The notes under the pieces are model-generated. The model was not told the DNA's origin. It searched no databases and saw only the letters and a program-made list of their open reading frames with translations. From Microbacterium caowuchunii (GTDB taxonomy: Bacteria > Actinomycetota > Actinomycetes > Actinomycetales > Microbacteriaceae): DNA of 64,000 nt. The translations under genes and the position numbers were made by a program. Where the stretch lies: the NCBI RefSeq assembly GCF_008727755.1, contig NZ_CP044231.1, positions 868,001 through 932,000 of the forward strand, in the 5' to 3' direction. Positions 1 to 64,000 of the stretch are shown piece after piece (position 1 is the stretch's first letter; each line of letters opens with the position of its first letter).

Positions 1-358
1 GCGGCTCGGCGTCATCGGCGGGGCGGGCGGCAGTCTGATCGCGGAGGGCGGGCCGCGCCTGATCGACACCCCCGGGTTCACGGAGGAGTACAAGCCCGAG
101 GCGCAGGAGGCCATCGACATCCTGGAGGACCTGCAGGCCGACGAGTCGGGGCGGGACTGGTTCTACGTGCACCCCGCCGGCGGGTTCGGCGTGTGGAACC
201 CCGGTGAGCGCACCGGAACCTACCGGGACGGCGGAGACGTCCTGGTGACGGACGCGGACGGGGAGTCCTACATCTCGGGTGCCGACCTCGCCGTCGCCGT
301 GCTCGACGAGATCGAGAACCCGCGGCACCACCGCGAGCGCTTCACCGTCGGTTACTGA
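1..358 (+). CDS. NAD(P)-binding protein, C-terminal part (5' end outside window)
   Basis: The reading frame is open from base 2 and ends at TGA 356-358, giving about 118 residues of a C-terminus. It reads like the NAD(P)H-binding / putative NADH-flavin reductase family (COG2910, YwnB-like). I see a glycine-rich VIGGAGG stretch, a RLIDTPGF segment, the family-typical DWFYVHPA region, a GERTGTYR segment, and the closing RHHRERFTVGY that is characteristic of this family's end. Such proteins have a Rossmann fold and are predicted oxidoreductases or sugar-epimerase relatives. The true substrate is unknown. The cofactor-binding N-terminal GxxGxxG motif lies upstream of the window. The neighbouring DUF4032 gene is convergent. 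Confidence 0.75.
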   Translation, partial: RLGVIGGAGGSLIAEGGPRLIDTPGFTEEYKPEAQEAIDILEDLQADESGRDWFYVHPAGGFGVWNPGERTGTYRDGGDVLVTDADGESYISGADLAVAVLDEIENPRHHRERFTVGY

Positions 359-381
359 CGGATCCACCGACTGGCGCGGCC

Positions 382-1686
382 TCAGACGAGGTCGCGCCAG
401 TCGACGTCTTCAGCGGCCTCGTCCGTCTCGGAGGGGGAGCGCAGGACCGGGATCGACATGGTCTCGGTGGGCGGTCCCATCACGGTGGCCTCGTCGCGAC
501 GGTGGCGGAGGACATCGTCGATGTAGCTGGTGAGCACCTCGGCGAGGGGCACGGCGCGGCCACGGGCCTGTGACATGTACCAGCGGTGCTCGAGCACCTG
601 GTGGAACACCTCGGCGGGCTCGAGCTTCGCGCGCAGGTCGAACGGGATCGCCTTCACGACCGGTTCGAACACGCGGGTCAGCCACTCGTGCGCGACCATC
701 TCCTCGTCCGCGCCGGGACGGGAGACCCGCGCGCGGAACTCGTCCAGATCGTTCAGCAGTCGGCGGGCCTGGTTCTCCTCGACGTCGAGGCCGGTCAGGC
801 GCAGGAGGCGTCGCTGATGGTGTCCGGCGTCGACGACCTTGGGCTGGATCGACACCGTGGTGCCGTCCGGTGTGGTCTGCATGGACATCTCGCCGATGTC
901 GAAGCCGAGCGCGTTCAGCCGCTGCACGCGCTCGGTGATGCGCCAGGACTCGTCGACGGAGAACGTCTCCCGGTCGGTGAGGGCGCTCCACAGCGAATAG
1001 TAGGACGAGACGATGCCGTCGGCGATCTCGACCGCGTCGACGCCGCCTTCCAGCCGTCCACCCGCCTCGAGGTCCATGATCTCGCCGGCGATGTTGGTAC
1101 GGGCGATGTCGAGGTCGTGCTCGCGCTGGCCACGGGTGAGACCGGCATCGTGCAGTTCCCCCGTCTCGGCATCGACGAGGTAGGCGGCGAAAGCGCCCGC
1201 ATCCCGGCGGAAGAGGGTGTTCGAGAGGGAGACGTCGCCCCAGAAGAACCCGACGTTGTGGAGGCGCACGAGGAGGACAGCGAGGGCGTCGACGAGGCGC
1301 GCGGCCGTGTCGGGGCGCAGCACCTGGGTGAACAGGGCGCGGTAGGGCAGGGAGAACTTGAGATGCGCCGTCACGAGCACGGCGGGCAGCGGTTTGCCGT
1401 TCGCGTCCGTGCGCCCGCCGATGGCGGCGATCCGCTCCACGCACGGCACATCGAGGCGGGCCAGGTTGCCGAGCATGTCGTACTCGCGGCGGGCCATCTC
1501 CGTCGTCGTCTCCTTGACCGCGACCACGCGGCCGGACAACGTCGAGAAGCGGACGAGGTGACGTGAGATGCCCTTGGGCAGGTAGACGATGTCCGAGCTC
1601 GGCCAGTCGGCGAGCGGCGTCGACCACGGCAGGGCGAGGAGGGCCGGGTCCACGGAACTCGCCGTGATTCTCAGTGATTCGGACAT
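382..1686 (-). CDS. DUF4032 domain protein (kinase-like fold)
   Basis: This 434-residue protein matches the actinobacterial DUF4032 family, which carries a lipopolysaccharide-kinase-like (protein-kinase-fold) N-terminal half. Visible kinase-like elements are a VAVKETTTEMARREY segment near residue 55 (Lys plus helix-C Glu candidates), then FWGDVSLSNTLF near 147 (catalytic-loop-like Asp and Asn) and YLVDAETGE near 170 (metal-binding Asp-like). The C-terminal half is the family-specific helical region. No signal peptide or membrane segment is seen, so it is probably cytosolic. ATG start; it is separated by a strong hairpin from the upstream co-directional ABC ATPase gene, so it probably has its own transcript. 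Substrate unknown. Confidence 0.8.
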   Translation of the reverse strand: MSESLRITASSVDPALLALPWSTPLADWPSSDIVYLPKGISRHLVRFSTLSGRVVAVKETTTEMARREYDMLGNLARLDVPCVERIAAIGGRTDANGKPLPAVLVTAHLKFSLPYRALFTQVLRPDTAARLVDALAVLLVRLHNVGFFWGDVSLSNTLFRRDAGAFAAYLVDAETGELHDAGLTRGQREHDLDIARTNIAGEIMDLEAGGRLEGGVDAVEIADGIVSSYYSLWSALTDRETFSVDESWRITERVQRLNALGFDIGEMSMQTTPDGTTVSIQPKVVDAGHHQRRLLRLTGLDVEENQARRLLNDLDEFRARVSRPGADEEMVAHEWLTRVFEPVVKAIPFDLRAKLEPAEVFHQVLEHRWYMSQARGRAVPLAEVLTSYIDDVLRHRRDEATVMGPPTETMSIPVLRSPSETDEAAEDVDWRDLV

Positions 1687-1704
1687 GTTCCTCCGGGAAC
1701 GCGA

Positions 1705-1740
1705 CGCGGCGCGGCGGATCCGAGGATCCGCCGCGCCGCG
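1705..1740 (-). terminator. Perfect GC-rich hairpin after the UgpC-type ATPase gene
   Basis: Positions 1705-1721 and 1724-1740 are a perfect 17-base inverted repeat (CGCGGCGCGGCGGATCC and its complement) with two central bases. It lies just 3' of the minus-strand ATPase stop (1754) and upstream of the DUF4032 start (1686). There is no clear T-run on the minus strand, so it may be a non-canonical terminator or only a pause hairpin. Confidence 0.6.
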
Positions 1741-1753
1741 TTCGAGCTTTCGA

Positions 1754-2857
<1,104 letters not shown>

Positions 2858-3060
2858 GGTTTTCTCCTTCACCGGCAGGTACGTGCCGGACGATCCGTAG
2901 TGATGGAATAGCGGGGGCTTGCCCGCACGCCCGAAGGGACGCGGGACCAGTATGGCACGCGCGTCTGGGCATTTCCCAGGGACGCTGATTACGATCGACG
3001 GAGCCGTTCACCCGTGCGGCTGCGCCGGTTCCACCGGTTTTGTGCGTGATCAGAGGTCCC

Positions 3061-3993
3061 ATGTCCAGCGACGATCGTTCGAACGTTCCGGCGCCTGTCG
3101 ACCGCCGCGAGGCTGTCCGCGAGAAGGCCCAGCAAGTCCAGGCGCGCCACGCGCGCGCCGGCCGCATCCGGCTCGCCCTGCTGCTCAGCGGCGCCGTGAT
3201 CGTCGTGGGCGCGGTCGTCGTCGGCGTTGCGATGGCTTTCTCCTCGGCGACGGGCCAGCCTCAGCTGGCGCCCCGCGGGGCGAACGACGGCGGCTTCGCG
3301 ATCACCTCGGTCTCCGGTGTGGCGCTCGGATCCGCTGCCATCCCGGACACGACCCCGACAGCGCCGGCCGAGGAATCCACCGGCACCGAAGCCGACCCCA
3401 CTCCCACTCCGTCGAGCTCCTCCACCGCCGACATCCGCGTGTACGTCGACTACCTCGCGCCGGGGGCCCGGCAGTTCGAGATGGCCAACGCCCCGCAGCT
3501 GTCCAGCTGGGTGACGCAGGGGGCGGCGACGCTCTCGTATCACCCGGTGGCCATGCTCACCGCGAAGTCGAACGGCACGAAGTACTCCCTCCGCGCGGCG
3601 GGCGCCGCCGCGTGCGTGGCCACGCACTCCCCGGAGAAGGTCTTCGCCTTCAACCACGCGCTGCTCGAGCAGCAGCCCGACGCCAACTCGGACGGCCTGT
3701 CCGACGACGAACTCGCGACCCTGGCGCAGACCGCCGGCGTGAGCGAGCCCAAGGTCGTGCGCGCGTGCATCGAGAACGGCGAGTACATGGCGTGGGCCAA
3801 GTCCGCCACGGACGAGGCCGTCCACGGCATCCCCGGCACCGACGACCTCACCCTCACCGGCACGCCGATGATCCTCGTGAACGGCGAGCAGTACCGTGGG
3901 GCGCTCGATGACCCCAAGGAGTTCGCGCAGTTCGTGCTGACCACGGCGAGCGACGCGTACTACAGCACGCCGTCGCCGACGCCCCGTCCCTGA
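3061..3993 (+). CDS. Membrane-anchored DsbA/thioredoxin-fold protein lacking the CxxC motif
   Basis: 310 residues: basic cytoplasmic N-terminus, one membrane anchor at about residues 38-60, a Pro/Thr/Ser-rich linker, then a DsbA-type thioredoxin fold (starts IRVYVDYLAPGARQFE near 125). The family has Cys-Pro-x-Cys where this protein reads Ala-Pro-Gly-Ala (residues 133-136), so the redox centre is absent. The cis-proline loop (TGTPMILVNG, Pro about 269) remains. Two other cysteines (about 185 and 236) could form a structural disulphide. A VKOR gene lies nearby across tRNA-Thr, on the other strand. I infer a chaperone or binding role rather than thiol oxidation. The ATG at 3061 is preferred because translation then starts MSSDDRSN with a hydrophilic N-tail. 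Confidence 0.85.
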   Translation: MSSDDRSNVPAPVDRREAVREKAQQVQARHARAGRIRLALLLSGAVIVVGAVVVGVAMAFSSATGQPQLAPRGANDGGFAITSVSGVALGSAAIPDTTPTAPAEESTGTEADPTPTPSSSSTADIRVYVDYLAPGARQFEMANAPQLSSWVTQGAATLSYHPVAMLTAKSNGTKYSLRAAGAAACVATHSPEKVFAFNHALLEQQPDANSDGLSDDELATLAQTAGVSEPKVVRACIENGEYMAWAKSATDEAVHGIPGTDDLTLTGTPMILVNGEQYRGALDDPKEFAQFVLTTASDAYYSTPSPTPRP

Positions 3994-4033
3994 TCGGTCG
4001 CGCCCCCTCGGCGCCGGTAGACTGTTCGCGCCC

Positions 4034-4106
4034 GCCGGCTTGGCGCAATTGGTAGCGCACCTAACTTGTAATTAGGGGGTTGCAGGTTCAAGTCCTGTAG
4101 CCGGCA
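4034..4106 (+). tRNA. tRNA-Thr (anticodon TGT)
   Basis: Full cloverleaf. The acceptor stem pairs GCCGGCT (4034-4040) with AGCCGGC (4099-4105), followed by discriminator A4106 and an encoded CCA (4107-4109). The D-loop contains AATTGGTAG. The anticodon stem CCTAA/TTAGG closes the loop CTTGTAA with anticodon TGT, which reads ACA. The T-arm carries GTTCAAGTC. It sits 40 bases after the DsbA-fold gene. Confidence 0.96.
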
Positions 4107-4145
4107 CCACGACACTCACGTGCGATCAGCGGACTCCTCATCGGG

Positions 4146-4745
4146 TCAGAAGCTGCCGAGCACATCCAGCCGGATCTGCGCGACGACGGCGATGAGGATG
4201 TAGTCCAGCACGGTGACCAGCGGTGCCCAGGTGAGGAGGGCATCGCCGAACCGGGGGAGCGGTCCCCATACGCCGTCCCGCAGCGCCCACCCCAGGGTGA
4301 ACCAGAACAGCGGGATGGTCACCAGCCACACCACCATGCACCACGGGCACAGGGAGTTGTACTCGAAGACGCTGCGGTACGCGAAGTAGTGCACCAGCAG
4401 GAACCCGCCGAGCAGGAACACCGTGTAGACGCGCCAGTACCACCGGCGCAGTCCCTCCGATGCGGCCAGCGCGCTGACTCCGGCGTACACCGGCCCGAGG
4501 AACAGCGTCATGCCGATCAGGGAGTTGCTGAACCCGAGCAGATTGCCGCCCGGCGACAGCAGGTTCGGGCCGCAGGTGACCAGCACGCTGATCTCGCACG
4601 AGAACAGGGGAGCGGCGCCGGTGAGTTGCCCGATGTACTCCTGGTACAGCAGGAACGACACGACCCATCCGGCCGTCGCGGCGATGATCCAGAAGACCGC
4701 GAGGGCTCGCGGAGGACGGAGCGGTGCGACGACCGGCGGGGACAT
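4146..4745 (-). CDS. Vitamin K epoxide reductase (VKOR) family membrane protein
   Basis: 199 residues with four to five predicted membrane helices. VKOR proteins reoxidise DsbA-type thiol oxidases with quinone as electron acceptor in the cytoplasmic membrane. The needed cysteines are visible: a loop pair C50 and C58 (FSCEISVLVTCGPN) and the redox-active CPWC at 133-136, plus the conserved Ser/Asn region NSLIGMT. The ATG at 4745 gives MSPPVVAPL. An upstream in-frame extension would add a non-conserved Arg/Pro-rich tail and is rejected. The adjacent DsbA-fold protein has no CxxC, so the VKOR partner is probably encoded elsewhere. Confidence 0.92.
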   Translation of the reverse strand: MSPPVVAPLRPPRALAVFWIIAATAGWVVSFLLYQEYIGQLTGAAPLFSCEISVLVTCGPNLLSPGGNLLGFSNSLIGMTLFLGPVYAGVSALAASEGLRRWYWRVYTVFLLGGFLLVHYFAYRSVFEYNSLCPWCMVVWLVTIPLFWFTLGWALRDGVWGPLPRFGDALLTWAPLVTVLDYILIAVVAQIRLDVLGSF

Positions 4746-4938
4746 GACCCGAGTATGTCGCCTCGCCCCTCCCGCGGGTAGGGCCGGGTGCCCCCACGGC
4801 GGCGGGGTGCGGAGGCGCACGCGGGGCCCGGGCGGAAGGATCGGAGAAAAAAGTCGATCCAATTGAATCCAATTTCGCGAGCTCTCCGAATGGCTTCTGA
4901 CGGGCGGTGATCGACCGCCCCCGAGCTAGGAGGACACA

Positions 4939-5760
4939 GTGCGCAAGACCCTTTCTCTCGGTGTGGTCGTCGGAGCGCTCGCCGCTCTCGGCCTCGCCCT
5001 GCCGGCATCCGCTGCCACGGCCGGTACCGCGCAGCTCTCGGTGCTGCACGGCATCCCGGACACCCCCGTGGACGTGTACGTCAACGGGGAACTCACCCTC
5101 GACGACTTCCAGCCCGGCGACCTGGCCGGTCCGCTGGACCTGCCCGCGGGCGACTACGAGGTCGCGCTGACGGCGCCGGATGCCGCGGACGCCAGCGCGC
5201 CGATCCTCGGCCCGGCCACCGTGACGCTGGAGTCCGGTGTCAACTACACCGCGGTCGCGCACCTCACCGCAGACGGCGACCCGACCCTGACGCCGTACGT
5301 CAACGACACGGCTCAGACCGCCGTGGGCGAGGGACGCCTCACGGTCCGGCACACCGCGGCAGCTCCTGCCGTCGACGTCCTCGCCGGCGGCACGCCGGTC
5401 ATCGAGGGACTGGCCAACCCCGGGGAGGCCACCCTCAACCTGCCGGCCGGGACGATCTCCGCATCCGTCGCCGCCGCAGGAACCACCGACCCGGTCATCG
5501 GACCGGCGGACGTCGCCGTCAACGAGGGCGCGCTGACGATCGTGTACGCCTGGGGCAGCCTGGAGGACGACAACCTCGCCCTCGCCGTGCAGACCATCGA
5601 CGGACTGCACTCGCTCCCCGACGGTGTCCCCTCGGGGACGGGCGGTCAGCTGGCCGAGCGTGACGCGATGATGCAGATGCTGATGCTGGGTGGATTCGTC
5701 CTCGCAGCCGGTGCCGCCGTCTCCGGCACGCTGCTGGTGCGGGCACGCGCGAATCGCTGA
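4939..5760 (+). CDS. DUF4397 surface protein with C-terminal anchor
   Basis: 273 residues. GTG start with AGGAGG a few bases upstream. There is a signal peptide (MRKTLSLGVVVGALAALGLALPASA, cleavage near residue 25), then two DUF4397 repeats (LSVLHGIPDTPVDVYVNG and LTVRHTAAAPAVDVLAGG), a short tail LPDGVPSGTGG near residue 229, a hydrophobic segment and a basic end (RARANR). This is the layout of a sortase substrate, although the motif is not classical LPxTG. The stop overlaps the start of the class F sortase gene (TGATG), so the two are translationally coupled. I infer a cell-wall-displayed protein processed by that sortase. Its ligand or role is unknown. Confidence 0.9.
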   Translation: MRKTLSLGVVVGALAALGLALPASAATAGTAQLSVLHGIPDTPVDVYVNGELTLDDFQPGDLAGPLDLPAGDYEVALTAPDAADASAPILGPATVTLESGVNYTAVAHLTADGDPTLTPYVNDTAQTAVGEGRLTVRHTAAAPAVDVLAGGTPVIEGLANPGEATLNLPAGTISASVAAAGTTDPVIGPADVAVNEGALTIVYAWGSLEDDNLALAVQTIDGLHSLPDGVPSGTGGQLAERDAMMQMLMLGGFVLAAGAAVSGTLLVRARANR

Positions 5761-6407
5761 TGAGCACATCCGCTGGACGGGCGATCGCGGCGGCCTTCGG
5801 GGCCGTCGCGATCGCCCTTGCGCTCACCGCCTGCGCGGGCGGTGCGGCCGCCCCCACCGCGGAACCGACGGCGCCGCCCTCACCCTCCGCGACCCCGGCG
5901 CCGACCCCGGTGCGGGACGTCCCGGTCGCGCCCGCGACCGCCGCGCCGGCACAGGCCGTGGTGCCCCCGGTGCGCGTGACGGTGCCGTCGGCCGGGGTGG
6001 AGGTGCCGGTGGTGCCGGTGGCGGTCGACACCGGGGGATTCATGGAACTCCCGGTGGATCCCGCCGTCGCCGGCTGGTACCGGTACGGATCCGGTCCCTC
6101 GAGCCCGGAGGGCAACACCGTCATCTCGGCCCACGTCGACGCCCCCGACTACCCGATCGGTCCGTTCAGCAGACTCCGCGACCTCGCCGCGGGAGACGTC
6201 GTGCAGGTGACGGATGGGGCCGGAGCCACGCACGCGTACTCGGTGACGGACGTCGTCTACCATCGCAAGACGGAGCTCCCGGTCGCGGAACTCTTCTCCC
6301 GGACCGGGGACCCCGCGCTCGTGCTGATCACCTGCGGCGGGGAGTACGACCCGTCGGTCGGCCGTTACGAGGAGAACGTGGTCGTCACGGCGACCCCGGT
6401 GCCGTGA
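5760..6407 (+). CDS. Class F sortase
   Basis: 215 residues. The N-terminus is hydrophobic and ends LTACAGG (Cys25), a possible lipobox or membrane anchor, followed by a Pro/Ala/Thr-rich wall-spanning linker. The sortase fold begins near residue 68. The catalytic triad is visible: His125 (NTVISAHVDAP), Cys192 (LVLITCGGEYD) and Arg202 (SVGRYEENVVV). Sortases cleave a sorting signal and attach the protein to the cell wall or another nucleophile. The one-base overlap with the DUF4397 gene makes that protein the obvious substrate candidate. Confidence 0.93.
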   Translation: MSTSAGRAIAAAFGAVAIALALTACAGGAAAPTAEPTAPPSPSATPAPTPVRDVPVAPATAAPAQAVVPPVRVTVPSAGVEVPVVPVAVDTGGFMELPVDPAVAGWYRYGSGPSSPEGNTVISAHVDAPDYPIGPFSRLRDLAAGDVVQVTDGAGATHAYSVTDVVYHRKTELPVAELFSRTGDPALVLITCGGEYDPSVGRYEENVVVTATPVP

Positions 6408-6463
6408 GGCATCCGGCCCGCAAGAGTGTTGCCAGCGGAGGGGTGCGGGTTCACAATCGGCAC

Positions 6464-7054
6464 ATGCAGCCGGGCGGAGACCACCCTCAGGACCCCCGCC
6501 TGTCGCCGGAGGAAAGGATGCGGTCCCTTCCCGTCCCGGTCCTGCGGCTCACCCCGCAGCCCGCGCTCGACGAGATCGGGGCGGAACTCATCGTCGGCGA
6601 CGACGCGGACGGTCTCCTGCGGATGTCCGCGAGTCTGAGCTACGTCCTCCGGGGCGATGACCCCGACCCGGGGAGCGACGACATAGCGGAGCATCCGGAT
6701 GCGGTCCTGCTCGACGGGGTGCGGACCACGTGGCACCTGAACCGGTCCGAGCGGAACGGCCTCGTCCCGGTCCTCCTCGCGCACGTCGGGGAGGCGCTGA
6801 TCGGCTACCTCTCCGACGCCGCCCTGGACGTAGGGCGCGGCGACCCGCCCGCCCCCTACGCGGTCTCCGCGCGGGCCGTCCGGCGGCACGTCCCGGTCCT
6901 CGTGGACGGGCGGGAGGAGGACGGGGTGGAGATCGACACGGATCCCTTCGTCTACGCCCTCGGGGCGGAACTCGCCAACGGCAGCCTCCTGACCGCGGTC
7001 CTTCCCCGGGACGAGCTGCCGCGACTGAGGATCGCGTTCGGCCGGCGGCCCTGA
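6464..7054 (+). CDS. Conserved hypothetical protein (196 aa)
   Basis: I do not recognise the family. The protein is soluble, without signal peptide or membrane segment, rich in acidic residues and arginine. Its centre reads LSYVLRGDDPDP, then HVGEALIGYLS, then YAVSARAVRRHVPVLVDG, which has a mixed alpha/beta look. Two starts are possible. The ATG at 6464 is used here, while the ATG at 6518 has the better ribosome-binding site (GGAGGA at 6508-6513) and begins MRSLPVPVLRL. The gene follows the sortase by 56 bases and precedes a DMT transporter, with no functional hint from either. Confidence 0.65.
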   Translation: MQPGGDHPQDPRLSPEERMRSLPVPVLRLTPQPALDEIGAELIVGDDADGLLRMSASLSYVLRGDDPDPGSDDIAEHPDAVLLDGVRTTWHLNRSERNGLVPVLLAHVGEALIGYLSDAALDVGRGDPPAPYAVSARAVRRHVPVLVDGREEDGVEIDTDPFVYALGAELANGSLLTAVLPRDELPRLRIAFGRRP

Positions 7055-7104
7055 TCCGTCGTCGGCGGACGTCTGCCCGGTCCGCGGCCGCGTAACATCG
7101 CGGG

Positions 7105-8067
7105 GTGACCACCCGCCGCGCCCCCGCGTCCCCTCGGCGTCTCCCGGCGGCGGTGGCGCTGTCCGGAGCGGTGCTGGTCGGCGTCCTCACGACCGTGCAG
7201 GCGCAGATCAACGGCGCACTGGGCGCTGCCATCGGGGACGGTTTCGTGGCCGCGGTCATCTCCTTCGGTTCGGGCCTCGGCATCCTCCTCGTGCTCTCCG
7301 CGCTCCTTCCCGGCGGGCGGGCCGGATTCGGGCGGCTCGTCCGCGGTGTGCGGGAGGGCGGGGTACGGCCCTGGATGCTGCTCGGCGGGCTCGCCGGGGC
7401 GCTCACGGTGGCCACCCAGGGGCTCACCGTCGCCGTCCTGGGCGTCGCGGTGTTCACGGTGGGCGTCGTGGCGGGGCAGACGGTGAACGGGCTCGTGCTC
7501 GACCGGGCGGGGTACGGCCCGGCGGGGGTCGTGTCCGTGACGATCGGCCGGCTGAGCGGTGCCGTCCTCGCGCTCGCCGCCGTCGTGGTGTCCCTGGTCG
7601 GGGAGGGCGTCTCGGACGTGCCGCTGTGGATGCTGCTGCTGCCGTTCCTCGCCGGGGCGGGGATCGCCTGGCAGCAGGCGACCAACGGCCGGCTCCGGCA
7701 GGCCGTGCGCAGCCCGCTGACCGCCACCCTCGTGAACTTCGCCGGCGGGACGGTGGTGCTCGCGCTCGCCGCCGCCATCCGGATCGGCATCGTGGGCGCA
7801 CCCCCGCGGATGCCCACCGAGCCCTGGCTCTACCTCGGCGGAGCCATCGGCGTGGTCTACATCTTCCTGTCCGCCGCGCTCGTGCGGCACACGGGTGTGT
7901 TGCAGCTGGGGCTCGGGTCCGTCGTGGGGCTGCTCGTCACGTCCGTCGTCATCGACGCGGTGTGGCCGGCGCCATCCGGCCCGCCGCTGGTGATCGCCCT
8001 GATCTCGGTCGCCATCGCCCTCGTGGGCGTCGTCATCGCCGTCGTGCCGCGATGGCGGCGCCGCTGA
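7105..8067 (+). CDS. DMT-family transporter (YdcZ/DUF606 type)
   Basis: 320 residues, about ten predicted membrane helices arranged as two five-helix halves. The first half contains the typical VLVGVLTTVQAQINGALGAA signature of the YdcZ/DUF606 branch of the drug/metabolite transporter superfamily, and the second half repeats a similar PFLAGAGIAWQQATNGRL element. GTG start at 7105. Members are inner-membrane exporters or importers of small molecules, and the substrate cannot be told. It is convergent with the nitroreductase gene seven bases away. Confidence 0.85.
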   Translation: MTTRRAPASPRRLPAAVALSGAVLVGVLTTVQAQINGALGAAIGDGFVAAVISFGSGLGILLVLSALLPGGRAGFGRLVRGVREGGVRPWMLLGGLAGALTVATQGLTVAVLGVAVFTVGVVAGQTVNGLVLDRAGYGPAGVVSVTIGRLSGAVLALAAVVVSLVGEGVSDVPLWMLLLPFLAGAGIAWQQATNGRLRQAVRSPLTATLVNFAGGTVVLALAAAIRIGIVGAPPRMPTEPWLYLGGAIGVVYIFLSAALVRHTGVLQLGLGSVVGLLVTSVVIDAVWPAPSGPPLVIALISVAIALVGVVIAVVPRWRRR

Positions 8068-8073
8068 CCCGGA

Positions 8074-8613
8074 TCAGCGCGGCAGCGGCGAGAGGAACCG
8101 CTCCGCATCGATGGTGTGCTGCTTGCCCTCGCGGTCACGCTCCGGCTTGCCGCCCACGTACAGCCACCCCAGCAGACGTTCGTCCTCTTGCAGGCCGTGG
8201 AGCTCGGCGACGGGAGCGCTGCGGGTGTACCGCCCCGTGCGCCAGATGACGCCCCAGCCGTGCTCGTCGAGGGCGAGGCTGAGCATGTGCGCGACCCCGG
8301 CCGCCACCGCCTCCTGCTCCCAGTCGGGGACCTTGCCGCTCGGGCGGATGCAGGCCACCACAGCGATCAGCAGGGGTGCGCGCAGGGGCTTGGACGACGC
8401 GCCGTCCTTCCCCTCCGCCTGATGGATCGCACGGCCGAGCCGCTCGCGGTCCTCGCCCCGGAGTTCGATGAGTCGCCACGGATGCAGGGACGAGTGGTCG
8501 GCGACCCGGCCGGCTGCCGCGACGAGCCGTGCCAGCTCATCATGGTCCGGCGCCGCGTCGGTGACCTTCGACACCGACCTCCGCGCCCGCATCGCCTCCG
8601 TGGCGCCGGTCAT
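8074..8613 (-). CDS. Nitroreductase family protein
   Basis: 179 residues, a compact member of the FMN-dependent nitroreductase family. Visible are the N-terminal MRARRSVSKV element (phosphate-binding arginines), SSLHPWRLIEL (the family SSxNxQPWR-like motif), the AVAAGVAHMLSLALDEHGWGVIW helix, and the C-terminal LGWLYVGGKP. It reduces nitro or quinone groups with NAD(P)H. Physiological substrate unknown. Its ATG overlaps the msrB stop (TGATG at 8611-8615), so it is translated together with the methionine sulfoxide reductase, which fits an oxidative or xenobiotic stress unit. Confidence 0.88.
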   Translation of the reverse strand: MTGATEAMRARRSVSKVTDAAPDHDELARLVAAAGRVADHSSLHPWRLIELRGEDRERLGRAIHQAEGKDGASSKPLRAPLLIAVVACIRPSGKVPDWEQEAVAAGVAHMLSLALDEHGWGVIWRTGRYTRSAPVAELHGLQEDERLLGWLYVGGKPERDREGKQHTIDAERFLSPLPR

Positions 8614-9020
8614 CAGTCGTCTGCCTCGGGGGTGAACTCCAGGGCGATCGAGTTCATGCAGTAGCGGTCACCGGTGGGGGTGCCGAAGCCGTCGGGGAAG
8701 ACATGGCCGAGGTGGGAGCCGCAGGTCGCGCAGCGCACCTCGGTGCGCACCATCCCGTGAGCGTTGTCCTCGAGCAGTTCCACGGCGTCCGGGCGGATGG
8801 ACTCGTAGAAGCTCGGCCACCCGCAGTGCGAGTCGAACTTGGTGCCGCTCTTGAAGAGCTCCGAACCGCACCCGGCACAGGCGTACAGCCCCGCGCGGCT
8901 TTCGTCGAGCAGCTCACCGGTCCACGCACGCTCCGTCCCGGCCTCGCGGAGGACGGCGTACTTGTCGTCACCCAGTTCCTCGCGCCATTCCTCTTCGGAC
9001 TTGTTCACTGCGTAGCTCAT
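8613..9020 (-). CDS. msrB: Peptide-methionine (R)-S-oxide reductase MsrB
   Basis: 135 residues. Repairs methionine-R-sulfoxide in proteins. The zinc site CAGC (48-51) plus CATC (97-100) and the catalytic RYCMNS cysteine (C121) are all present, with the family motifs SHCGWPSFY and GHVFPDG. ATG at 9020 (MSYAVNKSEEEWRE) is chosen because AGGAGG lies just upstream; a longer form would add only MVMKEEP. First gene of the msrB-nitroreductase pair and divergent from the DUF2332 gene. Confidence 0.96.
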   Translation of the reverse strand: MSYAVNKSEEEWREELGDDKYAVLREAGTERAWTGELLDESRAGLYACAGCGSELFKSGTKFDSHCGWPSFYESIRPDAVELLEDNAHGMVRTEVRCATCGSHLGHVFPDGFGTPTGDRYCMNSIALEFTPEADD

Positions 9021-9085
9021 TGGCTCCTCCTTCATCACCATTCAACCCCGTCCCGCACCGTCCTGTTCCGCTCGTGACGGCGAGA

Positions 9086-10099
9086 ATGGACGGCGTGAGC
9101 GAGCTCGACGACGTCAGGACCCGGTACGACCGGTTCGCCGGGAGCGAGGCTCCGGGACGATCCGCACTGTACGCGACGTGGGCACGCATCGCCTGTGACG
9201 ACGAGGACGTGACGGCCGTGCTCGCCCGGATCCCGGCGACCCATCGCCAGCCTCCGCTCGTCTTCGCCGTGAGTCGGCTGCTCGGGGCCCCCGAGGATCC
9301 CCCGGCGGCGTGGGCGGAGTGGGTGCGCCGGAACGCGGACCGGCTCGTCACGGAATGCTCGACGCGCACCATCCAGACCAATGAGCCCCTCCGGTGCGCG
9401 GCCCTGCTCCCCGCCCTCGCGCTGGTCGAGGGGCCGATCGCCCTGCTCGAGGTCGGGGCGAGCGCCGGGCTGTGCCTGTACCCCGACCGCTACTCCTACG
9501 CCTATGGCTCGCCGGACGGATCGGTGGCACGGCTGGATCCCGGGACCGGGCCGTCGACTGTCGTCCTCGAATCCGAATGGCGCGGGGGCGCGGTCCCCGA
9601 ACGGCTGCCCGATGTCGTGTGGCGCGCCGGGATCGACCTGTCGCCGCTCGATCCCGCGTCCCCGGCGGACCGCGCCTGGCTCACCGGCCTCGTCTGGCCG
9701 GGGGAGGAGGGGCGGCGCGAGCGGATCATCGCGGCGGCCGACATCGCGGCGGCGGATCCGCCGAACCTGGTGCGCGGGGATGCGGCGTCCCCCGGCGTCC
9801 TGGCTGCGCTCGCCGCATCCGCTCCCCGGGATGCGACGCTGGTGGTCACGACGCCCGGGGTCCTCGCGCACGTGCCCCGCGTGCGCCGGACGCCGCTCAT
9901 CGCCGCCGCCCGCTCGCTCGGGCGCTGGGTGACGATCGACGCGCCGTCGCTGCACGAGGAATGGGCTCATCCCGCCGACGTGGCCGATTGGCCGCCAGGC
10001 CGGTTCGTCCTCGCCCTCGACGGCGGGGTGCTCGCCGCCGTCGATCCACTCGGGGCGAGCGTGGAGTGGCGTCACGGCGCGGACGGGTTCCGCGGTTAG
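9086..10099 (+). CDS. DUF2332 domain protein
   Basis: 337 residues in the form starting at ATG 9086 (MDGVSELDDVRTRYDRFA); the GTG at 9095 is an equally plausible start. The order of motifs fits DUF2332: an N-terminal helical region, SRLLGAPEDPPAAWAEW, the RCAALLPAL segment, then LLEVGASAGLCLYPDRYSY, which resembles the glycine-rich motif I of SAM-dependent methyltransferases, and a C-terminal VVTTPGVLAHVPR. Family function is not established; a methyltransferase-like fold is suggested by the motif. Cytosolic. No strong ribosome-binding site is seen, so it may be read from a leaderless mRNA. Confidence 0.82.
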   Translation: MDGVSELDDVRTRYDRFAGSEAPGRSALYATWARIACDDEDVTAVLARIPATHRQPPLVFAVSRLLGAPEDPPAAWAEWVRRNADRLVTECSTRTIQTNEPLRCAALLPALALVEGPIALLEVGASAGLCLYPDRYSYAYGSPDGSVARLDPGTGPSTVVLESEWRGGAVPERLPDVVWRAGIDLSPLDPASPADRAWLTGLVWPGEEGRRERIIAAADIAAADPPNLVRGDAASPGVLAALAASAPRDATLVVTTPGVLAHVPRVRRTPLIAAARSLGRWVTIDAPSLHEEWAHPADVADWPPGRFVLALDGGVLAAVDPLGASVEWRHGADGFRG

Positions 10100-10108
10100 C
10101 GTGGAACC

Positions 10109-10396
10109 GTGCCCGTCGCCTCCCATCCCGCACCCAGCGATCCGCCCGTCCGGGCGGGGCTCGGCGACCGGGACCGCGACATCCTCGACTTCGAATCCCG
10201 GTGGGGCGCCCATGCGGGCGCGAAGGAGGAGGCCATCCGTGCCGAGCTCGGGCTCGCGCCCGCCCGCTACTACCAACTGCTCAACCGCCTGATCGACACC
10301 GAGGCGGCGCTCGCGCACGACCCGATGCTCGTCGGGCGGCTCCGCCGCATCCGCGAGGACCGTCGCCGCGCCCGCGCGTCGCGGATGGCCGGTTGA
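10109..10396 (+). CDS. DUF3263 domain protein
   Basis: 95 residues, GTG start. The core LGDRDRDILDFESRW, followed by GAKEEAIRAELGLAPARYYQLLNRLID, is the DUF3263 signature, a short actinobacterial helix-turn-helix-like domain with predicted DNA binding. The tail is strongly basic (RRLRRIREDRRRARASR). The gene sits nine bases after the DUF2332 gene and 36 bases before the LytR_C gene. That DUF3263/LytR_C order is common in actinobacteria, where the small protein may regulate its neighbour. Confidence 0.85.
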   Translation: MPVASHPAPSDPPVRAGLGDRDRDILDFESRWGAHAGAKEEAIRAELGLAPARYYQLLNRLIDTEAALAHDPMLVGRLRRIREDRRRARASRMAG

Positions 10397-10431
10397 CCGG
10401 GCTCACGGCATCGGTTCGGTAGCATCGGGGG

Positions 10432-11034
10432 GTGCCGCGCCAGAGCTTCCCCCGTGATCGCTTCGACGATCTCCCGGAGGGATCGGGACGGGTGGGGGCC
10501 CATCGGGCCGAGAACCCGCGCATGCGACCGGGCGTCATCGCGCTCTGGGCGCTGGTCGCGACGATCCTGCTCGTGATCATCGGCATCTTCGGGAGCCTTG
10601 TGGCATCCGGCCGTGTGACGCTCTTCCCGACCCCGGAACCCACCGTCGAACCGATCCCGGAGGTGGCCGCCGTCGTCGACACGTCCTTCTCCGTCGTCGT
10701 GCTCAACGCGACCGGCGAGCAGGGCCTGGCCACGACCCTGAAGGATGAGATCGTCGCCGCCGGATGGAGCGCCGACTCGGTGCTTGCCAGTCAGGCGAGC
10801 GTCACCGACTTCCCGGAGACCACCGTCTACTACGCGTTCCCCGCCGACGAGGCCGCCGCGCTGGGGTTGGCGGAGGTCATCGGCGGAGCCAGGGTCGAGC
10901 AGAGCGATCGGTACCAGCCGCTCGACGACCCGGGCACCGATGAACTCGACGAGAGCCAGTCCGCCCAGCTGACCGTCGTCATCGGTCTCGACCGCACCGC
11001 CGCCGGGGCTCCGGAGCCCGAATCCGCCGAGTGA
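10432..11034 (+). CDS. Membrane protein with LytR C-terminal (LytR_C) domain
   Basis: 200 residues, GTG start. Cytoplasmic Arg-rich N-terminus, one membrane helix at about 32-55 (GVIALWALVATILLVIIGIFG), a Pro/Glu linker, then the extracytoplasmic LytR_C domain: VVVLNATGEQGLATTLKDEI, AAGWSADSVLA, TTVYYAFPAD. LytR_C domains usually accompany cell-wall polymer ligases, but no LCP catalytic domain is present here, so this is a stand-alone wall-associated accessory protein. The acidic C-terminal tail is unremarkable. Confidence 0.85.
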   Translation: MPRQSFPRDRFDDLPEGSGRVGAHRAENPRMRPGVIALWALVATILLVIIGIFGSLVASGRVTLFPTPEPTVEPIPEVAAVVDTSFSVVVLNATGEQGLATTLKDEIVAAGWSADSVLASQASVTDFPETTVYYAFPADEAAALGLAEVIGGARVEQSDRYQPLDDPGTDELDESQSAQLTVVIGLDRTAAGAPEPESAE

Positions 11035-11084
11035 CGCGCTCCTCGCGCCGCCTCCGGGCGGTGCGTGTTTCCGCGGCGTAAACA

Positions 11085-11105
11085 GTTGACGGCGCCCGTG
11101 TCAAC
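11085..11105. promoter_or_regulatory. Inverted repeat upstream of the cold-shock gene
   Basis: GTTGAC (11085-11090) and GTCAAC (11100-11105) form a 6-base inverted repeat with a 9-base spacer, about 80 bases upstream of the CspA start. It could be an operator. A candidate minus-10 element TACGAT lies at 11144-11149 and the CspA ribosome-binding site AGGAG at about 11171. Function is inferred only. Confidence 0.3.
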
Positions 11106-11181
11106 AGTGCCGACTTCGCTGCCCGGATGCGGGGCCCGCTACATACGATGAAGGCGTTTCCACCCGCTTCAGGAGATTCAC

Positions 11182-11385
11182 ATGGCTCAGGGCACCGTCA
11201 AATGGTTCAACGCCGAGAAGGGCTTCGGCTTCATCACGTCCGGTGATGGGCAGGACGTCTTCGTCCATTACTCGAACATCGATATGACCGGCTTCCGCGT
11301 CCTCGAAGAAGGACAGGCGGTCGAGTTCACCGTCGGAAGCGGGCAGAAGGGCCCGCAGGCCGAGGAGGTCCGCGTCCTCGCCTGA
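11182..11385 (+). CDS. Cold-shock protein (CspA family)
   Basis: 67 residues, the normal length of a single cold-shock domain. RNP1 (KGFGFIT) and RNP2 (VFVHYSNI) are intact, so it should bind single-stranded RNA and DNA as an RNA chaperone. It begins [17 protein letters not shown] at an ATG preceded by AGGAG. Monocistronic, with an upstream non-coding stretch of about 150 bases that holds a possible promoter. A second cold-shock-domain gene lies at 21371. Confidence 0.95.
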
Positions 11386-11500
11386 GGATCCGCCTCCTCG
11401 CCTGAGGATGTCTCCGCATCCGTCCGACCCCGCCGGCTCCCGAGCCGTCGGGGTCGTCGTGCGTGCGGGTCACGCCGCGTGACGCGTCGGTCCGGAGTGG

Positions 11501-11527
11501 CTTGCACTCGATGGGGTCGAGTGCCAG
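11501..11527. promoter_or_regulatory. Upstream, imperfect CIRCE operator of groEL
   Basis: Arms 11501-11509 and 11519-11527 match the CIRCE arms TTAGCACTC and GAGTGCTAA at 7 of 9 positions each, with the standard 9-base spacer. It overlaps the predicted groEL promoter, so HrcA bound here should block RNA polymerase. Confidence 0.8.
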
Positions 11528-11530
11528 AAT
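11502..11530 (+). promoter_or_regulatory. groEL promoter (minus-35 TTGCAC, minus-10 CAGAAT)
   Basis: TTGCAC at 11502-11507 and CAGAAT at 11525-11530 are separated by 17 bases. Transcription would start near 11537, inside the second CIRCE element. The minus-35 lies inside the first CIRCE element. Confidence 0.65.
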
Positions 11531-11533
11531 GAG

Positions 11534-13218
<1,685 letters not shown>

Positions 13219-13235
13219 TCTGATCAGAACCACTG

Positions 13236-13272
13236 AGATGGGCCCCTCCTCCGGGAGGGGCCCATCTTGTTG
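13236..13272 (+). terminator. Rho-independent terminator of groEL
   Basis: A perfect 14-base stem (13236-13249 with 13254-13267) and a 4-base loop TCCG, followed by TTGTTGTT. It lies 18 bases after the groEL stop. Confidence 0.93.
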
Positions 13273-13332
13273 TTCCCGGGTGGTGTGCACGGGCTGGCAC
13301 CCGCCCGCCGCACATCCGCCCCTCCCGCCTCC

Positions 13333-14106
13333 GCGCACAACGGCACAGATGGGCGGTGACGCGCCGGGCGAGGCGCTCGGACCTCGGGGTGTTGCGCCGG
13401 ATCTCCGCCGTTGGGCTGTGGGCGGTGGCGGATCTCGGGGACCGTCGCGTGGACATGGCCGGCGGGGGCATCGGGGATGCAGAGACCTGTGACGGATGAC
13501 GCAGCGGCACCCGCGCCCGGGCATCTGTCGCACATCGGCACACCGCATCCGAGCACAACAGCACAGACAGGGGGTGACGCGCCGAGCCATCCGGCCGCAC
13601 CTCGGCGTGTTGTGCGGGATCTCCGCCGCTGTGCCGGGGGTGTGGGTGTCTTTGGGTGCGGTTGCCTGGACATTGCCGGCGGGGCCCTCGGGATGCAGAG
13701 CGCCTGTGACGGATACCGCAACGGACCCGCGCCCCCGGAATCTGCGGCCGGCACATCGGCATATCGGCACAGGGCATCCGCGGTCAGGCACCCACACGAC
13801 GGCGCAGATGGGCGGTGACGCGCCGGGCGGGGCGCTCGGACCTCGGGGTGTCGCGCCGGATCTCCGCCGTTGTGCTGTGGGCGGTGCGGCGGTGATGGGT
13901 GCCGTTGTGTGGGCATGGCCAGCATGGCCCCCCGCGATGCGCAACCCTGTGATGGATGGCGAAACGGAGCGCCCGCTGAATCTGGGACGCATCGGCACAC
14001 GGCATCCGCGCCCCGACATCCGCGCACAGCGGCACAGATGGCCCGTGACGCGCCGGCCCGGCGGGCCGGATCTCGGCGTGTTGGGCGGGAGCTCCGCCGT
14101 TGTGTT
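13333..14106. repeat. Four degenerate copies of a ~230-bp tandem repeat, no gene
   Basis: After the groEL terminator lies about 0.9 kb without a credible gene. It contains four diverged copies of one unit, starting near 13333, 13549, 13778 and 14004. Shared landmarks in each copy are GGTGACGCGCCG (or CGTGACGCGCCG), a CTCGG.GTGT segment, GGATCTCCGCCG-like and CCGCCGTTG-like words, and a trailing CATCGGCACA..GCAT. Each copy also holds an imperfect palindrome of about 80-85 bases: ACAACGGC and AGATGGGC at one side, and GGATCTCCGCCGTTGT at the other. Long frames on both strands are artefacts of high GC and of the repeat itself; their translations only repeat low-complexity Arg/Pro/Ala words. Confidence 0.75.
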
Positions 14107-14108
14107 CG

Positions 14109-14183
14109 GAATCGGCGCAACCCCGGGGGCTGTGCGAATCGGCGCAACCCCGGGGGCTGTGCGGATCGGCGCAGCCCGCGGAG
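14109..14183. repeat. 27-bp tandem repeat, two exact copies plus a degenerate third
   Basis: Positions 14109-14135 and 14136-14162 are identical 27-base units (GAATCGGCGCAACCCC followed by GGGGGCTGTGC). A third, mutated copy starts at 14163 (GGATCGGCGCAGCCCGCGG). It directly abuts the end of the transporter remnant. Confidence 0.85.
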
Positions 14184-14191
14184 TGGTGGGA

Positions 14192-14410
14192 TCAGAGGTG
14201 ACCGGCCGCGCCCTCGACGGTCTCTTCCAGCACCGTTTCGACCTCGCGCCGCTGCGGCTCGCGCATGGCGATGAGGACCAGCGCTGCGATGACCGCGCAC
14301 AGCGCCGCGGCGACCCAGAGTCCCGCATGCATGCCGTCCACGAAGGCGTTGTTCACCGCGGGGAAGGCGTCGAACGGGATACCCGCCGACGCGGCTTCCG
14401 CACCTCGACG
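14192..14410 (-). pseudogene. 3' remnant of an MFS (DHA2/EmrB-type) drug transporter
   Basis: The last ~72 residues of this frame read like the end of a 14-helix drug:proton antiporter: an FVDGMHAGLWVAAALC segment (last helix entry), a hydrophobic run VIAALVLIAM and a polar tail ending EGAAGHL. Everything upstream of about 14410 in the frame is non-homologous Arg/Ser-rich sequence and then antisense to the WXG100 gene, so the other 13 helices are missing. It therefore looks like a decayed 3' fragment, not a working gene. It borders the repeat block on one side. Confidence 0.65.
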
Positions 14411-14495
14411 GGAAGCGGGGTCGAGGCCGCCGCAGGGATGACCTGGGCGGCGACGATCGCGGACGGCAGTCGGCTCGAGCTCCCGGCCCCCGTCC

Positions 14496-14783
14496 TCAGC
14501 GGAACAGTCCCATGTTGGCCTGCTCCGCCTCGGCGTACTGCTGACCGGCGGCGGCGAGAGCGAGGTGGATGGTGCCGAGCGCATCCTCGACCGTCCGCTG
14601 CGCGGCGCGCCACTGCTCCACGCTGCCCTGGAACATGCCCGAGGCCGCGCCCGTCCAGGACGACTGCAGCGCCTGCAACTGGGACATGAGCGACGTGGCT
14701 TCGCCCTGGATGCGGTCGGCGGTGCCGCGGATGGTGGCGGTCGCGGCGATGACGGCATCACTGTCGACGGAGAAGACGGCCAT
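14496..14783 (-). CDS. WXG100 family protein (ESAT-6-like type VII substrate)
   Basis: 95 residues, the standard length. Two amphipathic helices joined by a turn with the Trp-x-Gly motif (SSWTGAAS, about residues 42-44). The second helix ends with a YAEAEQANM segment similar to the YxxxD/E secretion tail. ATG at 14783 (MAVFSVDSDAV) follows AAAGGGAG by a few bases; the longer GTG form starting 14825 is rejected. WXG100 proteins are exported as dimers by type VII secretion. No EccC/EssC or partner WXG100 gene lies in this window. Confidence 0.9.
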   Translation of the reverse strand: MAVFSVDSDAVIAATATIRGTADRIQGEATSLMSQLQALQSSWTGAASGMFQGSVEQWRAAQRTVEDALGTIHLALAAAGQQYAEAEQANMGLFR

Positions 14784-14880
14784 GGAGACTCCCTTTCTCG
14801 TAGGAGCCTTCAGCGTAAGAACCACAGGTTCCGAGCCCGGCGCGCACGAGGCAACGGGGGACGGGCAGCACCCCTGCGCC

Positions 14881-15012
14881 GGTGGGGAGGAGCGGAACCG
14901 CCGGTGGGGAGGAGCGGAACCCCCCGTGGGCAGGAGCGGAACCGCCGGTGGGGAGGAGCGGAGCCCCCGGTGGGGAGGAGCGGAACCCCCTGTGGGCAGG
15001 AGCGGAGCCCCC
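14881..15012. repeat. 22-bp tandem repeat, six copies
   Basis: Six consecutive 22-base units of the form GGTGGGGAGGAGCGGAACC plus GCC or CCC, with small variants (CGTGGGCAGG in copies 3 and 6). It lies between the WXG100 gene and the end of the histidine kinase gene and is non-coding. A C-run and two short GGTCAGGC copies follow, reaching the kinase stop at 15031. Confidence 0.9.
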
Positions 15013-15030
15013 GGTCAGGCCCCCCCCCGG

Positions 15031-16671
15031 TCAGGCAGCCGGGTCGGTGGACGCGGGGTCGGTGGCGGGCTCGGCATCGCCGGGAGTCGGCGTCTCGTCG
15101 CCGTCCGGGCCCGGGGCCAGGGGGAACGCCACGCGGAAGGTGGCACCGCCGCCGGGGGTGTCGGTGACCTCGACCGTGCCGTGCAGGGTCTCCACGATGG
15201 AGGCGACGATCGACAGGCCCAGCCCGGAACCGCCGGTCTCCCGGGCCCGGGACGTGTCGGCACGCCAGAACCGCTGGAAGATCTGCGTCCGGATCTGCTC
15301 GGGGACGCCCTCGCCGTGGTCGATGACCTCGATCCACCCCATGCCGGCCTCCGTGTCCGTGCCCACCCGCAGCTCGATGGGAGCGTCCGGGGCGGAGAAC
15401 CGCTGCGCATTGCCGAGGAGGTTCGCGACGACCTGGCGGATGCGGTTCTCGTCACCGGTGACGATGGGCGCGGAGATCGGCTTGGCCTCCTCGAACGGAA
15501 CGGGCAGCGGCGTGATCTCTCCGGTCTCGCCCTTGGGCTTTCGCCGCAGGCGCGAGGCCAGCCCGATCGCGGCGGTGGGTACGGGACCGCGCCGCTTCAT
15601 CGGCGACTCGGTGGGGGCGGTGGAGACCGGAGGAGTCTGCAGGGTGCCCGCAACCGGGGCGCTGTCCAGCACCGTGACGGTGCGCTGCGGTGCCGCGGCG
15701 CGCACGTCGAGTGCGGCGTCGCGGGCGATCGGGCGCAGGTCGACCGGGGTGAGGACGACCGCCCGGCGCTCGTCCAGCCGGGCGAGCGCGAGGAGGTCCT
15801 CGACCATGGCGGTCATCCGCATGGCCTCCTTCTCGATGCGCTCCATCGCCTGGCCGGTTGCCTCGGGATCCGAGATCGCCCCCATCCGGTACAGCTCCGC
15901 ATACCCGCGGACCGTCACCAGGGGGGTGCGCAGCTCATGGCTGGCGTCGCCGATGAAGCGGCGCATCTGACGGACGGTGGCGTCGCGCTCGCTGAGGGAC
16001 GCATCCACACGCCCCAGCATCGCGTTGATCGCGCGTTTGAGCCGGCCGACCTCGGTGGTGGCCGGTTCGATGTCGGTCATGCGCTGGCTGAAGTCGCCGC
16101 CGGCGATGGCCTCGGCGGTGCGTTCCACCTGACCGAGGCTGCGGAAGGTGAGGGTGACCACCATCCGCACCAGGAAGGCGCTCGCGACGACCGTCACCAG
16201 CGCGAGGAGCGTGTAGATGCCGAGGTACGTCGCCACGACCCGCTCGGTCGGCAGGGTCGAGATGGCGACCAGCTGCGTGAACAGGTCGCTCGTGCCCTGC
16301 ACCTCGGTCACGCTGAGGGTCGCGCGGAAGTGCGTGCCGTTCGAGCCCTTGATCTCGAAGACCTGACCCTGCGCGGCGTAGGCGCGGTCGAGGGCGATGG
16401 AGGCGGGATAGGCCGGGACGACATCGGACCCGCCGCCGCCCGCCTGCGCGACCGCCGAACCGTCGGCGCGGTAGATCGCCAGGAAGTAGTCGGTGCCCGG
16501 CGGGTTGTCCTTGGGCGTGAAGACGACCTCCCCGTCCTCGACGGAGACGTCGAGGAGCGTGTTCGCCACCGGCCCCTGCGCCAGCTGGAGCAGGGTCGAG
16601 TCGAGGTTGGCGAGCAGGGTCGTGCGCAGGAACACCATGGTGCCGAGACCGGCGGCCACGAGCCCGATCAC
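15031..16671 (-). CDS. Two-component sensor histidine kinase
   Basis: At least 546 residues. Order: membrane helix 1, extracytoplasmic sensor of ~140 residues, helix 2 (YLGIYTLLALVTVVASAFLV), HAMP, DHp with H-box FIGDASHELRTPL, then an ATPase domain with N-box RQVVANLLGNAQRFS and G-boxes (IDHGEGVP, GGSGLGLSIV). The ATPase domain is interrupted by a ~60-residue Pro/Lys-rich insert. It autophosphorylates on His and passes phosphate to the response regulator encoded just upstream. The given start is the GTG at 16671, but this cuts helix 1 in half. The frame stays open upstream and restores the helix (VTGVTVAVL), with no ATG, GTG or TTG before the regulator's stop. The real start may be CTG at 16758 or 16776. 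Confidence 0.92.
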   Translation of the reverse strand: MIGLVAAGLGTMVFLRTTLLANLDSTLLQLAQGPVANTLLDVSVEDGEVVFTPKDNPPGTDYFLAIYRADGSAVAQAGGGGSDVVPAYPASIALDRAYAAQGQVFEIKGSNGTHFRATLSVTEVQGTSDLFTQLVAISTLPTERVVATYLGIYTLLALVTVVASAFLVRMVVTLTFRSLGQVERTAEAIAGGDFSQRMTDIEPATTEVGRLKRAINAMLGRVDASLSERDATVRQMRRFIGDASHELRTPLVTVRGYAELYRMGAISDPEATGQAMERIEKEAMRMTAMVEDLLALARLDERRAVVLTPVDLRPIARDAALDVRAAAPQRTVTVLDSAPVAGTLQTPPVSTAPTESPMKRRGPVPTAAIGLASRLRRKPKGETGEITPLPVPFEEAKPISAPIVTGDENRIRQVVANLLGNAQRFSAPDAPIELRVGTDTEAGMGWIEVIDHGEGVPEQIRTQIFQRFWRADTSRARETGGSGLGLSIVASIVETLHGTVEVTDTPGGGATFRVAFPLAPGPDGDETPTPGDAEPATDPASTDPAA

Positions 16672-16772
16672 CAGGACCGCGACCGTGACCCCGGTGACCT
16701 TCGCGCGCAGGCTCGTCCCGCGCCACCAGCGCGTGATGCCGTCGCCTTCGGCGCCCAGGATGGACCCCCGCC

Positions 16773-17465
16773 TCAGGAGTTCTTGCCGGCCTTGAGCATG
16801 TACCCGAAGCCCCGCTTGGTCTGGATGAGGGACTCCTCGGTGTGCGGGTCGATCTTGCGGCGCAGGTACGAGATGTAGCTCTCGACGATGCCGGCGTCAC
16901 CGTTGAAGTCGTACTCCCAGACGTGGTCGAGGATCTGCGCCTTCGACAGCACGCGGTTCGGGTTCAGCATGAGGTAGCGCAGCAGCTTGAACTCGGTGGG
17001 GCTCAGCTCGATCTGGCTGTCGCCCACGAACACGTCGTGCGTGTCCTGGTCCATCGTGAGCTCGCCGGCCCGGATCACGGACTCCTCATCGGCCTGCATG
17101 GTGCGTCGCAGGATGGCCTGGATGCGGGCCACGATCTCGTCGAGGGAGAACGGCTTGGTCACGTAGTCGTCGCCGCCGGCGTTCAGACCCGTGATCTTGT
17201 CCTCGGTGTCGTCCTTGGCGGTCAGGAAGAGGATGGGCGCGGTGTACCCGGCCTCGCGGAGGCGCTTGGTGACGCTGAAGCCGTTCATGTCCGGCAGCAT
17301 GACGTCGAGCACGATGAGATCCGGTTCCTCTTCGAGGACGGCCGAGATCGTCTGCGCGCCGTTGGAGACGGCGCGGACCTGGAAGCCGGCGAACTTCAGG
17401 CTCGTGATGAGCAGGTCCCGGATGTTCGGTTCGTCGTCGACGACGAGGATACGCGGAGCGGTCAT
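16773..17465 (-). CDS. OmpR/PhoP-family response regulator
   Basis: 230 residues. Receiver domain with acidic pocket (VVDDE), phospho-acceptor Asp54 (LIVLDVMLPD), conserved Thr/Ala (LTAKDD) and Lys104 (YVTKPF), followed by a winged-helix DNA-binding domain (LSPTEFKLLRYLMLNPNRV ... SYLRRKID ... TKRGFGYML). Full length. It binds DNA as a dimer once phosphorylated by the adjoining kinase, whose frame begins at or beyond this stop. The target genes cannot be told. The strong resemblance to actinobacterial envelope-stress regulators is an impression, not proof. Confidence 0.95.
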   Translation of the reverse strand: MTAPRILVVDDEPNIRDLLITSLKFAGFQVRAVSNGAQTISAVLEEEPDLIVLDVMLPDMNGFSVTKRLREAGYTAPILFLTAKDDTEDKITGLNAGGDDYVTKPFSLDEIVARIQAILRRTMQADEESVIRAGELTMDQDTHDVFVGDSQIELSPTEFKLLRYLMLNPNRVLSKAQILDHVWEYDFNGDAGIVESYISYLRRKIDPHTEESLIQTKRGFGYMLKAGKNS

Positions 17466-17548
17466 AGGCCCATTATGGTGACCGAGTCCATGCGCCGCCT
17501 GAATATCGCGCGCAGGGTCGAAATATTCGGCTCGGCGAAAGGCGCGGA

Positions 17549-19216
17549 TCAGACCGCGGCGAGGTCCGCGCCGAGGCTGTCCGCATCCAGGATCGTGTAG
17601 CTGTAGCCCTGCTCGGCGAGGAAGCGCTGGCGGTTCTGCGCGAAGTCCTGGTCGACCGTGTCACGGGCGATCAGCGTGTAGAAGCTCGCCGTGTGCCCGT
17701 TGGTCTTGGGGCGCAGCAGCCGGCCCAGGCGCTGTGCCTCCTCCTGGCGGGAGCCGAACGAGCCGGACACCTGGATGGCGACGGATGCCTCGGGCAGGTC
17801 GACCGAGAAGTTGGCGACCTTGGAGACCACCAGGAGCGCAATCGTGCCCTCCCGGAACGCCTGGTAGAGCTGCTCGCGCTCGTCCACCGGCGTGGCGCCG
17901 GTGATCTTCGGGGCGTCCAGCGCCTCGGCGAGCGTGTCGATCTGATCCAGGTACTGGCCGATCACGAGGATCTGCTCACCCGCGTGGCGCTCGGCGAGGG
18001 CACGGACGACATCGATCTTGACGGGTGCCGTCGCGGCGAGGCGGTAGCGGTCCTCGTCCGCCGCGGCGGCGTACTCGAGCCGGTCGTAGGCCGGCAGGTC
18101 GACGCGCACCTCGTAGCAGGCGGCAGGGGAGATGAAGCCCTGGGCCTCGATCTCCTTCCACGGTGCGTCGAAGCGCTTCGGGCCGATGAGGCTGAACACG
18201 TCGCCCTCACGGCCGTCCTCACGCACGAGCGTGGCGGTGAGTCCCAACCGACGCCGCGCCTGCAGGTCGGCGGTCAGCTTGAACACGGGCGCGGGGAGGA
18301 GGTGGACCTCGTCGTACACGACGAGTCCCCAGTCGAGCGCATCGAGCAGGGCCAGGTGCGCGTACTCGCCCTTCCGCTTCGCGGTGAGGATCTGGTACGT
18401 CGCGATCGTGACGGGCTTGACCTCTTTCACCTGCCCGGAGTACTCGCCGATCTCCTCGGGGGTGAGCGACGTGCGCTTGAGCAGCTCGTCGCGCCACTGG
18501 CGCGCGCTCACCGCGTTCGTCACGAGGATCAGCGTCGTGGTCTTCGTGTCCGCCATCGCGGCAGCGCCGACGAGGGTCTTGCCCGCGCCGCAGGGGAGGA
18601 CGACGACGCCCGAGCCGCCTTCGGTGAAGATGTCGACGGCCTTGCGCTGGTACGGGCGCAGCGTCCAGTCGGATTCGTCCAGGTCGATCGGATGCGGCGT
18701 GCCCGGGGTGTAACCGGCGAGGTCCTCGGCGGGCCACCCGATCTTCAGCAGCTCCTGCTTGATGTGCCCGCGCGCCCACGGATCGATCACGAAGGTGTCC
18801 GGGCTCGGGTGGGCCAGCAGCAGCGGCTGGATGCGCTTGTTGCGCGCCACCTCGGCGAGGACGTACTCATCCGTCGACCGGAGGATCAGCGCGGACTCCT
18901 CGTCACCGTACGGTCCGCGCTCGATGACGAGCCGCCCGTAGCGATTCACGGTCTCGCGGATGTCGGTGGACACCGAGGGCGGAACCGGGAAGCGGGTGAA
19001 CTTGTCGAGGGTGGCCAGCATGTCCTCGGCATCGTGACCCGCAGCGCGGGCGTTCCAGAGCCCGAGACGCGTGATGCGGTACGTGTGGATGTGCTCGGGG
19101 GCGCGTTCCAGTTCGGCGAACACGGCCAGTTCGTGCCGCGCGTCCTCGGCGTCGGGATGAGCGACTTCCAGGAGGACGGTGCGGTCGCTCTGCACGATGA
19201 GGGGTCCGTCAGCCAT
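17549..19216 (-). CDS. XPB-type DNA repair helicase
   Basis: 555 residues. Superfamily 2 helicase of the XPB/Rad25 type. Order: N-terminal damage-recognition-like domain (1-150), Q-like region LRPYQRKAVD, Walker A LPCGAGKT (207-214), DEVH box (302-305), XPB-specific RED motif (LVREDG) and C-terminal helicase motifs ending AQRLGRLLRPK. Bacterial XPB unwinds DNA 3' to 5'; in actinobacteria its role is presumed to be in nucleotide excision repair or transcription. It lies 54 bases after the helicase-associated protein gene, with which it is regularly paired. Confidence 0.95.
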   Translation of the reverse strand: MADGPLIVQSDRTVLLEVAHPDAEDARHELAVFAELERAPEHIHTYRITRLGLWNARAAGHDAEDMLATLDKFTRFPVPPSVSTDIRETVNRYGRLVIERGPYGDEESALILRSTDEYVLAEVARNKRIQPLLLAHPSPDTFVIDPWARGHIKQELLKIGWPAEDLAGYTPGTPHPIDLDESDWTLRPYQRKAVDIFTEGGSGVVVLPCGAGKTLVGAAAMADTKTTTLILVTNAVSARQWRDELLKRTSLTPEEIGEYSGQVKEVKPVTIATYQILTAKRKGEYAHLALLDALDWGLVVYDEVHLLPAPVFKLTADLQARRRLGLTATLVREDGREGDVFSLIGPKRFDAPWKEIEAQGFISPAACYEVRVDLPAYDRLEYAAAADEDRYRLAATAPVKIDVVRALAERHAGEQILVIGQYLDQIDTLAEALDAPKITGATPVDEREQLYQAFREGTIALLVVSKVANFSVDLPEASVAIQVSGSFGSRQEEAQRLGRLLRPKTNGHTASFYTLIARDTVDQDFAQNRQRFLAEQGYSYTILDADSLGADLAAV

Positions 19217-19270
19217 AGCGGACCAGTCTACCGGGGTCCGCAGGGGCGGAGGCCGTCGAGGGCGGGGTTC

Positions 19271-20989
19271 TCAGGGATGCGCGATGCTGACGATGCTCGT
19301 CAGCGGGAGCGTGCGCTCCACGTCGGCGGCACGGTCGAGGCCGCGAAGTCGTCCGCCGCCGATCCCGGTCGCCTCGAGCAGGAAGGTGCGGTTCGAGGCG
19401 TCGGGCAGCCGGACGACGACCTCGACGACGGCGCGGGCGCGCACGGCCTGCTCGAGCTCGCGCTCCAGCCACGCTGCATCCGCATCCGGCCCGTGCGAGT
19501 CCCGGATGGTGCGGATGAGTGCGGCGTAGCGCTCGGCGGCGTCCGCCTCATCGGCGGTGGAGCGTGCGACGCGCCGGGAGACCCGTTCCACGTCGTCGCC
19601 CTCGTCGACGGCGACCACCGGGTACCGGGCATCCACGAGCGACCAGTACACGGTGTCCCGGGAAGCGCGGGAGAAGAGCCGGTCGTCGCCCTGGACGAGA
19701 CCCACCGGGCGCAGCGCCTGGTCGACGGCGATCGTGGCCAGCACCTGGGGGTCGGCGCTCCGGACGACGGTGCGCCCGGTTTCGGGTTCGGTGGCGACCC
19801 GGATGAGGCCATGCCGTGCGGCGGTGGTCTCGATGAGGTAGTCCAGGGGTTGCGGGATCCCGGTCAGTGACAGGGCGCCGAGGAATTCGCGGAGCGACCG
19901 TGCGGACTCGCCGCCGGAGACGGCCGTGGTCAGCGACTCCGGGGTGAACCGGTAGGTCGAGGCCTGGGCGCGGGTCTCGCGTACCGCCATGGACCGGAGG
20001 CGCTGCTCGAGCCGGGGCGCGAGAGGGCCGGGGGAGATGGCGGTCAGATCGGCCTGGAGATAGATCCGGTCGACCTCGGGGGGCAGGTGCGCGCGCAGCT
20101 GCGCGAGATCGGGTTCACCGCGCAGACGCAGGTCGGTCGCCCAGCCCGGTTCCGCGCCCGGGTCGGCGAGGATGCCCCAGCGGCGGGCGCGCCGGGTGAG
20201 GGCGGTGGCACGTGCAGGCCACTCCGCATCCAGCGGGTAGGACGCCGCCCATGCCTCGGCGGCGATGAACCCGCCCGAGGCGGTCCGGAGGCCCAGGGGG
20301 AGATGCGTGAGGAACCCGCGGGCGACATCGGCCCAGCGGTCGGCGGTCGACCGGTCGAGCCAGTCCCGTGCGGTGCCCGTCGTGGTCCAGGTCCGGTCGA
20401 GCTCGCAGAGCAGACCCGCATCCACGCCGAGGGCGATGAGATCCTCGAGCTCCTCGACGTCCGCGACCGCGCCGTCCTCGATGAGGCGACGTCGCTCCGC
20501 GACGCTGACGGTGCCGGCGCCGGTGCGAGGGAGCGGGGCGGAGAGTGCGGCGAGCAGGATGTCGGCGAGCGAGGAGACAGCGGCGAACGCGCGTTCCCCG
20601 GCAGCGGCGGTGGCCTCGGCGTCGGCGGGTGCCGGGGCGGACACCGCATCCTGCTCCGTCGCGGGCGTGGCGCGCCGCAGGATGTCCAGGCGGGAGCTGA
20701 CCACGCCGAAGGGGTGACCCTCGGCATCCACGAGTGCGAGACCGGCGAGCAGAGCGCGGTCGTCCGCGCCGATCTCATCCGCGCCGGCGAGGGCGGCCAG
20801 CAGGGCAGCGGGGAGCCGGGTGAGCGCTTTGTCGACGGCCGGTTCGGTCAGCAGGGCCGCGGCGATGTCGAAGAAGTCGTGTGCGGTGCTCGGCACCGGC
20901 AAGCGGCGCGCGGCGAAGAGTTCCGCCAGCTCCGCGTCCGAGGCGGCGGCCAGCATCGTCGCCAGCGCGCGTTCGTCCGAGGAGTCCAC
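19271..20989 (-). CDS. Helicase-associated (Helicase_C_3) domain protein, XPB partner
   Basis: 572 residues, GTG start. Begins with SSDERALATMLAAASDAELAELFAARR and contains the long helical middle typical of this actinobacterial family, then a C-terminal region with DRTLPL-like segment and SIVSIAHP. The family is named for the XPB-linked domain and nearly always sits next to the XPB helicase gene, as here. No catalytic motif is visible, so it is probably a structural or DNA-binding partner. It starts three bases after the stop of the small membrane protein, so the three genes form one operon. Confidence 0.85.
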   Translation of the reverse strand: MDSSDERALATMLAAASDAELAELFAARRLPVPSTAHDFFDIAAALLTEPAVDKALTRLPAALLAALAGADEIGADDRALLAGLALVDAEGHPFGVVSSRLDILRRATPATEQDAVSAPAPADAEATAAAGERAFAAVSSLADILLAALSAPLPRTGAGTVSVAERRRLIEDGAVADVEELEDLIALGVDAGLLCELDRTWTTTGTARDWLDRSTADRWADVARGFLTHLPLGLRTASGGFIAAEAWAASYPLDAEWPARATALTRRARRWGILADPGAEPGWATDLRLRGEPDLAQLRAHLPPEVDRIYLQADLTAISPGPLAPRLEQRLRSMAVRETRAQASTYRFTPESLTTAVSGGESARSLREFLGALSLTGIPQPLDYLIETTAARHGLIRVATEPETGRTVVRSADPQVLATIAVDQALRPVGLVQGDDRLFSRASRDTVYWSLVDARYPVVAVDEGDDVERVSRRVARSTADEADAAERYAALIRTIRDSHGPDADAAWLERELEQAVRARAVVEVVVRLPDASNRTFLLEATGIGGGRLRGLDRAADVERTLPLTSIVSIAHP

Positions 20990-20992
20990 GGG

Positions 20993-21259
20993 TCAGTCGG
21001 CTCGGTTGGCCCGAGCCCTTCGCGTGAAGGCCATGATGATCAGCGTCACCATCATGACGAAGGCCACGGGCGGGGCGATGTAGACCAGCACGCCGATGGT
21101 CGGCCAGACGCCCGAGCTGAAATCGGCGTCGGAGGCGGAGCCGATCATGATCGCCAGGAAGCAGGCGATCGAGAGCACGAGCAGGCCCAGGGACATGAAC
21201 GCCAGGATGCGGTCGATACGACGGATCGGAAGATCCCCGGCGGGTGTGGGCTTTGACAT
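20993..21259 (-). CDS. Small membrane protein of unknown function
   Basis: 88 residues. Two membrane helices: about residues 17-40 (ILAFMSLGLLVLSIACFLAIM) and 50-76 (WPTIGVLVYIAPPVAFVMMVTLIIM). The N-terminus carries PIRRID and the C-terminus is basic (TRRARANRAD), so both ends face the cytosol by the positive-inside rule. It is the first gene of a three-gene operon with the XPB pair, joined by a 3-base gap. Start ATG at 21259. I do not recognise the family. Confidence 0.8.
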   Translation of the reverse strand: MSKPTPAGDLPIRRIDRILAFMSLGLLVLSIACFLAIMIGSASDADFSSGVWPTIGVLVYIAPPVAFVMMVTLIIMAFTRRARANRAD

Positions 21260-21370
21260 CGCGCTCAGCCTACCTCTTCCCACCCGGTGCCGTAGTCTGG
21301 ATGTGGGGTCTTCCGATCCTGAGTACCGTCGCGCCCAAGATCGTCGGGCGCATGATCCAGCGAGGTTTTC

Positions 21371-21746
21371 ATGCCCACCGGCAAGGTCAGGTTCTACGAC
21401 GAGGAGAAGGGCTTCGGCTTCATCACCACCGATGACGGCCAGGATGTCTTCCTGCACGCCACTGCCCTTCCGCAAGGGATGGCGGCCCCCAAAGCGGGCA
21501 CGCGGGTCGAGTTCGGCGTCGCCGACGGCAAGCGCGGTCTGCAGGCGCTGTCCGTGCGGGTGCTCGAGGCCCCGGTCAGTCTCGCTAAGCGCGCGCGTAA
21601 GCCCGCGGACGACATGGCGGTCATCATCGAGGACCTCGTGAAGCTGCTCGACGGCATCGGCGGCGACCTGCGCCGCGGACGCTACCCGAGCGCCGCGCAC
21701 TCCAAGAAGATCGCCGCTGTGCTTCGCAAGGTCGCCGAGGACCTCG

Positions 21747-21754
<8 letters not shown>
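21371..21754 (+). CDS. Cold-shock-domain protein with C-terminal extension
   Basis: 127 residues, twice the usual length. Residues 1-66 are a cold-shock domain with RNP1 (KGFGFIT) and RNP2 (VFLHATAL). Residues 70-127 are a helical, Lys/Arg- and Asp-rich extension (DDMAVIIEDLVKLLDGIGGDLRRGRYPS) seen in actinobacterial two-part Csp proteins. Probably an RNA-binding protein. Its last eight bases overlap the start of the DUF3027 gene, a conserved pairing. Confidence 0.92.
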
Positions 21755-22526
<772 letters not shown>

Positions 22527-22540
22527 CAGCTGATGATGAA

Positions 22541-22574
22541 GGGGAGGGAGCGGCGCACCGCTTCCTCCCCTATT
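22541..22574 (+). terminator. Terminator of the cold-shock/DUF3027 operon
   Basis: GGGGAGGGAGCGG (22541-22553) pairs with CCGCTTCCTCCCC (22558-22570), with one mismatch and a 4-base loop, followed by TATTT. It begins 14 bases after the DUF3027 stop. Confidence 0.85.
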
Positions 22575-22633
22575 TCGATGCGCCGATGCGGCACGATCTT
22601 CCTCGTGTCGGAGCCCGCCGTTACGGTGTGCGC

Positions 22634-22948
22634 ATGACCTTCGCGAACGTGGGAACGCTCGGGACCCGTCCCGGGAAGCGGGACGAACTCGTGGCCATCC
22701 TGACCCGCCGGAGCCCCGAGCTCGCCGAAGCCGGCTGCCTGCTCTACGAGGTCGGGATCAACGACGACGATCCCGACACCGTCTTCGTCGCCGAGCTGTG
22801 GACGTCGCAGGAGGCGCATCAGGCCTCGCCGCGACTCGACAGCGTGCGTGCGGCGATCGATGAGGCGATGCCGCTGCTGTCCGGCCAGATGGGCGGTAGC
22901 CAGTTCTTGGTCGCGGGTTCGCCGCTTCGCGACGGAAACCCCGGCTAG
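22634..22948 (+). CDS. Antibiotic biosynthesis monooxygenase (ABM) family protein
   Basis: 104 residues, the size of a single ABM ferredoxin-like (dimeric alpha/beta barrel) domain. It begins MTFANVGTLGTRPGKRDELV and carries LLYEVGINDDDPDTVFVAELW and EEAHQA-like helices (QEAHQASPRL) that define the family. Members bind small aromatic molecules or haem, or act as quinol monooxygenases, usually as cytosolic dimers. Start at ATG 22634; the ORF back to 22586 adds a non-conserved basic stretch. It is convergent with serC, with a shared terminator between. Confidence 0.88.
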   Translation: MTFANVGTLGTRPGKRDELVAILTRRSPELAEAGCLLYEVGINDDDPDTVFVAELWTSQEAHQASPRLDSVRAAIDEAMPLLSGQMGGSQFLVAGSPLRDGNPG

Positions 22949-22984
22949 CAGGGCACGGGCACGCGGGAGACGACGAAGTCGCAC

Positions 22985-23030
22985 CGGGATGACGAAGGGG
23001 AGCGGCGAACCGCTCCCCTTCGTCATCCCG
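22985..23030. terminator. Bidirectional terminator, perfect 21-bp stem
   Basis: Positions 22985-23005 and 23010-23030 are perfectly complementary (starts CGGGATGACGAAGGGG) around a CGAA loop. It lies between two convergent genes (ABM and serC), 11 bases from the serC stop, and can serve both. Confidence 0.9.
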
Positions 23031-23040
23031 GCCGTGCGGC

Positions 23041-24153
23041 TCAGATGTTCTCGAGCGTGTAGTCCAGGCAGCGGATGAGCTGACGGACGTCGTCCGGGTC
23101 GATCGAGGTGAACGTCGCGATGCGCAGCTGGTTGCGGCCGAGCTTGCGGTAGGGCTCGGTGTCGACGATGCCGTTCGCGCGCAGGATCTTCGCGATCGCG
23201 GCGGCATCCACGCTCTCGTCGAAGTCGATGGTGACGACCACCGGGGAGCGGTCGGCGGGGTCGGCGACGAAGGGGGTGGCCACAGGGGAGGCCTCGGCCC
23301 ACGCGTACAGGGCGTCGGACGATTCGTGCGTGCGCGCATCCGCCCACTGCAGACCGCCGTTGCCGTTGATCCAGTTGAGCTGCTCATCGAGCAGCACCAG
23401 GGTCGCCAGCGCCGGGGTGTTCAGGGTCTGCTGCAGACGGGAGTTGTCGAGGGCGTTCTTCAGGCTGAGGAACTCCGGGATGTACCGGCCGGATGCGGCG
23501 ACCCGCTCGATCCGCTCGATCGCAGCCGGGGAGACCGCCGCGAACCACAGGCCGCCGTCGGATCCCAGGTTCTTCTGCGGCGCGAAGTAGTAGACATCGC
23601 TCTCCGCGAGGGTGAAGTCGATGCCGCCGGCCGCGCTCGTCGCGTCGATCACGGTGAGGGCGCCGTCGTCCCCGTGCACGCGACGGATCTGGGTCGCGAC
23701 GCCGGTGGAGGTCTCGTTGTGCGGCCAGGCGTACACGTCGACACCCTCGACCGCCTCGGCAGTCACGCTCGTCCCGGGCTCCGCCTTGCGGACGTCGGGT
23801 GCCTCCAGCCACGGGGCGGCTGCGGCGGCGGCGAACTTGCCGCCGAACTCACCGAACACGAGGTTCTGTGCACGACGCTCGATGAGGCCGAAGGCAGCGG
23901 CGTCCCAGAACGCGGTGGATCCGCCGTTGCCGACGATGATCTCGTAGCCCGCGGGCACGCGCAGGAGCTCCCCGAGACCGGCGCGGACACTGCCGACGAG
24001 GTTCTTCGCGGGCGTCTGCCGGTGGGAGGTGCCGAGCACCGCGGCGCCGCGGCCGGCGAGGGCCTCCACCTGCTCCGGACGGATCTTGGACGGGCCGCAT
24101 CCGAAGCGTCCGTCGGTGGGCAGGATTTCACGAGGCAGCACGACGTGGGGCAT
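23041..24153 (-). CDS. serC: Phosphoserine aminotransferase SerC
   Basis: 370 residues, full length. PLP enzyme of serine biosynthesis: converts 3-phosphohydroxypyruvate and glutamate to phosphoserine and 2-oxoglutarate. Typical actinobacterial SerC segments: FGCGPSKIRPEQVEAL, LGTSHRQTPAKNLVG, GNGGSTAFWDAA, WPHNETSTGV, DATSAAGGIDF and the PLP lysine in FAPQKNLGSDGG. Start ATG at 24153 (MPHVVLPREI). Monocistronic, divergent from the DtxR-type gene. Confidence 0.97.
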   Translation of the reverse strand: MPHVVLPREILPTDGRFGCGPSKIRPEQVEALAGRGAAVLGTSHRQTPAKNLVGSVRAGLGELLRVPAGYEIIVGNGGSTAFWDAAAFGLIERRAQNLVFGEFGGKFAAAAAAPWLEAPDVRKAEPGTSVTAEAVEGVDVYAWPHNETSTGVATQIRRVHGDDGALTVIDATSAAGGIDFTLAESDVYYFAPQKNLGSDGGLWFAAVSPAAIERIERVAASGRYIPEFLSLKNALDNSRLQQTLNTPALATLVLLDEQLNWINGNGGLQWADARTHESSDALYAWAEASPVATPFVADPADRSPVVVTIDFDESVDAAAIAKILRANGIVDTEPYRKLGRNQLRIATFTSIDPDDVRQLIRCLDYTLENI

Positions 24154-24249
24154 TCCTTGATTCTAGAGCGATCGCGCCCCCGCCACCGGCCGTCCGATGC
24201 CGGACCCGGATAGGCTGGCTTGACCGCTCCGACCCGTCGAGGAACACAC

Positions 24250-24951
24250 ATGACCGATCTCATCGACACCACTGAGATGTACCTGCGCACCATCCTCGAG
24301 CTCGAGGAGGAGAACATCATCCCGCTGCGGGCGCGCATCTCGGAGCGCCTCGGACACTCGGGCCCCACCGTGTCGCAGACGATCGGCCGGATGGAGCGCG
24401 ACGGACTCGTCGTCGTCTCCGACGACCGCTCGCTGGAACTCACCGGCACCGGACGGCAGAAGGCGATCGATGTGATGCGCAAGCACCGTCTCGCGGAGCG
24501 CCTCCTCAGCGACGTCATCGGCCTCGACTGGGCGTACGTGCACGAAGAGGCCTGCCGCTGGGAGCACGTCATGAGCGAGCAGGTGGAGCGCCGCCTCGTC
24601 GAGCTCCTCGGCCACCCCACTGAATCGCCCTACGGCAACCCCATCCCGGGACTCGACCAGCTCGGGGACATCTCCTCCTCGACGTTCGGCCAGGGTGTCG
24701 TGGGTCTCGTGCGTCTGCTGGAGTCTGCAGGCGGTCCGGTGACGGGCACCGTACGTCGTCTCGCGGAGCCCGCTCAGGTGGACCCGGAGCTCCTGCAGCA
24801 GCTGCGCGCCGCCGGTGTCGTGCCCGGCGCGACCGGCACGTTCCAGTTCAGCGAGGGGTATGTGCTCGTGCAGATGGACGGCACCGAGGACGGCCTGGAG
24901 CTGCCCGTCGAGGTCGCCGGACACATCTTCGTGGTCGACGAGCGGGGCTGA
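24250..24951 (+). CDS. DtxR/IdeR-family metal-dependent repressor
   Basis: 233 residues. Order: winged helix-turn-helix (1-70, LGHSGPTVSQTIGRMERDGL), metal-binding and dimerisation domain (74-140), and a C-terminal SH3-like domain (from ~150). Ligands of both metal sites are visible: Met (DTTEMYL), HRLAE (His and Glu), then HEEACRWEH (His, Cys, Glu, His). The set fits an iron-sensing DtxR/IdeR repressor rather than the Mn-type, but I cannot separate these safely. ATG at 24250 begins MTDLIDTTEMYLRTI as in DtxR; the extra ten residues upstream are rejected. Confidence 0.93.
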   Translation: MTDLIDTTEMYLRTILELEEENIIPLRARISERLGHSGPTVSQTIGRMERDGLVVVSDDRSLELTGTGRQKAIDVMRKHRLAERLLSDVIGLDWAYVHEEACRWEHVMSEQVERRLVELLGHPTESPYGNPIPGLDQLGDISSSTFGQGVVGLVRLLESAGGPVTGTVRRLAEPAQVDPELLQQLRAAGVVPGATGTFQFSEGYVLVQMDGTEDGLELPVEVAGHIFVVDERG

Positions 24952-25001
24952 ACCGTCCTCTCCTCCCCAGGGCATTGGCAGCAAAGCTGAGAGCCCCGAG
25001 C

Positions 25002-25030
25002 GTGACATATTCGTTACCTTCGGGTAGCCT
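25002..25030 (+). promoter_or_regulatory. Candidate promoter of the M23 peptidase leader
   Basis: GTGACA at 25002-25007 (minus-35 like, 5 of 6) and TAGCCT at 25025-25030 (minus-10 like), separated by 17 bases. Transcription would begin near 25037, leaving a structured leader of about 145 bases. Confidence 0.5.
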
Positions 25031-25033
25031 CGG

Positions 25034-25183
25034 TGGAGTCCACAGGTGAGAAGCCCACCGTCGGACCCCGCGCGAAATTGCCTCTGGCGGCTCGTCATTC
25101 GCGCGGAGAAACCCGCATATCGTGCCCCGACACTGAATGCCGACGAGCCAGCGCGAAAGCGCAGAGGCGACGGAGGGAAAAGT
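25034..25183 (+). promoter_or_regulatory. Structured 5' leader RNA of the M23 peptidase gene (possible riboswitch)
   Basis: A 150-base leader with several exact pairings: GCCTCTG (25080-25086) with CAGAGGC (25162-25168); GGCTCGTC (25089-25096) with GACGAGCC (25142-25149); and a GCGC-GAAA-GCGC hairpin (25151-25162). A 9-base helix CCGCGCGAA (25068-25076) with TTCGCGCGG (25098-25106) would enclose the left arms of the first two, so it must be alternative or pseudoknotted. Leader positions 25034-25067 form another hairpin (GTCC and GGTG arms). Segments CGGAGAAACC and CCCGACA recall c-di-AMP (ydaO-type) riboswitches, which often precede cell-wall hydrolase genes in actinobacteria. The class is unproven. 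Confidence 0.5.
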
Positions 25184-26071
25184 TTGGCTGAGTACATCGA
25201 TTCGTCTACGGATGAACCCGACACCCGCACGACGAGTCGTCGCGGACTGCGTGACACGGCCCGTACGGCGAAGCGCCGCGTGGTGAGCACGTCGAGCACG
25301 CTGGCCCGCGCGGCGAAGCCGAAGGGCGGCGTCGCAGCCGTCCGGAAGCCGCTGCGCAGCGTGGTCATCCTGGCGATGGTCGGCGGTCTCGTCGCCACGG
25401 TCGCCCTCCCGGCGTACGCCGCCTTCAACTCGCCCGCCGAGGGCCTGACGATCGAGCAGGTCGCCGCGGAGAACGCGCAGTCGCTCGTCGTCGCATCTGA
25501 TGTCACGAACGTCGCCCTCTCCCGCGGCTCCTACGCGGCGACCACCGCGGAAGAGGTCCAGCGTAAGAAGGACGAAGAGGCCGCGAAGGAAGCCGCCGCC
25601 GCACGTCTGGCCGCCGCGGGCACCTCCGCCTCGGTCGCCTCCTCCCTGAACCTCGCCATGGTCGCCCCGGGCAGCGGATCCGTCCGCTGGCCCCTCGACA
25701 TGTCCAGCATCCGTGTCGGCCGCGGATTCGGCGCCGACGGATACCACCAGGGCATCGACCTGCTCGGCGCTCAGGGCACCCCCGAGTACGCCGCCGCAGC
25801 CGGAACCGTCCGCGTCGCCGGCTGGTACTACGGCTACGGCAACGCGGTCGTGATCGACCACGTCATCAACGGTCAGAGCGTCAGCACCCTGTACGGCCAC
25901 ATGGTCGACGGCGGTGTGCTCGTCTCGCCCGGCCAGTACGTCGAGGCGGGTCAGATGATCGGGCTCATGGGGAGCACCGGTTCGTCCACCGCGAACCACC
26001 TCCACTTCGAGGTCAAGCTCAACGGCGGCAACGTCGACCCGTACGCCTGGCTGCAGGCGAACGCCGGCTGA
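25184..26071 (+). CDS. M23-family peptidoglycan metallopeptidase, membrane anchored or secreted
   Basis: 295 residues. TTG start at 25184, decided by GGAGGG at 25172-25177, six bases upstream. Basic cytoplasmic tail, membrane/signal segment at about 66-85 (SVVILAMVGGLVATVALPAYA), a helical, charged region with EEVQRKKDEEAAKEAAAARLAA (coiled coil), then the LytM/M23 domain: GFGADGYHQGIDLLGAQGTP (His and Asp zinc ligands), VVIDHVINGQSVSTLYGHM, and NHLHFEVKLNG (HxH). All zinc ligands are present, so an active peptidoglycan endopeptidase is expected in the cell wall. It is preceded by a structured leader that may control it. Confidence 0.9.
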   Translation: MAEYIDSSTDEPDTRTTSRRGLRDTARTAKRRVVSTSSTLARAAKPKGGVAAVRKPLRSVVILAMVGGLVATVALPAYAAFNSPAEGLTIEQVAAENAQSLVVASDVTNVALSRGSYAATTAEEVQRKKDEEAAKEAAAARLAAAGTSASVASSLNLAMVAPGSGSVRWPLDMSSIRVGRGFGADGYHQGIDLLGAQGTPEYAAAAGTVRVAGWYYGYGNAVVIDHVINGQSVSTLYGHMVDGGVLVSPGQYVEAGQMIGLMGSTGSSTANHLHFEVKLNGGNVDPYAWLQANAG

Positions 26072-26078
26072 CGCCCTC

Positions 26079-26121
26079 CGACACGCCGCACCGCAATTCG
26101 TGGTGCGACCCGGGCGTGTCG
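26079..26121 (+). terminator. Hairpin after the M23 gene
   Basis: CGACACGCC-type arms (26079-26087 and 26113-26121) enclose an inner GCACC/GGTGC stem. It begins eight bases after the M23 stop. There is no T-run, so termination is likely but not certain. Confidence 0.6.
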
Positions 26122-26171
26122 TGGGTGGGTTACCCTGATTCTCGACGTTGAGAGAAGCGAAGGGAACGCCG

Positions 26172-26282
26172 ATGGGCAGCACGCCACGCATCCGAACCAC
26201 GGATGCGCTCGGCCTGCTCGTTCTTCGGCATCATGACTTCGGATGCCACGGGATTCCCGTGCGTGCAAGGCGCTGTCCATAG
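26172..26282 (+). CDS. Possible 36-residue small protein or leader peptide
   Basis: ATG at 26172, preceded by AAGGGAA about 5 bases upstream, opens a 36-codon frame. It encodes an Arg-rich peptide with a hydrophobic middle (ALGLLVL), then RHHDFGCHGIP and a last Cys-Pro. It stops at TAG 26280-26282, inside the loop and 3' stem of a strong Rho-independent terminator. Many codons are unlike the neighbours (CGA, CCA, AGG, TGT, ATT), so it may be a leader peptide or a chance frame in a non-coding RNA. His20, His21, Cys25 and His26 could bind metal. Too short for standard ORF calling. Confidence 0.4.
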   Translation: MGSTPRIRTTDALGLLVLRHHDFGCHGIPVRARRCP

Positions 26283-26297
26283 GACAGCGCCTTTTTT
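26269..26297 (+). terminator. Strong Rho-independent terminator
   Basis: GGCGCTGTCC (26269-26278), loop ATA, GGACAGCGCC (26282-26291), then TTTTTT (26292-26297). It ends a transcript that starts upstream in the M23-HNH gap, or attenuates readthrough into the HNH gene 78 bases downstream. Confidence 0.93.
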
Positions 26298-26374
26298 CGT
26301 GTCCCTTCACCGCTCGCTCGTCACTCGAATCGAATATCCGCGAAGCCGTCACGGCCTATTCGAGAGGACAGGAC

Positions 26375-26872
26375 ATGCGCACACTGGTGCTGAATGCGGG
26401 GTACGAACCGCTCGGCGTGGTCTCCTTCAAACGTGCTCTCGTGCTCGTCATGAACGAGAAGGCCACCATCATCGAGCAGGTCGAGGGCGAGCCCGTGTGT
26501 GCGACGAGTCGCGTCTATGAACGCCCCGCGGTGATCATCCTGACGCGGTACGTACGCATCCCCGGTGCACGCAGCGCGCCGGTCACCCGCCGCGGGGTGC
26601 TCCGCCGCGACGCGCACCGCTGTGCCTACTGCGGCGGTGCGGCCTCAACGATCGACCATGTCCTGCCGCGCTCGCGCGGCGGCAAGGACACCTGGGAGAA
26701 CCTCGTCGCCTGCTGCCTGCGCTGCAACAACCTCAAGGGCGACCGCACCCCCCAGGAGATGTCCTGGTCGCTGCGCCTGGTCCCGGGCGCCCCGCGCGGC
26801 GGGCAATGGACCGTGCGCGGAGTGGACCGTGCCGACCCGCGCTGGGAACCGTACCTCGCCCTCGCCGCCTGA
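26375..26872 (+). CDS. HNH endonuclease family protein
   Basis: 165 residues. N-terminal MRTLVLNAGYEPLGVVSFKRALVL is typical of a widespread actinobacterial HNH protein. The nuclease motif is complete: CAYCGG zinc pair, STIDHVLPRSRGG (catalytic His), NLVACCLRCNNLKGDRTP (Asn, His-like and second zinc pair). ATG at 26375 with GAGAGGA upstream fixes the start; longer versions run into the terminator. Cytosolic. The biological target of this family is unknown; no phage or restriction gene is adjacent. Confidence 0.93.
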   Translation: MRTLVLNAGYEPLGVVSFKRALVLVMNEKATIIEQVEGEPVCATSRVYERPAVIILTRYVRIPGARSAPVTRRGVLRRDAHRCAYCGGAASTIDHVLPRSRGGKDTWENLVACCLRCNNLKGDRTPQEMSWSLRLVPGAPRGGQWTVRGVDRADPRWEPYLALAA

Positions 26873-26877
26873 GCGGA

Positions 26878-27375
26878 TCACTCCGGTTCGAGCAGTGCCA
26901 GCCAGCGGGTGAGGATCGGTTCGATCGCCGCAGCATCCGCGGGCCCCAGCTCGTCGAGCAGGCGCCGTTCGTTCGCGAGATGCGCGGTCACGGCCTCGTC
27001 GATCAGGGTGAGCCCGGCCGGAGTCAGGCGCACGAGCCGGCGCCGGGCGTCGTCCGCTCCGCCCTCCCGCGCGACCAGCCCGCGCTCGACCAGTCGGTCG
27101 ACCCGCTTGGTGAGCCCGCCGCTGGTGACCATCGTGTGCGCCGCGAGCTCTCCGGCCGTCCGGGCGTAGGGTTCCCCGGCACGGCGCAGGGTCGCGAGGA
27201 GGTCGAACTCCGGCTCGCTGAGGCCGAAACCGGCATAGACCTCGGTGAGCTCCCGGGTGAGCGCCTGCGCGATGCGGTGCAGACGGCCGATGACCCCCTG
27301 CGGGGAGGGGTCGAGGTCGGGGCGGGCGAGGCGCCATTCTGCCTGGATCTGGGCCACGCGATCAGGAGCGGTCAT
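26878..27375 (-). CDS. MarR-family transcriptional regulator
   Basis: 165 residues. Winged helix-turn-helix: EPEFDLLATLRRAGEPYARTAGELAAHTMVTSGGLTKRVDRLVERGL, then a wing with GGADDARRRLVRLTPAG. The dimerisation helices lie at both ends. It is divergent from the EamA transporter gene, with only 39 bases between starts, and that gap holds an operator-like palindrome, so it most likely represses both itself and the exporter until a small-molecule ligand binds. Ligand unknown. Confidence 0.92.
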   Translation of the reverse strand: MTAPDRVAQIQAEWRLARPDLDPSPQGVIGRLHRIAQALTRELTEVYAGFGLSEPEFDLLATLRRAGEPYARTAGELAAHTMVTSGGLTKRVDRLVERGLVAREGGADDARRRLVRLTPAGLTLIDEAVTAHLANERRLLDELGPADAAAIEPILTRWLALLEPE

Positions 27376-27381
27376 GCCTCG

Positions 27382-27407
27382 ACTTTATCTTCCGCGCAAG
27401 GTAAAGT
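27382..27407. promoter_or_regulatory. Operator-like palindrome between marR-type and EamA genes
   Basis: A 26-base imperfect palindrome with ends ACTTTATCTT and AAGGTAAAGT; 11 of 13 base pairs match. A third half-site GGAAGATAAA runs across the EamA start codon (27417-27426). The AT-rich core contrasts with the surrounding GC-rich DNA. It is a natural site for the MarR-type repressor. Confidence 0.65.
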
Positions 27408-27414
27408 CCCTTCC

Positions 27415-28338
27415 ATGGAAGATAAATTCGGGAGATGGATCGCGGTGACGGCGATCGCCCCGATCGCCTGGGGCGCGACGTACGTCGTGACGCGCCAGCT
27501 CCTGCCTGCCGAGACCCCGCTGTGGGGGAGTGTCATCCGGTGTCTTCCCGCGGGCCTGCTCGTGCTGCTGATCGTGCGACGACTGCCGCAGGGGGCGTGG
27601 TGGTGGCGCTCCCTGGTGCTGGGGGTGCTGAACGTCGGCGGGTTCTGCGTGCTGGTCTACATCGTCGGGCAGCGCCTTCCCTCGAGCCTCGCCGCCGCGC
27701 TCATGTCCGCGTCCGCCGCGGGCATGATGCTCTTCGCGTGGATGCTGCTGCGCCAGCGTCCGAAGCTCCGTGCCGCGGTCGGCGCGCTGATCGGCATCGG
27801 CGGGGTCGTGCTCATGCTCGGCGTCGGCGGTGAGGACGTCGACGGATGGGGCGTCGTGGCGTCCGTCGGTGCCATGCTGGCCTCCTCGCTCGGTTTCGTG
27901 CTGACCGCCCGGTGGGGACGGGGCGTGCCGCCTCTGACGATGACGGCGTGGCAACTGCTCGCGGGGTCGCTCGTACTCCTCCCGCTCGCGCTGCTTGTGG
28001 AAGGATCGCCGCCGGTTCTCGATGCGCCCGCCGCCGGCGGCTTCGCGTTCGTGATCGTCGTCGGCACGGCGCTCGCCTACGCGGCGTGGTTCACGGGGCT
28101 GCGCAGGCTGCGGCCAGGGGTCGTCGGCATCGTCGGGCTGCTCAATCCGGTGACCGGCGCGGTGCTCGGCGTCGCGGTCGGTGGTGAGGCGTTCGGTCTC
28201 CCGCAGTTCATGGGACTGGCTCTGGTGGTGTGCGGGGTCCTGCTGGGGGTGGTTCCGGGCCGGATGGCAGTCCGCCGCCGGCGATCGACGGTCTTCGACG
28301 CCCCGGCGTCGGTATCCCGTGATGGGATGAGGGGATGA
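27415..28338 (+). CDS. EamA-type DMT transporter
   Basis: 307 residues with ten predicted membrane helices, in two EamA halves. The first opens with ITAIAPIAWGATYVV-like sequence (AVTAIAPIAWGATYVVTRQLL), the second begins at WGVVASVGAMLASSLGFVLTARW. Basic end RRRRS. Likely a small-molecule exporter at the cytoplasmic membrane. ATG at 27415; the upstream in-frame ORF overlaps marR and the operator. The stop overlaps the start of the isochorismatase-type gene (ATGA), so both are co-translated under MarR control. Confidence 0.9.
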   Translation: MEDKFGRWIAVTAIAPIAWGATYVVTRQLLPAETPLWGSVIRCLPAGLLVLLIVRRLPQGAWWWRSLVLGVLNVGGFCVLVYIVGQRLPSSLAAALMSASAAGMMLFAWMLLRQRPKLRAAVGALIGIGGVVLMLGVGGEDVDGWGVVASVGAMLASSLGFVLTARWGRGVPPLTMTAWQLLAGSLVLLPLALLVEGSPPVLDAPAAGGFAFVIVVGTALAYAAWFTGLRRLRPGVVGIVGLLNPVTGAVLGVAVGGEAFGLPQFMGLALVVCGVLLGVVPGRMAVRRRRSTVFDAPASVSRDGMRG

Positions 28339-28898
28339 CCCGGGCTCTCCTCGTGATCGACATGCAACGCGGCTTCGACGACCTCGACTTCTGGGGGCCG
28401 ACCGCGAACCCCGATTGCGAGGCGAACGTCGCCGCCCTGGTCGGGGCGTGGCGGGACTCGGGCGAGCCGATCGTGGTCGTGCGGCATGACTCGGACTCCG
28501 CCGGCTCGCCGCTGCATCCGGGAAACCCCGGCAACGCTCTGGTCGACGCGGTGGCGGGCGCGCCCGCGGCGCTGACGGTCGCCAAGCGGGTCAACTCCGC
28601 GTTCTACGGCGATCCGGATCTGCACGCCTGGTTGCGGGAGAACGGGATCCGCGAACTCGTGCTCTGCGGCATCCAGACCAACATGTGCGTCGAGACGACG
28701 GCCCGGATGGCGGGGAACCTCGGCTACGACACCACCGTCGTCCTGGATGCCACGCGCACGTTCGATCTCTCGGCCGAGGTGCCCGGGGTCGGTGTCGTCC
28801 CGCGATCGGCGAAGGAGCTGATGGCGACGACGGCCCTCGTGCTGCAGGAGGGCGGGTTCGCCCGGATCCGCACCACGGCAGAGCTCCTCGCCGGCTGA
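28335..28898 (+). CDS. Isochorismatase-family cysteine hydrolase
   Basis: 187 residues. Catalytic triad visible: Asp9 (LLVIDMQRGF), Lys near 86 (VAKRVNSAFYGD) and Cys near 119 (CGIQTNMCVETTAR), with the cis-peptide segment GIQTN. Such enzymes hydrolyse amides or nicotinamide-like compounds. It is the last gene of the marR-controlled transporter unit, so the pair may detoxify and export a common compound; this is inference. Start ATG at 28335 overlaps the transporter stop. Confidence 0.93.
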   Translation: MTRALLVIDMQRGFDDLDFWGPTANPDCEANVAALVGAWRDSGEPIVVVRHDSDSAGSPLHPGNPGNALVDAVAGAPAALTVAKRVNSAFYGDPDLHAWLRENGIRELVLCGIQTNMCVETTARMAGNLGYDTTVVLDATRTFDLSAEVPGVGVVPRSAKELMATTALVLQEGGFARIRTTAELLAG

Positions 28899-28968
28899 GG
28901 TCCGACGCGCCGCACGATGACGGCGATGTCGCAGGTCGGTCGTATCTTCGAATCTGACATTGAGAAGC

Positions 28969-28984
28969 TAGAACATACGTTCTA
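28969..28984. promoter_or_regulatory. LexA (SOS) box of the imuA-imuB-dnaE2 operon
   Basis: TAGAAC-ATAC-GTTCTA is a perfect 16-base palindrome matching the actinobacterial LexA box core GAAC-N4-GTTC. It lies 10 bases before the imuA GTG start, so LexA would block transcription of the mutasome until DNA damage. Confidence 0.93.
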
Positions 28985-28994
28985 ACCTGTTGGA

Positions 28995-29744
28995 GTGAAG
29001 GTCATCGTGCGAGAAGACGCTGTCGGCGAGGTCCGACGCCTGCGCGCGCAGCTCGAGCGGGTGCAGGGCCGGCGCATGGAGGCCGCCGTCCTGCCGACCC
29101 ATCCGTCGCTCGGCGCCCTTCTCGACGGCGGCGGGCTGCGGGCCGGTGCCGCCTACACCGTCGCCCCGTCGACGTCGTTGCTGCTGTCGCTGATGGCCCG
29201 ACCCTCGCGGGACGGCGCCTGGTGCGCTGCGGTCGGCATGCCCGAGCTGGGCGCGGAGGCCGCCGAAGGACTGGGGGTGGCCCTGGAACGCCTCGTGCTG
29301 GTTCCCGATCCCGGGCCGCGGTGGCTGAGCGTCGCCGCGACGCTCGCCGAGGTGATGCCGGTCGTGGCGGTGCGTCCCACCGGGCGGGTCTCCGAGGCGG
29401 AGGCGTCCCGCTTCATGGTGCGCCTGCGCGATCGCGGGGCGACCCTGCTGGTGCAGGGCGTGTGGCCGCAGGCCGAGGCATCCCTGCAGATCGGCGACGT
29501 GGAGTGGTCCGGGCTCGGCGACGGCCACGGCTACCTCTCCTCCCGGGCGGTGACCGTGACGGTGCACTCCCGTCGCTCCCCGGTGCCCCGGCGGGCACGG
29601 ATGCTGCTGCCGGACCGGGAGGGCACGCTCGCGCCGCTGGCGACGCCCATCCGCGAGGTCGGGCCGCACGGGACGCCCATCCGCGAGGTCGGGCCGCACG
29701 GGACGCCCATCCGCGAGGTCGCGCCGATGCGGGCGGTGGGCTGA
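28995..29744 (+). CDS. imuA: ImuA-like protein (mutasome accessory)
   Basis: 249 residues. Degenerate RecA-like protein: LPTHPSLGALLDGGGLRAGAAYTV, then VAPSTSLLLSLMARP in place of a proper Walker A, WCAAVGMPELG, and LLVQGVWPQAEASLQIGDVEWSGLG. In actinobacteria ImuA' works with ImuB and DnaE2 in damage-induced mutagenic synthesis. GTG start at 28995, just after the LexA box; a second GTG at 29007 is also possible. The C-terminus carries a 10-residue tandem repeat (TPIREVGPHG), see the separate repeat entry. The gene precedes imuB by one base. Confidence 0.9.
   Translation: MKVIVREDAVGEVRRLRAQLERVQGRRMEAAVLPTHPSLGALLDGGGLRAGAAYTVAPSTSLLLSLMARPSRDGAWCAAVGMPELGAEAAEGLGVALERLVLVPDPGPRWLSVAATLAEVMPVVAVRPTGRVSEAEASRFMVRLRDRGATLLVQGVWPQAEASLQIGDVEWSGLGDGHGYLSSRAVTVTVHSRRSPVPRRARMLLPDREGTLAPLATPIREVGPHGTPIREVGPHGTPIREVAPMRAVG
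29643..29721 (+). repeat. 30-bp tandem repeat at the 3' end of imuA
   Basis: Units 29643-29672 and 29673-29702 are identical, with a third partial unit to 29721. They encode TPIREVGPHG twice and TPIREV once. Copy number can vary by slippage without breaking the frame. Confidence 0.93.
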
Positions 29745-29745
29745 G

Positions 29746-31470
29746 ATGCCCGAGCAGATCCGCAGCCTCGTGCTCTGGGTGCCGGACTGGCCGGTCGTGG
29801 CGGTGCGGCGGGAGCGGGCGAAGCCCTCCGCACCGGAATCCACGCCCGGAGCCACCGGTGGCGACAGTGCAGCTCGAGACGATGCCGCCCGAGACGATGC
29901 AGCCCGAGACGATGCAGCCGGCGATGGCCGGACGACTCTCGAGCATGAGCCCGAGCCCGACCCCGAGCCCGACCCGGCTCTCCTGCTCGAGACCGACCCG
30001 CCGCTCGCGGTGATCGAGAAGAACATGGTCGTGGCCTGCTCCGCCACGGCCCGGGCGGAGGGGGTGCGGCGCGGCCAGCGTCGCCGGGACGCGCAGGGGC
30101 ACTGTCCGCGGCTGGAGCTCGTGCCGGCGGATGCGGCGCGCGACCACCGCGCCTTCTCGCCGCTCGTCTCGGCGGTGGAGCAGCTCGCCCCGCACGTGCA
30201 GGTGGTGCGTCCGGGGCTGTGCGCCCTGAAGGCGCGGGGGCCTGCCCGGTACTACGGGGGCGAGTCCGCGGCAGCCGAGACGCTGCGGGCGGCCCTTCTC
30301 GCCCAGGGGATCGCGGATGTGCGCGTGGGGATCGCGGACGGACCCTTCACCGCCGAGCAGGCGGCCCGCGCCGCCACCCGGGCGGACGACCCCGTCCGGA
30401 TCGTCCCACCGGGCCGGGCGGGCGATTTCCTCGCTCCACTGCCCGTGACCGCTCTGCTCGATTCGGCTTCCGGCGGGCAGGGCGAGACCGATCTCGCCCA
30501 CCTCCTCGCCCGGCTGGGCGTGCACACCCTCGGGGCGTTCGCCGGACTCGAGGTCGATCGGGTGCGCGAGCGGCTGGGGGAGCGGGGCGTGCACCTGCAG
30601 TCCCTCGCCGCCGGGGCGGACTCCCGCACGGTCGACCCCCGTACGCCGCCGCCGGAGCTGCACCGCGAGGTCGTGTTCGACCCGCCCGTCGAACTCGCCG
30701 AGCAGGCCGCGTTCGGCATGCGCGTCGCCGCGGAGGAGTTCATCGCCCGGCTCGACGCCGAACGCCTCGTCTGCACGGAGCTGCGCGTGGAGCTCTGGGG
30801 CGACCGGGGCGAGCGCAGTGAGCGGGTGTGGCTGCATCCGGGCACGTTCGACGGGTCCGCCGTCGTCGACCGGGTGCGCTGGCAACTGGCCGAGGAGCAG
30901 GGGTTCCAGAGTGGCGTCACCCGGGTGCGGATCTCGCCCGAGGCGGTGGATGCCGCCGCGCACCACGTCGTGGGGCTGTTCGGTGCGGGGGAGCGCGAGA
31001 AGGTGCACCACGCGCTCTCCCGGGTGCAGGCCATCCTCGGTCACCGCGGGGTCGTGACGCCCGTCGTCGGTGGGGGCCGGTGGCTCGAGGAGCGTCAGGT
31101 GCTGGTGCCCTGGGGGGATCGGGCCACGACCCCGGGGGATCCGTCCCGGCCGTGGCCGGGTTCGCTCCCGGCGCCGCTGCCCACCACCGTCTATCCGCGT
31201 CCGCGCCCTGCGGAGGTCAGGGACGGGCGGGGGCAGCGGGTGACGGTCGACGAACGCGGGATGCTCTCCGCCGCCCCTGTCGACGTGGCGGTGGAGGGCG
31301 CCCGGCGCGCGGTGGTCTCCTGGGCGGGGCCGTGGCCGGTGGTGGAACGGGAGTGGGATGCGGTGCGCCGCCGGGTGGCGTACCGGTTCCAGATCGTCGA
31401 CGCCGCGCAGGAGGCGTGGCTGCTGGTGCACGAAGCGGCCGGCTGGCACGCCGAGGCGAAGTACGACTGA
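29746..31470 (+). CDS. imuB: ImuB-like Y-family polymerase homologue
   Basis: 574 residues. Y-family (DinB-like) fold without the full catalytic acidic set, as is known for ImuB, which acts as adaptor linking DnaE2 and the beta clamp. N-terminal LVLWVPDWPVVAV, thumb/finger region LETDPPLAVIEKNMVVACSATARAEGVRRGQ, then ALKARGPARYYGGESAAAE and the helix-hairpin-helix LLARLGVHTLGAFAGLEVDRV. C-terminal region has the WPGSLPAPLPTTVYP motif. Residues 42-60 are a low-complexity (DDAAR) insert. Second gene of the LexA-controlled mutasome operon, one base after imuA. Confidence 0.92.
   Translation: MPEQIRSLVLWVPDWPVVAVRRERAKPSAPESTPGATGGDSAARDDAARDDAARDDAAGDGRTTLEHEPEPDPEPDPALLLETDPPLAVIEKNMVVACSATARAEGVRRGQRRRDAQGHCPRLELVPADAARDHRAFSPLVSAVEQLAPHVQVVRPGLCALKARGPARYYGGESAAAETLRAALLAQGIADVRVGIADGPFTAEQAARAATRADDPVRIVPPGRAGDFLAPLPVTALLDSASGGQGETDLAHLLARLGVHTLGAFAGLEVDRVRERLGERGVHLQSLAAGADSRTVDPRTPPPELHREVVFDPPVELAEQAAFGMRVAAEEFIARLDAERLVCTELRVELWGDRGERSERVWLHPGTFDGSAVVDRVRWQLAEEQGFQSGVTRVRISPEAVDAAAHHVVGLFGAGEREKVHHALSRVQAILGHRGVVTPVVGGGRWLEERQVLVPWGDRATTPGDPSRPWPGSLPAPLPTTVYPRPRPAEVRDGRGQRVTVDERGMLSAAPVDVAVEGARRAVVSWAGPWPVVEREWDAVRRRVAYRFQIVDAAQEAWLLVHEAAGWHAEAKYD
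29866..29925 (+). repeat. 15-bp tandem repeat inside imuB
   Basis: Four 15-base units of the form GATGCAGCCCGAGAC, with variants in the first and last, encode repeated Asp-Asp-Ala-Ala-Arg. It falls between the first strand and the fingers of the Y-family fold, so it is a surface loop. Confidence 0.85.
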
Positions 31471-31502
31471 CAGATGGACGGATGCGGAGAGGGAGGACGC
31501 TG

Positions 31503-34500
31503 ATGGGATGGCACAACCCGGCCGTACCGTGGTCGCAGCTCGAACGCACCCTCAGTGACGTGCGCCGCCCGGCACCCGGCCCGCCCGGCGCGGACGGCGG
31601 CGACAGTCCGGCATGGTCGCACAAGCGCGGGCCGTACGTGCCGCCGCCGATCGAGCGGCCCGAGCAGATCGTGCCCTACGCCGAGCTGCACGCGCACTCG
31701 TCGTACTCGTTCCTCGACGGCGCCTCGTCTCCCGAGGAGCTCGTGGAGGAGGCGGAACGGCTGGGACTGCACGCCCTCGCCGTCACCGACCACGACGGTT
31801 TCTACGGGATCGTCCGGTTCGCCGAGGCGGCCGAGCAGCGCGCGGTGCAGACCGTCTTCGGTGCCGAGCTGTCGCTGGAGCTCCCCGCCCCGCAGAAGGG
31901 GCGGCCGGACCCGGTCGGCCGGCACCTGGTGGTGCTCGCCCGGCAGCAGGAGGGCTACCACCGGCTCGCCGGCGCGCTCACTCGGGCGCAGCTGCGCGGC
32001 GCCGAGAAGGGACGGCCGGTCTACGACCTGGCCGAGCTCGCGGAGCAGTCCGGTGGCCCGCGTGACCCCCAGTGGGCGGTGCTCACCGGATGCCGCAAGG
32101 GCGGTGTGCGGCAGGCGCTCGCCGCCGGCGGGCCCGCCGCCGCGGCGGAGGAGCTCGACCTGCTCGTGGAGCTCTTCGGCCGCGACGCCGTGCACGTGGA
32201 GCTGATCGACCACGGGGACCCCCGGGACACCCGCACGAACGACATCCTGGCCGCCCTGGCCGCCGAGCGGGGGCTGCCGCTGCTCGCCACCGGCAACGTG
32301 CACTACGCGGTGCCCGACCGGCGGCTGCTCGCCGCCGCGATCGCCGCGGTGCGGGCGAACCGCAGCATGGACGAGCTCGACGGCTGGCTGCCCGCGCACG
32401 GCGGGGCGTTCCTGCGCTCGGGGGCGGAGATGGCGGCCCGGTTCGCCCGGTACCCCGGGGCGGTGGCGTGGACGGTGACCCTCGCCGACGAACTGGCGTT
32501 CTCGCTGCGGAAGGCTTCCCCGGCGCTGCCGAAGCTCCCGGTGCCCGAGGGGCACACGCCGATGTCGTGGCTGCGCCGCCTGGTCTGGGATGCGGTGCCC
32601 CGCGCCTACCCGAACCTCACCGACGGCCAGCGTCGCCGCATCGAGCGGGAGCTCGAGGTGATCGAGATGAAGGACTTCCCGGGGTACTTCCTGATCGTGC
32701 ACGGCATCGTGCAGGAGGCCCGGCGTCGCGGCATCCTGTGCCAGGGGCGGGGATCGGCGGCCAACAGTGCCGTCTGCTTCCTGCTCGACATCACCGCGGT
32801 CGACGCGATCTACTACAACCTGCCCTTCGAGCGGTTCCTCTCGAGCCTGCGCGACGAGGAGCCGGACATCGACGTCGACTTCGACTCCGACCGGCGCGAG
32901 GAGATCATCCAGTGGGTGTACTCCACCTACGGGCGCGAGCGCGCCGCGCAGGTCGCGAACGTCATCCAGTACCGGCCGAAGAACGCGGTGCGCGACATGG
33001 CCCGCGCCCTCGGGTATTCGCCGGGGCAGCAGGACGCCTGGTCGAAGCAGGTGGAGCGCTGGGGCGCCTCTCTGGAGAGCGCCCCGGATCACGACATCCC
33101 GGATCAGGTCATCGCCTACGCGACCGAACTGCTGAAGGCCCCGCGGCACCTCGGCATCCACTCCGGCGGGATGGTGCTCACCGAGCGTCCGGTCGGCGAG
33201 GTCGCCCCCATCGAGCACGCCCGCATGCCCGGCCGCACCGTCATCCAGTGGGACAAGGACGACGCGGCCTGGATGGGACTCGTGAAGTTCGATCTGCTGG
33301 GACTCGGGATGCTGTCCGCCCTGCAGTACTGCTTCGATCTCATCCGCGCCGGGACCGGGGAGGAGTGGGAGCTCCGGTCGCTGCCGAAGGACGAGGCGGC
33401 CGTCTACGACATGCTCTGCCGGGCCGATTCGATCGGGGTGTTCCAGGTGGAGTCGCGCGCGCAGATGGGGCTGCTGCCGCGGCTGCGACCGCGGTGCTTC
33501 TACGACCTCGTGATCGAGATCGCGCTCGTGCGTCCGGGGCCGATCCAGGGCGGTGCGGTGCATCCGTTCGTACGGCGCAAGCTCGGTCAGGAGAAGGTGA
33601 CGTATCCGCATCCGGATCTGAAGCCGGTGCTGGAGCGGACGCTGGGGATCCCGGTCTTCCAGGAGCAGCTCATGCAGATGGCGATGGTGGTGGGGGACCT
33701 CACCGGCGAGGATGCGGACCTCATGCGCCGGGCGATGGGCTCCAAGCGAGGGCTCGAGCGCATCGACTCGTTGCGCGAGAAGCTGTACGCCGGGATGACC
33801 CGGCACGGCCTGGTGGGGGAGGACGCGGACGCGATCTACCGGAAGATCCAGGCGTTCGCGAACTTCGGGTTCGCCGAGTCGCACTCCCTCTCGTTCGGGC
33901 TGCTCGTGTACGCGAGCTCCTGGCTGAAGCTGCACTATCCCGCGGCGTTCCTCGCCGGGCTCCTGCGCGCGCAGCCGATGGGGTTCTACTCGCCCGCGAC
34001 CCTTGTCTCGGACGCGCGGCGGCACGGGGTGGACGTGCGGCGTCCGGACCTGCAGCGCTCCGGTGTCGAGGCGACGCTGGAGGCGCGGGGGGAGTTCACC
34101 GCTCCGACCGGCCGCGACGCGTGCCGCGGGGAGCAGCCGCCGGTGGGGGAGTTCGACCCGGCGGCGCCGGACGAGTCGGAGGCGCACCGGCGCGACGGGG
34201 CCTTCGCGGTGCGGCTGGGGCTCGCCGCGGTGAAGGGGATCGGGGTGCCGCTCGCGACCCGCATCGTCGCGGCCCGGAAGCAGGCCGGGCCGTTCCGGGA
34301 CATGCCGGACCTCGTGCGCCGCGTCGACCTGAACGTCGCGCAGCTGGAGGCGCTCGCGACGGCCGGGGCGTTCGACTGCTTCGGGCTCAGTCGCCGTGAG
34401 GCGATGTGGCTGGCCGGGTCGGCGGCGGAGAACCGGCCGGTGTTCCTGCCCCACTCCTTCGTCGCCGTGCAGCCGCCGTTGTTTCCCGATCCGTCGAGCT

Positions 34501-34907
34501 ACGAGGTGCTGGCCTCGGACCTGTGGGCGACGGGGATCTCCACCGACGACCACCCGCTGACGCACTACCGGTCCGCGCTGGACGCCCGGGGGGTGCTCAC
34601 CTCCCGGGAGCTCCGTACCCACGAACCGGGCCGGCGGGTGGAAGTCGCGGGGCTCGTGACGCACCGGCAGCGGCCGGCCACCGCATCCGGGATCACGTTC
34701 ATCAACCTCGAGGACGAGCACGGTCTCGTCAACGTGATCTGCTCGGTGGGGGTGTGGAACCGGCATCGGCGGCTGGTGCGCGACGCCCCGGCGCTGATCG
34801 TGCGGGGGATGCTGGAGCGTTCCACCGAGGGGGTGACCAACCTCGTCGCCGACGGTTTCGAGGACATGCGCGTGGGGGTGCAGCACCGCTCCCGCGACTT
34901 CCGCTGA
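31503..34907 (+). CDS. dnaE2: Error-prone DNA polymerase DnaE2 (ImuC)
   Basis: 1134 residues. C-family polymerase alpha subunit of the DnaE2 type. Order: PHP domain (YAELHAHSSYSFLDGASSPEE ...TDHDGFYGI), palm with catalytic acids EPDIDVDFDSDRREEI (~454), PNLTDGQRRRIERELEVI, Walker-free fingers, helix-hairpin-helix, and a C-terminal OB domain (VTHRQRPATASGITFINLEDE). Carries out mutagenic translesion synthesis after DNA damage. ATG at 31503 after GGGAGGA; the large frame beginning at 30828 is antiregister with imuB and not used. Third gene of the SOS operon, 32 bases after imuB. Confidence 0.95.
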   Translation: MGWHNPAVPWSQLERTLSDVRRPAPGPPGADGGDSPAWSHKRGPYVPPPIERPEQIVPYAELHAHSSYSFLDGASSPEELVEEAERLGLHALAVTDHDGFYGIVRFAEAAEQRAVQTVFGAELSLELPAPQKGRPDPVGRHLVVLARQQEGYHRLAGALTRAQLRGAEKGRPVYDLAELAEQSGGPRDPQWAVLTGCRKGGVRQALAAGGPAAAAEELDLLVELFGRDAVHVELIDHGDPRDTRTNDILAALAAERGLPLLATGNVHYAVPDRRLLAAAIAAVRANRSMDELDGWLPAHGGAFLRSGAEMAARFARYPGAVAWTVTLADELAFSLRKASPALPKLPVPEGHTPMSWLRRLVWDAVPRAYPNLTDGQRRRIERELEVIEMKDFPGYFLIVHGIVQEARRRGILCQGRGSAANSAVCFLLDITAVDAIYYNLPFERFLSSLRDEEPDIDVDFDSDRREEIIQWVYSTYGRERAAQVANVIQYRPKNAVRDMARALGYSPGQQDAWSKQVERWGASLESAPDHDIPDQVIAYATELLKAPRHLGIHSGGMVLTERPVGEVAPIEHARMPGRTVIQWDKDDAAWMGLVKFDLLGLGMLSALQYCFDLIRAGTGEEWELRSLPKDEAAVYDMLCRADSIGVFQVESRAQMGLLPRLRPRCFYDLVIEIALVRPGPIQGGAVHPFVRRKLGQEKVTYPHPDLKPVLERTLGIPVFQEQLMQMAMVVGDLTGEDADLMRRAMGSKRGLERIDSLREKLYAGMTRHGLVGEDADAIYRKIQAFANFGFAESHSLSFGLLVYASSWLKLHYPAAFLAGLLRAQPMGFYSPATLVSDARRHGVDVRRPDLQRSGVEATLEARGEFTAPTGRDACRGEQPPVGEFDPAAPDESEAHRRDGAFAVRLGLAAVKGIGVPLATRIVAARKQAGPFRDMPDLVRRVDLNVAQLEALATAGAFDCFGLSRREAMWLAGSAAENRPVFLPHSFVAVQPPLFPDPSSYEVLASDLWATGISTDDHPLTHYRSALDARGVLTSRELRTHEPGRRVEVAGLVTHRQRPATASGITFINLEDEHGLVNVICSVGVWNRHRRLVRDAPALIVRGMLERSTEGVTNLVADGFEDMRVGVQHRSRDFR

Positions 34908-34922
34908 CCCCCGCCCCCTTTT

Positions 34923-34997
34923 CCCGCGAGACTGCATAGCCAGCACGAGACTGCGGCTGGTTACATCCGTCTCGTGGCGTGGATGCAGTCTCGCGGG
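34923..34997. repeat. 75-base nested palindrome
   Basis: Outer arms 34923-34937 and 34983-34997 (CCCGCGAGACTGCAT and its complement) match exactly over 15 bases. An inner pair CACGAGAC (34944-34951) and GTCTCGTG (34969-34976) is nested. The element lies in the gap after dnaE2 and could be a mobile or REP-like intergenic palindrome, or a terminator without T-run. Confidence 0.8.
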
Positions 34998-35022
34998 GGA
35001 GAGAACCACCGCGCACGACGAA

Positions 35023-35048
35023 GGCCCGGAGCGCGAGGTCTCCGGGCC
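35023..35048 (-). terminator. Terminator of the HesB-like gene
   Basis: GGCCCGGAG (35023-35031) pairs with CTCCGGGCC (35040-35048) around an 8-base loop. It lies 19 bases beyond the stop of the minus-strand HesB-like gene. Confidence 0.75.
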
Positions 35049-35066
35049 TTCGAGGTACGGATGCGG

Positions 35067-35345
35067 TCAGCCGCGCACGCCGAGGGCGAAGCGGACCGAC
35101 CCGTCCGGGTCCATCTCCGCGTCGAGGATGCGGTCGTCGAGCGCCGCGCTGGCTGCGGCGTCGACGAACACGCGGGCGCCGTCCGTCTCGACGATGGCGT
35201 CGCCCTGTTCCGGCGACGGGGCGAGGGCGAGTTCGAACCCGGTCTCCGGACCGGTGTCGCGGATGCGGAGTCCGCCGCCCTCCGTGGGGATCTGGGACGA
35301 GATCGTCTTGACCGCCGAAGCAGCAGTTTCGGTGAGTGTGAGCAT
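35067..35345 (-). CDS. HesB/IscA-like protein without cysteines
   Basis: 92 residues. Shows the Fe-S biogenesis (A-type carrier) pattern: N-terminal MLTLTETAASAVKTI, GGLRIRDT, FELALAPSPEQGDAIV, then ARVFVDAAASAALDD. True IscA/HesB carriers bind iron with three cysteines; this sequence has none, as in many actinobacterial HesB-like proteins. Iron-sulphur transfer is therefore unlikely, and the role is unknown. ATG at 35345 with GGGAGAG upstream. Monocistronic, ended by a hairpin. Confidence 0.82.
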   Translation of the reverse strand: MLTLTETAASAVKTISSQIPTEGGGLRIRDTGPETGFELALAPSPEQGDAIVETDGARVFVDAAASAALDDRILDAEMDPDGSVRFALGVRG

Positions 35346-35453
35346 GAGGCTCTCCCTTCCATCGGTGACTGCGGACCGGCCACGATTCCGAGAATCGGTG
35401 GCGGGTTCAACCTCAGTCGGCGATTGTGAGGGAACTCACACGTGCGGCCGAGG

Positions 35454-35585
35454 TCAGTTCACCGGGTGCCGGGTGTCGTACGCGACGCGGACGGGCTGCG
35501 GGCTGTAGCCGTCCGTGACGAGCAGCCGGACGGTTCCCGCCACGGCGGCGACGGTGAAGGCACTGAGGATGACGAGAGTAAGCAT
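35454..35585 (-). CDS. Small membrane protein (43 aa)
   Basis: Forty-three residues, too short for normal ORF lists. Start ATG at 35585 with AAGGAAG about 8 bases upstream. Residues 3-18 are hydrophobic (TLVILSAFTVAAVAG), then a basic and polar tail with DGYSPQPVR and a final HPVN. Similar short one-pass proteins with a DGY motif are, as far as I recall, common in Microbacteriaceae. Function unknown. It lies between the HesB-like gene and the PoxB-like gene. Confidence 0.7.
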   Translation of the reverse strand: MLTLVILSAFTVAAVAGTVRLLVTDGYSPQPVRVAYDTRHPVN

Positions 35586-35915
35586 GGGTCACTTCCTTGA
35601 ACTCGGGTGGTACTCCCTATTTTCTCAGAGTTGGCCTGGTAATACGCCGGTCCAATCGCTATGAGGTGGCTGAAGTCTCCAGCCGCTCCCGCGGATTTCG
35701 TGCGTTCTCGTGGGCGCCAGATCCAGCGCTCCGAGATTGGCCCGTTCCTCAGTGTGGCCGATTTGCCGCAGCAGGTCACGCCGCCCGCTCCCGCGCGCCG
35801 CCGCCGCGCCAGCCGCTCCCACCCACCGCTCCCCGGAAAGGCGCGACAATAGCGGCGCTCTGACGCGGCATCCAAGCCCTGGCCACGGGTGCGGCCCCGG
35901 GGATAGCGTGGCCGC
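35586..35915. other. Intergenic region upstream of the PoxB-like gene
   Basis: 330 bases with no credible gene. Frames here are shadows of each other. The part next to 35586 holds an AT-rich stretch (TACTCCCTATTTTCTC) that probably contains the promoter of the small minus-strand gene. The rest is GC-rich, and I see no strong promoter or terminator in it. Confidence 0.6.
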
Positions 35916-37649
35916 ATGGCCGAGAACGTTGCAGATCTGTTCGTCCACACGCTCCGCGCCGCCGGCGTCAGCCGGATCTGGGGTCTGGCCGGTGACTCCC
36001 TGAACGCGTTCACGGATGCGATCCGCCGGGATGGCGGCATCCGCTGGCTGCACATGAGGCACGAGGAAGCGGCGGCGTTCGCCGCGGCCGCCGAGGCGGA
36101 GGTGACCGGCGAACTCGCGGTGATCGCGGGAAGCTCCGGACCCGGCAACCTGCACTTCATCAACGGTCTCTTCGACGCGCAGCGCTCACGAGTGCCGGTG
36201 CTCGCGATCGCCTCGCACATCCCGTCGGCCGAGATCGGCAGCGGCTACTTCCAGGAGACGCACCCGCAGGACCTGTTCCGCGAGTGCAGCGTCTACAGCG
36301 AGCTGGTGGCGGATCCGGCGCAGCTGCCGTGGGTGCTGGAGATCGCGATGCGGACCGCGGTGGAGAAGCGCGGCGTTGCGGTCGTCGTCGTGCCGGGTGA
36401 CATCTTCTTCGCGGATGCTCCCGATCGGCGCCCGTCCGCCCCCATCCGCGCCAGCCGCCCGGTCATCGTCCCCTCGCTCGGGGAGCTCGCCCGTGCCGCC
36501 ACCATGCTGGACGGGGCGAAGAAGATCACGATCCTCGCCGGTGCGGGGGTCGCCGGGGCGCACGCCGAGGTGCTGGCGCTCGCCGAGAAGCTGCAGGCGC
36601 CGATCGTGCACGCCTTCCGCGGCAAGGAGCACATCGAGTACGACAACCCGTACGACGTGGGGATGACGGGGCTCCTCGGTTTCGCGTCCGGTTACCGGGC
36701 GATCGCGAAGTGCGACGCCCTGCTGATCCTCGGGTCGGACTTCCCGTATCGGCAGTTCTACCCGGACAAGGCCACGATCATCCAGGTCGACATCCGGGGC
36801 GAGCAGCTGGGCCGGCGCACGCCCATCGACATGGGGATGGTGGGGGAGGTGGGGGCCACCGCCGAGGCGCTCCTTCCACTCCTCCACGGCGACCGCGACG
36901 GCCGGCACCTGCGCGACAGCGTGCAGCACTACAAGAAGACCCGGCGCGACCTCGACGGGCTCGCGAACAACGACGGCAAGACCCCCATCCATCCGCAGTA
37001 CGTGGCGCGGCTCCTGGACGAGCTCGCCGACAAGGATGCCGTCTTCACAGTGGATGTCGGCAGCCCGGTGATCTGGGCGGCCCGCTACCTGCAGATGACC
37101 AAGGAGCGGCGCCTGATCGGCTCGTTCACGCACGGGTCGATGGCGAACGCCATGCCGCAGGCGCTCGGCGCGCAGGTGGTCGACCGTGACCGTCAGGTGA
37201 TCGCGCTCTCCGGGGATGGCGGCCTGTCGATGCTGATGGGCGACCTCCTCTCGATCAGGCAGAACGACCTGCCGGTGAAGATCGTGGTCTTCAACAACTC
37301 CTCGCTGGGGTTCATCGAGGTGGAGATGGTCGCGGCCGGCATCGTGAACTTCGGCACCGACCTCGTCAATCCGGACTTCGCGCAGGTCGCCGAGGCGGTG
37401 GGCATCACCGGCATCCGGGTGGAGCATCCCGACGACCTCGAGCCGGCGCTGCGCCGCGCGCTCGCCGAGCCCGGCCCGGTGCTGGTGGATGTGGTCGTCG
37501 CGGGGAACGAGCTGTCGATCCCGCCGAGCATCACGGCGGAACAGGCGAAGGGCTTCACCCTGTGGGCGCTGCGCTCGGTGCTCTCCGGACGCGGCGACGA
37601 GATCCTCGATCTCGCCGACACGAACGTCTGGCGGCGCGTGTTCGGGTGA
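35916..37649 (+). CDS. poxB: Thiamine pyrophosphate-dependent pyruvate oxidase/dehydrogenase (PoxB type)
   Basis: 577 residues, full length. TPP enzyme of the pyruvate:quinone oxidoreductase class. N-terminal PYR domain with the conserved catalytic Glu (HMRHEEAAAFAA), central nucleotide/FAD-binding domain (ILAGAGVAGAHAEVL, DNPYDVGMTGLLGF, DALLILGSDFPYRQFYP), and PP domain with GDGGLSMLMGDLLSIRQNDLPVKIVVFNN (Mg-TPP motif GDG...NN). The C-terminal membrane-association helix resembles PoxB. Predicted to decarboxylate pyruvate to acetate and CO2 and feed electrons to quinone. Distinction from acetolactate synthase relies on overall look. ATG 35916. Convergent with the macro-domain gene. Confidence 0.9.
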   Translation: MAENVADLFVHTLRAAGVSRIWGLAGDSLNAFTDAIRRDGGIRWLHMRHEEAAAFAAAAEAEVTGELAVIAGSSGPGNLHFINGLFDAQRSRVPVLAIASHIPSAEIGSGYFQETHPQDLFRECSVYSELVADPAQLPWVLEIAMRTAVEKRGVAVVVVPGDIFFADAPDRRPSAPIRASRPVIVPSLGELARAATMLDGAKKITILAGAGVAGAHAEVLALAEKLQAPIVHAFRGKEHIEYDNPYDVGMTGLLGFASGYRAIAKCDALLILGSDFPYRQFYPDKATIIQVDIRGEQLGRRTPIDMGMVGEVGATAEALLPLLHGDRDGRHLRDSVQHYKKTRRDLDGLANNDGKTPIHPQYVARLLDELADKDAVFTVDVGSPVIWAARYLQMTKERRLIGSFTHGSMANAMPQALGAQVVDRDRQVIALSGDGGLSMLMGDLLSIRQNDLPVKIVVFNNSSLGFIEVEMVAAGIVNFGTDLVNPDFAQVAEAVGITGIRVEHPDDLEPALRRALAEPGPVLVDVVVAGNELSIPPSITAEQAKGFTLWALRSVLSGRGDEILDLADTNVWRRVFG

Positions 37650-37765
37650 CGTCTGAGGTCATGGCTTAAGCTCCGCGTCCCCTAGCCGGTGCGCCGGATG
37701 CGGTCGATACAGTGCGGCAGGCTCGCGGATCTGCGTGAGAGATCGGGCTGAAGCCCTTGAGCGTG

Positions 37766-38659
37766 TCAGATTGCGGATCGGTCCGGCCCAGCGGCCGCCA
37801 CGCTCAGGCCGTCATCTCCGGGCTCAACTGGCAGCGTCGCCTCGAATCGGTCGATGAGGATGGGGATAGCCGTCGACGCCCACCAAGAGGGGGTGATCCC
37901 GCCTGCGGACATGCCGTGTCCGGGATCGAACTCGGGCACATGAAATGGCTCGTCTTCGTCCGTCAGCGCCCGTCCGGTGATGCTCTCGAAAGCCGTGCGG
38001 ATCAGCTCCTCGAGCGCCCAAGCGTCCGCCGGAAGTGGAACGGAGGCGAACTCCGCCCGCATCGCCCTCCAGAGATACGCATCGCCGCGAAAACCCCACT
38101 GATAGGGCGCTCGGTCGAGGAGCTGCCCGACCGATCTGGGGTCGGTCGGTGGGGGGAAGTGCCTCAGGACCTGCGCGCGTACCCGCCGGTGCGTCGATTC
38201 GTTGAACGATACGAGCCGCACATCCTCGACTCGAGTCAGTGTGTGCGCGATCGTCTCGAGCGCCACGTCGAGCGCGTCGTCCAGCGGCCACCCGTAGACG
38301 CCGGCGCTGATGAGCGGAAAGGCCATGCTGCGCGCGCCGAGCTCGTCTGCGATCGCCAACGCTCGCCGGTAGCAGGACTCAAGCAGCGAGCGATCCTGTT
38401 CGCCCGCCTGGTGGTTCGGCCCCACGGCGTGGATCACCCATCGCGCCGGCAGCTTCCCGGCGGTGGTCCAGCCGGCGTCGCCGGTGCGCAGTCCATCAGG
38501 GAAGCGCGCGATGCACTCATCGAGGATGGCGCGTCCCCCTGCGCGATGGATGGCGCCGTCCACTCCACCTCCACCCCGCATATGGCGATTGGCGGCGTTG
38601 ACGATGGCGTCGACCGCCTGCTCGGTGATGTCGCCGTGAACGGCGGTGACGGTGACCAT
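37766..38659 (-). CDS. Macro-domain (ADP-ribose) protein with C-terminal extension
   Basis: 297 residues. Residues 1-165 are a macro domain: AVHGDITEQAVDAIVNAANRH, MRGGGGVDGAIHRAGG, GDAGWTTAGKLPARWVIHAVGP, and MAFPLISAGVYGWPLDDA. This type binds ADP-ribose or removes it from proteins or O-acetyl-ADP-ribose. Residues ~175-297 are a separate domain that I recognise only as one also seen alone in other actinobacteria: YQWGFRGDAYLWRAMRAE ... PGHGMSAGGITPSWW ... IPILIDRF. Its function is unknown. Soluble. Start ATG at 38659. Confidence 0.88.
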   Translation of the reverse strand: MVTVTAVHGDITEQAVDAIVNAANRHMRGGGGVDGAIHRAGGRAILDECIARFPDGLRTGDAGWTTAGKLPARWVIHAVGPNHQAGEQDRSLLESCYRRALAIADELGARSMAFPLISAGVYGWPLDDALDVALETIAHTLTRVEDVRLVSFNESTHRRVRAQVLRHFPPPTDPRSVGQLLDRAPYQWGFRGDAYLWRAMRAEFASVPLPADAWALEELIRTAFESITGRALTDEDEPFHVPEFDPGHGMSAGGITPSWWASTAIPILIDRFEATLPVEPGDDGLSVAAAGPDRSAI

Positions 38660-38827
38660 CCCTCAAGTCTGACGTAGCCCCCTCGTTGCCGAGAACGCCG
38701 GTCACATCTCCGCGAACTGACCGGCCGGGTCGCTGGAGCGGTTGCGGTGGTGAGGGATGGCCGGGGTGTTCGAACCGTCAGTGCTGCGTGCCCGCAACTG
38801 ACCAGTGCCGATAGAATCGGACGGCCA

Positions 38828-38899
38828 GCCTCTGTAGCTCAGTGGAAGAGCCACTCCGTCCTAAGGAGCGGGTCGGGGGTTCGAATCCCTCCAGGGGCA
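38828..38899 (+). tRNA. tRNA-Arg (anticodon CCT)
   Basis: Acceptor stem GCCTCTG (38828-38834) with CAGGGGC (38892-38898) (one G-T pair), discriminator A38899. D-arm GCTC-AGTGGAAGA-GC, anticodon loop GTCCTAA with anticodon CCT (reads AGG), T-arm GGGGG-TTCGAAT-CCCTC. CCA is not encoded (CCG follows). This gene forms the left border of a genomic island; tRNA 3' ends are common integration sites. I looked for a second copy of its 3' end downstream and did not find one. Confidence 0.96.
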
Positions 38900-39061
38900 C
38901 CGTGTATTTGGGAGGGGCGCTGCAGTTGTTCAGAACGCCACCACATCGCAGGAAGTGCGAAGTGTGTTTCAACCGCCTTGGCTCCGACGGTCGGTTGACG
39001 CGACCCGCTACTCTCGATCCAGACCCGTATAGATCGGGCTCAATTTCGCATGGGGGTGTGA

Positions 39062-39244
39062 ATGTCTGAGCCTAGGCTCGCCATGGACGACATCGCTAAG
39101 TGGCATGGTGTCGGGACGGAAGCCGACCGCGCGCGGACCGCTGCGAGCGGGATAGTCGCCCGCAGAGCCCAGCATCCGGAGTTGCTCGGGCGCCCCGGAG
39201 TGGACGCGCGCGTAGACGGCAACCGTCCCGGACGCGCCGCGTAG
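39062..39244 (+). CDS. Possible small protein upstream of the SNF2 helicase
   Basis: Sixty codons from ATG 39062 to TAG 39242-39244, ending two bases before the helicase ATG. The sequence is soluble, with MSEPRLAMDDIAKWHGVG at the start and a charged, Arg/Ala/Gly-rich remainder. The close, end-to-start spacing suggests translational coupling, but I recognise no family and there is no strong ribosome-binding site, so it may be leader sequence only. The rest of the 38900-39061 stretch holds nothing clear. Confidence 0.35.
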   Translation: MSEPRLAMDDIAKWHGVGTEADRARTAASGIVARRAQHPELLGRPGVDARVDGNRPGRAA

Positions 39245-39246
39245 AC

Positions 39247-42200
39247 ATGCGGATCATCGACAACATTTCGGACTTGCTCGGCGATGACCTCAAGGGCGAG
39301 ATCAGCCGCGGTTCGAAGGTGCGCATCGCCGCTTCGACCTTCTCGATCTTCGCTTTCGAGGCGTTGCGGAAGGAACTCGAGCACATCGAGGAACTCGAGT
39401 TCATCTTTACGTCGCCGTCATTCAGCAACGGTCAGGCCACGGACAAGCTGCGCAAGGACCGTCGCGAGTTCTTCATCCCGCAGGCAGAGTCATCGCTCTA
39501 CGGGTCCGAGTTCGAGATCCGCCTCCGCAACAAGCTGACGCAGCGCGCGATCGCCCGCGAGTGCGCCGCCTGGGTACGCGAGAAGGTCACGTTCAGATCG
39601 AATGCCAGCGGCCATCAGATGCAGCAGTTCGCCGTCGTCGACGACGGAGCCGCGTACATGCCGCTGCAGGGGTTCACCACCGCCGACCTCGGGTACGAGC
39701 GCGGCAATGCGGTCTCCAACATGGTCACGAAGTTCGAAGGTACGCCTGAGGCGAGCAGCTTTCTCAACCTCTTCGATCAGATCTGGGCAAGCCCCGGCCA
39801 GCTGAACGATGTCACGCAAGCGGTTTATGACCACATCGCGAGCGTGTACGCCGAGAACTCGCCGGCGCGCGTCTACTTCCTCATCCTCTACAACCTCTTC
39901 GCCGAATTCCTCGACGACATCAGTGAGGACGTGCTCCCGAACGACCGCACGGGATATCAGGACACCAAGGTTTGGCAGAGTCTGTACAACTTCCAGCGGG
40001 ATGCCGCGACAGGCATCATCAACAAACTCGAAACCTACAACGGCTGCATCCTGGCCGACAGCGTCGGTCTCGGCAAGACATTCACCGCCCTGGCAGTGAT
40101 CAAGTACTACGAGCTCCGCAACAAGTCCGTCTTGGTTCTTGCGCCGAAGAAGCTCGCGGAGAACTGGACAAATTACAACGCGAACCTCACGACGAACATC
40201 TTCGCGAGCGACCGATTCAACTACGACGTCCTCGCGCACACCGACCTCTCCCGCACGCGGGGCGAGTCGCTCGGCCTCCGGTTGGATCGCATCAACTGGG
40301 GCAACTACGACCTCGTCGTCATCGACGAGTCGCATACCTTCCGCAACGCCGACTACGCCGAAGAGAAGGAATCGCGCTACCAGCGCCTCATGCGGCAGGT
40401 CATCCGAGAAGGCGTGAAGACTAAGGTGCTGATGCTCTCGGCGACGCCGGTCAACAACCGATTCAACGACCTCAAGAATCAGCTGCAGCTGGCGTACGAG
40501 GGCGAGAGCGACACCCTCGCCGCCAAGCTCACGCTCTCGACATCCGTCGAGCGGGTGTTCCGTGATGCCCAGACGGTATTCAACGAGTGGTCGAAGCTCC
40601 CCACTCAAGAGCGCACCGCGGACCGCATCCTTCAGATGCTCGACTTCGACTTCTTCGAGCTGCTCGACGCGGTCACCATCGCACGGTCACGTAAGCACAT
40701 CCAAGCGTTCTACGACATGAGCGAGATCGGCGCCTTCCCGCGACGCCTGCCGCCGGCGTCCGTCCGCGAGCCCCTCACCGACCTTGTGGACGTCCCCTCG
40801 TTCAACGAGATCTTCGAGCAGCTGCAAATGCTGACGCTGGGCGTTTACACTCCACTCGCCTACGTGTTCCCGAGCCGCATCAGCAAGTACGAGGATCTCT
40901 ACAACGTCACGACTGGCAGCGCCCGCTCGAATCTCGGCCAGCAAGGTCGCGAAGAGGGCCTGAAGAAGCTGATGACCGTCAACCTGCTCAAGCGTCTCGA
41001 GAGCTCGGTCGAGGCCTTCCGCTTGACGCTGGCGAAGATCGAGTCTGCGGTCGATAGCACGCTCACGCGACTCAGCAACCACGCGGGCTCCCTCCCGGAG
41101 ATGCGCGAAATGGACGATCTCGACTTCGACCTCGACGACGAGGACGACGCCAACGTCGAGGCACTTACGTTCGGGGAGAAGATCTGCATCGACATCGACG
41201 ACATCGACGTCGAATCGTGGCAGCGCGACCTCTGGAACGACCGCGAGACATTGCGTGAACTCCTGGACGAAATGCGCAATGTGACTCCGGACCACGACCT
41301 CAAGCTGCGCAAGCTGCGGCACCTCGTCCAGCAGAAAGCAGAGCATCCACTCAACCCCGGTAACCGCAAGGTGCTGATCTTCTCCGCCTTCGCCGACACC
41401 GCCAACTACCTCTACCGCGAGCTCGCACCGGCGCTCCAGCAGGCTGGTCTGCAATGCGCCGTGATCACCGGCGGCAGCCACGGCGCGAAGTCCACGATCG
41501 GCACTGGCTTCGACTTTCAGCAGATCATGTCGATGTTCTCGCCACGATCCAAGCAGCGGCACCTCACGATGCCCAAGGAGACCCGCGACATCGATGTGCT
41601 GATCGGCACCGATGTCATCAGCGAGGGCCAGAACCTGCAGGACTGCGACTACCTCATCAACTACGACATCCACTGGAACCCGGTGCGGATCATTCAGCGG
41701 TTCGGGCGTATTGACCGTATCGGATCGACGAACGAGGTCATCCAGCTCGTCAACTTCTGGCCCGACATCTCGCTCGACGAGTACATCAACCTGAAGGAGC
41801 GGGTCGAGAACCGGATGGTCATCGCCGACCTCGCCGGTTCAGCCGATGACAACGTCCTCAACCCGGAGGATTCGGATGCCGCATTCCGCAAGGAGCAGCT
41901 GTGCAAGCTGCAGAACGAGAACATCGAACTCGAGGACGTTCGAGCCGGGGTCTCAATCACGGATCTGGGTCTCAACGACTTCCGCATGGATTTGCTCGCG
42001 TACATGAACGAGTACGGCGACATCGCTACCGCCCCGCGCGGCTTGCACGCCGTGATCCCCGCAGACCCTGCCATAGGCCTTATGCCGGGTGTGATCTTCG
42101 CGCTCAAGAACGTCAACGCTGATCCTGCCGTGAACCGGGGCAACCGGCTCCACCCGCACTACCTCGTCTACGTCGATGACGAGGGAAAGGTCATCGCTGA

Positions 42201-42501
42201 CCACACCGAAGCGAAGCGCCTCCTAGACCTCGTTCGCGCCGGCTCCCGGCCTCACGACAAGCCTGTCGCCGACGTCACTCGTGTCTTCAACGAAGGTACC
42301 CACGAGGGCGCCGACATGAGCAAATACTCCGCGCTGCTGACGGATGCCATCCACTCGATGATCGACGTCACCGAAGAACGCGACGTCGACAGCCTGTTCA
42401 GCGGTGGGCACACCACCGCCCTCACCCAGCAGATCGCGGGGCTCGACGACTTCGAACTGATCGCGTTCATCGCCGTCGTCGATCCAGAAGGCACTTCGTG
42501 A
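39247..42501 (+). CDS. SNF2-family helicase with phospholipase-D-like N-terminal domain
   Basis: 1084 residues. Residues 15-170 look like a PLD-type domain (KVRIAASTFSIFAFEALRKEL ... HQMQQFAVVDDG), with the catalytic His-x-Lys degenerate. The SF2/SNF2 core follows: Walker A SVGLGKT (~271-277), DESH box (~359), SATPVNNR, then helicase C with DVLIGTDVISEGQNLQDCDYLINYD and RIIQRFGRIDRIGS (arginine finger). Likely translocates on DNA. It is the first of five co-directional island genes, overlapping the DUF4391 start by four bases. Codon third positions are more A/T-rich than in the flanking chromosome, a sign of transfer. The whole block most likely serves phage defence. Confidence 0.9.
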   Translation: MRIIDNISDLLGDDLKGEISRGSKVRIAASTFSIFAFEALRKELEHIEELEFIFTSPSFSNGQATDKLRKDRREFFIPQAESSLYGSEFEIRLRNKLTQRAIARECAAWVREKVTFRSNASGHQMQQFAVVDDGAAYMPLQGFTTADLGYERGNAVSNMVTKFEGTPEASSFLNLFDQIWASPGQLNDVTQAVYDHIASVYAENSPARVYFLILYNLFAEFLDDISEDVLPNDRTGYQDTKVWQSLYNFQRDAATGIINKLETYNGCILADSVGLGKTFTALAVIKYYELRNKSVLVLAPKKLAENWTNYNANLTTNIFASDRFNYDVLAHTDLSRTRGESLGLRLDRINWGNYDLVVIDESHTFRNADYAEEKESRYQRLMRQVIREGVKTKVLMLSATPVNNRFNDLKNQLQLAYEGESDTLAAKLTLSTSVERVFRDAQTVFNEWSKLPTQERTADRILQMLDFDFFELLDAVTIARSRKHIQAFYDMSEIGAFPRRLPPASVREPLTDLVDVPSFNEIFEQLQMLTLGVYTPLAYVFPSRISKYEDLYNVTTGSARSNLGQQGREEGLKKLMTVNLLKRLESSVEAFRLTLAKIESAVDSTLTRLSNHAGSLPEMREMDDLDFDLDDEDDANVEALTFGEKICIDIDDIDVESWQRDLWNDRETLRELLDEMRNVTPDHDLKLRKLRHLVQQKAEHPLNPGNRKVLIFSAFADTANYLYRELAPALQQAGLQCAVITGGSHGAKSTIGTGFDFQQIMSMFSPRSKQRHLTMPKETRDIDVLIGTDVISEGQNLQDCDYLINYDIHWNPVRIIQRFGRIDRIGSTNEVIQLVNFWPDISLDEYINLKERVENRMVIADLAGSADDNVLNPEDSDAAFRKEQLCKLQNENIELEDVRAGVSITDLGLNDFRMDLLAYMNEYGDIATAPRGLHAVIPADPAIGLMPGVIFALKNVNADPAVNRGNRLHPHYLVYVDDEGKVIADHTEAKRLLDLVRAGSRPHDKPVADVTRVFNEGTHEGADMSKYSALLTDAIHSMIDVTEERDVDSLFSGGHTTALTQQIAGLDDFELIAFIAVVDPEGTS

Positions 42502-43163
42502 CCGACATCCTTTACCAGTGGCCGGCTGGTGCACGATTTGGTGCACGCGTCGCCAAGGAGCGGTTCTACGAACGCACAGCATCGACCGCCGCGCTGCGCG
42601 AGAAGTTCGTCGCCGAAGTGAACCGCATCAGCTGGGCCTACAAGCTCGCTGCGGAGACCATCAACCTCCCAGGCTCGTCAGAAGTGCCGGAGATCGAGGT
42701 CATTCAGTTGGACGCCAAGGCAAACGACATCAGTGTCCAAATACTTGCATCGATCGACAAGGCGATACCGAATCCGGTGATCTTCGAGGTTCACCGCGAC
42801 GATGCCCATGGCGGCAGCGTGAGGATGACTGCAGCACACAAGCCGGCCGGCTCGCCTGCACCCAAACCGAATGCCTACTTCTCGACGGGCTGGATGCGAA
42901 GCGACACACCGCGCACCTCACTACCGACTGCGATCACGATGACGGCGCTGTACTCAGCGCTCATTGGCCCACTCACGCCGCTCGTGCATCGGCCCGGGGA
43001 GAGTCCAGCCGTCACCGGCGAACGGTTGGATGCCGTGCGCCGGCTCGAGCGCGAGATCAGCGCCCTGGAACGCAAGCTCCGGTCCGAACCGCAACTCAAT
43101 CGCAAAGTCGAGCTGCGTCGCGAACTGAGAGCCAAACAAACCGAATTGGACCAGACGAGGTAA
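42498..43163 (+). CDS. DUF4391 domain protein
   Basis: 221 residues, GTG start overlapping the helicase stop (GTGA). Begins MTDILYQWPAGARFGARVAKERFYERT and contains INRISWAYKLA-like helices (VNRISWAYKLAAETINLPG), EIEVIQLDAKANDISVQILASIDKAIPNPVIFEV and a C-terminal coiled coil (LEREISALERKLRSEPQLNRKVELRRELRAKQ). This is the DUF4391 pattern; such proteins are regularly encoded between a helicase and a methyltransferase in restriction-type clusters. No catalytic motif is seen. I infer a structural or target-recognition partner of helicase and Mod. The following Mod start is three bases beyond its stop. Confidence 0.88.
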   Translation: MTDILYQWPAGARFGARVAKERFYERTASTAALREKFVAEVNRISWAYKLAAETINLPGSSEVPEIEVIQLDAKANDISVQILASIDKAIPNPVIFEVHRDDAHGGSVRMTAAHKPAGSPAPKPNAYFSTGWMRSDTPRTSLPTAITMTALYSALIGPLTPLVHRPGESPAVTGERLDAVRRLEREISALERKLRSEPQLNRKVELRRELRAKQTELDQTR

Positions 43164-43166
43164 TCC

Positions 43167-45128
43167 ATGGAGCGACTGCGAATGACTTCACCTGATCTCA
43201 CCCGAGTCAACATCGACAAGATTGCAGAGCTCTTCCCGGCTGTCGTCACAGAATCACTCGATTCCGACGGGGAGCCGACTCGCGCGATCGATTTCGATCT
43301 TCTGCGCCAGGAGCTCTCCGACCATATCGTCGAGGGTCCCCAGGAGCGCTACCAGCTCGACTGGCCAGGTAAGCGCGCCGCCGCGTTCGCCGCCAACGCT
43401 CCCATCGCCAAGACCCTGCGCCCGGTGCGCGAGCAGTCGGTCGACTTCGACACCGCGAAGAACCTCTTCATCGAAGGCGACAACCTCGAAGCGCTCAAGC
43501 TGCTCCAGGAGTCGTACCTGGGCAAGGTAAAGCTGATCTACATCGACCCGCCCTACAACACCGGCAATGACGATTTCGTTTACCCGGATGACTACTCCGA
43601 GGGCGTGGACGAGCACCTCATACGGTCGGGCCAAGTCAACGACGCCGGCGATCGACTTCGGTCGAACACAGAGACAAACGGGCGGTTCCACTCGGACTGG
43701 CTCGACATGGTCTACCCGCGGCTGAAGCTCGCACGGAACCTCCTCACTCCCGACGGCTACATCGCGGTCAGCATTGACGACGCAGAAGTCGCCGCGATGG
43801 AGCTCCTCCTTGATGAGGTGATGGGTGCATCGAACAAGCTCGCGGTCCTCGTCTGGGACCGCAACCGAAAGAACGACGCCCGCTTCTTCTCGGTCGGCCA
43901 CGAGTACATGCTTGTGTATGCGCGCGATAAGGCAATTCTCACCGAGCGCGGCACGCGGCTGCGCGAGCCGCAGGCCGGTATCTCTGAGGCCCGCGAATTC
44001 ATCATGGGCGCGCGGGCTCGACTCGACGACGACTGGGACGCGATCCAAGCGGAGTGGCGGAAGTGGACCTCGGCTTTTCCGAAGGACGACGAGCGCCGCA
44101 AGCTGGGCCGCTTCTCAAAGGTCAGCGATCGCGGACCCTTCCGAGACGACGGTGATATCGCCTGGCCCGGGGGCGGCGGCCCGAAGTACGAGGTCCTTCA
44201 TCCGACGACGGGCAAGGCATGCAAAATGCCTCCCGGAGGGTGGAGGTACCCGAGCAGGGCTCGGTTTGATGAGTTGGTGGCAGACGGACACATCGTCTTC
44301 GGCGTCGATGAGACAACGATGCCGCGGCCAATCCGGTATCTCTTCGAGAGCGAAGGGCTGGTCATGGGTTCCGTCCACTACAGCTACGCACAGACTGCCG
44401 CAGTTGACTTCGAAGCTCTCATGGGTGGCAAGGTCTTCGACAACCCGAAGAACTGGAAGGACCTGCGCCGGATCATCGAGTACCTAACGGGGCCGAGCGA
44501 TACCATCATGGACTTTTTTGCGGGTTCCGCTTCGACAGGTCACGCCGTGCTCGACTTGAATTCGGCTACCGGAAGCCAACGTCGATTCGTGCTCGTGCAG
44601 GTGGCTGAGCCCGTGCCTGAACGGAGCGTTGCTGCATCCAACGGATACGCGACGATCTCGGACATCGCGATAGACCGTCTTCGTCGCGTCGGGAAGGCGA
44701 TCGACGCTGACACCGAAGGCGATCTCGGCTTTCGAACGTTCAGGATCGACACGACCAACATGGCCGACACGTCCGCGACGCCGGATGATCTTGTGCAGAT
44801 CGCGCTGTCCGACGCCGTCGAAAGTGTGAAGTCGGGACGCACTGATGAGGACTTGCTCTTCCAGGTTCTACTCGATTGGGGACTCGACCTCGCTGAGCCG
44901 ATCGAGGTGGAGGAAGTCGGAGATCGGCGCGTGCTGTCAGTGTCCGATGACGCGATGATTGCGTGCTTTTCCCCAGACATAACTGACGCAGTCGTTAGGT
45001 CAATCGCGGCCCGGCATCCGCTCCGCGCGGTGTTCTTAGACGCGGGATTCGCTACGGACGCGGCTCGGATCAACGCTGAGCAGATCTTCCGCGAGGTTTC
45101 GCCCGAGACCGAGGTAAGGGCGATCTGA
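43167..45128 (+). CDS. Type III-like DNA adenine/cytosine methyltransferase (Mod)
   Basis: 653 residues. Beta-class arrangement: motif IV DPPYNTG (about 127-133) precedes motif I DFFAGSASTGHAV (about 449-461). The usual third glycine of motif I (FAGSGS) is Ala here. A long target-recognition region lies between the motifs (about 200-440), containing HYSYAQTAAVDFEALMGGKVFDNPKNWKDL. DPPY favours N6-adenine methylation. It probably modifies host sites to protect them from the adjoining Res-type nuclease. ATG at 43167; the alternative 43182 also fits. Stop is four bases before the Res gene start. Confidence 0.93.
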   Translation: MERLRMTSPDLTRVNIDKIAELFPAVVTESLDSDGEPTRAIDFDLLRQELSDHIVEGPQERYQLDWPGKRAAAFAANAPIAKTLRPVREQSVDFDTAKNLFIEGDNLEALKLLQESYLGKVKLIYIDPPYNTGNDDFVYPDDYSEGVDEHLIRSGQVNDAGDRLRSNTETNGRFHSDWLDMVYPRLKLARNLLTPDGYIAVSIDDAEVAAMELLLDEVMGASNKLAVLVWDRNRKNDARFFSVGHEYMLVYARDKAILTERGTRLREPQAGISEAREFIMGARARLDDDWDAIQAEWRKWTSAFPKDDERRKLGRFSKVSDRGPFRDDGDIAWPGGGGPKYEVLHPTTGKACKMPPGGWRYPSRARFDELVADGHIVFGVDETTMPRPIRYLFESEGLVMGSVHYSYAQTAAVDFEALMGGKVFDNPKNWKDLRRIIEYLTGPSDTIMDFFAGSASTGHAVLDLNSATGSQRRFVLVQVAEPVPERSVAASNGYATISDIAIDRLRRVGKAIDADTEGDLGFRTFRIDTTNMADTSATPDDLVQIALSDAVESVKSGRTDEDLLFQVLLDWGLDLAEPIEVEEVGDRRVLSVSDDAMIACFSPDITDAVVRSIAARHPLRAVFLDAGFATDAARINAEQIFREVSPETEVRAI

Positions 45129-45132
45129 CCCG

Positions 45133-48100
45133 ATGAAGCTTCAGTTCAAGGTCCAGCAGTACCAGACCGAAGCCGTCGATGCGGTCGTCAATGTGTTCGC
45201 AGGACAGCCTTATGCCGACGGCGTGAGGTACCGCATCGATCCCGGCCGTGACACCTCGACGACCCTCCTGGAGGACGCTGGTCTGCGCAACGCAGAAATC
45301 GCGCTCACACCACCGCAACTCCTCGCCAATGTCCACTCGGTGCAACAGGCGCGCGGGCTGACGCTCTCAAAAGATCTAAAGGATCCGGCGAAGAAGTCTG
45401 CGGCTCCGATCAATCTCGACATCGAGATGGAGACTGGCACCGGAAAGACATACGTCTACATCAAGACGATCATGGAGCTTCACAAGCGCTATGGGTGGTC
45501 CAAGTACATCGTCGTCGTGCCGTCGATTGCGATCCGTGAGGGTGTGAAAAAGTCCTTCGACGTCACCGCTGATCACTTCCAGCAGCTCTACGGCACGAAA
45601 CCTCGCACGTTCATCTACAACTCGTCGCGATTGCATGAGATCGAACGCTTCTCGTCCGACGCGGGCGTGCAAGTGATGATCATCAACGTCCAAGCGTTCA
45701 ACGCGACCGGCAAGGACGCTCGACGCATCTACGAAGTGCTCGACGACTTCCAGTCGCGGAAACCGATCGACGTGATCGCGGCGAACCGCCCAATCCTCAT
45801 TATCGACGAGCCTCAGAAGATCGAGGGCGACGCGAGGAAGCCGTCAAAGTCGCTGGAAGCCCTTGCTTCGTTTAATGCCCTCTTCGCGCTGCGATACTCT
45901 GCGACCCATAGGATCGAGCGCACCAAGGTGCACCGCCTCGACGCTATCGATGCCTACAACCAGAAGCTGGTGAAGAGAATCGCGGTGCGCGGCATCACCG
46001 TCAAGTACCTGGCTGGCAGCAGTGCGTACTTGTACGTGGACGGCCTCGAGATTGGCAAGGGAGCGGATTTCCCGAAGGCGCGAGTCGAGCTGGAGGTGCA
46101 GACCGCGCAAGGCATCAAGCGACAGGTGAAGCGTCTCAGCCAGGGGATGAACCTGCACGACATCTCCGGCGGGATTGAGGCGTACAAGGGCCTCTTCATC
46201 CGGGAGGTTGATGCCACCCGCGACATCATCGAGTTGAGCAACGGGGACATCATCGGCGCCGGCGAGGTCACCGAGGACGTCGCCGAGGACCAGAAGCGGC
46301 GCATCCAGATCCGCGAGGTTATCCGCGCCCACCTCGCCAAGGAACGCGAGCTGTTCGCGCAGGGGGTCAAGACGCTCTCGCTGTTCTTCATCGACGAGGT
46401 CGCCAAGTACCGCGACTATGAGCGCGAAGACACCCTCGGCGAGTACGCCCGAGTGTTCGAGGAAGAGTACGAGGCTGTTCTCGCCGACTGCCTCAGCGAA
46501 CTCGACCTGGACGAAGCGGCCGAGCGATACCGTGACCACGTCCAGGCGATACCGGTGCGCTCGACCCACGAGGGGTACTTCTCGATCGACAAGAAGACCA
46601 AGCAGTTTGTCGACGGCAAGATCGCAGCCCGTGGCGACTTCGCAGGTCAGTCGGACGACGTCGACGCCTACGACCTGATCCTGAAGGACAAAGAGAGGCT
46701 GCTCTCGTTCGAGGAGCCGGTCCGATTCATCTGGTCACATTCCGCGCTCCGCGAGGGCTGGGACAACCCGAACGTCTTCGTGATGGGCATGCTCAAGAAG
46801 AGCGACAACACCACGACGCGCCGGCAAGAGATCGGCCGTGGTCTGCGACTCTCGGTCGACCAGCACGGCGAGCGAATGGACAACCCCGTCACCGTCCACG
46901 ACATCAACGAACTCACCGTAGTCACCGACGAGTCCTACACCGACTTCGTGACCGCGCTCCAGAAGGAGATCATCGAATCGCTGTCGGCGCGGCCACGCGA
47001 GGCGAGCGTCGACTACTTCGTCGGCAAGCCGATCACCCTGGGTGACGGATCCACAAGCGCACTCGAGAAAAATGTCGCTCAGGCTCTCTACTTCCACCTA
47101 ATCAAGAACGACTACATCGACGAGTCGGGCCTGGTTACGCAGGCGTACAAGGATGCGCGCGCCGAGGGGACCCTCGCCGTCCCGACCTCGGAGGCATTGA
47201 AGCCGATCATCGACTTCGTATGGCCAGTCGTCGACGCCCTCTACCTCGACGTGCCGAAGCCGACCGATGGGCGCAAGCCGAAGAGGATCCCGCTCCACGA
47301 GGCAAACTTCAACAAGCGCGAGTTCCAGGAGCTCTGGGGACGCATCAACCGCAAGGCCGTCTACCACGTCGAGTTCGACTCCAAAGAGCTAATCGACAAC
47401 TGTATCCGCGTACTCGACACCTCGCTCAACGTCACCGTCATGCAGTACCTCGTCGAGAGCGGCAACCAAGTCATCGGCCTCGAAGTGGAACGGCTGGAGG
47501 CCGGCACAGGCTTCACAGTCTTCGAGACGAAGGTCGAGCATTCGGCCGTGTCAGCAGGTTCAACCGTGAAGTACGACCTATTGGGAGAGATCGCGGAGAA
47601 GACGCAGCTCACCCGCCGCACCTGCGCGGCGATCCTCACCGCTATCCACCCGGGTACGTTCGCGAAGTTCAAGCAGAATCCCGAGCAGTTCATCACCGAG
47701 GCCGCCCGGCTCATCAACGAGCAGAAGGCAACCGCCATCGTCGAGCATCTCAGTTACGACCCGCTCGACAACCGCTACGACTCGTCGATCTTCACAGAGA
47801 ACCAGACCGCCCAGGACCTGTCCAGAGCGGGCGACAAGCTGAAGAAGAGCGTCTACGAGTACGTCGTCACTGACTCGAAAGTCGAGCGCTCGTTCGTCGA
47901 GAAGCTCGACGTCAGCGACGAGGTCGTCGTCTACTCGAAACTACCCCGCGGCTTCTTCATCCCCACGCCAGTTGGCGACTACAACCCCGACTGGGCGATC
48001 GCGTTCCGCGACGACGACACGAAGATCAAGCACGTCTACTTCGTGGCCGAGACCAAGGGTTCGCTGTCCACTCTTCAGCTGAAGGGCGTCGAGAACGCCA

Positions 48101-48213
48101 AGATCGAGTGCGCACGCAAGTTCTTCGCTGCGCTCAGCGCCAGGAGCGGCCAGGACGTTACCTACGACGTCGTTACTGACTTCAGCGAGCTAATGCAGCT
48201 CGTAACGGCATAG
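45133..48213 (+). CDS. Type III-like restriction helicase/nuclease (Res)
   Basis: 1026 residues. SF2 helicase with Walker A METGTGKT (about 99-106), DEPQ box (225-228, LIIDEPQKIEG), motif III-VI region (SLRYSATHR-like; LREGWDNPNVF, RQEIGRGLRL), then a C-terminal PD-(D/E)xK nuclease: NPDWAI (~953) and FVAETKGSL (~971-979). This is the domain plan of type III Res subunits. It cleaves unmodified DNA in a complex with Mod. ATG 45133, near-overlapping Mod. Its partner genes (helicase, DUF4391) are not part of classical type III systems. Confidence 0.95.
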   Translation: MKLQFKVQQYQTEAVDAVVNVFAGQPYADGVRYRIDPGRDTSTTLLEDAGLRNAEIALTPPQLLANVHSVQQARGLTLSKDLKDPAKKSAAPINLDIEMETGTGKTYVYIKTIMELHKRYGWSKYIVVVPSIAIREGVKKSFDVTADHFQQLYGTKPRTFIYNSSRLHEIERFSSDAGVQVMIINVQAFNATGKDARRIYEVLDDFQSRKPIDVIAANRPILIIDEPQKIEGDARKPSKSLEALASFNALFALRYSATHRIERTKVHRLDAIDAYNQKLVKRIAVRGITVKYLAGSSAYLYVDGLEIGKGADFPKARVELEVQTAQGIKRQVKRLSQGMNLHDISGGIEAYKGLFIREVDATRDIIELSNGDIIGAGEVTEDVAEDQKRRIQIREVIRAHLAKERELFAQGVKTLSLFFIDEVAKYRDYEREDTLGEYARVFEEEYEAVLADCLSELDLDEAAERYRDHVQAIPVRSTHEGYFSIDKKTKQFVDGKIAARGDFAGQSDDVDAYDLILKDKERLLSFEEPVRFIWSHSALREGWDNPNVFVMGMLKKSDNTTTRRQEIGRGLRLSVDQHGERMDNPVTVHDINELTVVTDESYTDFVTALQKEIIESLSARPREASVDYFVGKPITLGDGSTSALEKNVAQALYFHLIKNDYIDESGLVTQAYKDARAEGTLAVPTSEALKPIIDFVWPVVDALYLDVPKPTDGRKPKRIPLHEANFNKREFQELWGRINRKAVYHVEFDSKELIDNCIRVLDTSLNVTVMQYLVESGNQVIGLEVERLEAGTGFTVFETKVEHSAVSAGSTVKYDLLGEIAEKTQLTRRTCAAILTAIHPGTFAKFKQNPEQFITEAARLINEQKATAIVEHLSYDPLDNRYDSSIFTENQTAQDLSRAGDKLKKSVYEYVVTDSKVERSFVEKLDVSDEVVVYSKLPRGFFIPTPVGDYNPDWAIAFRDDDTKIKHVYFVAETKGSLSTLQLKGVENAKIECARKFFAALSARSGQDVTYDVVTDFSELMQLVTA

Positions 48214-48224
48214 AAAGAGGACCG

Positions 48225-50015
48225 ATGGCGAAGTACAAAGTGACTCAATCCGCGGTGACGCAACTGCTCGAAGACGTCAAGCGAGAGCAAATCGCGATTC
48301 CGGAGCTGCAGCGGCCATTCGTATGGGACAGCGTCAAGGTGCGAGATCTGATGGATTCGCTATACAAGGGGTACCCCGTCGGGTATCTCATTACGTGGCA
48401 GTCGGTCGGGGCTCATCTGAAGGGTGGGCACGTCGCCGCACACCAGCAGATCCTCATCGACGGCCAGCAGCGCATCACCGCACTGCGCGCCGCGGTGGCG
48501 GGGCTACCGGTCATCGACAAGCGATACAAGCAGGTTCGTATCAAGATTGCTTTCAATCCCGCGACAGAGGACTTTGCGACCCTTACTCCGGTCATCAGGA
48601 AGAACCCCGAGTGGATTTCTGACATCAGCGAACTGTTTAACGCAAGCTCTAGCTACGGCTTCGTCAAATCGTACTTCGAGGCCAATCCCGCCGCGGATGC
48701 AGCTGTGGTCGAAGCGAACATCGCGCGACTCGAAGCGATCAAGAACGCGCAAATCGGCATCATCTCTCTGAATGATGATCTCGATGTAGAGACGGTCTCG
48801 GAGATCTTCATCCGGATCAACTCCAAGGGAGTGCCGCTCAGCAGCGCAGACTTCGCAATGAGCAAGATCGCCACATACGGCGACCGGGGGCGGAACCTCA
48901 GGAAGCTCATCGACTACTTCTGCCACCTTGCCATCGCCCCGCATGCGTACGCGGACATCGAGCAAAACGACTCGGAGTTCGCCAACAGCTCGTATTTGCA
49001 ACGGATCGCTTGGCTGCAACACGAGGCGGAAGACCTCTACGACCCTGGCTATAGCGACATCATTCGCGTCGCTGGACTGGTTGGGTTCAGCCGCGGGAAA
49101 GCATCATCCATCGTCAGTGAACTCTCCGGTCGCGACCCTGAGACGCGGAAAGTCGATGAGTCCCGGATCCCGCTCGCATATGACCGGTTGGAGTCCGCAC
49201 TGCTCGAAATCGTGAAGAAGTACCACTTCGAGAACTTCCTCATGATCGTGAAGTCGGCCGGCTTCATCAACGCCGGCATGATCGGTTCGAGAAACGCACT
49301 CAACTTCGCGTACGCGCTTTACCTGCGCCTACGCGCTGACGGAGAGATGGCGGAGGGTGAGCGCAAGCGCATCGTCCGTCGTTGGTTCGTGATGTCGATG
49401 CTCACGAGCCGCCACTCCGGGAGCTTCGAGTCGACGTGGGAGCAGGACATGCGTCGCATCGCCTCCGTCGGAGCCGCCGCCTATCTGCAACAGATCGAGG
49501 AGTCGGAACTCACCGACGGCTTCTGGGACGTGGCACTTCCGAGTGCGCTAGAGACCACCAGCACCGCAAGTCCTTACTTTCAGACATTCCTCGCCGCTCA
49601 GGTCGCGAGTCACTCTCGAGGATTTCTGTCAAGAAGCATCACGGTCGCAGCGATGCACCAGCAGTCAGGTGATATCCATCACATCGTCCCGAAGGCCTAC
49701 CTGCAGGAAAACGGCTTCGCAGACCGAGGGGACTACAACCAGGTTGCCAATTTTGCTCTGACCGAGACGTCGATCAACATCAGCATCGGGAAGCGTCCGC
49801 CGACGATGTACATGGCGGATGTCAACGAGCAGATCGAGACCGGTGTGCTCCGCCTTGGCGAGATTGTTGACCGAGACGCCCTCTTGCTCAACCTAAGCGA
49901 AAACGCCATCCCCGAGAACATCGGATCCGTGACAGCGGCCGACTACGAGGGATTCCTACATGAGCGGCGGCGACTGATGGCAGCAACCATTCGAAGGTAC
50001 TTCGAGGCGCTTTGA
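48225..50015 (+). CDS. GmrSD-like DUF262/DUF1524 protein
   Basis: 596 residues, single-chain form. DUF262 N-terminal domain with LQRPFVWDSVKVRDLMDSLYKGYPVG and the signature DGQQR (residues 79-83), then a helical middle, then a C-terminal HNH (DUF1524) domain with DIHHIVPKAYL (483-493) and a downstream NYVANFALTE-like segment (NQVANFALTETSINISIG). GmrSD proteins are nucleotide-dependent type IV restriction enzymes that attack modified phage DNA. Eleven bases after the Res stop with GAAAGAGG upstream, so it belongs to the same transcript. It would complement the modification-based system. Confidence 0.93.
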   Translation: MAKYKVTQSAVTQLLEDVKREQIAIPELQRPFVWDSVKVRDLMDSLYKGYPVGYLITWQSVGAHLKGGHVAAHQQILIDGQQRITALRAAVAGLPVIDKRYKQVRIKIAFNPATEDFATLTPVIRKNPEWISDISELFNASSSYGFVKSYFEANPAADAAVVEANIARLEAIKNAQIGIISLNDDLDVETVSEIFIRINSKGVPLSSADFAMSKIATYGDRGRNLRKLIDYFCHLAIAPHAYADIEQNDSEFANSSYLQRIAWLQHEAEDLYDPGYSDIIRVAGLVGFSRGKASSIVSELSGRDPETRKVDESRIPLAYDRLESALLEIVKKYHFENFLMIVKSAGFINAGMIGSRNALNFAYALYLRLRADGEMAEGERKRIVRRWFVMSMLTSRHSGSFESTWEQDMRRIASVGAAAYLQQIEESELTDGFWDVALPSALETTSTASPYFQTFLAAQVASHSRGFLSRSITVAAMHQQSGDIHHIVPKAYLQENGFADRGDYNQVANFALTETSINISIGKRPPTMYMADVNEQIETGVLRLGEIVDRDALLLNLSENAIPENIGSVTAADYEGFLHERRRLMAATIRRYFEAL

Positions 50016-50143
50016 CGCTCGGGACGCGTCGAAACGCAGGTCGAGCTCTCGCCTAAGGTGTTGGCCATGACAGCCATCGGCACCCGTCAAGATGGCGCAA
50101 CCAGCGCACGCCATCCCCCACCACGCCGCGCAGATAGCAGGTC

Positions 50144-50668
50144 GTGGAGCCAGCGGCCAACATTGCCCAGGGTGTCCAGATGTTCGTCGCGGCGCCAGCA
50201 ATCGTTTGGGCCGAGAGGGGCGCGTCTGGCGACTCCACTGTCGTCGGACGGCATAGGCAGATCGTGACTTTCAGGCTCAGCCCCGTCTCGCAGGCCGATT
50301 GCGCAGTATGGGTGCGACACGGCTTAGAGCGAGATGTTACGGAGGTGCCGCTGTGACCAGACTCAACGGGCGAGGTTCGAGGGCGAAATCGCGAGCTGCG
50401 ACGCCTGACCGAATCTGCGTCTAGTTCCACACGCGAAACTTTCAGTGAGTTCATCGAAGTGCTCGGTCAACTACAGCTCGACGGCCAGTCCGCGTCAGAG
50501 GTTTCGCGCTACGAGGAGCTACTCGGCGAGCTTCAGGTGCGAAGCCAAAACGCTTGTGCGGAGTCCGAGGCGGAGATGCAACGTCTTCTGCGTGTGACCT
50601 CTCGCCGCCCCGCTCTCCAGCTTGAACACGCGCGCTCGCTGCCAAAGGGCCGGCGTACGCGCGGATGA
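50144..50668 (+). pseudogene. ORF interrupted by an in-frame TGA (two parts, unknown family)
   Basis: From GTG 50144 the frame is open to TGA 50354-50356, and then, in the same frame, to TGA 50666-50668. The first part (70 codons) reads MEPAANIAQGVQMFVAAPAIV and GRHRQIVTFRLSPVSQAD. The second (about 103 codons) reads like a helical, coiled-coil region (GRNRELRRLTES, YEELLGELQVRSQNA, EMQRLLRVTS). The only ATG/GTG/TTG codon early in the second part is GTG 50459. Its end overlaps the start of the next gene (ATGA), as in an operon. Either a nonsense mutation split one gene, or two small genes lie in line. Bases 50016-50143 hold nothing clear. Confidence 0.45.
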
Positions 50669-51927
50669 CTTGGGTGCTAGGCGTCGCCGGTGCTGACGAC
50701 GACGGTGACTGCGGCTCACTCGACGCCTATCTGCGCGGCGCGTCTACGTGGTACGCAGAGTCTCTCATCCGGATGATCGCCCACCCTTCAGAATCGAGTC
50801 TTCTTGGTATCGCTCCCGCGGCGCGTCACACCCGGATGGAATTCGGGAGCACGTCATTTCGATGGGTGTGCGCACTCTTCGCGCGGGCAATCGATGTCTG
50901 GGCAGACTTAGCGGGTGGTGATTGCGCGAAACTCTTCGGCGGTGGCCGTACCAGAGCGCTGTCCGATGCGATCGGGAGTAAGTTGCCTCTGCCAGACCAG
51001 TCGGTTCTGGCGCCTGTGCATCCCACGGTGCTTGACGCCATGACGGCACGTCCGCGGCCAGCGACCGCTTTCGCCGAGCTAATCGAAAGCAACGGCCCCG
51101 AAACCGAACCACTGTTTCGAGTTGGATCCGAAGTGTTCATCGGTAATGCGTCGGCGCTTGTGTTCGGGCTCGAAACCGTCTTGATGTCGGCGATTCAGCG
51201 GGTTCTGGGTTCGGGGGCACAGGGCGACGCATTTGAGTTCGCGTGTCACTACATTGCAGAGTCGCTACTTCCCCCGTCCGTACACGCGTACCGCGACTCG
51301 TTCGTGTCGGACACATTGACCGCTTCTGACGGTGACGAGGTAGACCTTCACCTCCATGCAAAGGGCATGGATGTCATCATCGAGGCGAAGTCCTACATTC
51401 CGACGGGATCCGCTGAGTCGGCAGCAGCCAGCTATGAGCAACTGCTCAAGGCCAATAAGCAGGTCGAGCGTCGGGTGACTCGCATTCGGGACGGTAAGTG
51501 GATACGGCGCAAGCGCGCGAAGAATGGGGATCACGTGTCTGGCCTGGTCGTTTCGCTCCACGACTACACGGGTCAAACGTGGAGACCGGAGTCCATGCTC
51601 GAAAGTGGCGCCGAAACCTTCATCGCAATGCCGCTGCAGGCGTTTGCCGTGTCGATGGGATGCATGCGGTCTGCTGAAGACCTGATCCAGTTTCTGGAGG
51701 TTCGTTCTGCGATCGGCAGACTCTCAATCTCGGGCGGCGACGAGCTCGAGACGCTTCTTGGTTGGATGTCCGGCTGGCGGCCCGAAACGTTGCCACACGA
51801 AGCGGGGGCGAGAGTGCAGGTGCGACCTCGTTCCATCCGCACTGACGAACTTCTAAGCGCCCAGTGGAGCGGTCCGGACGCGTGGCGCGAGTATCTCTTT
51901 CGAGTGAGCAAAGCGATACACGCTTGA
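50665..51927 (+). CDS. Predicted PD-(D/E)xK nuclease-like protein
   Basis: 420 residues, unknown family. A short N-terminal alpha/beta part is followed by a large helical middle (FVFGLETVLMSAIQRVLGSGAQGDAFEF). The core is a PD-(D/E)xK-type motif: Asp227 (DEVDLHLHAKG), then Glu240-Ala-Lys242 (DVIIEAKS), with a following helix rich in Gln/Lys (YEQLLKANKQVERRVTR). Many restriction and anti-phage nucleases share this spacing. Soluble. ATG 50665 overlaps the preceding frame. Its position after the restriction cluster supports a defence role, which is unproven. Confidence 0.65.
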   Translation: MTWVLGVAGADDDGDCGSLDAYLRGASTWYAESLIRMIAHPSESSLLGIAPAARHTRMEFGSTSFRWVCALFARAIDVWADLAGGDCAKLFGGGRTRALSDAIGSKLPLPDQSVLAPVHPTVLDAMTARPRPATAFAELIESNGPETEPLFRVGSEVFIGNASALVFGLETVLMSAIQRVLGSGAQGDAFEFACHYIAESLLPPSVHAYRDSFVSDTLTASDGDEVDLHLHAKGMDVIIEAKSYIPTGSAESAAASYEQLLKANKQVERRVTRIRDGKWIRRKRAKNGDHVSGLVVSLHDYTGQTWRPESMLESGAETFIAMPLQAFAVSMGCMRSAEDLIQFLEVRSAIGRLSISGGDELETLLGWMSGWRPETLPHEAGARVQVRPRSIRTDELLSAQWSGPDAWREYLFRVSKAIHA

Positions 51928-52268
51928 AGATTGGCGAGCGCGCGGCGTGCTACTCGCTTGGCACGGTTGCAGCCCAAGCTACTTCGACACTCTCATCCAC
52001 TAAGAGCGGCTCGACTGCCAACGCGGCGGACTTGCGAAACTCGCTCAGGGCGACGTACTACCTCTAATGGGCGGGTTCTCGAAGAAGCCGGGATTGAACG
52101 CAACTCACGCCCGCGCATCTCGCACGGGCTTCAAACGCCGAGGACGGGCGATGGCGGTTCAGTCTGCTGAAGTCCGCGGTCACCGCGTCGAGCAGCGCCG
52201 ACGCAGGTGCGTATGAGGACGAGGCCGGAGACTGGGAGTGCACCGAACTGGCCGACGCGCAGTGACGG
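51928..52268. other. Gene-poor stretch between the two halves of the island
   Basis: About 340 bases without a credible gene. A frame ending at TGA 52263-52265 encodes a protein-like acidic end (DAGAYEDEAGDWECTELADAQ is its last part) but has no start codon after TAA 52065-52067, so it may be a decayed gene end. Remaining frames are GC-driven shadows. Bases 52298-52430 beyond the hairpin also show nothing. Confidence 0.5.
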
Positions 52269-52297
52269 ACGCCGCCCGACCTCGCTCCGGGCGGCGT
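52269..52297. terminator. Hairpin between the convergent halves of the island
   Basis: ACGCCGCCCG (52269-52278) pairs exactly with CGGGCGGCGT (52288-52297) over a 9-base loop. It lies between the + strand defence genes and the minus-strand five-gene operon; no T-run. Confidence 0.6.
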
Positions 52298-52430
52298 GGC
52301 CTGCGCGGCACGGGAGCGTGCCCAGGGCAGGGAGTAAGTTGGTCATCGCCCGGCGCTGACCGTTGGGTCGGCCGGCTGCTTCGATGCTGTGGGCGTGAGT
52401 TGGCACCGAACGTTGCGACCCATCGAATAG

Positions 52431-53078
52431 CTATCGAGCGGAGCCCCCCAGGGCTGAGCTGGGAGCGGCTTTGCGCGCGACCCGACGAGTGTCCAGCGCC
52501 GTGCCGAATTGCGTCAGGTCACGCTCGGTCAAGAAGCCTGCCACTTCCACCGTGCCGGCTGCGGTCACTCGCAGTTCCAGTCGATTCTTCGATTTCGTCG
52601 GATCGAAGTCTTCGTACCGAGGGGTGAGATGGATAAATCTCTGGTTCGTTGAGCCGACTAGGGAGCGGTTCGACTCAGGTTCGTCCGACAGGTAAGGCCC
52701 ATCGACGAGGAGGTCGACATCGTTAAGCAGCGCTCGCGCATCGTCGCTCTGAAGGGTCTCATGGGTGTAGCCGGTGAAGCAAATGACGCCGAGTCCTGCC
52801 TTGTGTGCGCGGCGTGCGAGGTCCGCGCATTGCGCGGCCTGATCGAACGGTTCGCCCCCGAGGAGTGTGAGTCCTTCGACGTTCTTGGCGAGGGCGTCGC
52901 GGATAACTACTTCCGGGTATATGAGATGGCCCCCGGAGGGATTGAAGAGGTTCGGATTGATGCAGCCGAGGCAGCGGATGCTGCACCCTTGCACCCAGAT
53001 GGCTGAGCGGCGGGCCGGTCCCTCGGCGGTGACGTCGTGAAGGACACGGGAGACACGGAGTGAGGCGTTAGAACTCAA
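52431..53078 (-). CDS. NrdG-like radical-SAM activating enzyme
   Basis: 215 residues from the TTG at 53078, which overlaps the stop of the preceding gene (a longer frame reaches 53243, but that part is antiregister with the membrane-protein gene). Radical-SAM cluster motif CSIRCLGC (C32, C36, C39: Cx3CxxC), followed by LLGGEPFDQAA, the SAM-binding GGE motif. It resembles the 4Fe-4S single-cluster activases of anaerobic ribonucleotide reductase and of peptide-modifying enzymes. No NrdD is present, so the target is unknown; candidates are the DUF2997 or DUF1257 proteins of the same operon. Last gene of a five-gene unit. Confidence 0.88.
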   Translation of the reverse strand: MSSNASLRVSRVLHDVTAEGPARRSAIWVQGCSIRCLGCINPNLFNPSGGHLIYPEVVIRDALAKNVEGLTLLGGEPFDQAAQCADLARRAHKAGLGVICFTGYTHETLQSDDARALLNDVDLLVDGPYLSDEPESNRSLVGSTNQRFIHLTPRYEDFDPTKSKNRLELRVTAAGTVEVAGFLTERDLTQFGTALDTRRVARKAAPSSALGGSAR

Positions 53079-53907
53079 GGCGCCGCCCACTGGAGGGGGC
53101 CTCCGGCGTGGGCGCAGAAGGACGACCGGCTCGGATCTCGAGGTGCTCTCGCACGAGTGCGAAAAAGTGGGGCTGCATGCTGGCGGCGGTGACGAGCTCG
53201 GAGGTGTCTTTGAAGCCGCCGATTCGTTCGCGCGTGGCGACAATGTGATCCGCCCAAGCGTCGTTGACTCCCGGGAGCGAGGCGAGTTCTTTGCGGCTCG
53301 CTGTGTTCAAATCGAACACCGTGGACGCGCCGCTCGTGGGCGAGCCGCTGGGCTGCGGGGGCAGGCTCGGAGCCGGGCGCGTCGCCGAGGGATGGTTCAG
53401 TTCGGGGCGTGCGGCGGGTTGCGGTCGGGGTGCTGACGTCACTGGTGCGCCGCTGGCGAGGGCGTTGTCGATGATGCTCGGAGCAGTCGTTGAGCCAGCT
53501 GCCGGGGCAGGTGCTATCTGCGTCGCGGTGGCGTCTCGATACCAGACTTTCTTGCGGTAATGAGCACGCCACACGAGCCATTGCCGGTTCACGAACCATT
53601 GCAGCGCAAAGGCGTTTCCAAGCCATACCGCGACGCCCAGCCATCCCCACCACGCATTGCTGACCGGGTCCGGGTGAGGGGCGTACTTCTCGACGGCGCT
53701 CCACGATCCGGCCCAAACGAACCACAAGACGATCCACGCGAGAAGGGTGCCTGAAATCAGCAGCCACTTCCAGTTGCGAGCCTTGATTCCGATGATTAGG
53801 TATCCGACCCAGGCGAGGATGGCAAACGGGAAGAACCCGAAGAGGAGCCACCAGCTGTGGGCGAGGCGCCACTTGCGGCTGCAGAGGAGTTCCTCAGGCG
53901 TTCTCAT
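53068..53907 (-). CDS. Membrane protein with C-terminal ComEA-like helix-hairpin-helix domain
   Basis: 279 residues. ATG 53907 (MRTPEELLCSRKWRLAHSWW) is chosen; longer frames overlap DUF2997 too far. Three to four helices: WWLLFGFFPFAILAWVGYLI, WKWLLISGTLLAWIVLWFVW and GWLGVAVWLGNAFALQWFV, then basic YRKKVWYRDA, a long Ala/Pro-rich linker (~130-200), and a ComEA-type HhH domain (FDLNTASRKELASLPGVNDAWADHIVATR). HhH domains bind DNA or act as protein docks. The start overlaps the DUF2997 end by 14 bases, and the stop overlaps the radical-SAM start by 11 bases. I infer a membrane dock for the operon's other products. Confidence 0.85.
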   Translation of the reverse strand: MRTPEELLCSRKWRLAHSWWLLFGFFPFAILAWVGYLIIGIKARNWKWLLISGTLLAWIVLWFVWAGSWSAVEKYAPHPDPVSNAWWGWLGVAVWLGNAFALQWFVNRQWLVWRAHYRKKVWYRDATATQIAPAPAAGSTTAPSIIDNALASGAPVTSAPRPQPAARPELNHPSATRPAPSLPPQPSGSPTSGASTVFDLNTASRKELASLPGVNDAWADHIVATRERIGGFKDTSELVTAASMQPHFFALVREHLEIRAGRPSAPTPEAPSSGRRLEF

Positions 53908-54124
53908 GATTCTCTCCGTGACGGTAGATTGCCTCGTGGCCCGTGGCGCGGGTAATCGTTGTCGCGCCCGAGAACTCGGGGGTGGGTTTGGATTCGGCGA
54001 CCTGGGCATTCAGCATGGAGCGCAGCTGGTCGAGGCTGTCGAGACAGTCGGGGCCGGGTGTGCCGCTTGCCTCAGCGGTGATGGTTCCGTCGGGGCGTAC
54101 GGATACCTCTAGTCGTCGTGGCAT
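53894..54124 (-). CDS. DUF2997 domain small protein
   Basis: 76 residues. Start at the second ATG of an ATG-ATG pair (54124), because it overlaps the DUF1257 stop in the TGATG form and has AGGAGG four bases upstream. The protein has a short beta-rich core: RLEVSVRPDGTITAEASGTPGPDCLDSLDQLRSMLNAQV, the DUF2997 pattern, with one Cys, then an acidic and polar tail. DUF2997 is found next to DUF1257 and Ycf46-type ATPases in cyanobacteria as well. The size would suit a substrate or adaptor for the AAA+ or radical-SAM partner. Function unknown. Confidence 0.85.
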   Translation of the reverse strand: MPRRLEVSVRPDGTITAEASGTPGPDCLDSLDQLRSMLNAQVAESKPTPEFSGATTITRATGHEAIYRHGENHENA

Positions 54125-54561
54125 CATGCCTCCTCGAAGACGTAGTTGAGGGAGCCGTCTTCTTCTCGTTGTTCGATGAGTCGGAAGCCGAGGGCGCGTG
54201 CTCGTTCGACGACGATCTGCGCGGTGCGTGCCTGCATGACCCGTCCGACGGCTTTGTCAAACTCGGCGAGCATTCCGAGGGTGGTGGCTTCGTCGGCACC
54301 GTCGACGCGTCCGAGGATCACGTTTCCGACCTTCTGGAACGTCAGGGTGCCCCACTGGCTGGTGGCTTGAAGGCGGTCGTTACCGGTGTGAGTGATGGTG
54401 GCGCCCATGGCCAGGAGCGCGTCGTGCGCTACGTCCACCTCGGTGACGCGGGTGGCGCGGCACTTCTCGCAGAGGTCTTCCGAGCGTGCTTCGCGCACGA
54501 GGGAGTGGATCGCGGAGTATGCGGCGATGCCGGCGGGGATAAGGAGGACTTCGATGCTCAT
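54124..54561 (-). CDS. DUF1257 (Ycf35-like) protein with CxxC
   Basis: 145 residues. The plan of DUF1257: N-terminal MSIEVLLIPAGIAAYSAI, middle segment DALLAMGATITHTGNDRLQAT (typical of the family), then NVILGRVDGADEATTLGMLAEFDKAVGRVMQARTAQIVV. Residues C31 and C34 (LCEKCRATRV) form a CxxC, a possible metal or Fe-S site. The chloroplast/cyanobacterial homologue is Ycf35, whose role is not established. It starts 7 bases after the AAA+ stop and overlaps the next gene by one base. Confidence 0.87.
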   Translation of the reverse strand: MSIEVLLIPAGIAAYSAIHSLVREARSEDLCEKCRATRVTEVDVAHDALLAMGATITHTGNDRLQATSQWGTLTFQKVGNVILGRVDGADEATTLGMLAEFDKAVGRVMQARTAQIVVERARALGFRLIEQREEDGSLNYVFEEA

Positions 54562-54567
54562 GGGCGG

Positions 54568-56205
54568 TTAGAAGTCGATGGCGCGGCCGCCGCGCCAAGA
54601 CGAGACGTCGTTAGGGTCGGTCGGTGCGGAGTGATCGTACGCGCCCCTCGAGTCGGCCGAGGTGGCGGCGACGGCCCGGCTCTCGGCCCATTCTCGGATG
54701 CGGGTAATCTGCTCCGCCTGCGTCACGGACAGTGGCACGGTGTTCTCGACGGTGCGGAGCAAGTCGTCGATGGTCACGCGGCGGCGCTCCGCGAACGCGT
54801 CGAAGCACGCGCCGATGACGGCTTGCTCGATCTCTGCTCCCGAGAACCCTTCGCTGACCGTGGAGAGCTTCTTCAAGGCGTCTGGTGACGCGTCGAAGCC
54901 GCCGCCCGCTTTGGAGTCGCCGGACAATCGGCGGTCGAGGTGGAGCTTCCAAATGTCTTCGCGCTCGAGTTGTGTGGGGAGGTCGACGAAGAAGATCTCG
55001 TCGAACCGGCCTTTGCGGAGGAACTCGGGGGGAAGAGCGTCGATTTTATTGGCGGTGGCGATGACGAACACCGGGCTCCTCTTCTCCTGCATCCAGGTGA
55101 GGAACGTGCCGAAGACGCGCTGGCTGGTGCCGGAGTCCCCGCCGCCCCCAACGGAGCCGAACCCCTTCTCAATCTCATCGATCCACAGGATCGACGGAGC
55201 AACTGCTTCGGCGAGCTTGAGCGCGTTGCGCATGTTCTGCTCGCTCGAGCCAACGAGGCCGGAGAACACGCGGCCGACGTCGAGACGCAGGAGGGGGAGC
55301 CCCCACTGTGCGGACACGCACGCCGCCGTGAGGCTCTTTCCACATCCCGGCACGCCGGTGATGAGCAGCCCCTTAGGTGCGGGAAGAGACCACTCCGCGG
55401 CTTCCGGGAGCCACGCCCCGTCACGCTTCAGCAGCCATCTCTTCAGGTTGTCCAGACCGCCGACTTCATCGAGGCTCCTAGTAGGCGGGATGAACTCGAG
55501 TAGCCCGGACTTGCGGATGGTCTGACGCTTCTCCTCGAGGATGAGAGCGATATCGTCGGCGTTCAGGACCCGGTCGGTCACGATTGCGCGAGCGAACGCG
55601 TTGTCCGCCTCCCACAGGGTGAGGCCCTGGGCCGCCTGAATCAGGCGCATCCGGTCGTCACCTTCCAGCTCGTCACGGATCGCGTCGCGGTTCGCGGACA
55701 CAATCGACTCCAGTGCCCCCGCGATCTCCGTCGCGTCCGGCAGGGGAAGGTCGACGACGGTCACGATCTTTTCCAGATCGACCGGCAGAGCAAGGCCGGG
55801 TGCGACGATCAGGAGCGTGTGGGGGACGGGGCCGCTCTTGAACGCTTGCGCGACGTCGAGGATTGCCCGGACAAGCCCCGGTTCGGCGGGCCGGCCGCCG
55901 ACACCGAGCTGGTGGTGCAGGTCCAGGAAGACGAAGACGGTCGGTTCGGTCGCTTTGATGGCTTCGAGAAGCGCCTCCTCGGGAAGAACGCGGCGTCCGC
56001 CCGCGCTATCGCGAGCGTGCAGCCCATTCGTCAGGGTGTACTGCCGGACAGCGCGACCGCGGGGAATGCTGCCTTTCTCCAGGAGGTCCTCGACAGCATC
56101 AAGGACACGGTCGGGCTCCTGCGTCTCGACCAGGAGAACAGGGTGACGTGCACGGATGAGTTCCGTGAGCGTGCGCTGGAACGGAGAGAGCGAAATCGCC
56201 GTCAC
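54568..56205 (-). CDS. Ycf46-like AAA+ ATPase
   Basis: 545 residues. N-terminal domain of ~240 residues typical of Ycf46 (HPVLLVETQEPDRVL ... FVFLDLHHQLG ... TLLIVAPGL ... IEEKRQ-like helix), then a classic AAA module: Walker A GVPGCGKS (284-291), Walker B ILWIDEIEKG (339-348), sensor/arginine finger FLRKGRFDE (about 396-403), and a C-terminal helical lid (GFSGAEIEQAVIGACFDAF). ATPase subunits of this type form hexamers that remodel proteins. It is the first gene of the operon. ATG at 56205; the region upstream carries no clear promoter. Confidence 0.93.
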   Translation of the reverse strand: MTAISLSPFQRTLTELIRARHPVLLVETQEPDRVLDAVEDLLEKGSIPRGRAVRQYTLTNGLHARDSAGGRRVLPEEALLEAIKATEPTVFVFLDLHHQLGVGGRPAEPGLVRAILDVAQAFKSGPVPHTLLIVAPGLALPVDLEKIVTVVDLPLPDATEIAGALESIVSANRDAIRDELEGDDRMRLIQAAQGLTLWEADNAFARAIVTDRVLNADDIALILEEKRQTIRKSGLLEFIPPTRSLDEVGGLDNLKRWLLKRDGAWLPEAAEWSLPAPKGLLITGVPGCGKSLTAACVSAQWGLPLLRLDVGRVFSGLVGSSEQNMRNALKLAEAVAPSILWIDEIEKGFGSVGGGGDSGTSQRVFGTFLTWMQEKRSPVFVIATANKIDALPPEFLRKGRFDEIFFVDLPTQLEREDIWKLHLDRRLSGDSKAGGGFDASPDALKKLSTVSEGFSGAEIEQAVIGACFDAFAERRRVTIDDLLRTVENTVPLSVTQAEQITRIREWAESRAVAATSADSRGAYDHSAPTDPNDVSSWRGGRAIDF

Positions 56206-56347
56206 TGAGAGTCTCCTTTGCCCGATCCCGCAGCCCCCGCGAGATCCCGGTCAGTCTGCCACACGCGCGGAAACTGCAGAAGCTTGCGTCCCCGGGTTCA
56301 GAAGCGGTCGTTCATGGATCACGTGCGTAGCAACTGTTCACGTCGTG

Positions 56348-56665
56348 TTATTCGCACGCGACTCCGTCGCCGTCCCGGTCTAGCTTGCGGCTGTATCCCG
56401 GCTGGCCCGCGTAGAGAGGCGCAGCTCCAGCGGCGCGAACGGCGGCGCAGTTCTCGTAGAACGCAGTTGCGGGTGCTGCCGGCTCGGGGCGGGCGCGGGC
56501 TTAGCCAGCGCCTCGGGTGCAGGTGCAGGCTGGACCGGCTCCGGCTCCGGCTCCGGCTCCGACTCAGCGGGAGCGGGACGACCGGCGCTGGCCGAGCAGG
56601 CTGCGGCGCAGGAGCTTCCTCGGCAGGCGCCGGTACTGCGGGAGAAGGGGCGAAAGGCGAGGTCG
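56348..56665 (-). pseudogene. Frameshifted Excalibur-domain protein
   Basis: The 50 codons before TAA 56348-56350 encode a complete Excalibur calcium-binding end: FYENCAAVRAAGAAPLYAGQP, then SRKLDRDGDGVACE. But that frame has no start and is closed upstream by TAA 56501-56503. Pro/Ala/Glu-rich linker sequence that should precede it (ESEPEPEPEPVQPAPAPEA, and SPAVPAPAEEAPAPQPARP) is found in the two other frames. At least two frameshifts therefore break a secreted Excalibur protein. Bases 56206-56347 between it and the AAA+ gene show no gene. Confidence 0.7.
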
Positions 56666-56677
56666 GCGCGAGTTTGC

Positions 56678-56938
56678 ATGGACAGCGACCTCTCTGGAGG
56701 ACAGAAGCAGCAGGTCGGACTCGCGCGCTCCTGGCGGGCGAGAAGGCGACCTCGTAGATGAGTTTTCGCAGGGCCTGCAGCCGTCGCTCGTGCGCGACGT
56801 TCTTACCGCCTTCCGCCGGATCGCCGAGACCGGTGTCGTCATCGTTCTCGTGGAGCAGTCGCCGCAGCCGCTTGCGGAATTCGCCACCCGAGTAATCGCC
56901 ATGGAAAAGGGTGCCGTCGTGCGTAGAGGTGACCGTCA
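56678..56938 (+). pseudogene. Fragment of a LivF-type ABC transporter ATPase
   Basis: Frame 1 (from 56678) encodes the ABC signature LSGGQKQQVGLARSW, then breaks at TGA 56759-56761. Frame 2 (from about 56751) continues with LVDEFSQGLQPSLVRDVLTAFRRI (Walker B-like DEF and D-loop) and VIVLVEQSPQPLAEFATR (H-loop region replaced), and then VIAMEKGAVVRRGD. Together they match the last ~80 residues of a branched-chain amino acid (LivF-like) ATPase with a frameshift. The rest of the gene is missing. Confidence 0.65.
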
Positions 56939-57075
56939 ATGGTGGCGAACACCGCCGCCAGACGCGTGGGATCCGCCGCGGCGAGCTCGGGGATGTACGC
57001 CGCGAGCGCCCCGGAGACATCGGACGCGACGTCGGCGAGTGCCGTGTCCAGGTAGTCCGGGACGGCCGATCTCAT
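56922..57075 (-). pseudogene. Truncated 5' fragment of glutaminase (GlsA)
   Basis: From ATG 57075 (overlapping the GNAT stop, ATGA) the first ~50 codons encode MRSAVPDYLDTALADVA, DVSGALAAYIPELAAADP and LAAVFATIDGHLY, which match the N-terminus of serine-dependent glutaminases. The match ends near 56922, exactly where the opposite-strand ABC ATPase remnant ends, so the remaining ~250 residues were lost at a junction. The enzyme cannot be functional. Confidence 0.7.
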
Positions 57076-57467
57076 CGGCGGTCACCGGCGGTGAGACGCA
57101 CCACCAGGGCGATGTCGTCCCGGCCCGGCATGCGGTAGGCGCCGCCCTCCGCGACGTACTCGTCGCCGTGGCTGCGGAGATGGCGGGCGAACAGCGGGCA
57201 GACCGGGACAACGGTGAGGCCGTCGTGGATGCTGTCCGCCAGTGCCCGGCGGAGCAGGAGGCCGGAGAGGCCCCGTCCGCCGAACTCCGGGTCCACCTCG
57301 GTGTGGAAGATGATCCGCTCACCGGCCGCACCGGGCGGCGTGAAGAAGTCCACCCGCCCTATGATCCGGCGATCGGGGAGCACCAGGGTGTACGCGCTGA
57401 TCGGCTCAGCGATCTCGAGCCCGATCGCCACCGCTGCGACGGTGTCATCGGTCCGTTCATCCGTCAT
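57072..57467 (-). CDS. GNAT-family N-acetyltransferase
   Basis: 131 residues. Short GNAT fold of the YjdJ-like type: IIFHTEVDPEFGGRGLSGLLLRRAL is the acetyl-CoA site (R/Q-x-x-G-x-G/A pattern), followed by VVPVCPLFARHLRSHGDEY. Cytosolic. Start ATG at 57467 (MTDERTDDTVAAV); the longer frame to 57524 adds a basic tail and is rejected. Its stop overlaps the start of the broken glutaminase gene, so the two were once an operon. Substrate unknown. Confidence 0.9.
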   Translation of the reverse strand: MTDERTDDTVAAVAIGLEIAEPISAYTLVLPDRRIIGRVDFFTPPGAAGERIIFHTEVDPEFGGRGLSGLLLRRALADSIHDGLTVVPVCPLFARHLRSHGDEYVAEGGAYRMPGRDDIALVVRLTAGDRR

Positions 57468-57577
57468 TCGACTGCCTTCCTGCCTCGGCGGATGGATCCT
57501 CCGCCCTGCGGGATCAGTCGACACGCTGTTCCCGGCACAGGGTCAAGCGCGGACCTGTGACCTGCGACCGCCGCCGT

Positions 57578-58210
57578 TCAGGCGACGTACTCGACAACCC
57601 GCTCGGCGAGCAGCACCAGTCCCACGATGACCATCGACACCCCCGCGACGCGGGTGATGACCACCGTGAACCGGGGACGCGTGCCGATCAGCTGCCGGGC
57701 GGCGAGCCCGAGCGCGACATAGACCGTGCCGCAGATCACGATGTACACGGCACACAGCACCGCGAGCTGCGCGGTGAGCGGCCACGGGGCACGGGCCAGC
57801 GCGAACTGGGGGAGCAGCGCCAGGAACAACAGCAGTGCCTTGGGGTTGAGCGCGCTCACCCCCATCCCTCGCACCACATACGCGTGCGGCGACGGCACGA
57901 CCACATCGGACGCGGTGAGTGCTCCGGCCGAGGCGGCGGATCGGAACGTGCGGATGCCGAGATGGATCATGTACGCCGCGCCCGCGAACGTCAGCACGGT
58001 GAGCATCATCGGCACGGCGGCGACCACCGGTCCGATGCCCAGCACGACGGCCGCTCCGAGCACCACGTACCCGCCCATGATGCCGCCCACCGCCGGCCCG
58101 ACCACCCGGTCGCGCGCGCCGGAGGCGAGGATGAAAGCCCAGTCCGCGCCCGGCACGAGGATGAGGGTGAGCGCCAGCGCCGCAAAGGCGAGCAGGGCTG
58201 TCATGTCCAT
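57578..58210 (-). CDS. LysE-family amino acid exporter
   Basis: 210 residues with six predicted membrane helices. Begins MDMTALLAFAALALTLILVPGADWAFILASGARDRVVGPAVGGI, the LysE/RhtB family start (GAD/PGPD motif), with GVSALNPKALLLFLALLPQF later. Exports small amino acids or homoserine lactone-like metabolites. It is divergent from the Lrp/AsnC regulator, which is the usual regulator for such exporters. Start ATG at 58210. Confidence 0.9.
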   Translation of the reverse strand: MDMTALLAFAALALTLILVPGADWAFILASGARDRVVGPAVGGIMGGYVVLGAAVVLGIGPVVAAVPMMLTVLTFAGAAYMIHLGIRTFRSAASAGALTASDVVVPSPHAYVVRGMGVSALNPKALLLFLALLPQFALARAPWPLTAQLAVLCAVYIVICGTVYVALGLAARQLIGTRPRFTVVITRVAGVSMVIVGLVLLAERVVEYVA

Positions 58211-58316
58211 GGGGGCGGGGGTCTCCTCGGTCAGATGCGGCGACGTCGCCGCCGCTCAAGAAGTTACGGAGAATGCGGCGAAATGTGCTTCCGTTGTGGT
58301 CGGAGTTTCCCGTCTA

Positions 58317-58324
58317 TTGCGCAA
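58317..58324. promoter_or_regulatory. TTGCGCAA palindrome in the LysE-Lrp intergenic region
   Basis: An 8-base perfect palindrome (TTGCGCAA) in the AT-richer part (CTATTGCGCAAGAATCTTG) of the gap between the two divergent starts, 12 bases before the regulator's ATG. A possible Lrp/AsnC binding half; the overall gap is 125 bases. Confidence 0.3.
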
Positions 58325-58335
58325 GAATCTTGTCC

Positions 58336-58788
58336 ATGGATGCACTCGATCGGGAGATTCTCTCGCAGCTGCAGGACGACGGTCGGCTGAGCGTCACCGA
58401 GCTCGCCCAGCGCGTCGGACTCAGCCTGTCGGCGTGCCACCGCCGGGTACGCGAACTCGAGCAGTCCGGCACGATCGAGGGGTACCGGGCGATCGTCTCC
58501 CCGCAGCGCACCGGCCTGGATTTCGAGGCGGTCGTCTTCGTCACACTGGGGCGTACCGACGTCGACACCGTCGCCGCGTTCGAAGCCGCCATCGCGGCGC
58601 TGCCGAACGTGGTGGAGGCCGAGCGCCTGTTCGGGGATCCGGACTACGTGCTCCGCATCCTCTGTCGCGATCTCGCCGCCTACCAGGCGCTCTACGACTC
58701 CGCGTTGGGCGCACTGCCGGGCGTGCAGCGGGTCGCGTCGACGCTCGTGATGAAGCGCATCGTCACCGGTCGCCGCATCCCGGTGTGA
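58336..58788 (+). CDS. Lrp/AsnC-family transcriptional regulator
   Basis: 150 residues. N-terminal winged helix (MDALDREILSQLQDDGRLSVTELAQRVGLSLSACHRRVREL), hinge, then RAM ligand-binding domain (VFVTLGRTDVDTVAAF ... EAERLFGDPDYVLRILCRDLAAYQALY). Full length. Amino acid-sensing regulator, almost certainly of the divergent lysE-type gene. ATG at 58336; the longer frame to 58273 carries non-conserved sequence. Confidence 0.95.
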   Translation: MDALDREILSQLQDDGRLSVTELAQRVGLSLSACHRRVRELEQSGTIEGYRAIVSPQRTGLDFEAVVFVTLGRTDVDTVAAFEAAIAALPNVVEAERLFGDPDYVLRILCRDLAAYQALYDSALGALPGVQRVASTLVMKRIVTGRRIPV

Positions 58789-58817
58789 CGTCTGCGTCCC
58801 CGCGGGGAGAGGAAGGG

Positions 58818-61559
58818 CTACGGCAACCCCACCTCGCGCAACTGCCGGCGCGAGGTGATCCCGAGCTTCCGGAAGATGTTGCGCAGGTGCGCCTCGATCG
58901 TCCGCGGGCTCAGGAACAGCTGCGCGCCCACTTCGCGTGAGGTCGCCCCATCCGCGACCAACCGGGCGATGTGCAGTTCGTGGGCGGTGAGCGCGTCGGA
59001 CGGCTGCGTGGTGCGCTTGCGCGGGTGCTCGCCGGTGGCGCGCAGCTCGAGCGCCGCCCGCTCGGCGAACGCCTCCGCGCCCATCCCGATCAGCATGTCG
59101 TGGGCGGTGCGCAACTGCTCGCGGGCATCCTGACGTCGGCCCTCGCGGCGGAGCCACTCGCCGTACACCAGGTGGGCGCGGGCGAGGTGCGCCCCCATCC
59201 GGCACCCGGCGAGCTGGTCGATCGCCTCGCGGTAGAGCTCTTCGGCGGGGTCCCCGGTCAGCGTCAGCGCGCGCGAGCGCGCCGCCAACCCGAGCCCCCA
59301 GGGAGTGTCGCTCGCGACCCCCCGCGCGCTCAGCTCCTCCAGCGCATCGACCGCGGTCTCCGGCCGACCGGCGCGGTAGGCGGCCTCGATCAGTTCGGAG
59401 TGCGCCAGGTTGCTGTGCCGCAACTCGTCCGACGCGAACGCCCGCGCCGCCGCCTCCTGCGCCGCTGCATAGTCGCCCCGGCCGTTGTGCAGCACCGCCA
59501 TCCCGTACTGCGTCAGCGCCACCTCGGTGTCCTGCCCGCGCGCCGCCGCCTCCTCCGCGATCGTCGCATGGATGCCGCCGGCCTCGTCCGGACGCCCCCG
59601 CCAAGCGGCGAGGATCAGCTGCGCATGCAGCAGCGGCACGGATCGTGTCGCGGTGCCCATCGAGCTCTGCTCGTCCGCACGGGTGAACTCGCCGGCCAGC
59701 ACCAGCATCACCGACTGCACGAGCAGGGCCGACGGCAGCGTCGCCAGCGCGCCCGCCTCACGCGCCAGCCGCACGTGCCGGTCGGCGAGGGCGAACACGA
59801 GCTCATCGTCGAACACCGCCATCGCGGTGCGGCTCGCCAGCCACCCCCACCTCGCGCTGTCGGCATCCGTCGGCGCCACCGGCCCCCGGTCGGCGAACGC
59901 CTCGACGGCCCGGCGCAGCGCGGGCGCGCCGGTCGCATACCCGGCGGTGAAGGTCGTCACCAGCCCATCGAGCAACAGATCCGCCGGGCGCGGTGACCCC
60001 GGGGGAGCGGGGGCGGCCCGCGCGGCCTCCGCCACCTCGGCCACATTCGTGCCGACCCCGGCGCCGCCCGTGACGATCGCCGCGTCCACCGCATCCAGGT
60101 ACGTCTCCCGCGACAGCGTCGGGTCGAGCTCGGCGAGCCCGCGCGCGGCGTCCAGCAGCATCCGCAGGCCGTCGCCTCCCCGCGCGCCGTGGAACGCGAT
60201 CCGCGCCCGCAGCAGCTCCAGTCGGGCTCGCTGCCGGGCATCCAACGGCCCAGCCGCTGCCCTCGCCAGCAACTCGGATGCGGCCGCCGACCCGCCGGCG
60301 TCATGTGCCGCGTGCGCGGCATCGAGTGCGCGGCGGGCGCGCACGGCCGGGTCCGGCGTCAGGGTCGAGGCCTGCGCGAGGAACGCCGCCGCGGCCGCCA
60401 TCCCGCCCCGGGCGCGGGCCCGGCCGGCCGAGAGCTCCAGGTCGGCGGCGGCATCCGCATCCGGACCCAGCGCCGCTTGCCCACGATGCCACGCCCGCCG
60501 GTCAGGGTCGGCCGCCGGGTCGGTGGCCGCGGCCAGCGCGGCGTGCGCGCGACGCCGGTCGGCCGGCGACGCGTCGCGGTAGACGGCGGAGCGGACGAGC
60601 GGATGCCGGAACGTCACCCGCACGCCGAGCTGAACGAGTCCGGCCGCCTCCGCTGGGGTGAGGGCATCCTCGGCGACGCCGAGCTCGGCCGCCGCGGCGC
60701 TCAGTACCGCCATGTCCCCGGTGGGGTCGGCCGCGGCGGTGAGGAGCAGGAGCTGCGTCTCGGCGGGGAGGTCTGTGGACCGGCGCCGGAAACTCTCCTC
60801 GACACGGTGTGGCACGTCGACCGCGCCGGCGAGGTCGAAACCACCGGCCAGCTGCATGACCGGTGCGCTCAGCGGCAGCTCCAGCAGCGCCAGGGGATTC
60901 CCGCGCGACTCCGCGACGATCTGCGCGAGCACCCGGTCGTCCAACGGGGTCTGCAGTGCCGACGTCAGGAGCGCCCGCGCATCGGAGTCGGCGAGGCCGC
61001 CGAGGCAGAGTTCGGGGAGGCCCGCCAGCGCGGTCAGCACTCGCGGAGCCGCATCACCGTCGGGGTCACGCACGGCGAACACGAACGCCATCCGCTCCGC
61101 CGAGATCCGTCGCGCCACGAACGCGAGCACCTGCGCGGACGCCTCATCGAGCCACTGCGCGTCGTCCACGAGGCACAGGAGCGGCGCCGCTTCGGCCACC
61201 TCGGCGAGCAGGTTCAGCGTCGCCAGCCCGATCAGGAACCGGTCCGGTGGGCCACCGTCCTCCAGTCCGAACGCCACGGCGAGGGCCGCGCGCTGCGGCT
61301 CGGGCAGGTCGCCGGCACGGTCCAGCATCCGGTCGCAGAGCTGGTGCAGACCGGCGTAGGCGAACAGCCGCTCCGGTTCCTGCCCGATCGCGGAGTGCAC
61401 CTGGAATCCCTCGGCCGCATCCCGCGCGTGCACGAGGAGGGCCGTCTTCCCGATCCCGGCCTCGCCGCGCACGACCAGTGCGCCGCTGCGCCCGCCCCGC
61501 GCCGCGGTGAGGAGTTCGTCGACCGCGTCGCGTTCGGCGCGCCGGCCCCAGAGGTCCAC
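58818..61559 (-). CDS. Large LuxR-family (LAL) ATP-binding transcriptional regulator
   Basis: 913 residues. N-terminal AAA/STAND-like ATPase (Walker A GEAGIGKTALL at ~33-43, ACLVDDAQWLDEASAQVLAF Walker B), a long middle of TPR-like helices (~300-830), and a C-terminal LuxR helix-turn-helix (LTAHELHIARLVADGATSREVGAQLFLSPRTIEAHLRNIFRKLGI). GTG start at 61559. LAL regulators sense metabolites or signals and activate nearby pathways. No clear target cluster is adjacent; the gene is divergent from the multidrug-export-like and GPP34 genes. Confidence 0.9.
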   Translation of the reverse strand: MDLWGRRAERDAVDELLTAARGGRSGALVVRGEAGIGKTALLVHARDAAEGFQVHSAIGQEPERLFAYAGLHQLCDRMLDRAGDLPEPQRAALAVAFGLEDGGPPDRFLIGLATLNLLAEVAEAAPLLCLVDDAQWLDEASAQVLAFVARRISAERMAFVFAVRDPDGDAAPRVLTALAGLPELCLGGLADSDARALLTSALQTPLDDRVLAQIVAESRGNPLALLELPLSAPVMQLAGGFDLAGAVDVPHRVEESFRRRSTDLPAETQLLLLTAAADPTGDMAVLSAAAAELGVAEDALTPAEAAGLVQLGVRVTFRHPLVRSAVYRDASPADRRRAHAALAAATDPAADPDRRAWHRGQAALGPDADAAADLELSAGRARARGGMAAAAAFLAQASTLTPDPAVRARRALDAAHAAHDAGGSAAASELLARAAAGPLDARQRARLELLRARIAFHGARGGDGLRMLLDAARGLAELDPTLSRETYLDAVDAAIVTGGAGVGTNVAEVAEAARAAPAPPGSPRPADLLLDGLVTTFTAGYATGAPALRRAVEAFADRGPVAPTDADSARWGWLASRTAMAVFDDELVFALADRHVRLAREAGALATLPSALLVQSVMLVLAGEFTRADEQSSMGTATRSVPLLHAQLILAAWRGRPDEAGGIHATIAEEAAARGQDTEVALTQYGMAVLHNGRGDYAAAQEAAARAFASDELRHSNLAHSELIEAAYRAGRPETAVDALEELSARGVASDTPWGLGLAARSRALTLTGDPAEELYREAIDQLAGCRMGAHLARAHLVYGEWLRREGRRQDAREQLRTAHDMLIGMGAEAFAERAALELRATGEHPRKRTTQPSDALTAHELHIARLVADGATSREVGAQLFLSPRTIEAHLRNIFRKLGITSRRQLREVGLP

Positions 61560-61705
61560 CAGTGTGCTCCGCCCCCTTCAGACACCGTGCCCACACGCTA
61601 CTAGGCCACTCCCATAACCCGGGGACTTGACCGTGTCGCGAGAACACGGTTTCCACTGGAGTCACCACCGGATCCGCGATGGAGGACAGAAAGGAAGACC
61701 CCCTC

Positions 61706-62284
61706 ATGAACCCGCTCCAGGACCTCATCCGAGGTTTCCAGGAACTCGTCACCCAAGTGCCCGAGCTCATCCAACCGTTCGTGGTCGCGCTCGCCGGTAC
61801 CATCCCCTTCGTCGAGGGGGAGCTCGCCGCCACGATCGGCCTCATCGGCGGTCTGAACCCCATCGTCGCCGGAATCTTCGCCGCCGTGGGCAACTTCGTG
61901 TCGGTGCTGCTCGTCGTGCTCTTCACCTCCAGCGCCCGCACCGCCGTCACCAACCGCCGGACGGCCCGGGTCGCCGCGACCGTCGGCGGACCCGCTATGC
62001 CGGAGACGGATGCGGAGTCCGCGCCGTACGCGGACATCGCGTCGGCCAAGCCGGAATCGAAGGGGCGGGCCCGCCTGCAGAAGTTCCTCGTGCGCTTCGG
62101 CGTCCCGGGAGCCAGCATCCTCGGCCCGCTCGCCATCCCCACGCAGTTCACCGCGGCGATCCTCGTCGCGGCGGGAACCTCGCGGGCGTGGGTGCTGCTC
62201 TGGCAGGCCGTGGCCATCGTCATCTGGACGACGATCACCACGGTCTCCGTCTGGGCCGCCCTCACCTTCCTGGTCGGGGTGTGA
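61706..62284 (+). CDS. Putative small multi-drug export membrane protein
   Basis: 192 residues with about four to five membrane helices. Matches PF06695 (small multi-drug export) pattern: ELIQPFVVALAGTIPFVEGELAATIGLIGGLNPIVAGIFAAVGNF, then a Ala/Thr-rich cytosolic loop, FGVPGASILGPLAIPTQFTAAILVAAGTSRAWVLLW and a last helix. ATG at 61706 with AAAGGAAG upstream. Predicted inner-membrane transporter; substrate unknown. Its stop overlaps a GTG start for the next gene (GTGA), so the two are probably co-expressed. Confidence 0.8.
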   Translation: MNPLQDLIRGFQELVTQVPELIQPFVVALAGTIPFVEGELAATIGLIGGLNPIVAGIFAAVGNFVSVLLVVLFTSSARTAVTNRRTARVAATVGGPAMPETDAESAPYADIASAKPESKGRARLQKFLVRFGVPGASILGPLAIPTQFTAAILVAAGTSRAWVLLWQAVAIVIWTTITTVSVWAALTFLVGV

Positions 62285-62289
62285 CGGTC

Positions 62290-63021
62290 ATGACCACGCA
62301 CACCGAAGAGATCCGCATCATCGAGAGCGCCGCGGAGACGAGCTCGCACGAACCGACGCTGGCGGAGGACCTCCTCCTCCTGCTGTTCCAGCCCGACTCC
62401 GGCACGATCGCCGGCGAGAGCACGCTGTTCTACGTCCTGGGCGGGGCGGTCCTCACCGACCTCGCCCTGGGCGGACACGTGACCACCACGACCACCCGGA
62501 GCGGCATGGTGACCGTGCAGGTCGTCGACGGCCGTCCGCCGTCCGACGACATCCTCCGCTCCGCGTGGGGCAGCATCGGCGGCGCCCCGCACGGCGTGCA
62601 GTCGATCCTCGCCATGATCGGGCCGGCCCTGCGCCAGCCGCTGCTGGCCCGCCTCGTCGCGCGCGACCACATTCGCGAAGAGCACCGCAGGATCATGGGT
62701 CTCTTCTCCTCCACCGCGCACGTCGCCGGGTCGACGGGCCGCCGCGAGGCGCTGCTGGCCGGTGTCCGCGCCGCGCTCGTGGATGGTGCGGTTTCGGCAC
62801 CCCGGATCGCTGCGCTCGCCGCCCTCATCTGGGGGAGCGGTTCGCTGCCGCGGTTCCATCGGGACATCCCGTGGACGACCACCGTCATCGACCGCGCCCA
62901 GACGTTCGCCCGCTCCAGCTTCGGAGCCGATGCCACCGCCGAAGCCGTCGCCCGCACCACGAACGCCATCATCGCCGGCACCGTCTCGGTCGCCGCCACC
63001 GCGGCCGCCCGGCATCACTGA
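62290..63021 (+). CDS. GPP34 (Golgi phosphoprotein 3-like) family protein
   Basis: 243 residues from ATG 62290; GTG 62281 would couple it to the preceding stop (GTGA) and add three residues. The GPP34 fold is seen in TLAEDLLLLLFQPDSGTI, GGAVLTDLALGGHV, VQVVDGRPPSDDILRSAW and RRIMGLFSSTAHVAGSTGRREALLAGVRAALVDG. The yeast homologue binds phosphoinositides and glycosyltransferases; bacterial members are of unknown role, with a peripheral-membrane guess. Paired with the multidrug-export-like gene. Confidence 0.88.
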   Translation: MTTHTEEIRIIESAAETSSHEPTLAEDLLLLLFQPDSGTIAGESTLFYVLGGAVLTDLALGGHVTTTTTRSGMVTVQVVDGRPPSDDILRSAWGSIGGAPHGVQSILAMIGPALRQPLLARLVARDHIREEHRRIMGLFSSTAHVAGSTGRREALLAGVRAALVDGAVSAPRIAALAALIWGSGSLPRFHRDIPWTTTVIDRAQTFARSSFGADATAEAVARTTNAIIAGTVSVAATAAARHH

Positions 63022-63123
63022 CGCCCGATCGGGTGTACCCCACCCGGGGACAGAGCCGGGGCCGGGGGAGATGAGTGTGTGCGGGCCGAAGCCGCTGTCG
63101 GCCTCGGCGGCTACGCTGACGCG

Positions 63124-63987
63124 ATGACAGCATCCGGCCCGGCGAACGATTCGCGCACCTGCCCGCCCACGGTCGATGTGTCCTGGCTTGCCGAACACCT
63201 GGACGATCCCGATCTGATCGTGCTGGACACGGCGGCCGGGGACGTCCGCATCCCCGGCGCGCGGCGGTTCGACCTGGATGGCGTCATGTCGGATGCGGAT
63301 TCACCGATCGCGCACACCCTGCCGAGTGCGGTCGCGTTCACCGAGGCCTGTCAGGCACTCGGAATCCACCGGCGGAGCAGGGTCGTCGTCTACGACCCGC
63401 GGGGGATCTTCTCGAGTCCGCGAGCGCGGTGGATGCTGATCACCGCCGGTCATCCCTGCGTCTCGATCCTCGACGGCGGGCTGCCCGCTTGGATCGCGGC
63501 GGGGCACGCGACCGAGCCGTGGGACGAATCCCCGTCCCCGACGCCCGGCGATTTCGTCGCGCAGCCGTTCGGGTCGGCGGTCGTGCCGCGGGATGAGGTC
63601 GAGCGGGTCCTCGAGGACGGCTCCGCCACGGTGCTGGATGCGCGCAGCCGCGGCCGCTTCGCCGGAATCGAGCCGGAGCCGCGGGAGGGCCTGCGCCCGG
63701 GGCACATGCCCGGCTCGGTCAACCTTCCCTTCACGGAGCTGCTCGACGACGGTCGTCTTCGCCCGCTCCCCGAGCTGCGGGCGCGATTCGAGGAGGCCGC
63801 CGGCACGGACGGACCCGTGGTCGTCAGTTGTGGCTCCGGCGTCACGGCCTGCGTCATCGGACTCGTCGCGGAACTGCTCGACCGACCAGTGCGTCTCTAT
63901 GACGGATCGTGGAGCGAGTGGGGTCTGCCCGATGGCCCGCCCGTCGCGCGTGGCGAGGAAGCCGGCGTCACGCGATCACCTGAGTGA
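63124..63987 (+). CDS. Rhodanese-type sulfurtransferase
   Basis: 287 residues with two rhodanese domains. The first (1-140, VDVSWLAEHLDDPDLIVLDTAAGD ... LDGGLPAWIAAGH) lacks catalytic Cys. The second (150-287) carries the active loop VVSCGSGVTA, with Cys in CGSGVTA matching 3-mercaptopyruvate sulfurtransferases. Transfers sulphur from mercaptopyruvate or thiosulfate to cyanide/thiol acceptors in the cytosol. ATG at 63124; the frame to 63079 is not coding. The last 13 bases of the window after its stop hold nothing. Confidence 0.93.
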   Translation: MTASGPANDSRTCPPTVDVSWLAEHLDDPDLIVLDTAAGDVRIPGARRFDLDGVMSDADSPIAHTLPSAVAFTEACQALGIHRRSRVVVYDPRGIFSSPRARWMLITAGHPCVSILDGGLPAWIAAGHATEPWDESPSPTPGDFVAQPFGSAVVPRDEVERVLEDGSATVLDARSRGRFAGIEPEPREGLRPGHMPGSVNLPFTELLDDGRLRPLPELRARFEEAAGTDGPVVVSCGSGVTACVIGLVAELLDRPVRLYDGSWSEWGLPDGPPVARGEEAGVTRSPE

Positions 63988-64000
63988 GGTCCCGCTCGGC

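Follow-up and report, generated by a model that had tools for sequence, protein, structure and literature searches.

The five minus-strand genes at positions 52431-56205 of the window, the 64,000-nucleotide stretch of Microbacterium caowuchunii DNA analysed here, are co-conserved as a unit, and two of their products, an AAA+ ATPase and a membrane protein with an HhH domain that are unrelated to each other, share one short C-terminal peptide, R-x-[VILMF]-[DE]-[hydrophobic]-COOH. This shared tag is a new finding, absent from the original prediction, and looks like a docking label recruiting the ATPase to its membrane partner. The operon as a whole may thus encode one membrane-tethered AAA+ remodelling machine in which the tag docks both proteins via a shared reader, a tentative reading whose likelihood falls somewhat short of even. 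Most of what is known of DUF1257, DUF2997 and Ycf46 comes from cyanobacteria and plastids, and little function has been assigned to them. A compact unit present in seven phyla, together with a terminal motif, makes their joint role directly askable: does the ATPase dock by its tail, which partner does it dock to, and what is altered by the radical-SAM enzyme?

Organisation of the operon and its products

The five closely spaced ORFs predicted for this stretch are present, each overlapping its neighbour or standing 6 bases from it. From the AAA+ to the radical-SAM end the intergenic distances, originally given as -14 to +7, are +6, -4, -14 and then -23 or -11, with the radical-SAM gene starting at GTG 53090 or TTG 53078. 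The AAA+ ATPase (54568..56205, minus strand, GTG start, 545 aa; Pfam AAA, 1.1e-29) consists of a conserved N-terminal region, a C-terminal AAA+ module and a tail of about 34 residues closing with GRAIDF and the stop codon (54568..54588, a DNA pattern match). Across 66 five-gene loci, Walker A is found in all 66, Walker B in 64 and RKGRF[DN]EIF in 63, and the suggested part of remodelling engine fits this sequence. Ycf46 is an AAA+ ATPase, and Ycf46-like is the label that the earlier reader gave to this protein; no Ycf46 model came up in the libraries searched, and the protein shows 40-41% identity over 96% to the AAA proteins of two cyanobacterial plasmids.

The DUF1257-like protein (54124..54561, minus strand, 145 aa) has a short hydrophobic N-terminus (MSIEVLLIPAGIAA). 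Its kinship with DUF1257 emerges only from profile-profile similarity to five record-annotated DUF1257 proteins (probability 92.5, E 4.9e-7, 107 columns), no Pfam model having matched the protein and DUF1257 (PF06868) having no match in the whole genome; a PDB search with it gave nothing useful. The CxxC pointed out in this protein is not a family feature, since only 13 of the 66 relatives have one, and was dropped as a general DUF1257-like trait. The DUF2997 protein (53894..54127, minus strand) does belong to its family (PF11211, 8.7e-10; 38.8 bits against a cut-off of 24.1), at 77 rather than 76 residues, and its GxxC recurs in 64 of 66 relatives.

The HhH protein (53068..53907, minus strand, 279 aa) is built from an N-terminal multi-pass membrane part, a Pro-rich linker, one HhH domain (HHH_3, 9e-13) and the C-terminal tag GRRLEF followed by the stop codon (53068..53088, again a DNA pattern match). 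A simple hydropathy count gives 61 of 66 relatives one or more hydrophobic segments near the N-terminus, and the suggested membrane-anchored HhH partner is supported; the protein stays below the comE cut-off (27.9 against 152.35 bits), the match being confined to the HhH part. The last gene (52431..53090, minus strand) encodes an NrdG-like radical-SAM protein with CxxxCxxC and GGEP motifs and a predicted single 4Fe-4S cluster (Fer4_12, 5e-30).

Co-conservation and distribution

Bacterial loci were collected by a species-level genome scan seeded with the radical-SAM protein, 80 being kept, so that the counts start from radical-SAM similarity and presence of that gene is a selection criterion. 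All five genes occur in 62 of these 80 loci, in seven phyla and each time on a single strand, which is more than chance and agrees with the co-conserved system that had been proposed. With plasmid-borne copies of the set and the window added, 66 of 89 scanned stretches hold the full set, all 66 on one strand and in ten gene orders among them; the rare co-occurrence that such a neighbourhood survey might have revealed was not found. Above-cut-off DUF2997 is present in 3 of 394 genomes of the class, a radical-SAM gene adjoining it in all 3. The DUF2997 profile was built in two rounds (69 hits) and replaced an earlier one that had drifted to 157 hits.

The claim that the system is undescribed also holds for the literature covered, which was mainly open-access and partly available as excerpts: neither the five-gene set nor the tag was found described in work on DUF1257, DUF2997, Ycf46 and Ycf35, including the available portions of PMC4284462, PMC13131479, PMC5940233, PMC7496141, PMC7824862, PMC10954446 and PMC7159879. 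No literature joining radical SAM with AAA, HhH and anti-phage was found; among the papers listed on ternary systems and on jumbo phages none was found to describe the set, and those on a C-terminal tag were unrelated.

The shared C-terminal peptide

For the AAA+ protein the consensus of the tag is GGRx[VIL]D[FY], and for the HhH protein GRx[LVI]D[LYF]. An exact match closes 56 of 66 AAA and 61 of 66 HhH proteins, both proteins are tagged in 57 of 66 loci, and at least one is tagged in 65 of the 66. Internal matches to the pattern, by comparison, number 5 in each protein set across 192 positions upstream in each of the 66 proteins (about 0.04% per position). Of 775 neighbour genes encoding 90 aa or more, only 3 match, 2 of them inside operons (L063, L040), and in the 3.26 Mb genome itself the G-R form has six DNA matches, the only two with a stop codon being these two genes. 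Grouping the AAA proteins at 70% identity gives 24 clusters, 20 of which contain a doubly tagged locus; at 60% identity there are 4 clusters, with such a locus in 2. Five of the ten inexact AAA tails are the motif plus one to three extra residues, those of L017 (RARKLYF) and L039 (GGRSLTVDM) deviate from it, and in L043, L052 and L055 the called reading frame ends without a tag; five HhH proteins also fail the exact pattern.

The tag is separable from the HhH domain, because it also ends membrane proteins in which it follows the membrane part (L018:2971-3471, L017:5604-6227, L040:6300-6998), a TPR+HhH protein (L063) and GYF_2+HhH proteins (L067, L069); the membrane-plus-tag proteins rule out that it is simply part of that domain.

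The radical-SAM protein is not a class III ribonucleotide reductase activase

CxxxCxxC and GGEP are present in 66 of 66 radical-SAM relatives. NrdG, the anaerobic ribonucleotide reductase activase, is likewise a short radical-SAM protein with CxxxCxxC; it is the best curated model for the protein (TIGR02491), and some sources name relatives NrdG. An ordinary NrdG with incidental neighbours is nevertheless highly improbable, and that identity is counted as refuted: the score is 86 bits against a cut-off of 126.1, in the tree four NrdGs from plasmids or phages branch off separately (98/87), and the genome contains neither NrdD (PF13597; the same search is positive in 6 of 14 control genomes) nor a Gly_radical domain (PF01228; positive in 3 of 14). 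Because both are absent, the protein is not a class III activase; the predicted lack of a matching reductase is confirmed, and a standard NrdG with nrdD elsewhere in the genome was sought in vain. The glycyl-radical partner suggested for the enzyme did not survive. Activation of this kind is rejected for want of a Gly_radical domain in the genome, and a Pseudanabaena locus (L086) keeps the invariant Gly and Cys of DUF2997 in a fetched stretch that shows no radical-SAM gene.

Proposed mechanism and virus-derived relatives

In the remodelling machine favoured here, the ATPase and the membrane protein would be held together at the membrane through the tag, read by a shared partner that would most likely be the DUF2997 and/or the DUF1257-like protein; this choice of reader is guesswork, drawn from the co-occurrence of genes on a small number of partly related contigs. 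The ATPase would then remodel or extract the tagged partner or a bound client, the HhH domain probably recognises that client (DNA or protein), and the radical-SAM enzyme may modify some peptide or protein belonging to the system and so set or license its activity.

Virus-derived contigs carry related AAA proteins, of which 31 of 80 have phi-[DE]-phi at the end and 16 of 80 the full tag, and some neighbours (DUF3150, WGR, DUF6744) end in a similar tail. Of the 6 virus loci whose tagged second protein is unshadowed, 5 have DUF2997 no more than 6 kb away, as do 21 of the 74 other loci (Fisher p 0.013), a comparison made on few, partly related contigs; in the sixth (L139) it lies further along the contig. 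Of 5 contigs tested in which a tag-like tail is seen on the AAA protein only, 4 gave no DUF2997. Tagged second proteins are rare in these loci (10 of 873 unshadowed ORFs on the same strand and 0 of 215 on the opposite one), and single cases may therefore be chance.

The tag could instead be the substrate of the radical-SAM enzyme on the AAA+ and HhH tails, with the HhH domain and linker serving as recognition element and spacer. NrdG-type activases act on the C-terminal segment of their partner, which speaks for this alternative, as does the radical-SAM gene in all 66 five-gene loci (chosen by that gene), 65 of them tagged. Peptide modification has, moreover, been proposed for the FtsH-ternary enzyme in the accessible part of Kaur et al. 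2020 (PMC7159879). Nine virus contigs with a tagged AAA protein (42-548 kb, possibly fragments) nonetheless have no radical-SAM match over the whole contig, three of them carrying an unshadowed tagged second protein, and nine of the 10 loci in which only the AAA and radical-SAM genes were found and the AAA protein is untagged are fvm-labelled. A substrate role is quite improbable, and docking remains the preferred reading of the tag.

A broader form of the docking idea, more doubtful than the machine itself, is that R-x-phi-[DE]-phi-COOH serves as an address code of Ycf46-type AAA+ machines in bacteria and viruses. If so, HhH, TPR, GYF and perhaps phage DUF3150, DUF6744 and WGR proteins would reach the ATPase via DUF2997/DUF1257 adaptors, the radical-SAM enzyme would add a post-translational switch in the five-gene branch, and the FtsH-ternary conflict systems would have split off later, swapping the motor for a protease.

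Genomic setting and possible biological roles

The operon abuts an island in which tRNA-Arg is followed by a Snf2-type helicase, by DUF4391, by the type III genes Mod and Res and by a GmrSD-like gene. The predicted defence-type island is real here, as a restriction island, but there is no demonstration that other loci share it: across 34 loci, 117 close neighbours match 12 PADLOC families at 1e-10 with one member each (without control flanks), and defence-rich flanks were rejected as a general feature. Among 39 same-genus genomes searched for an empty site of the island, the present one included, G436 matches a tRNA part of the left query and part of the right query, the two partial matches lying about 31 kb apart on one contig.

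An anti-phage or conflict system, related in reduced form to the FtsH-ternary systems and with the AAA+ and radical-SAM proteins priming an effector, is an unlikely account of the operon, and a defence role is unproven. The restriction island, the plasmid copies and the patchiness of DUF2997 (3-4 of 394 class genomes) are consistent with it. So is the radical-SAM tree, in which 12 fvm-labelled rows, labelled from neighbour clusters, lie in a branch of 16 nested inside the five-gene rows. Pfam names fvmX5 in L077 and fvmX6 with fvmX7 in L064, an AAA-M41 protease occurs in L066, and the fvmX5 C-terminus resembles the DUF1257-like family (probability 78.6, E 1.7e-5, 54 columns). Compared with annotated DUF1257 proteins, however, fvmX5 gave nothing, and the idea of fvmX5 as a DUF2997 fusion found no support. 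The sparse PADLOC families among the neighbours also argue against a conflict role, as do relatives of the AAA and DUF2997 proteins on virus-derived contigs and the lack of any recognised effector-like gene in the operon. PADLOC 2.0.0 has no specific match to the five proteins, the AAA protein having partial matches only (IetA, over the AAA part) and the other four none at E 1.

Another alternative, a chaperone module for stress or envelope maintenance that resembles cyanobacterial Ycf46/Ycf35 and is free of any conflict role, also seems improbable. Synechocystis ycf46 (slr0374) sits in a stress-responsive operon according to the portion of PMC7496141 available, the excerpt of PMC4284462 describes a conserved DUF2997-ycf35-fed7 cluster in cyanobacteria, and the flank Pfam families, in the 25 of 97 listed, are mostly ordinary. 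The patchy and partly plasmid-borne distribution is, on the other hand, unlike that of a housekeeping module, and the full set also occurs in L099, a 17 kb contig classed as viral that could be bacterial DNA.

Comparison with known systems

The cyanobacterial cluster resembles the five-gene set in placing DUF2997 beside DUF1257 (ycf35) and an Fe-S protein, which is the 4Fe-4S ferredoxin Fed7 where the present operon has a radical-SAM enzyme (PMC4284462, in part); the available parts of PMC4284462 and PMC7496141 mention no HhH protein or shared tag. IetAS-type AAA/protease pairs, with a related antitoxin in SGI1 described in the accessible text of PMC10954446, share an AAA+ module of the same general group, whereas no protease gene is found among the five and the match is limited to the AAA part. 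Virus-derived AAA/DUF2997/DUF1257 contigs share a related AAA protein, tagged in some of them, and mostly lack the full gene set, 79 of 80 loci being without it within 6 kb.

With the FtsH-ternary conflict systems, as far as the available text of PMC7159879 describes them, the five-gene set has in common radical-SAM enzymes of one group and a classical AAA partner, besides the likeness of the fvmX5 C-terminus to its DUF1257-like protein; Ycf46 and DUF1257 do not appear in the main text seen of that paper. A MoxR-vWA core was found neither among the five proteins nor in 10 further window ORFs, and M41 is absent from the window AAA protein while present in that of L066, the one FtsH-ternary-type example scanned. 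The five proteins go without MoxR, vWA and M41 and add DUF2997 and the tagged HhH membrane protein. The connection to the FtsH-ternary systems, which the original prediction did not make, sets the radical-SAM enzymes found at conflict loci of that type in a wider family.

Organisation and co-conservation of the operon

The five minus-strand ORFs at 52431-56205 were confirmed. They are spaced by +6, -4, -14 and then -23 or -11 bases, the last two values applying to a radical-SAM start at GTG 53090 and at TTG 53078, respectively. Pfam matches in their products comprise AAA, DUF2997, HHH_3 and Fer4_12, while the Radical_SAM model scores 22.3 bits against the operon's radical-SAM protein, below its cut-off of 29.5. 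The proposed DUF1257 membership of the 145-aa protein held in one respect only: the protein has no Pfam match and the DUF1257 model finds nothing anywhere in the 3.26 Mb genome, whereas profile-profile comparison, the sole route to this kinship, aligns its family with annotated DUF1257 proteins (probability 92.5, E 4.9e-7, 107 columns). A hydrophobic N-terminal stretch opens 57 of 66 DUF1257-like relatives, which is consistent with a membrane-side location.

The five genes form a co-conserved unit. A radical-SAM profile made from 24 relatives and run on one genome per species returned 381 places with a radical-SAM relative, the best 80 of which were retained; these, eight plasmid loci and the window slice gave 89 stretches (denoted by L-numbers), which were searched using iterated profiles for each of the five, genes being called by a simple longest-ORF scheme. 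In this sample, selected by radical-SAM similarity, the co-occurrence that the original prediction had proposed to survey was found in 66 of the 89 stretches as a complete set (62 among the 80 genome loci), with the best matches on one strand in all 66 and in ten gene orders, the commonest (n=33) being that of the window. The origins given with the tree include Actinomycetota, Bacillota, Bacteroidota, Melainabacteria (Gastranaerophilales), Fusobacteriota, Sumerlaeota and Planctomycetota. Of the remaining 18 genome loci, 12 bear the label fvm, assigned from their neighbour clusters (below); L013 and L060 are truncated close to a contig end, and the last four are L054, L056, L072 and L080. In a less biased sample, 394 genomes of the class, DUF2997 lies above the cut-off in three, each with a close radical-SAM relative adjacent; a fourth has DUF2997 below the cut-off without such a neighbour, and ten have a radical-SAM relative (E 1e-20) but no DUF2997. 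All 11 other same-genus genomes listed in this search lack DUF2997.

A candidate sixth component is encoded ahead of the AAA gene in ten actinobacterial loci of the order AAA-2997-rSAM-1257-HhH, where additional genes (265-458 aa as called; for example L020:3975-4964, L029:3790-5016 and L076:3785-5029) group together by BLAST; the one member scanned has no Pfam match.

A shared C-terminal tail

Inspection of the C-termini revealed a common terminal peptide on the AAA+ and HhH proteins (GRAIDF and GRRLEF in the window). The pattern R-x-[VILMF]-[DE]-[FYLVIWM], with up to three trailing residues allowed, matches 62/81 AAA and 67/72 HhH ORFs, compared with 0/88 radical-SAM, 0/68 DUF1257-like, 1/69 DUF2997 and 16/8237 other ORFs of at least 40 aa. 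Among neighbour genes of at least 90 aa it occurs in 3/775, two of which are themselves operon members: in L063 the TPR-HhH protein, and in L040 a membrane protein that ends DREVDL and adjoins the radical-SAM gene; the third, in L087, lies outside the operon. When one best protein is counted for each locus, the motif sits exactly at the C-terminus of 56/66 AAA proteins (in five others it lies no more than three residues from it) and of 61/66 HhH proteins. Internal occurrences number five in each set across 192 positions x 66, or roughly 0.04% for each position. G precedes R in 56/56 exact AAA tags versus 48/65 HhH tags. Of the 66 loci, 57 have the tag on both proteins, eight on one and one on neither, and a doubly tagged locus is present in 20/24 AAA groups at 70% identity and 2/4 groups at 60%. 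In the organism's own genome, the DNA pattern G-R-x-[VIL]-[DE]-[FLYHQ]-[stop or W], with G required, gave six matches versus four for a reversed-pattern control; the only two of the six ending in a stop codon are the operon's AAA+ and HhH genes.

The tail is separable from the rest of its carrier. The N-terminal parts of tagged HhH-slot proteins differ, with hydrophobic segments in 61/66, TPR repeats in two tagged L063 proteins and GYF_2 in those of L067 and L069, and the products of L018:2971-3471 and L017:5604-6227 combine hydrophobic segments and tag with no HhH part in the alignment. Similar ends occur in DUF2997 proteins of L044 (IRRIDF) and L033 (IKNIEY).

Virus-derived and plasmid loci

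Of 80 virus-derived loci encoding a related AAA, only L099 contains the five-gene set. With A also permitted as the last residue, 16/80 viral AAA tails bear the full tag and 31/80 the looser phi-[DE]-phi, and 19/80 have two acidic residues followed by a terminal L. Other unshadowed viral ORFs of at least 90 aa are tagged in 10/873 cases on the AAA strand versus 0/215 on the opposite strand; tagged second proteins include DUF3150 (L163), DUF6744 and WGR (both L139), and single ones may be due to chance. Among 12 virus records, radical-SAM relatives occur on three, DUF2997 on eight and DUF1257 on four at E 0.01 (three above the cut-off). The tail seems independent of the radical-SAM enzyme, since nine records with tag-like AAA tails carry no radical-SAM relative, though these contigs may be fragments.

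DUF2997 (own profile, E 0.01) lies within 6 kb in 5/6 loci with an unshadowed tagged second protein versus 21/74 others (Fisher p 0.013, relatedness ignored; the tagged tails of L109 and L113 are identical), while the radical-SAM gene is found in 1/6 versus 7/74 (p 0.48). This association makes DUF2997 a candidate tail reader, and no more. In the mechanism that we favour, an AAA+ remodelling machine would be tethered to the membrane HhH partner through the common tail acting as docking tag; DUF2997 and the DUF1257-like protein would be adaptors, and modification by the radical-SAM enzyme would provide a switch. The gene unit and the shared tail are observed; the docking, its reader, the substrate and the biological role are inferred.

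Related genes also occur on plasmids. L084 (Treponema succinifaciens) holds a radical-SAM gene, an AAA gene ending VRKLEM and genes annotated VgrG/Pvc8-family and baseplate assembly V. L181, on a 212 kb Bacillus licheniformis plasmid, combines AAA, DUF1257, DUF2997, ThiF-family, 4Fe-4S protein and FAD-dependent thymidylate synthase genes and may be phage-like. In L086 (Pseudanabaena; 1589-7533), the chaperone genes GrpE and Hsp70 accompany the set, followed consecutively by DUF1257, ATP-binding protein, unknown, DUF2997 and AAA genes.

Genomic setting

The predicted defence-type island is present at the window copy, where a restriction island starting after tRNA-Arg contains a Snf2-type helicase, DUF4391, type III Mod and Res and a GmrSD-like gene, a GNAT-type gene being recognised on the operon's other flank. 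A comparable setting was not evident at other loci: among 117 of 224 nearest neighbours from 34 loci (all within L001-L043, after exclusion of longer neighbours and near-duplicate loci), PADLOC at 1e-10 found 12 families with one member each. Pfam gave 97 families, mostly ordinary among the 25 listed, with a few, such as SIR2, PLDc_2 and DUF4143, that are also found in defence genes. A possible defence role is thus suggested by the relatedness to conflict systems and by a distribution that is patchy and partly plasmid-borne, rather than by island enrichment.

The restriction island has at its far edge a Macro-domain protein (37766-38659), next to tRNA-Arg(CCT). A 420-aa ORF (50665-51927) between the GmrSD-like gene and the operon matches neither Pfam nor PADLOC at E 0.001.

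The radical-SAM enzyme and kinship with conflict systems

CxxxCxxC and GGEP are conserved in 66/66 radical-SAM relatives. An ordinary NrdG was considered and rejected: the window protein scores below the NrdG cut-off, the genome encodes no NRDD, and the four NrdGs in a 99-row tree form a separate branch (support 98/87). The lack of NRDD agrees with the predicted absence of a class III ribonucleotide reductase, while the suggested glycyl-radical partner found no counterpart, the genome having no Gly_radical domain.

In the same tree, whose deep placements are uncertain owing to several long branches, the 12 fvm-labelled rows and four others form one branch (100/91) among the five-gene rows. The label was assigned from BLAST clusters of neighbour proteins, fvmX5 (6 loci), fvmX6 (8) and fvmX7 (7), named by Pfam from one member each; L074 and L079 carry it through other shared neighbour clusters only. 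The one AAA scanned, that of L066, is an AAA plus peptidase M41 protein. The C-terminus of fvmX5 matches the DUF1257-like family, while annotated DUF1257 proteins give no match to fvmX5. Also within this branch is the radical-SAM enzyme of L082, a Moellerella plasmid locus (1-7576) in which AAA-domain, PIN-domain, unknown, AAA ATPase and radical-SAM genes are consecutive, near ArdA. The fvm-type neighbours are the defining genes of the FtsH-ternary conflict systems, for which Kaur et al. 2020 (PMC7159879) propose radical-SAM modification of a peptide effector.
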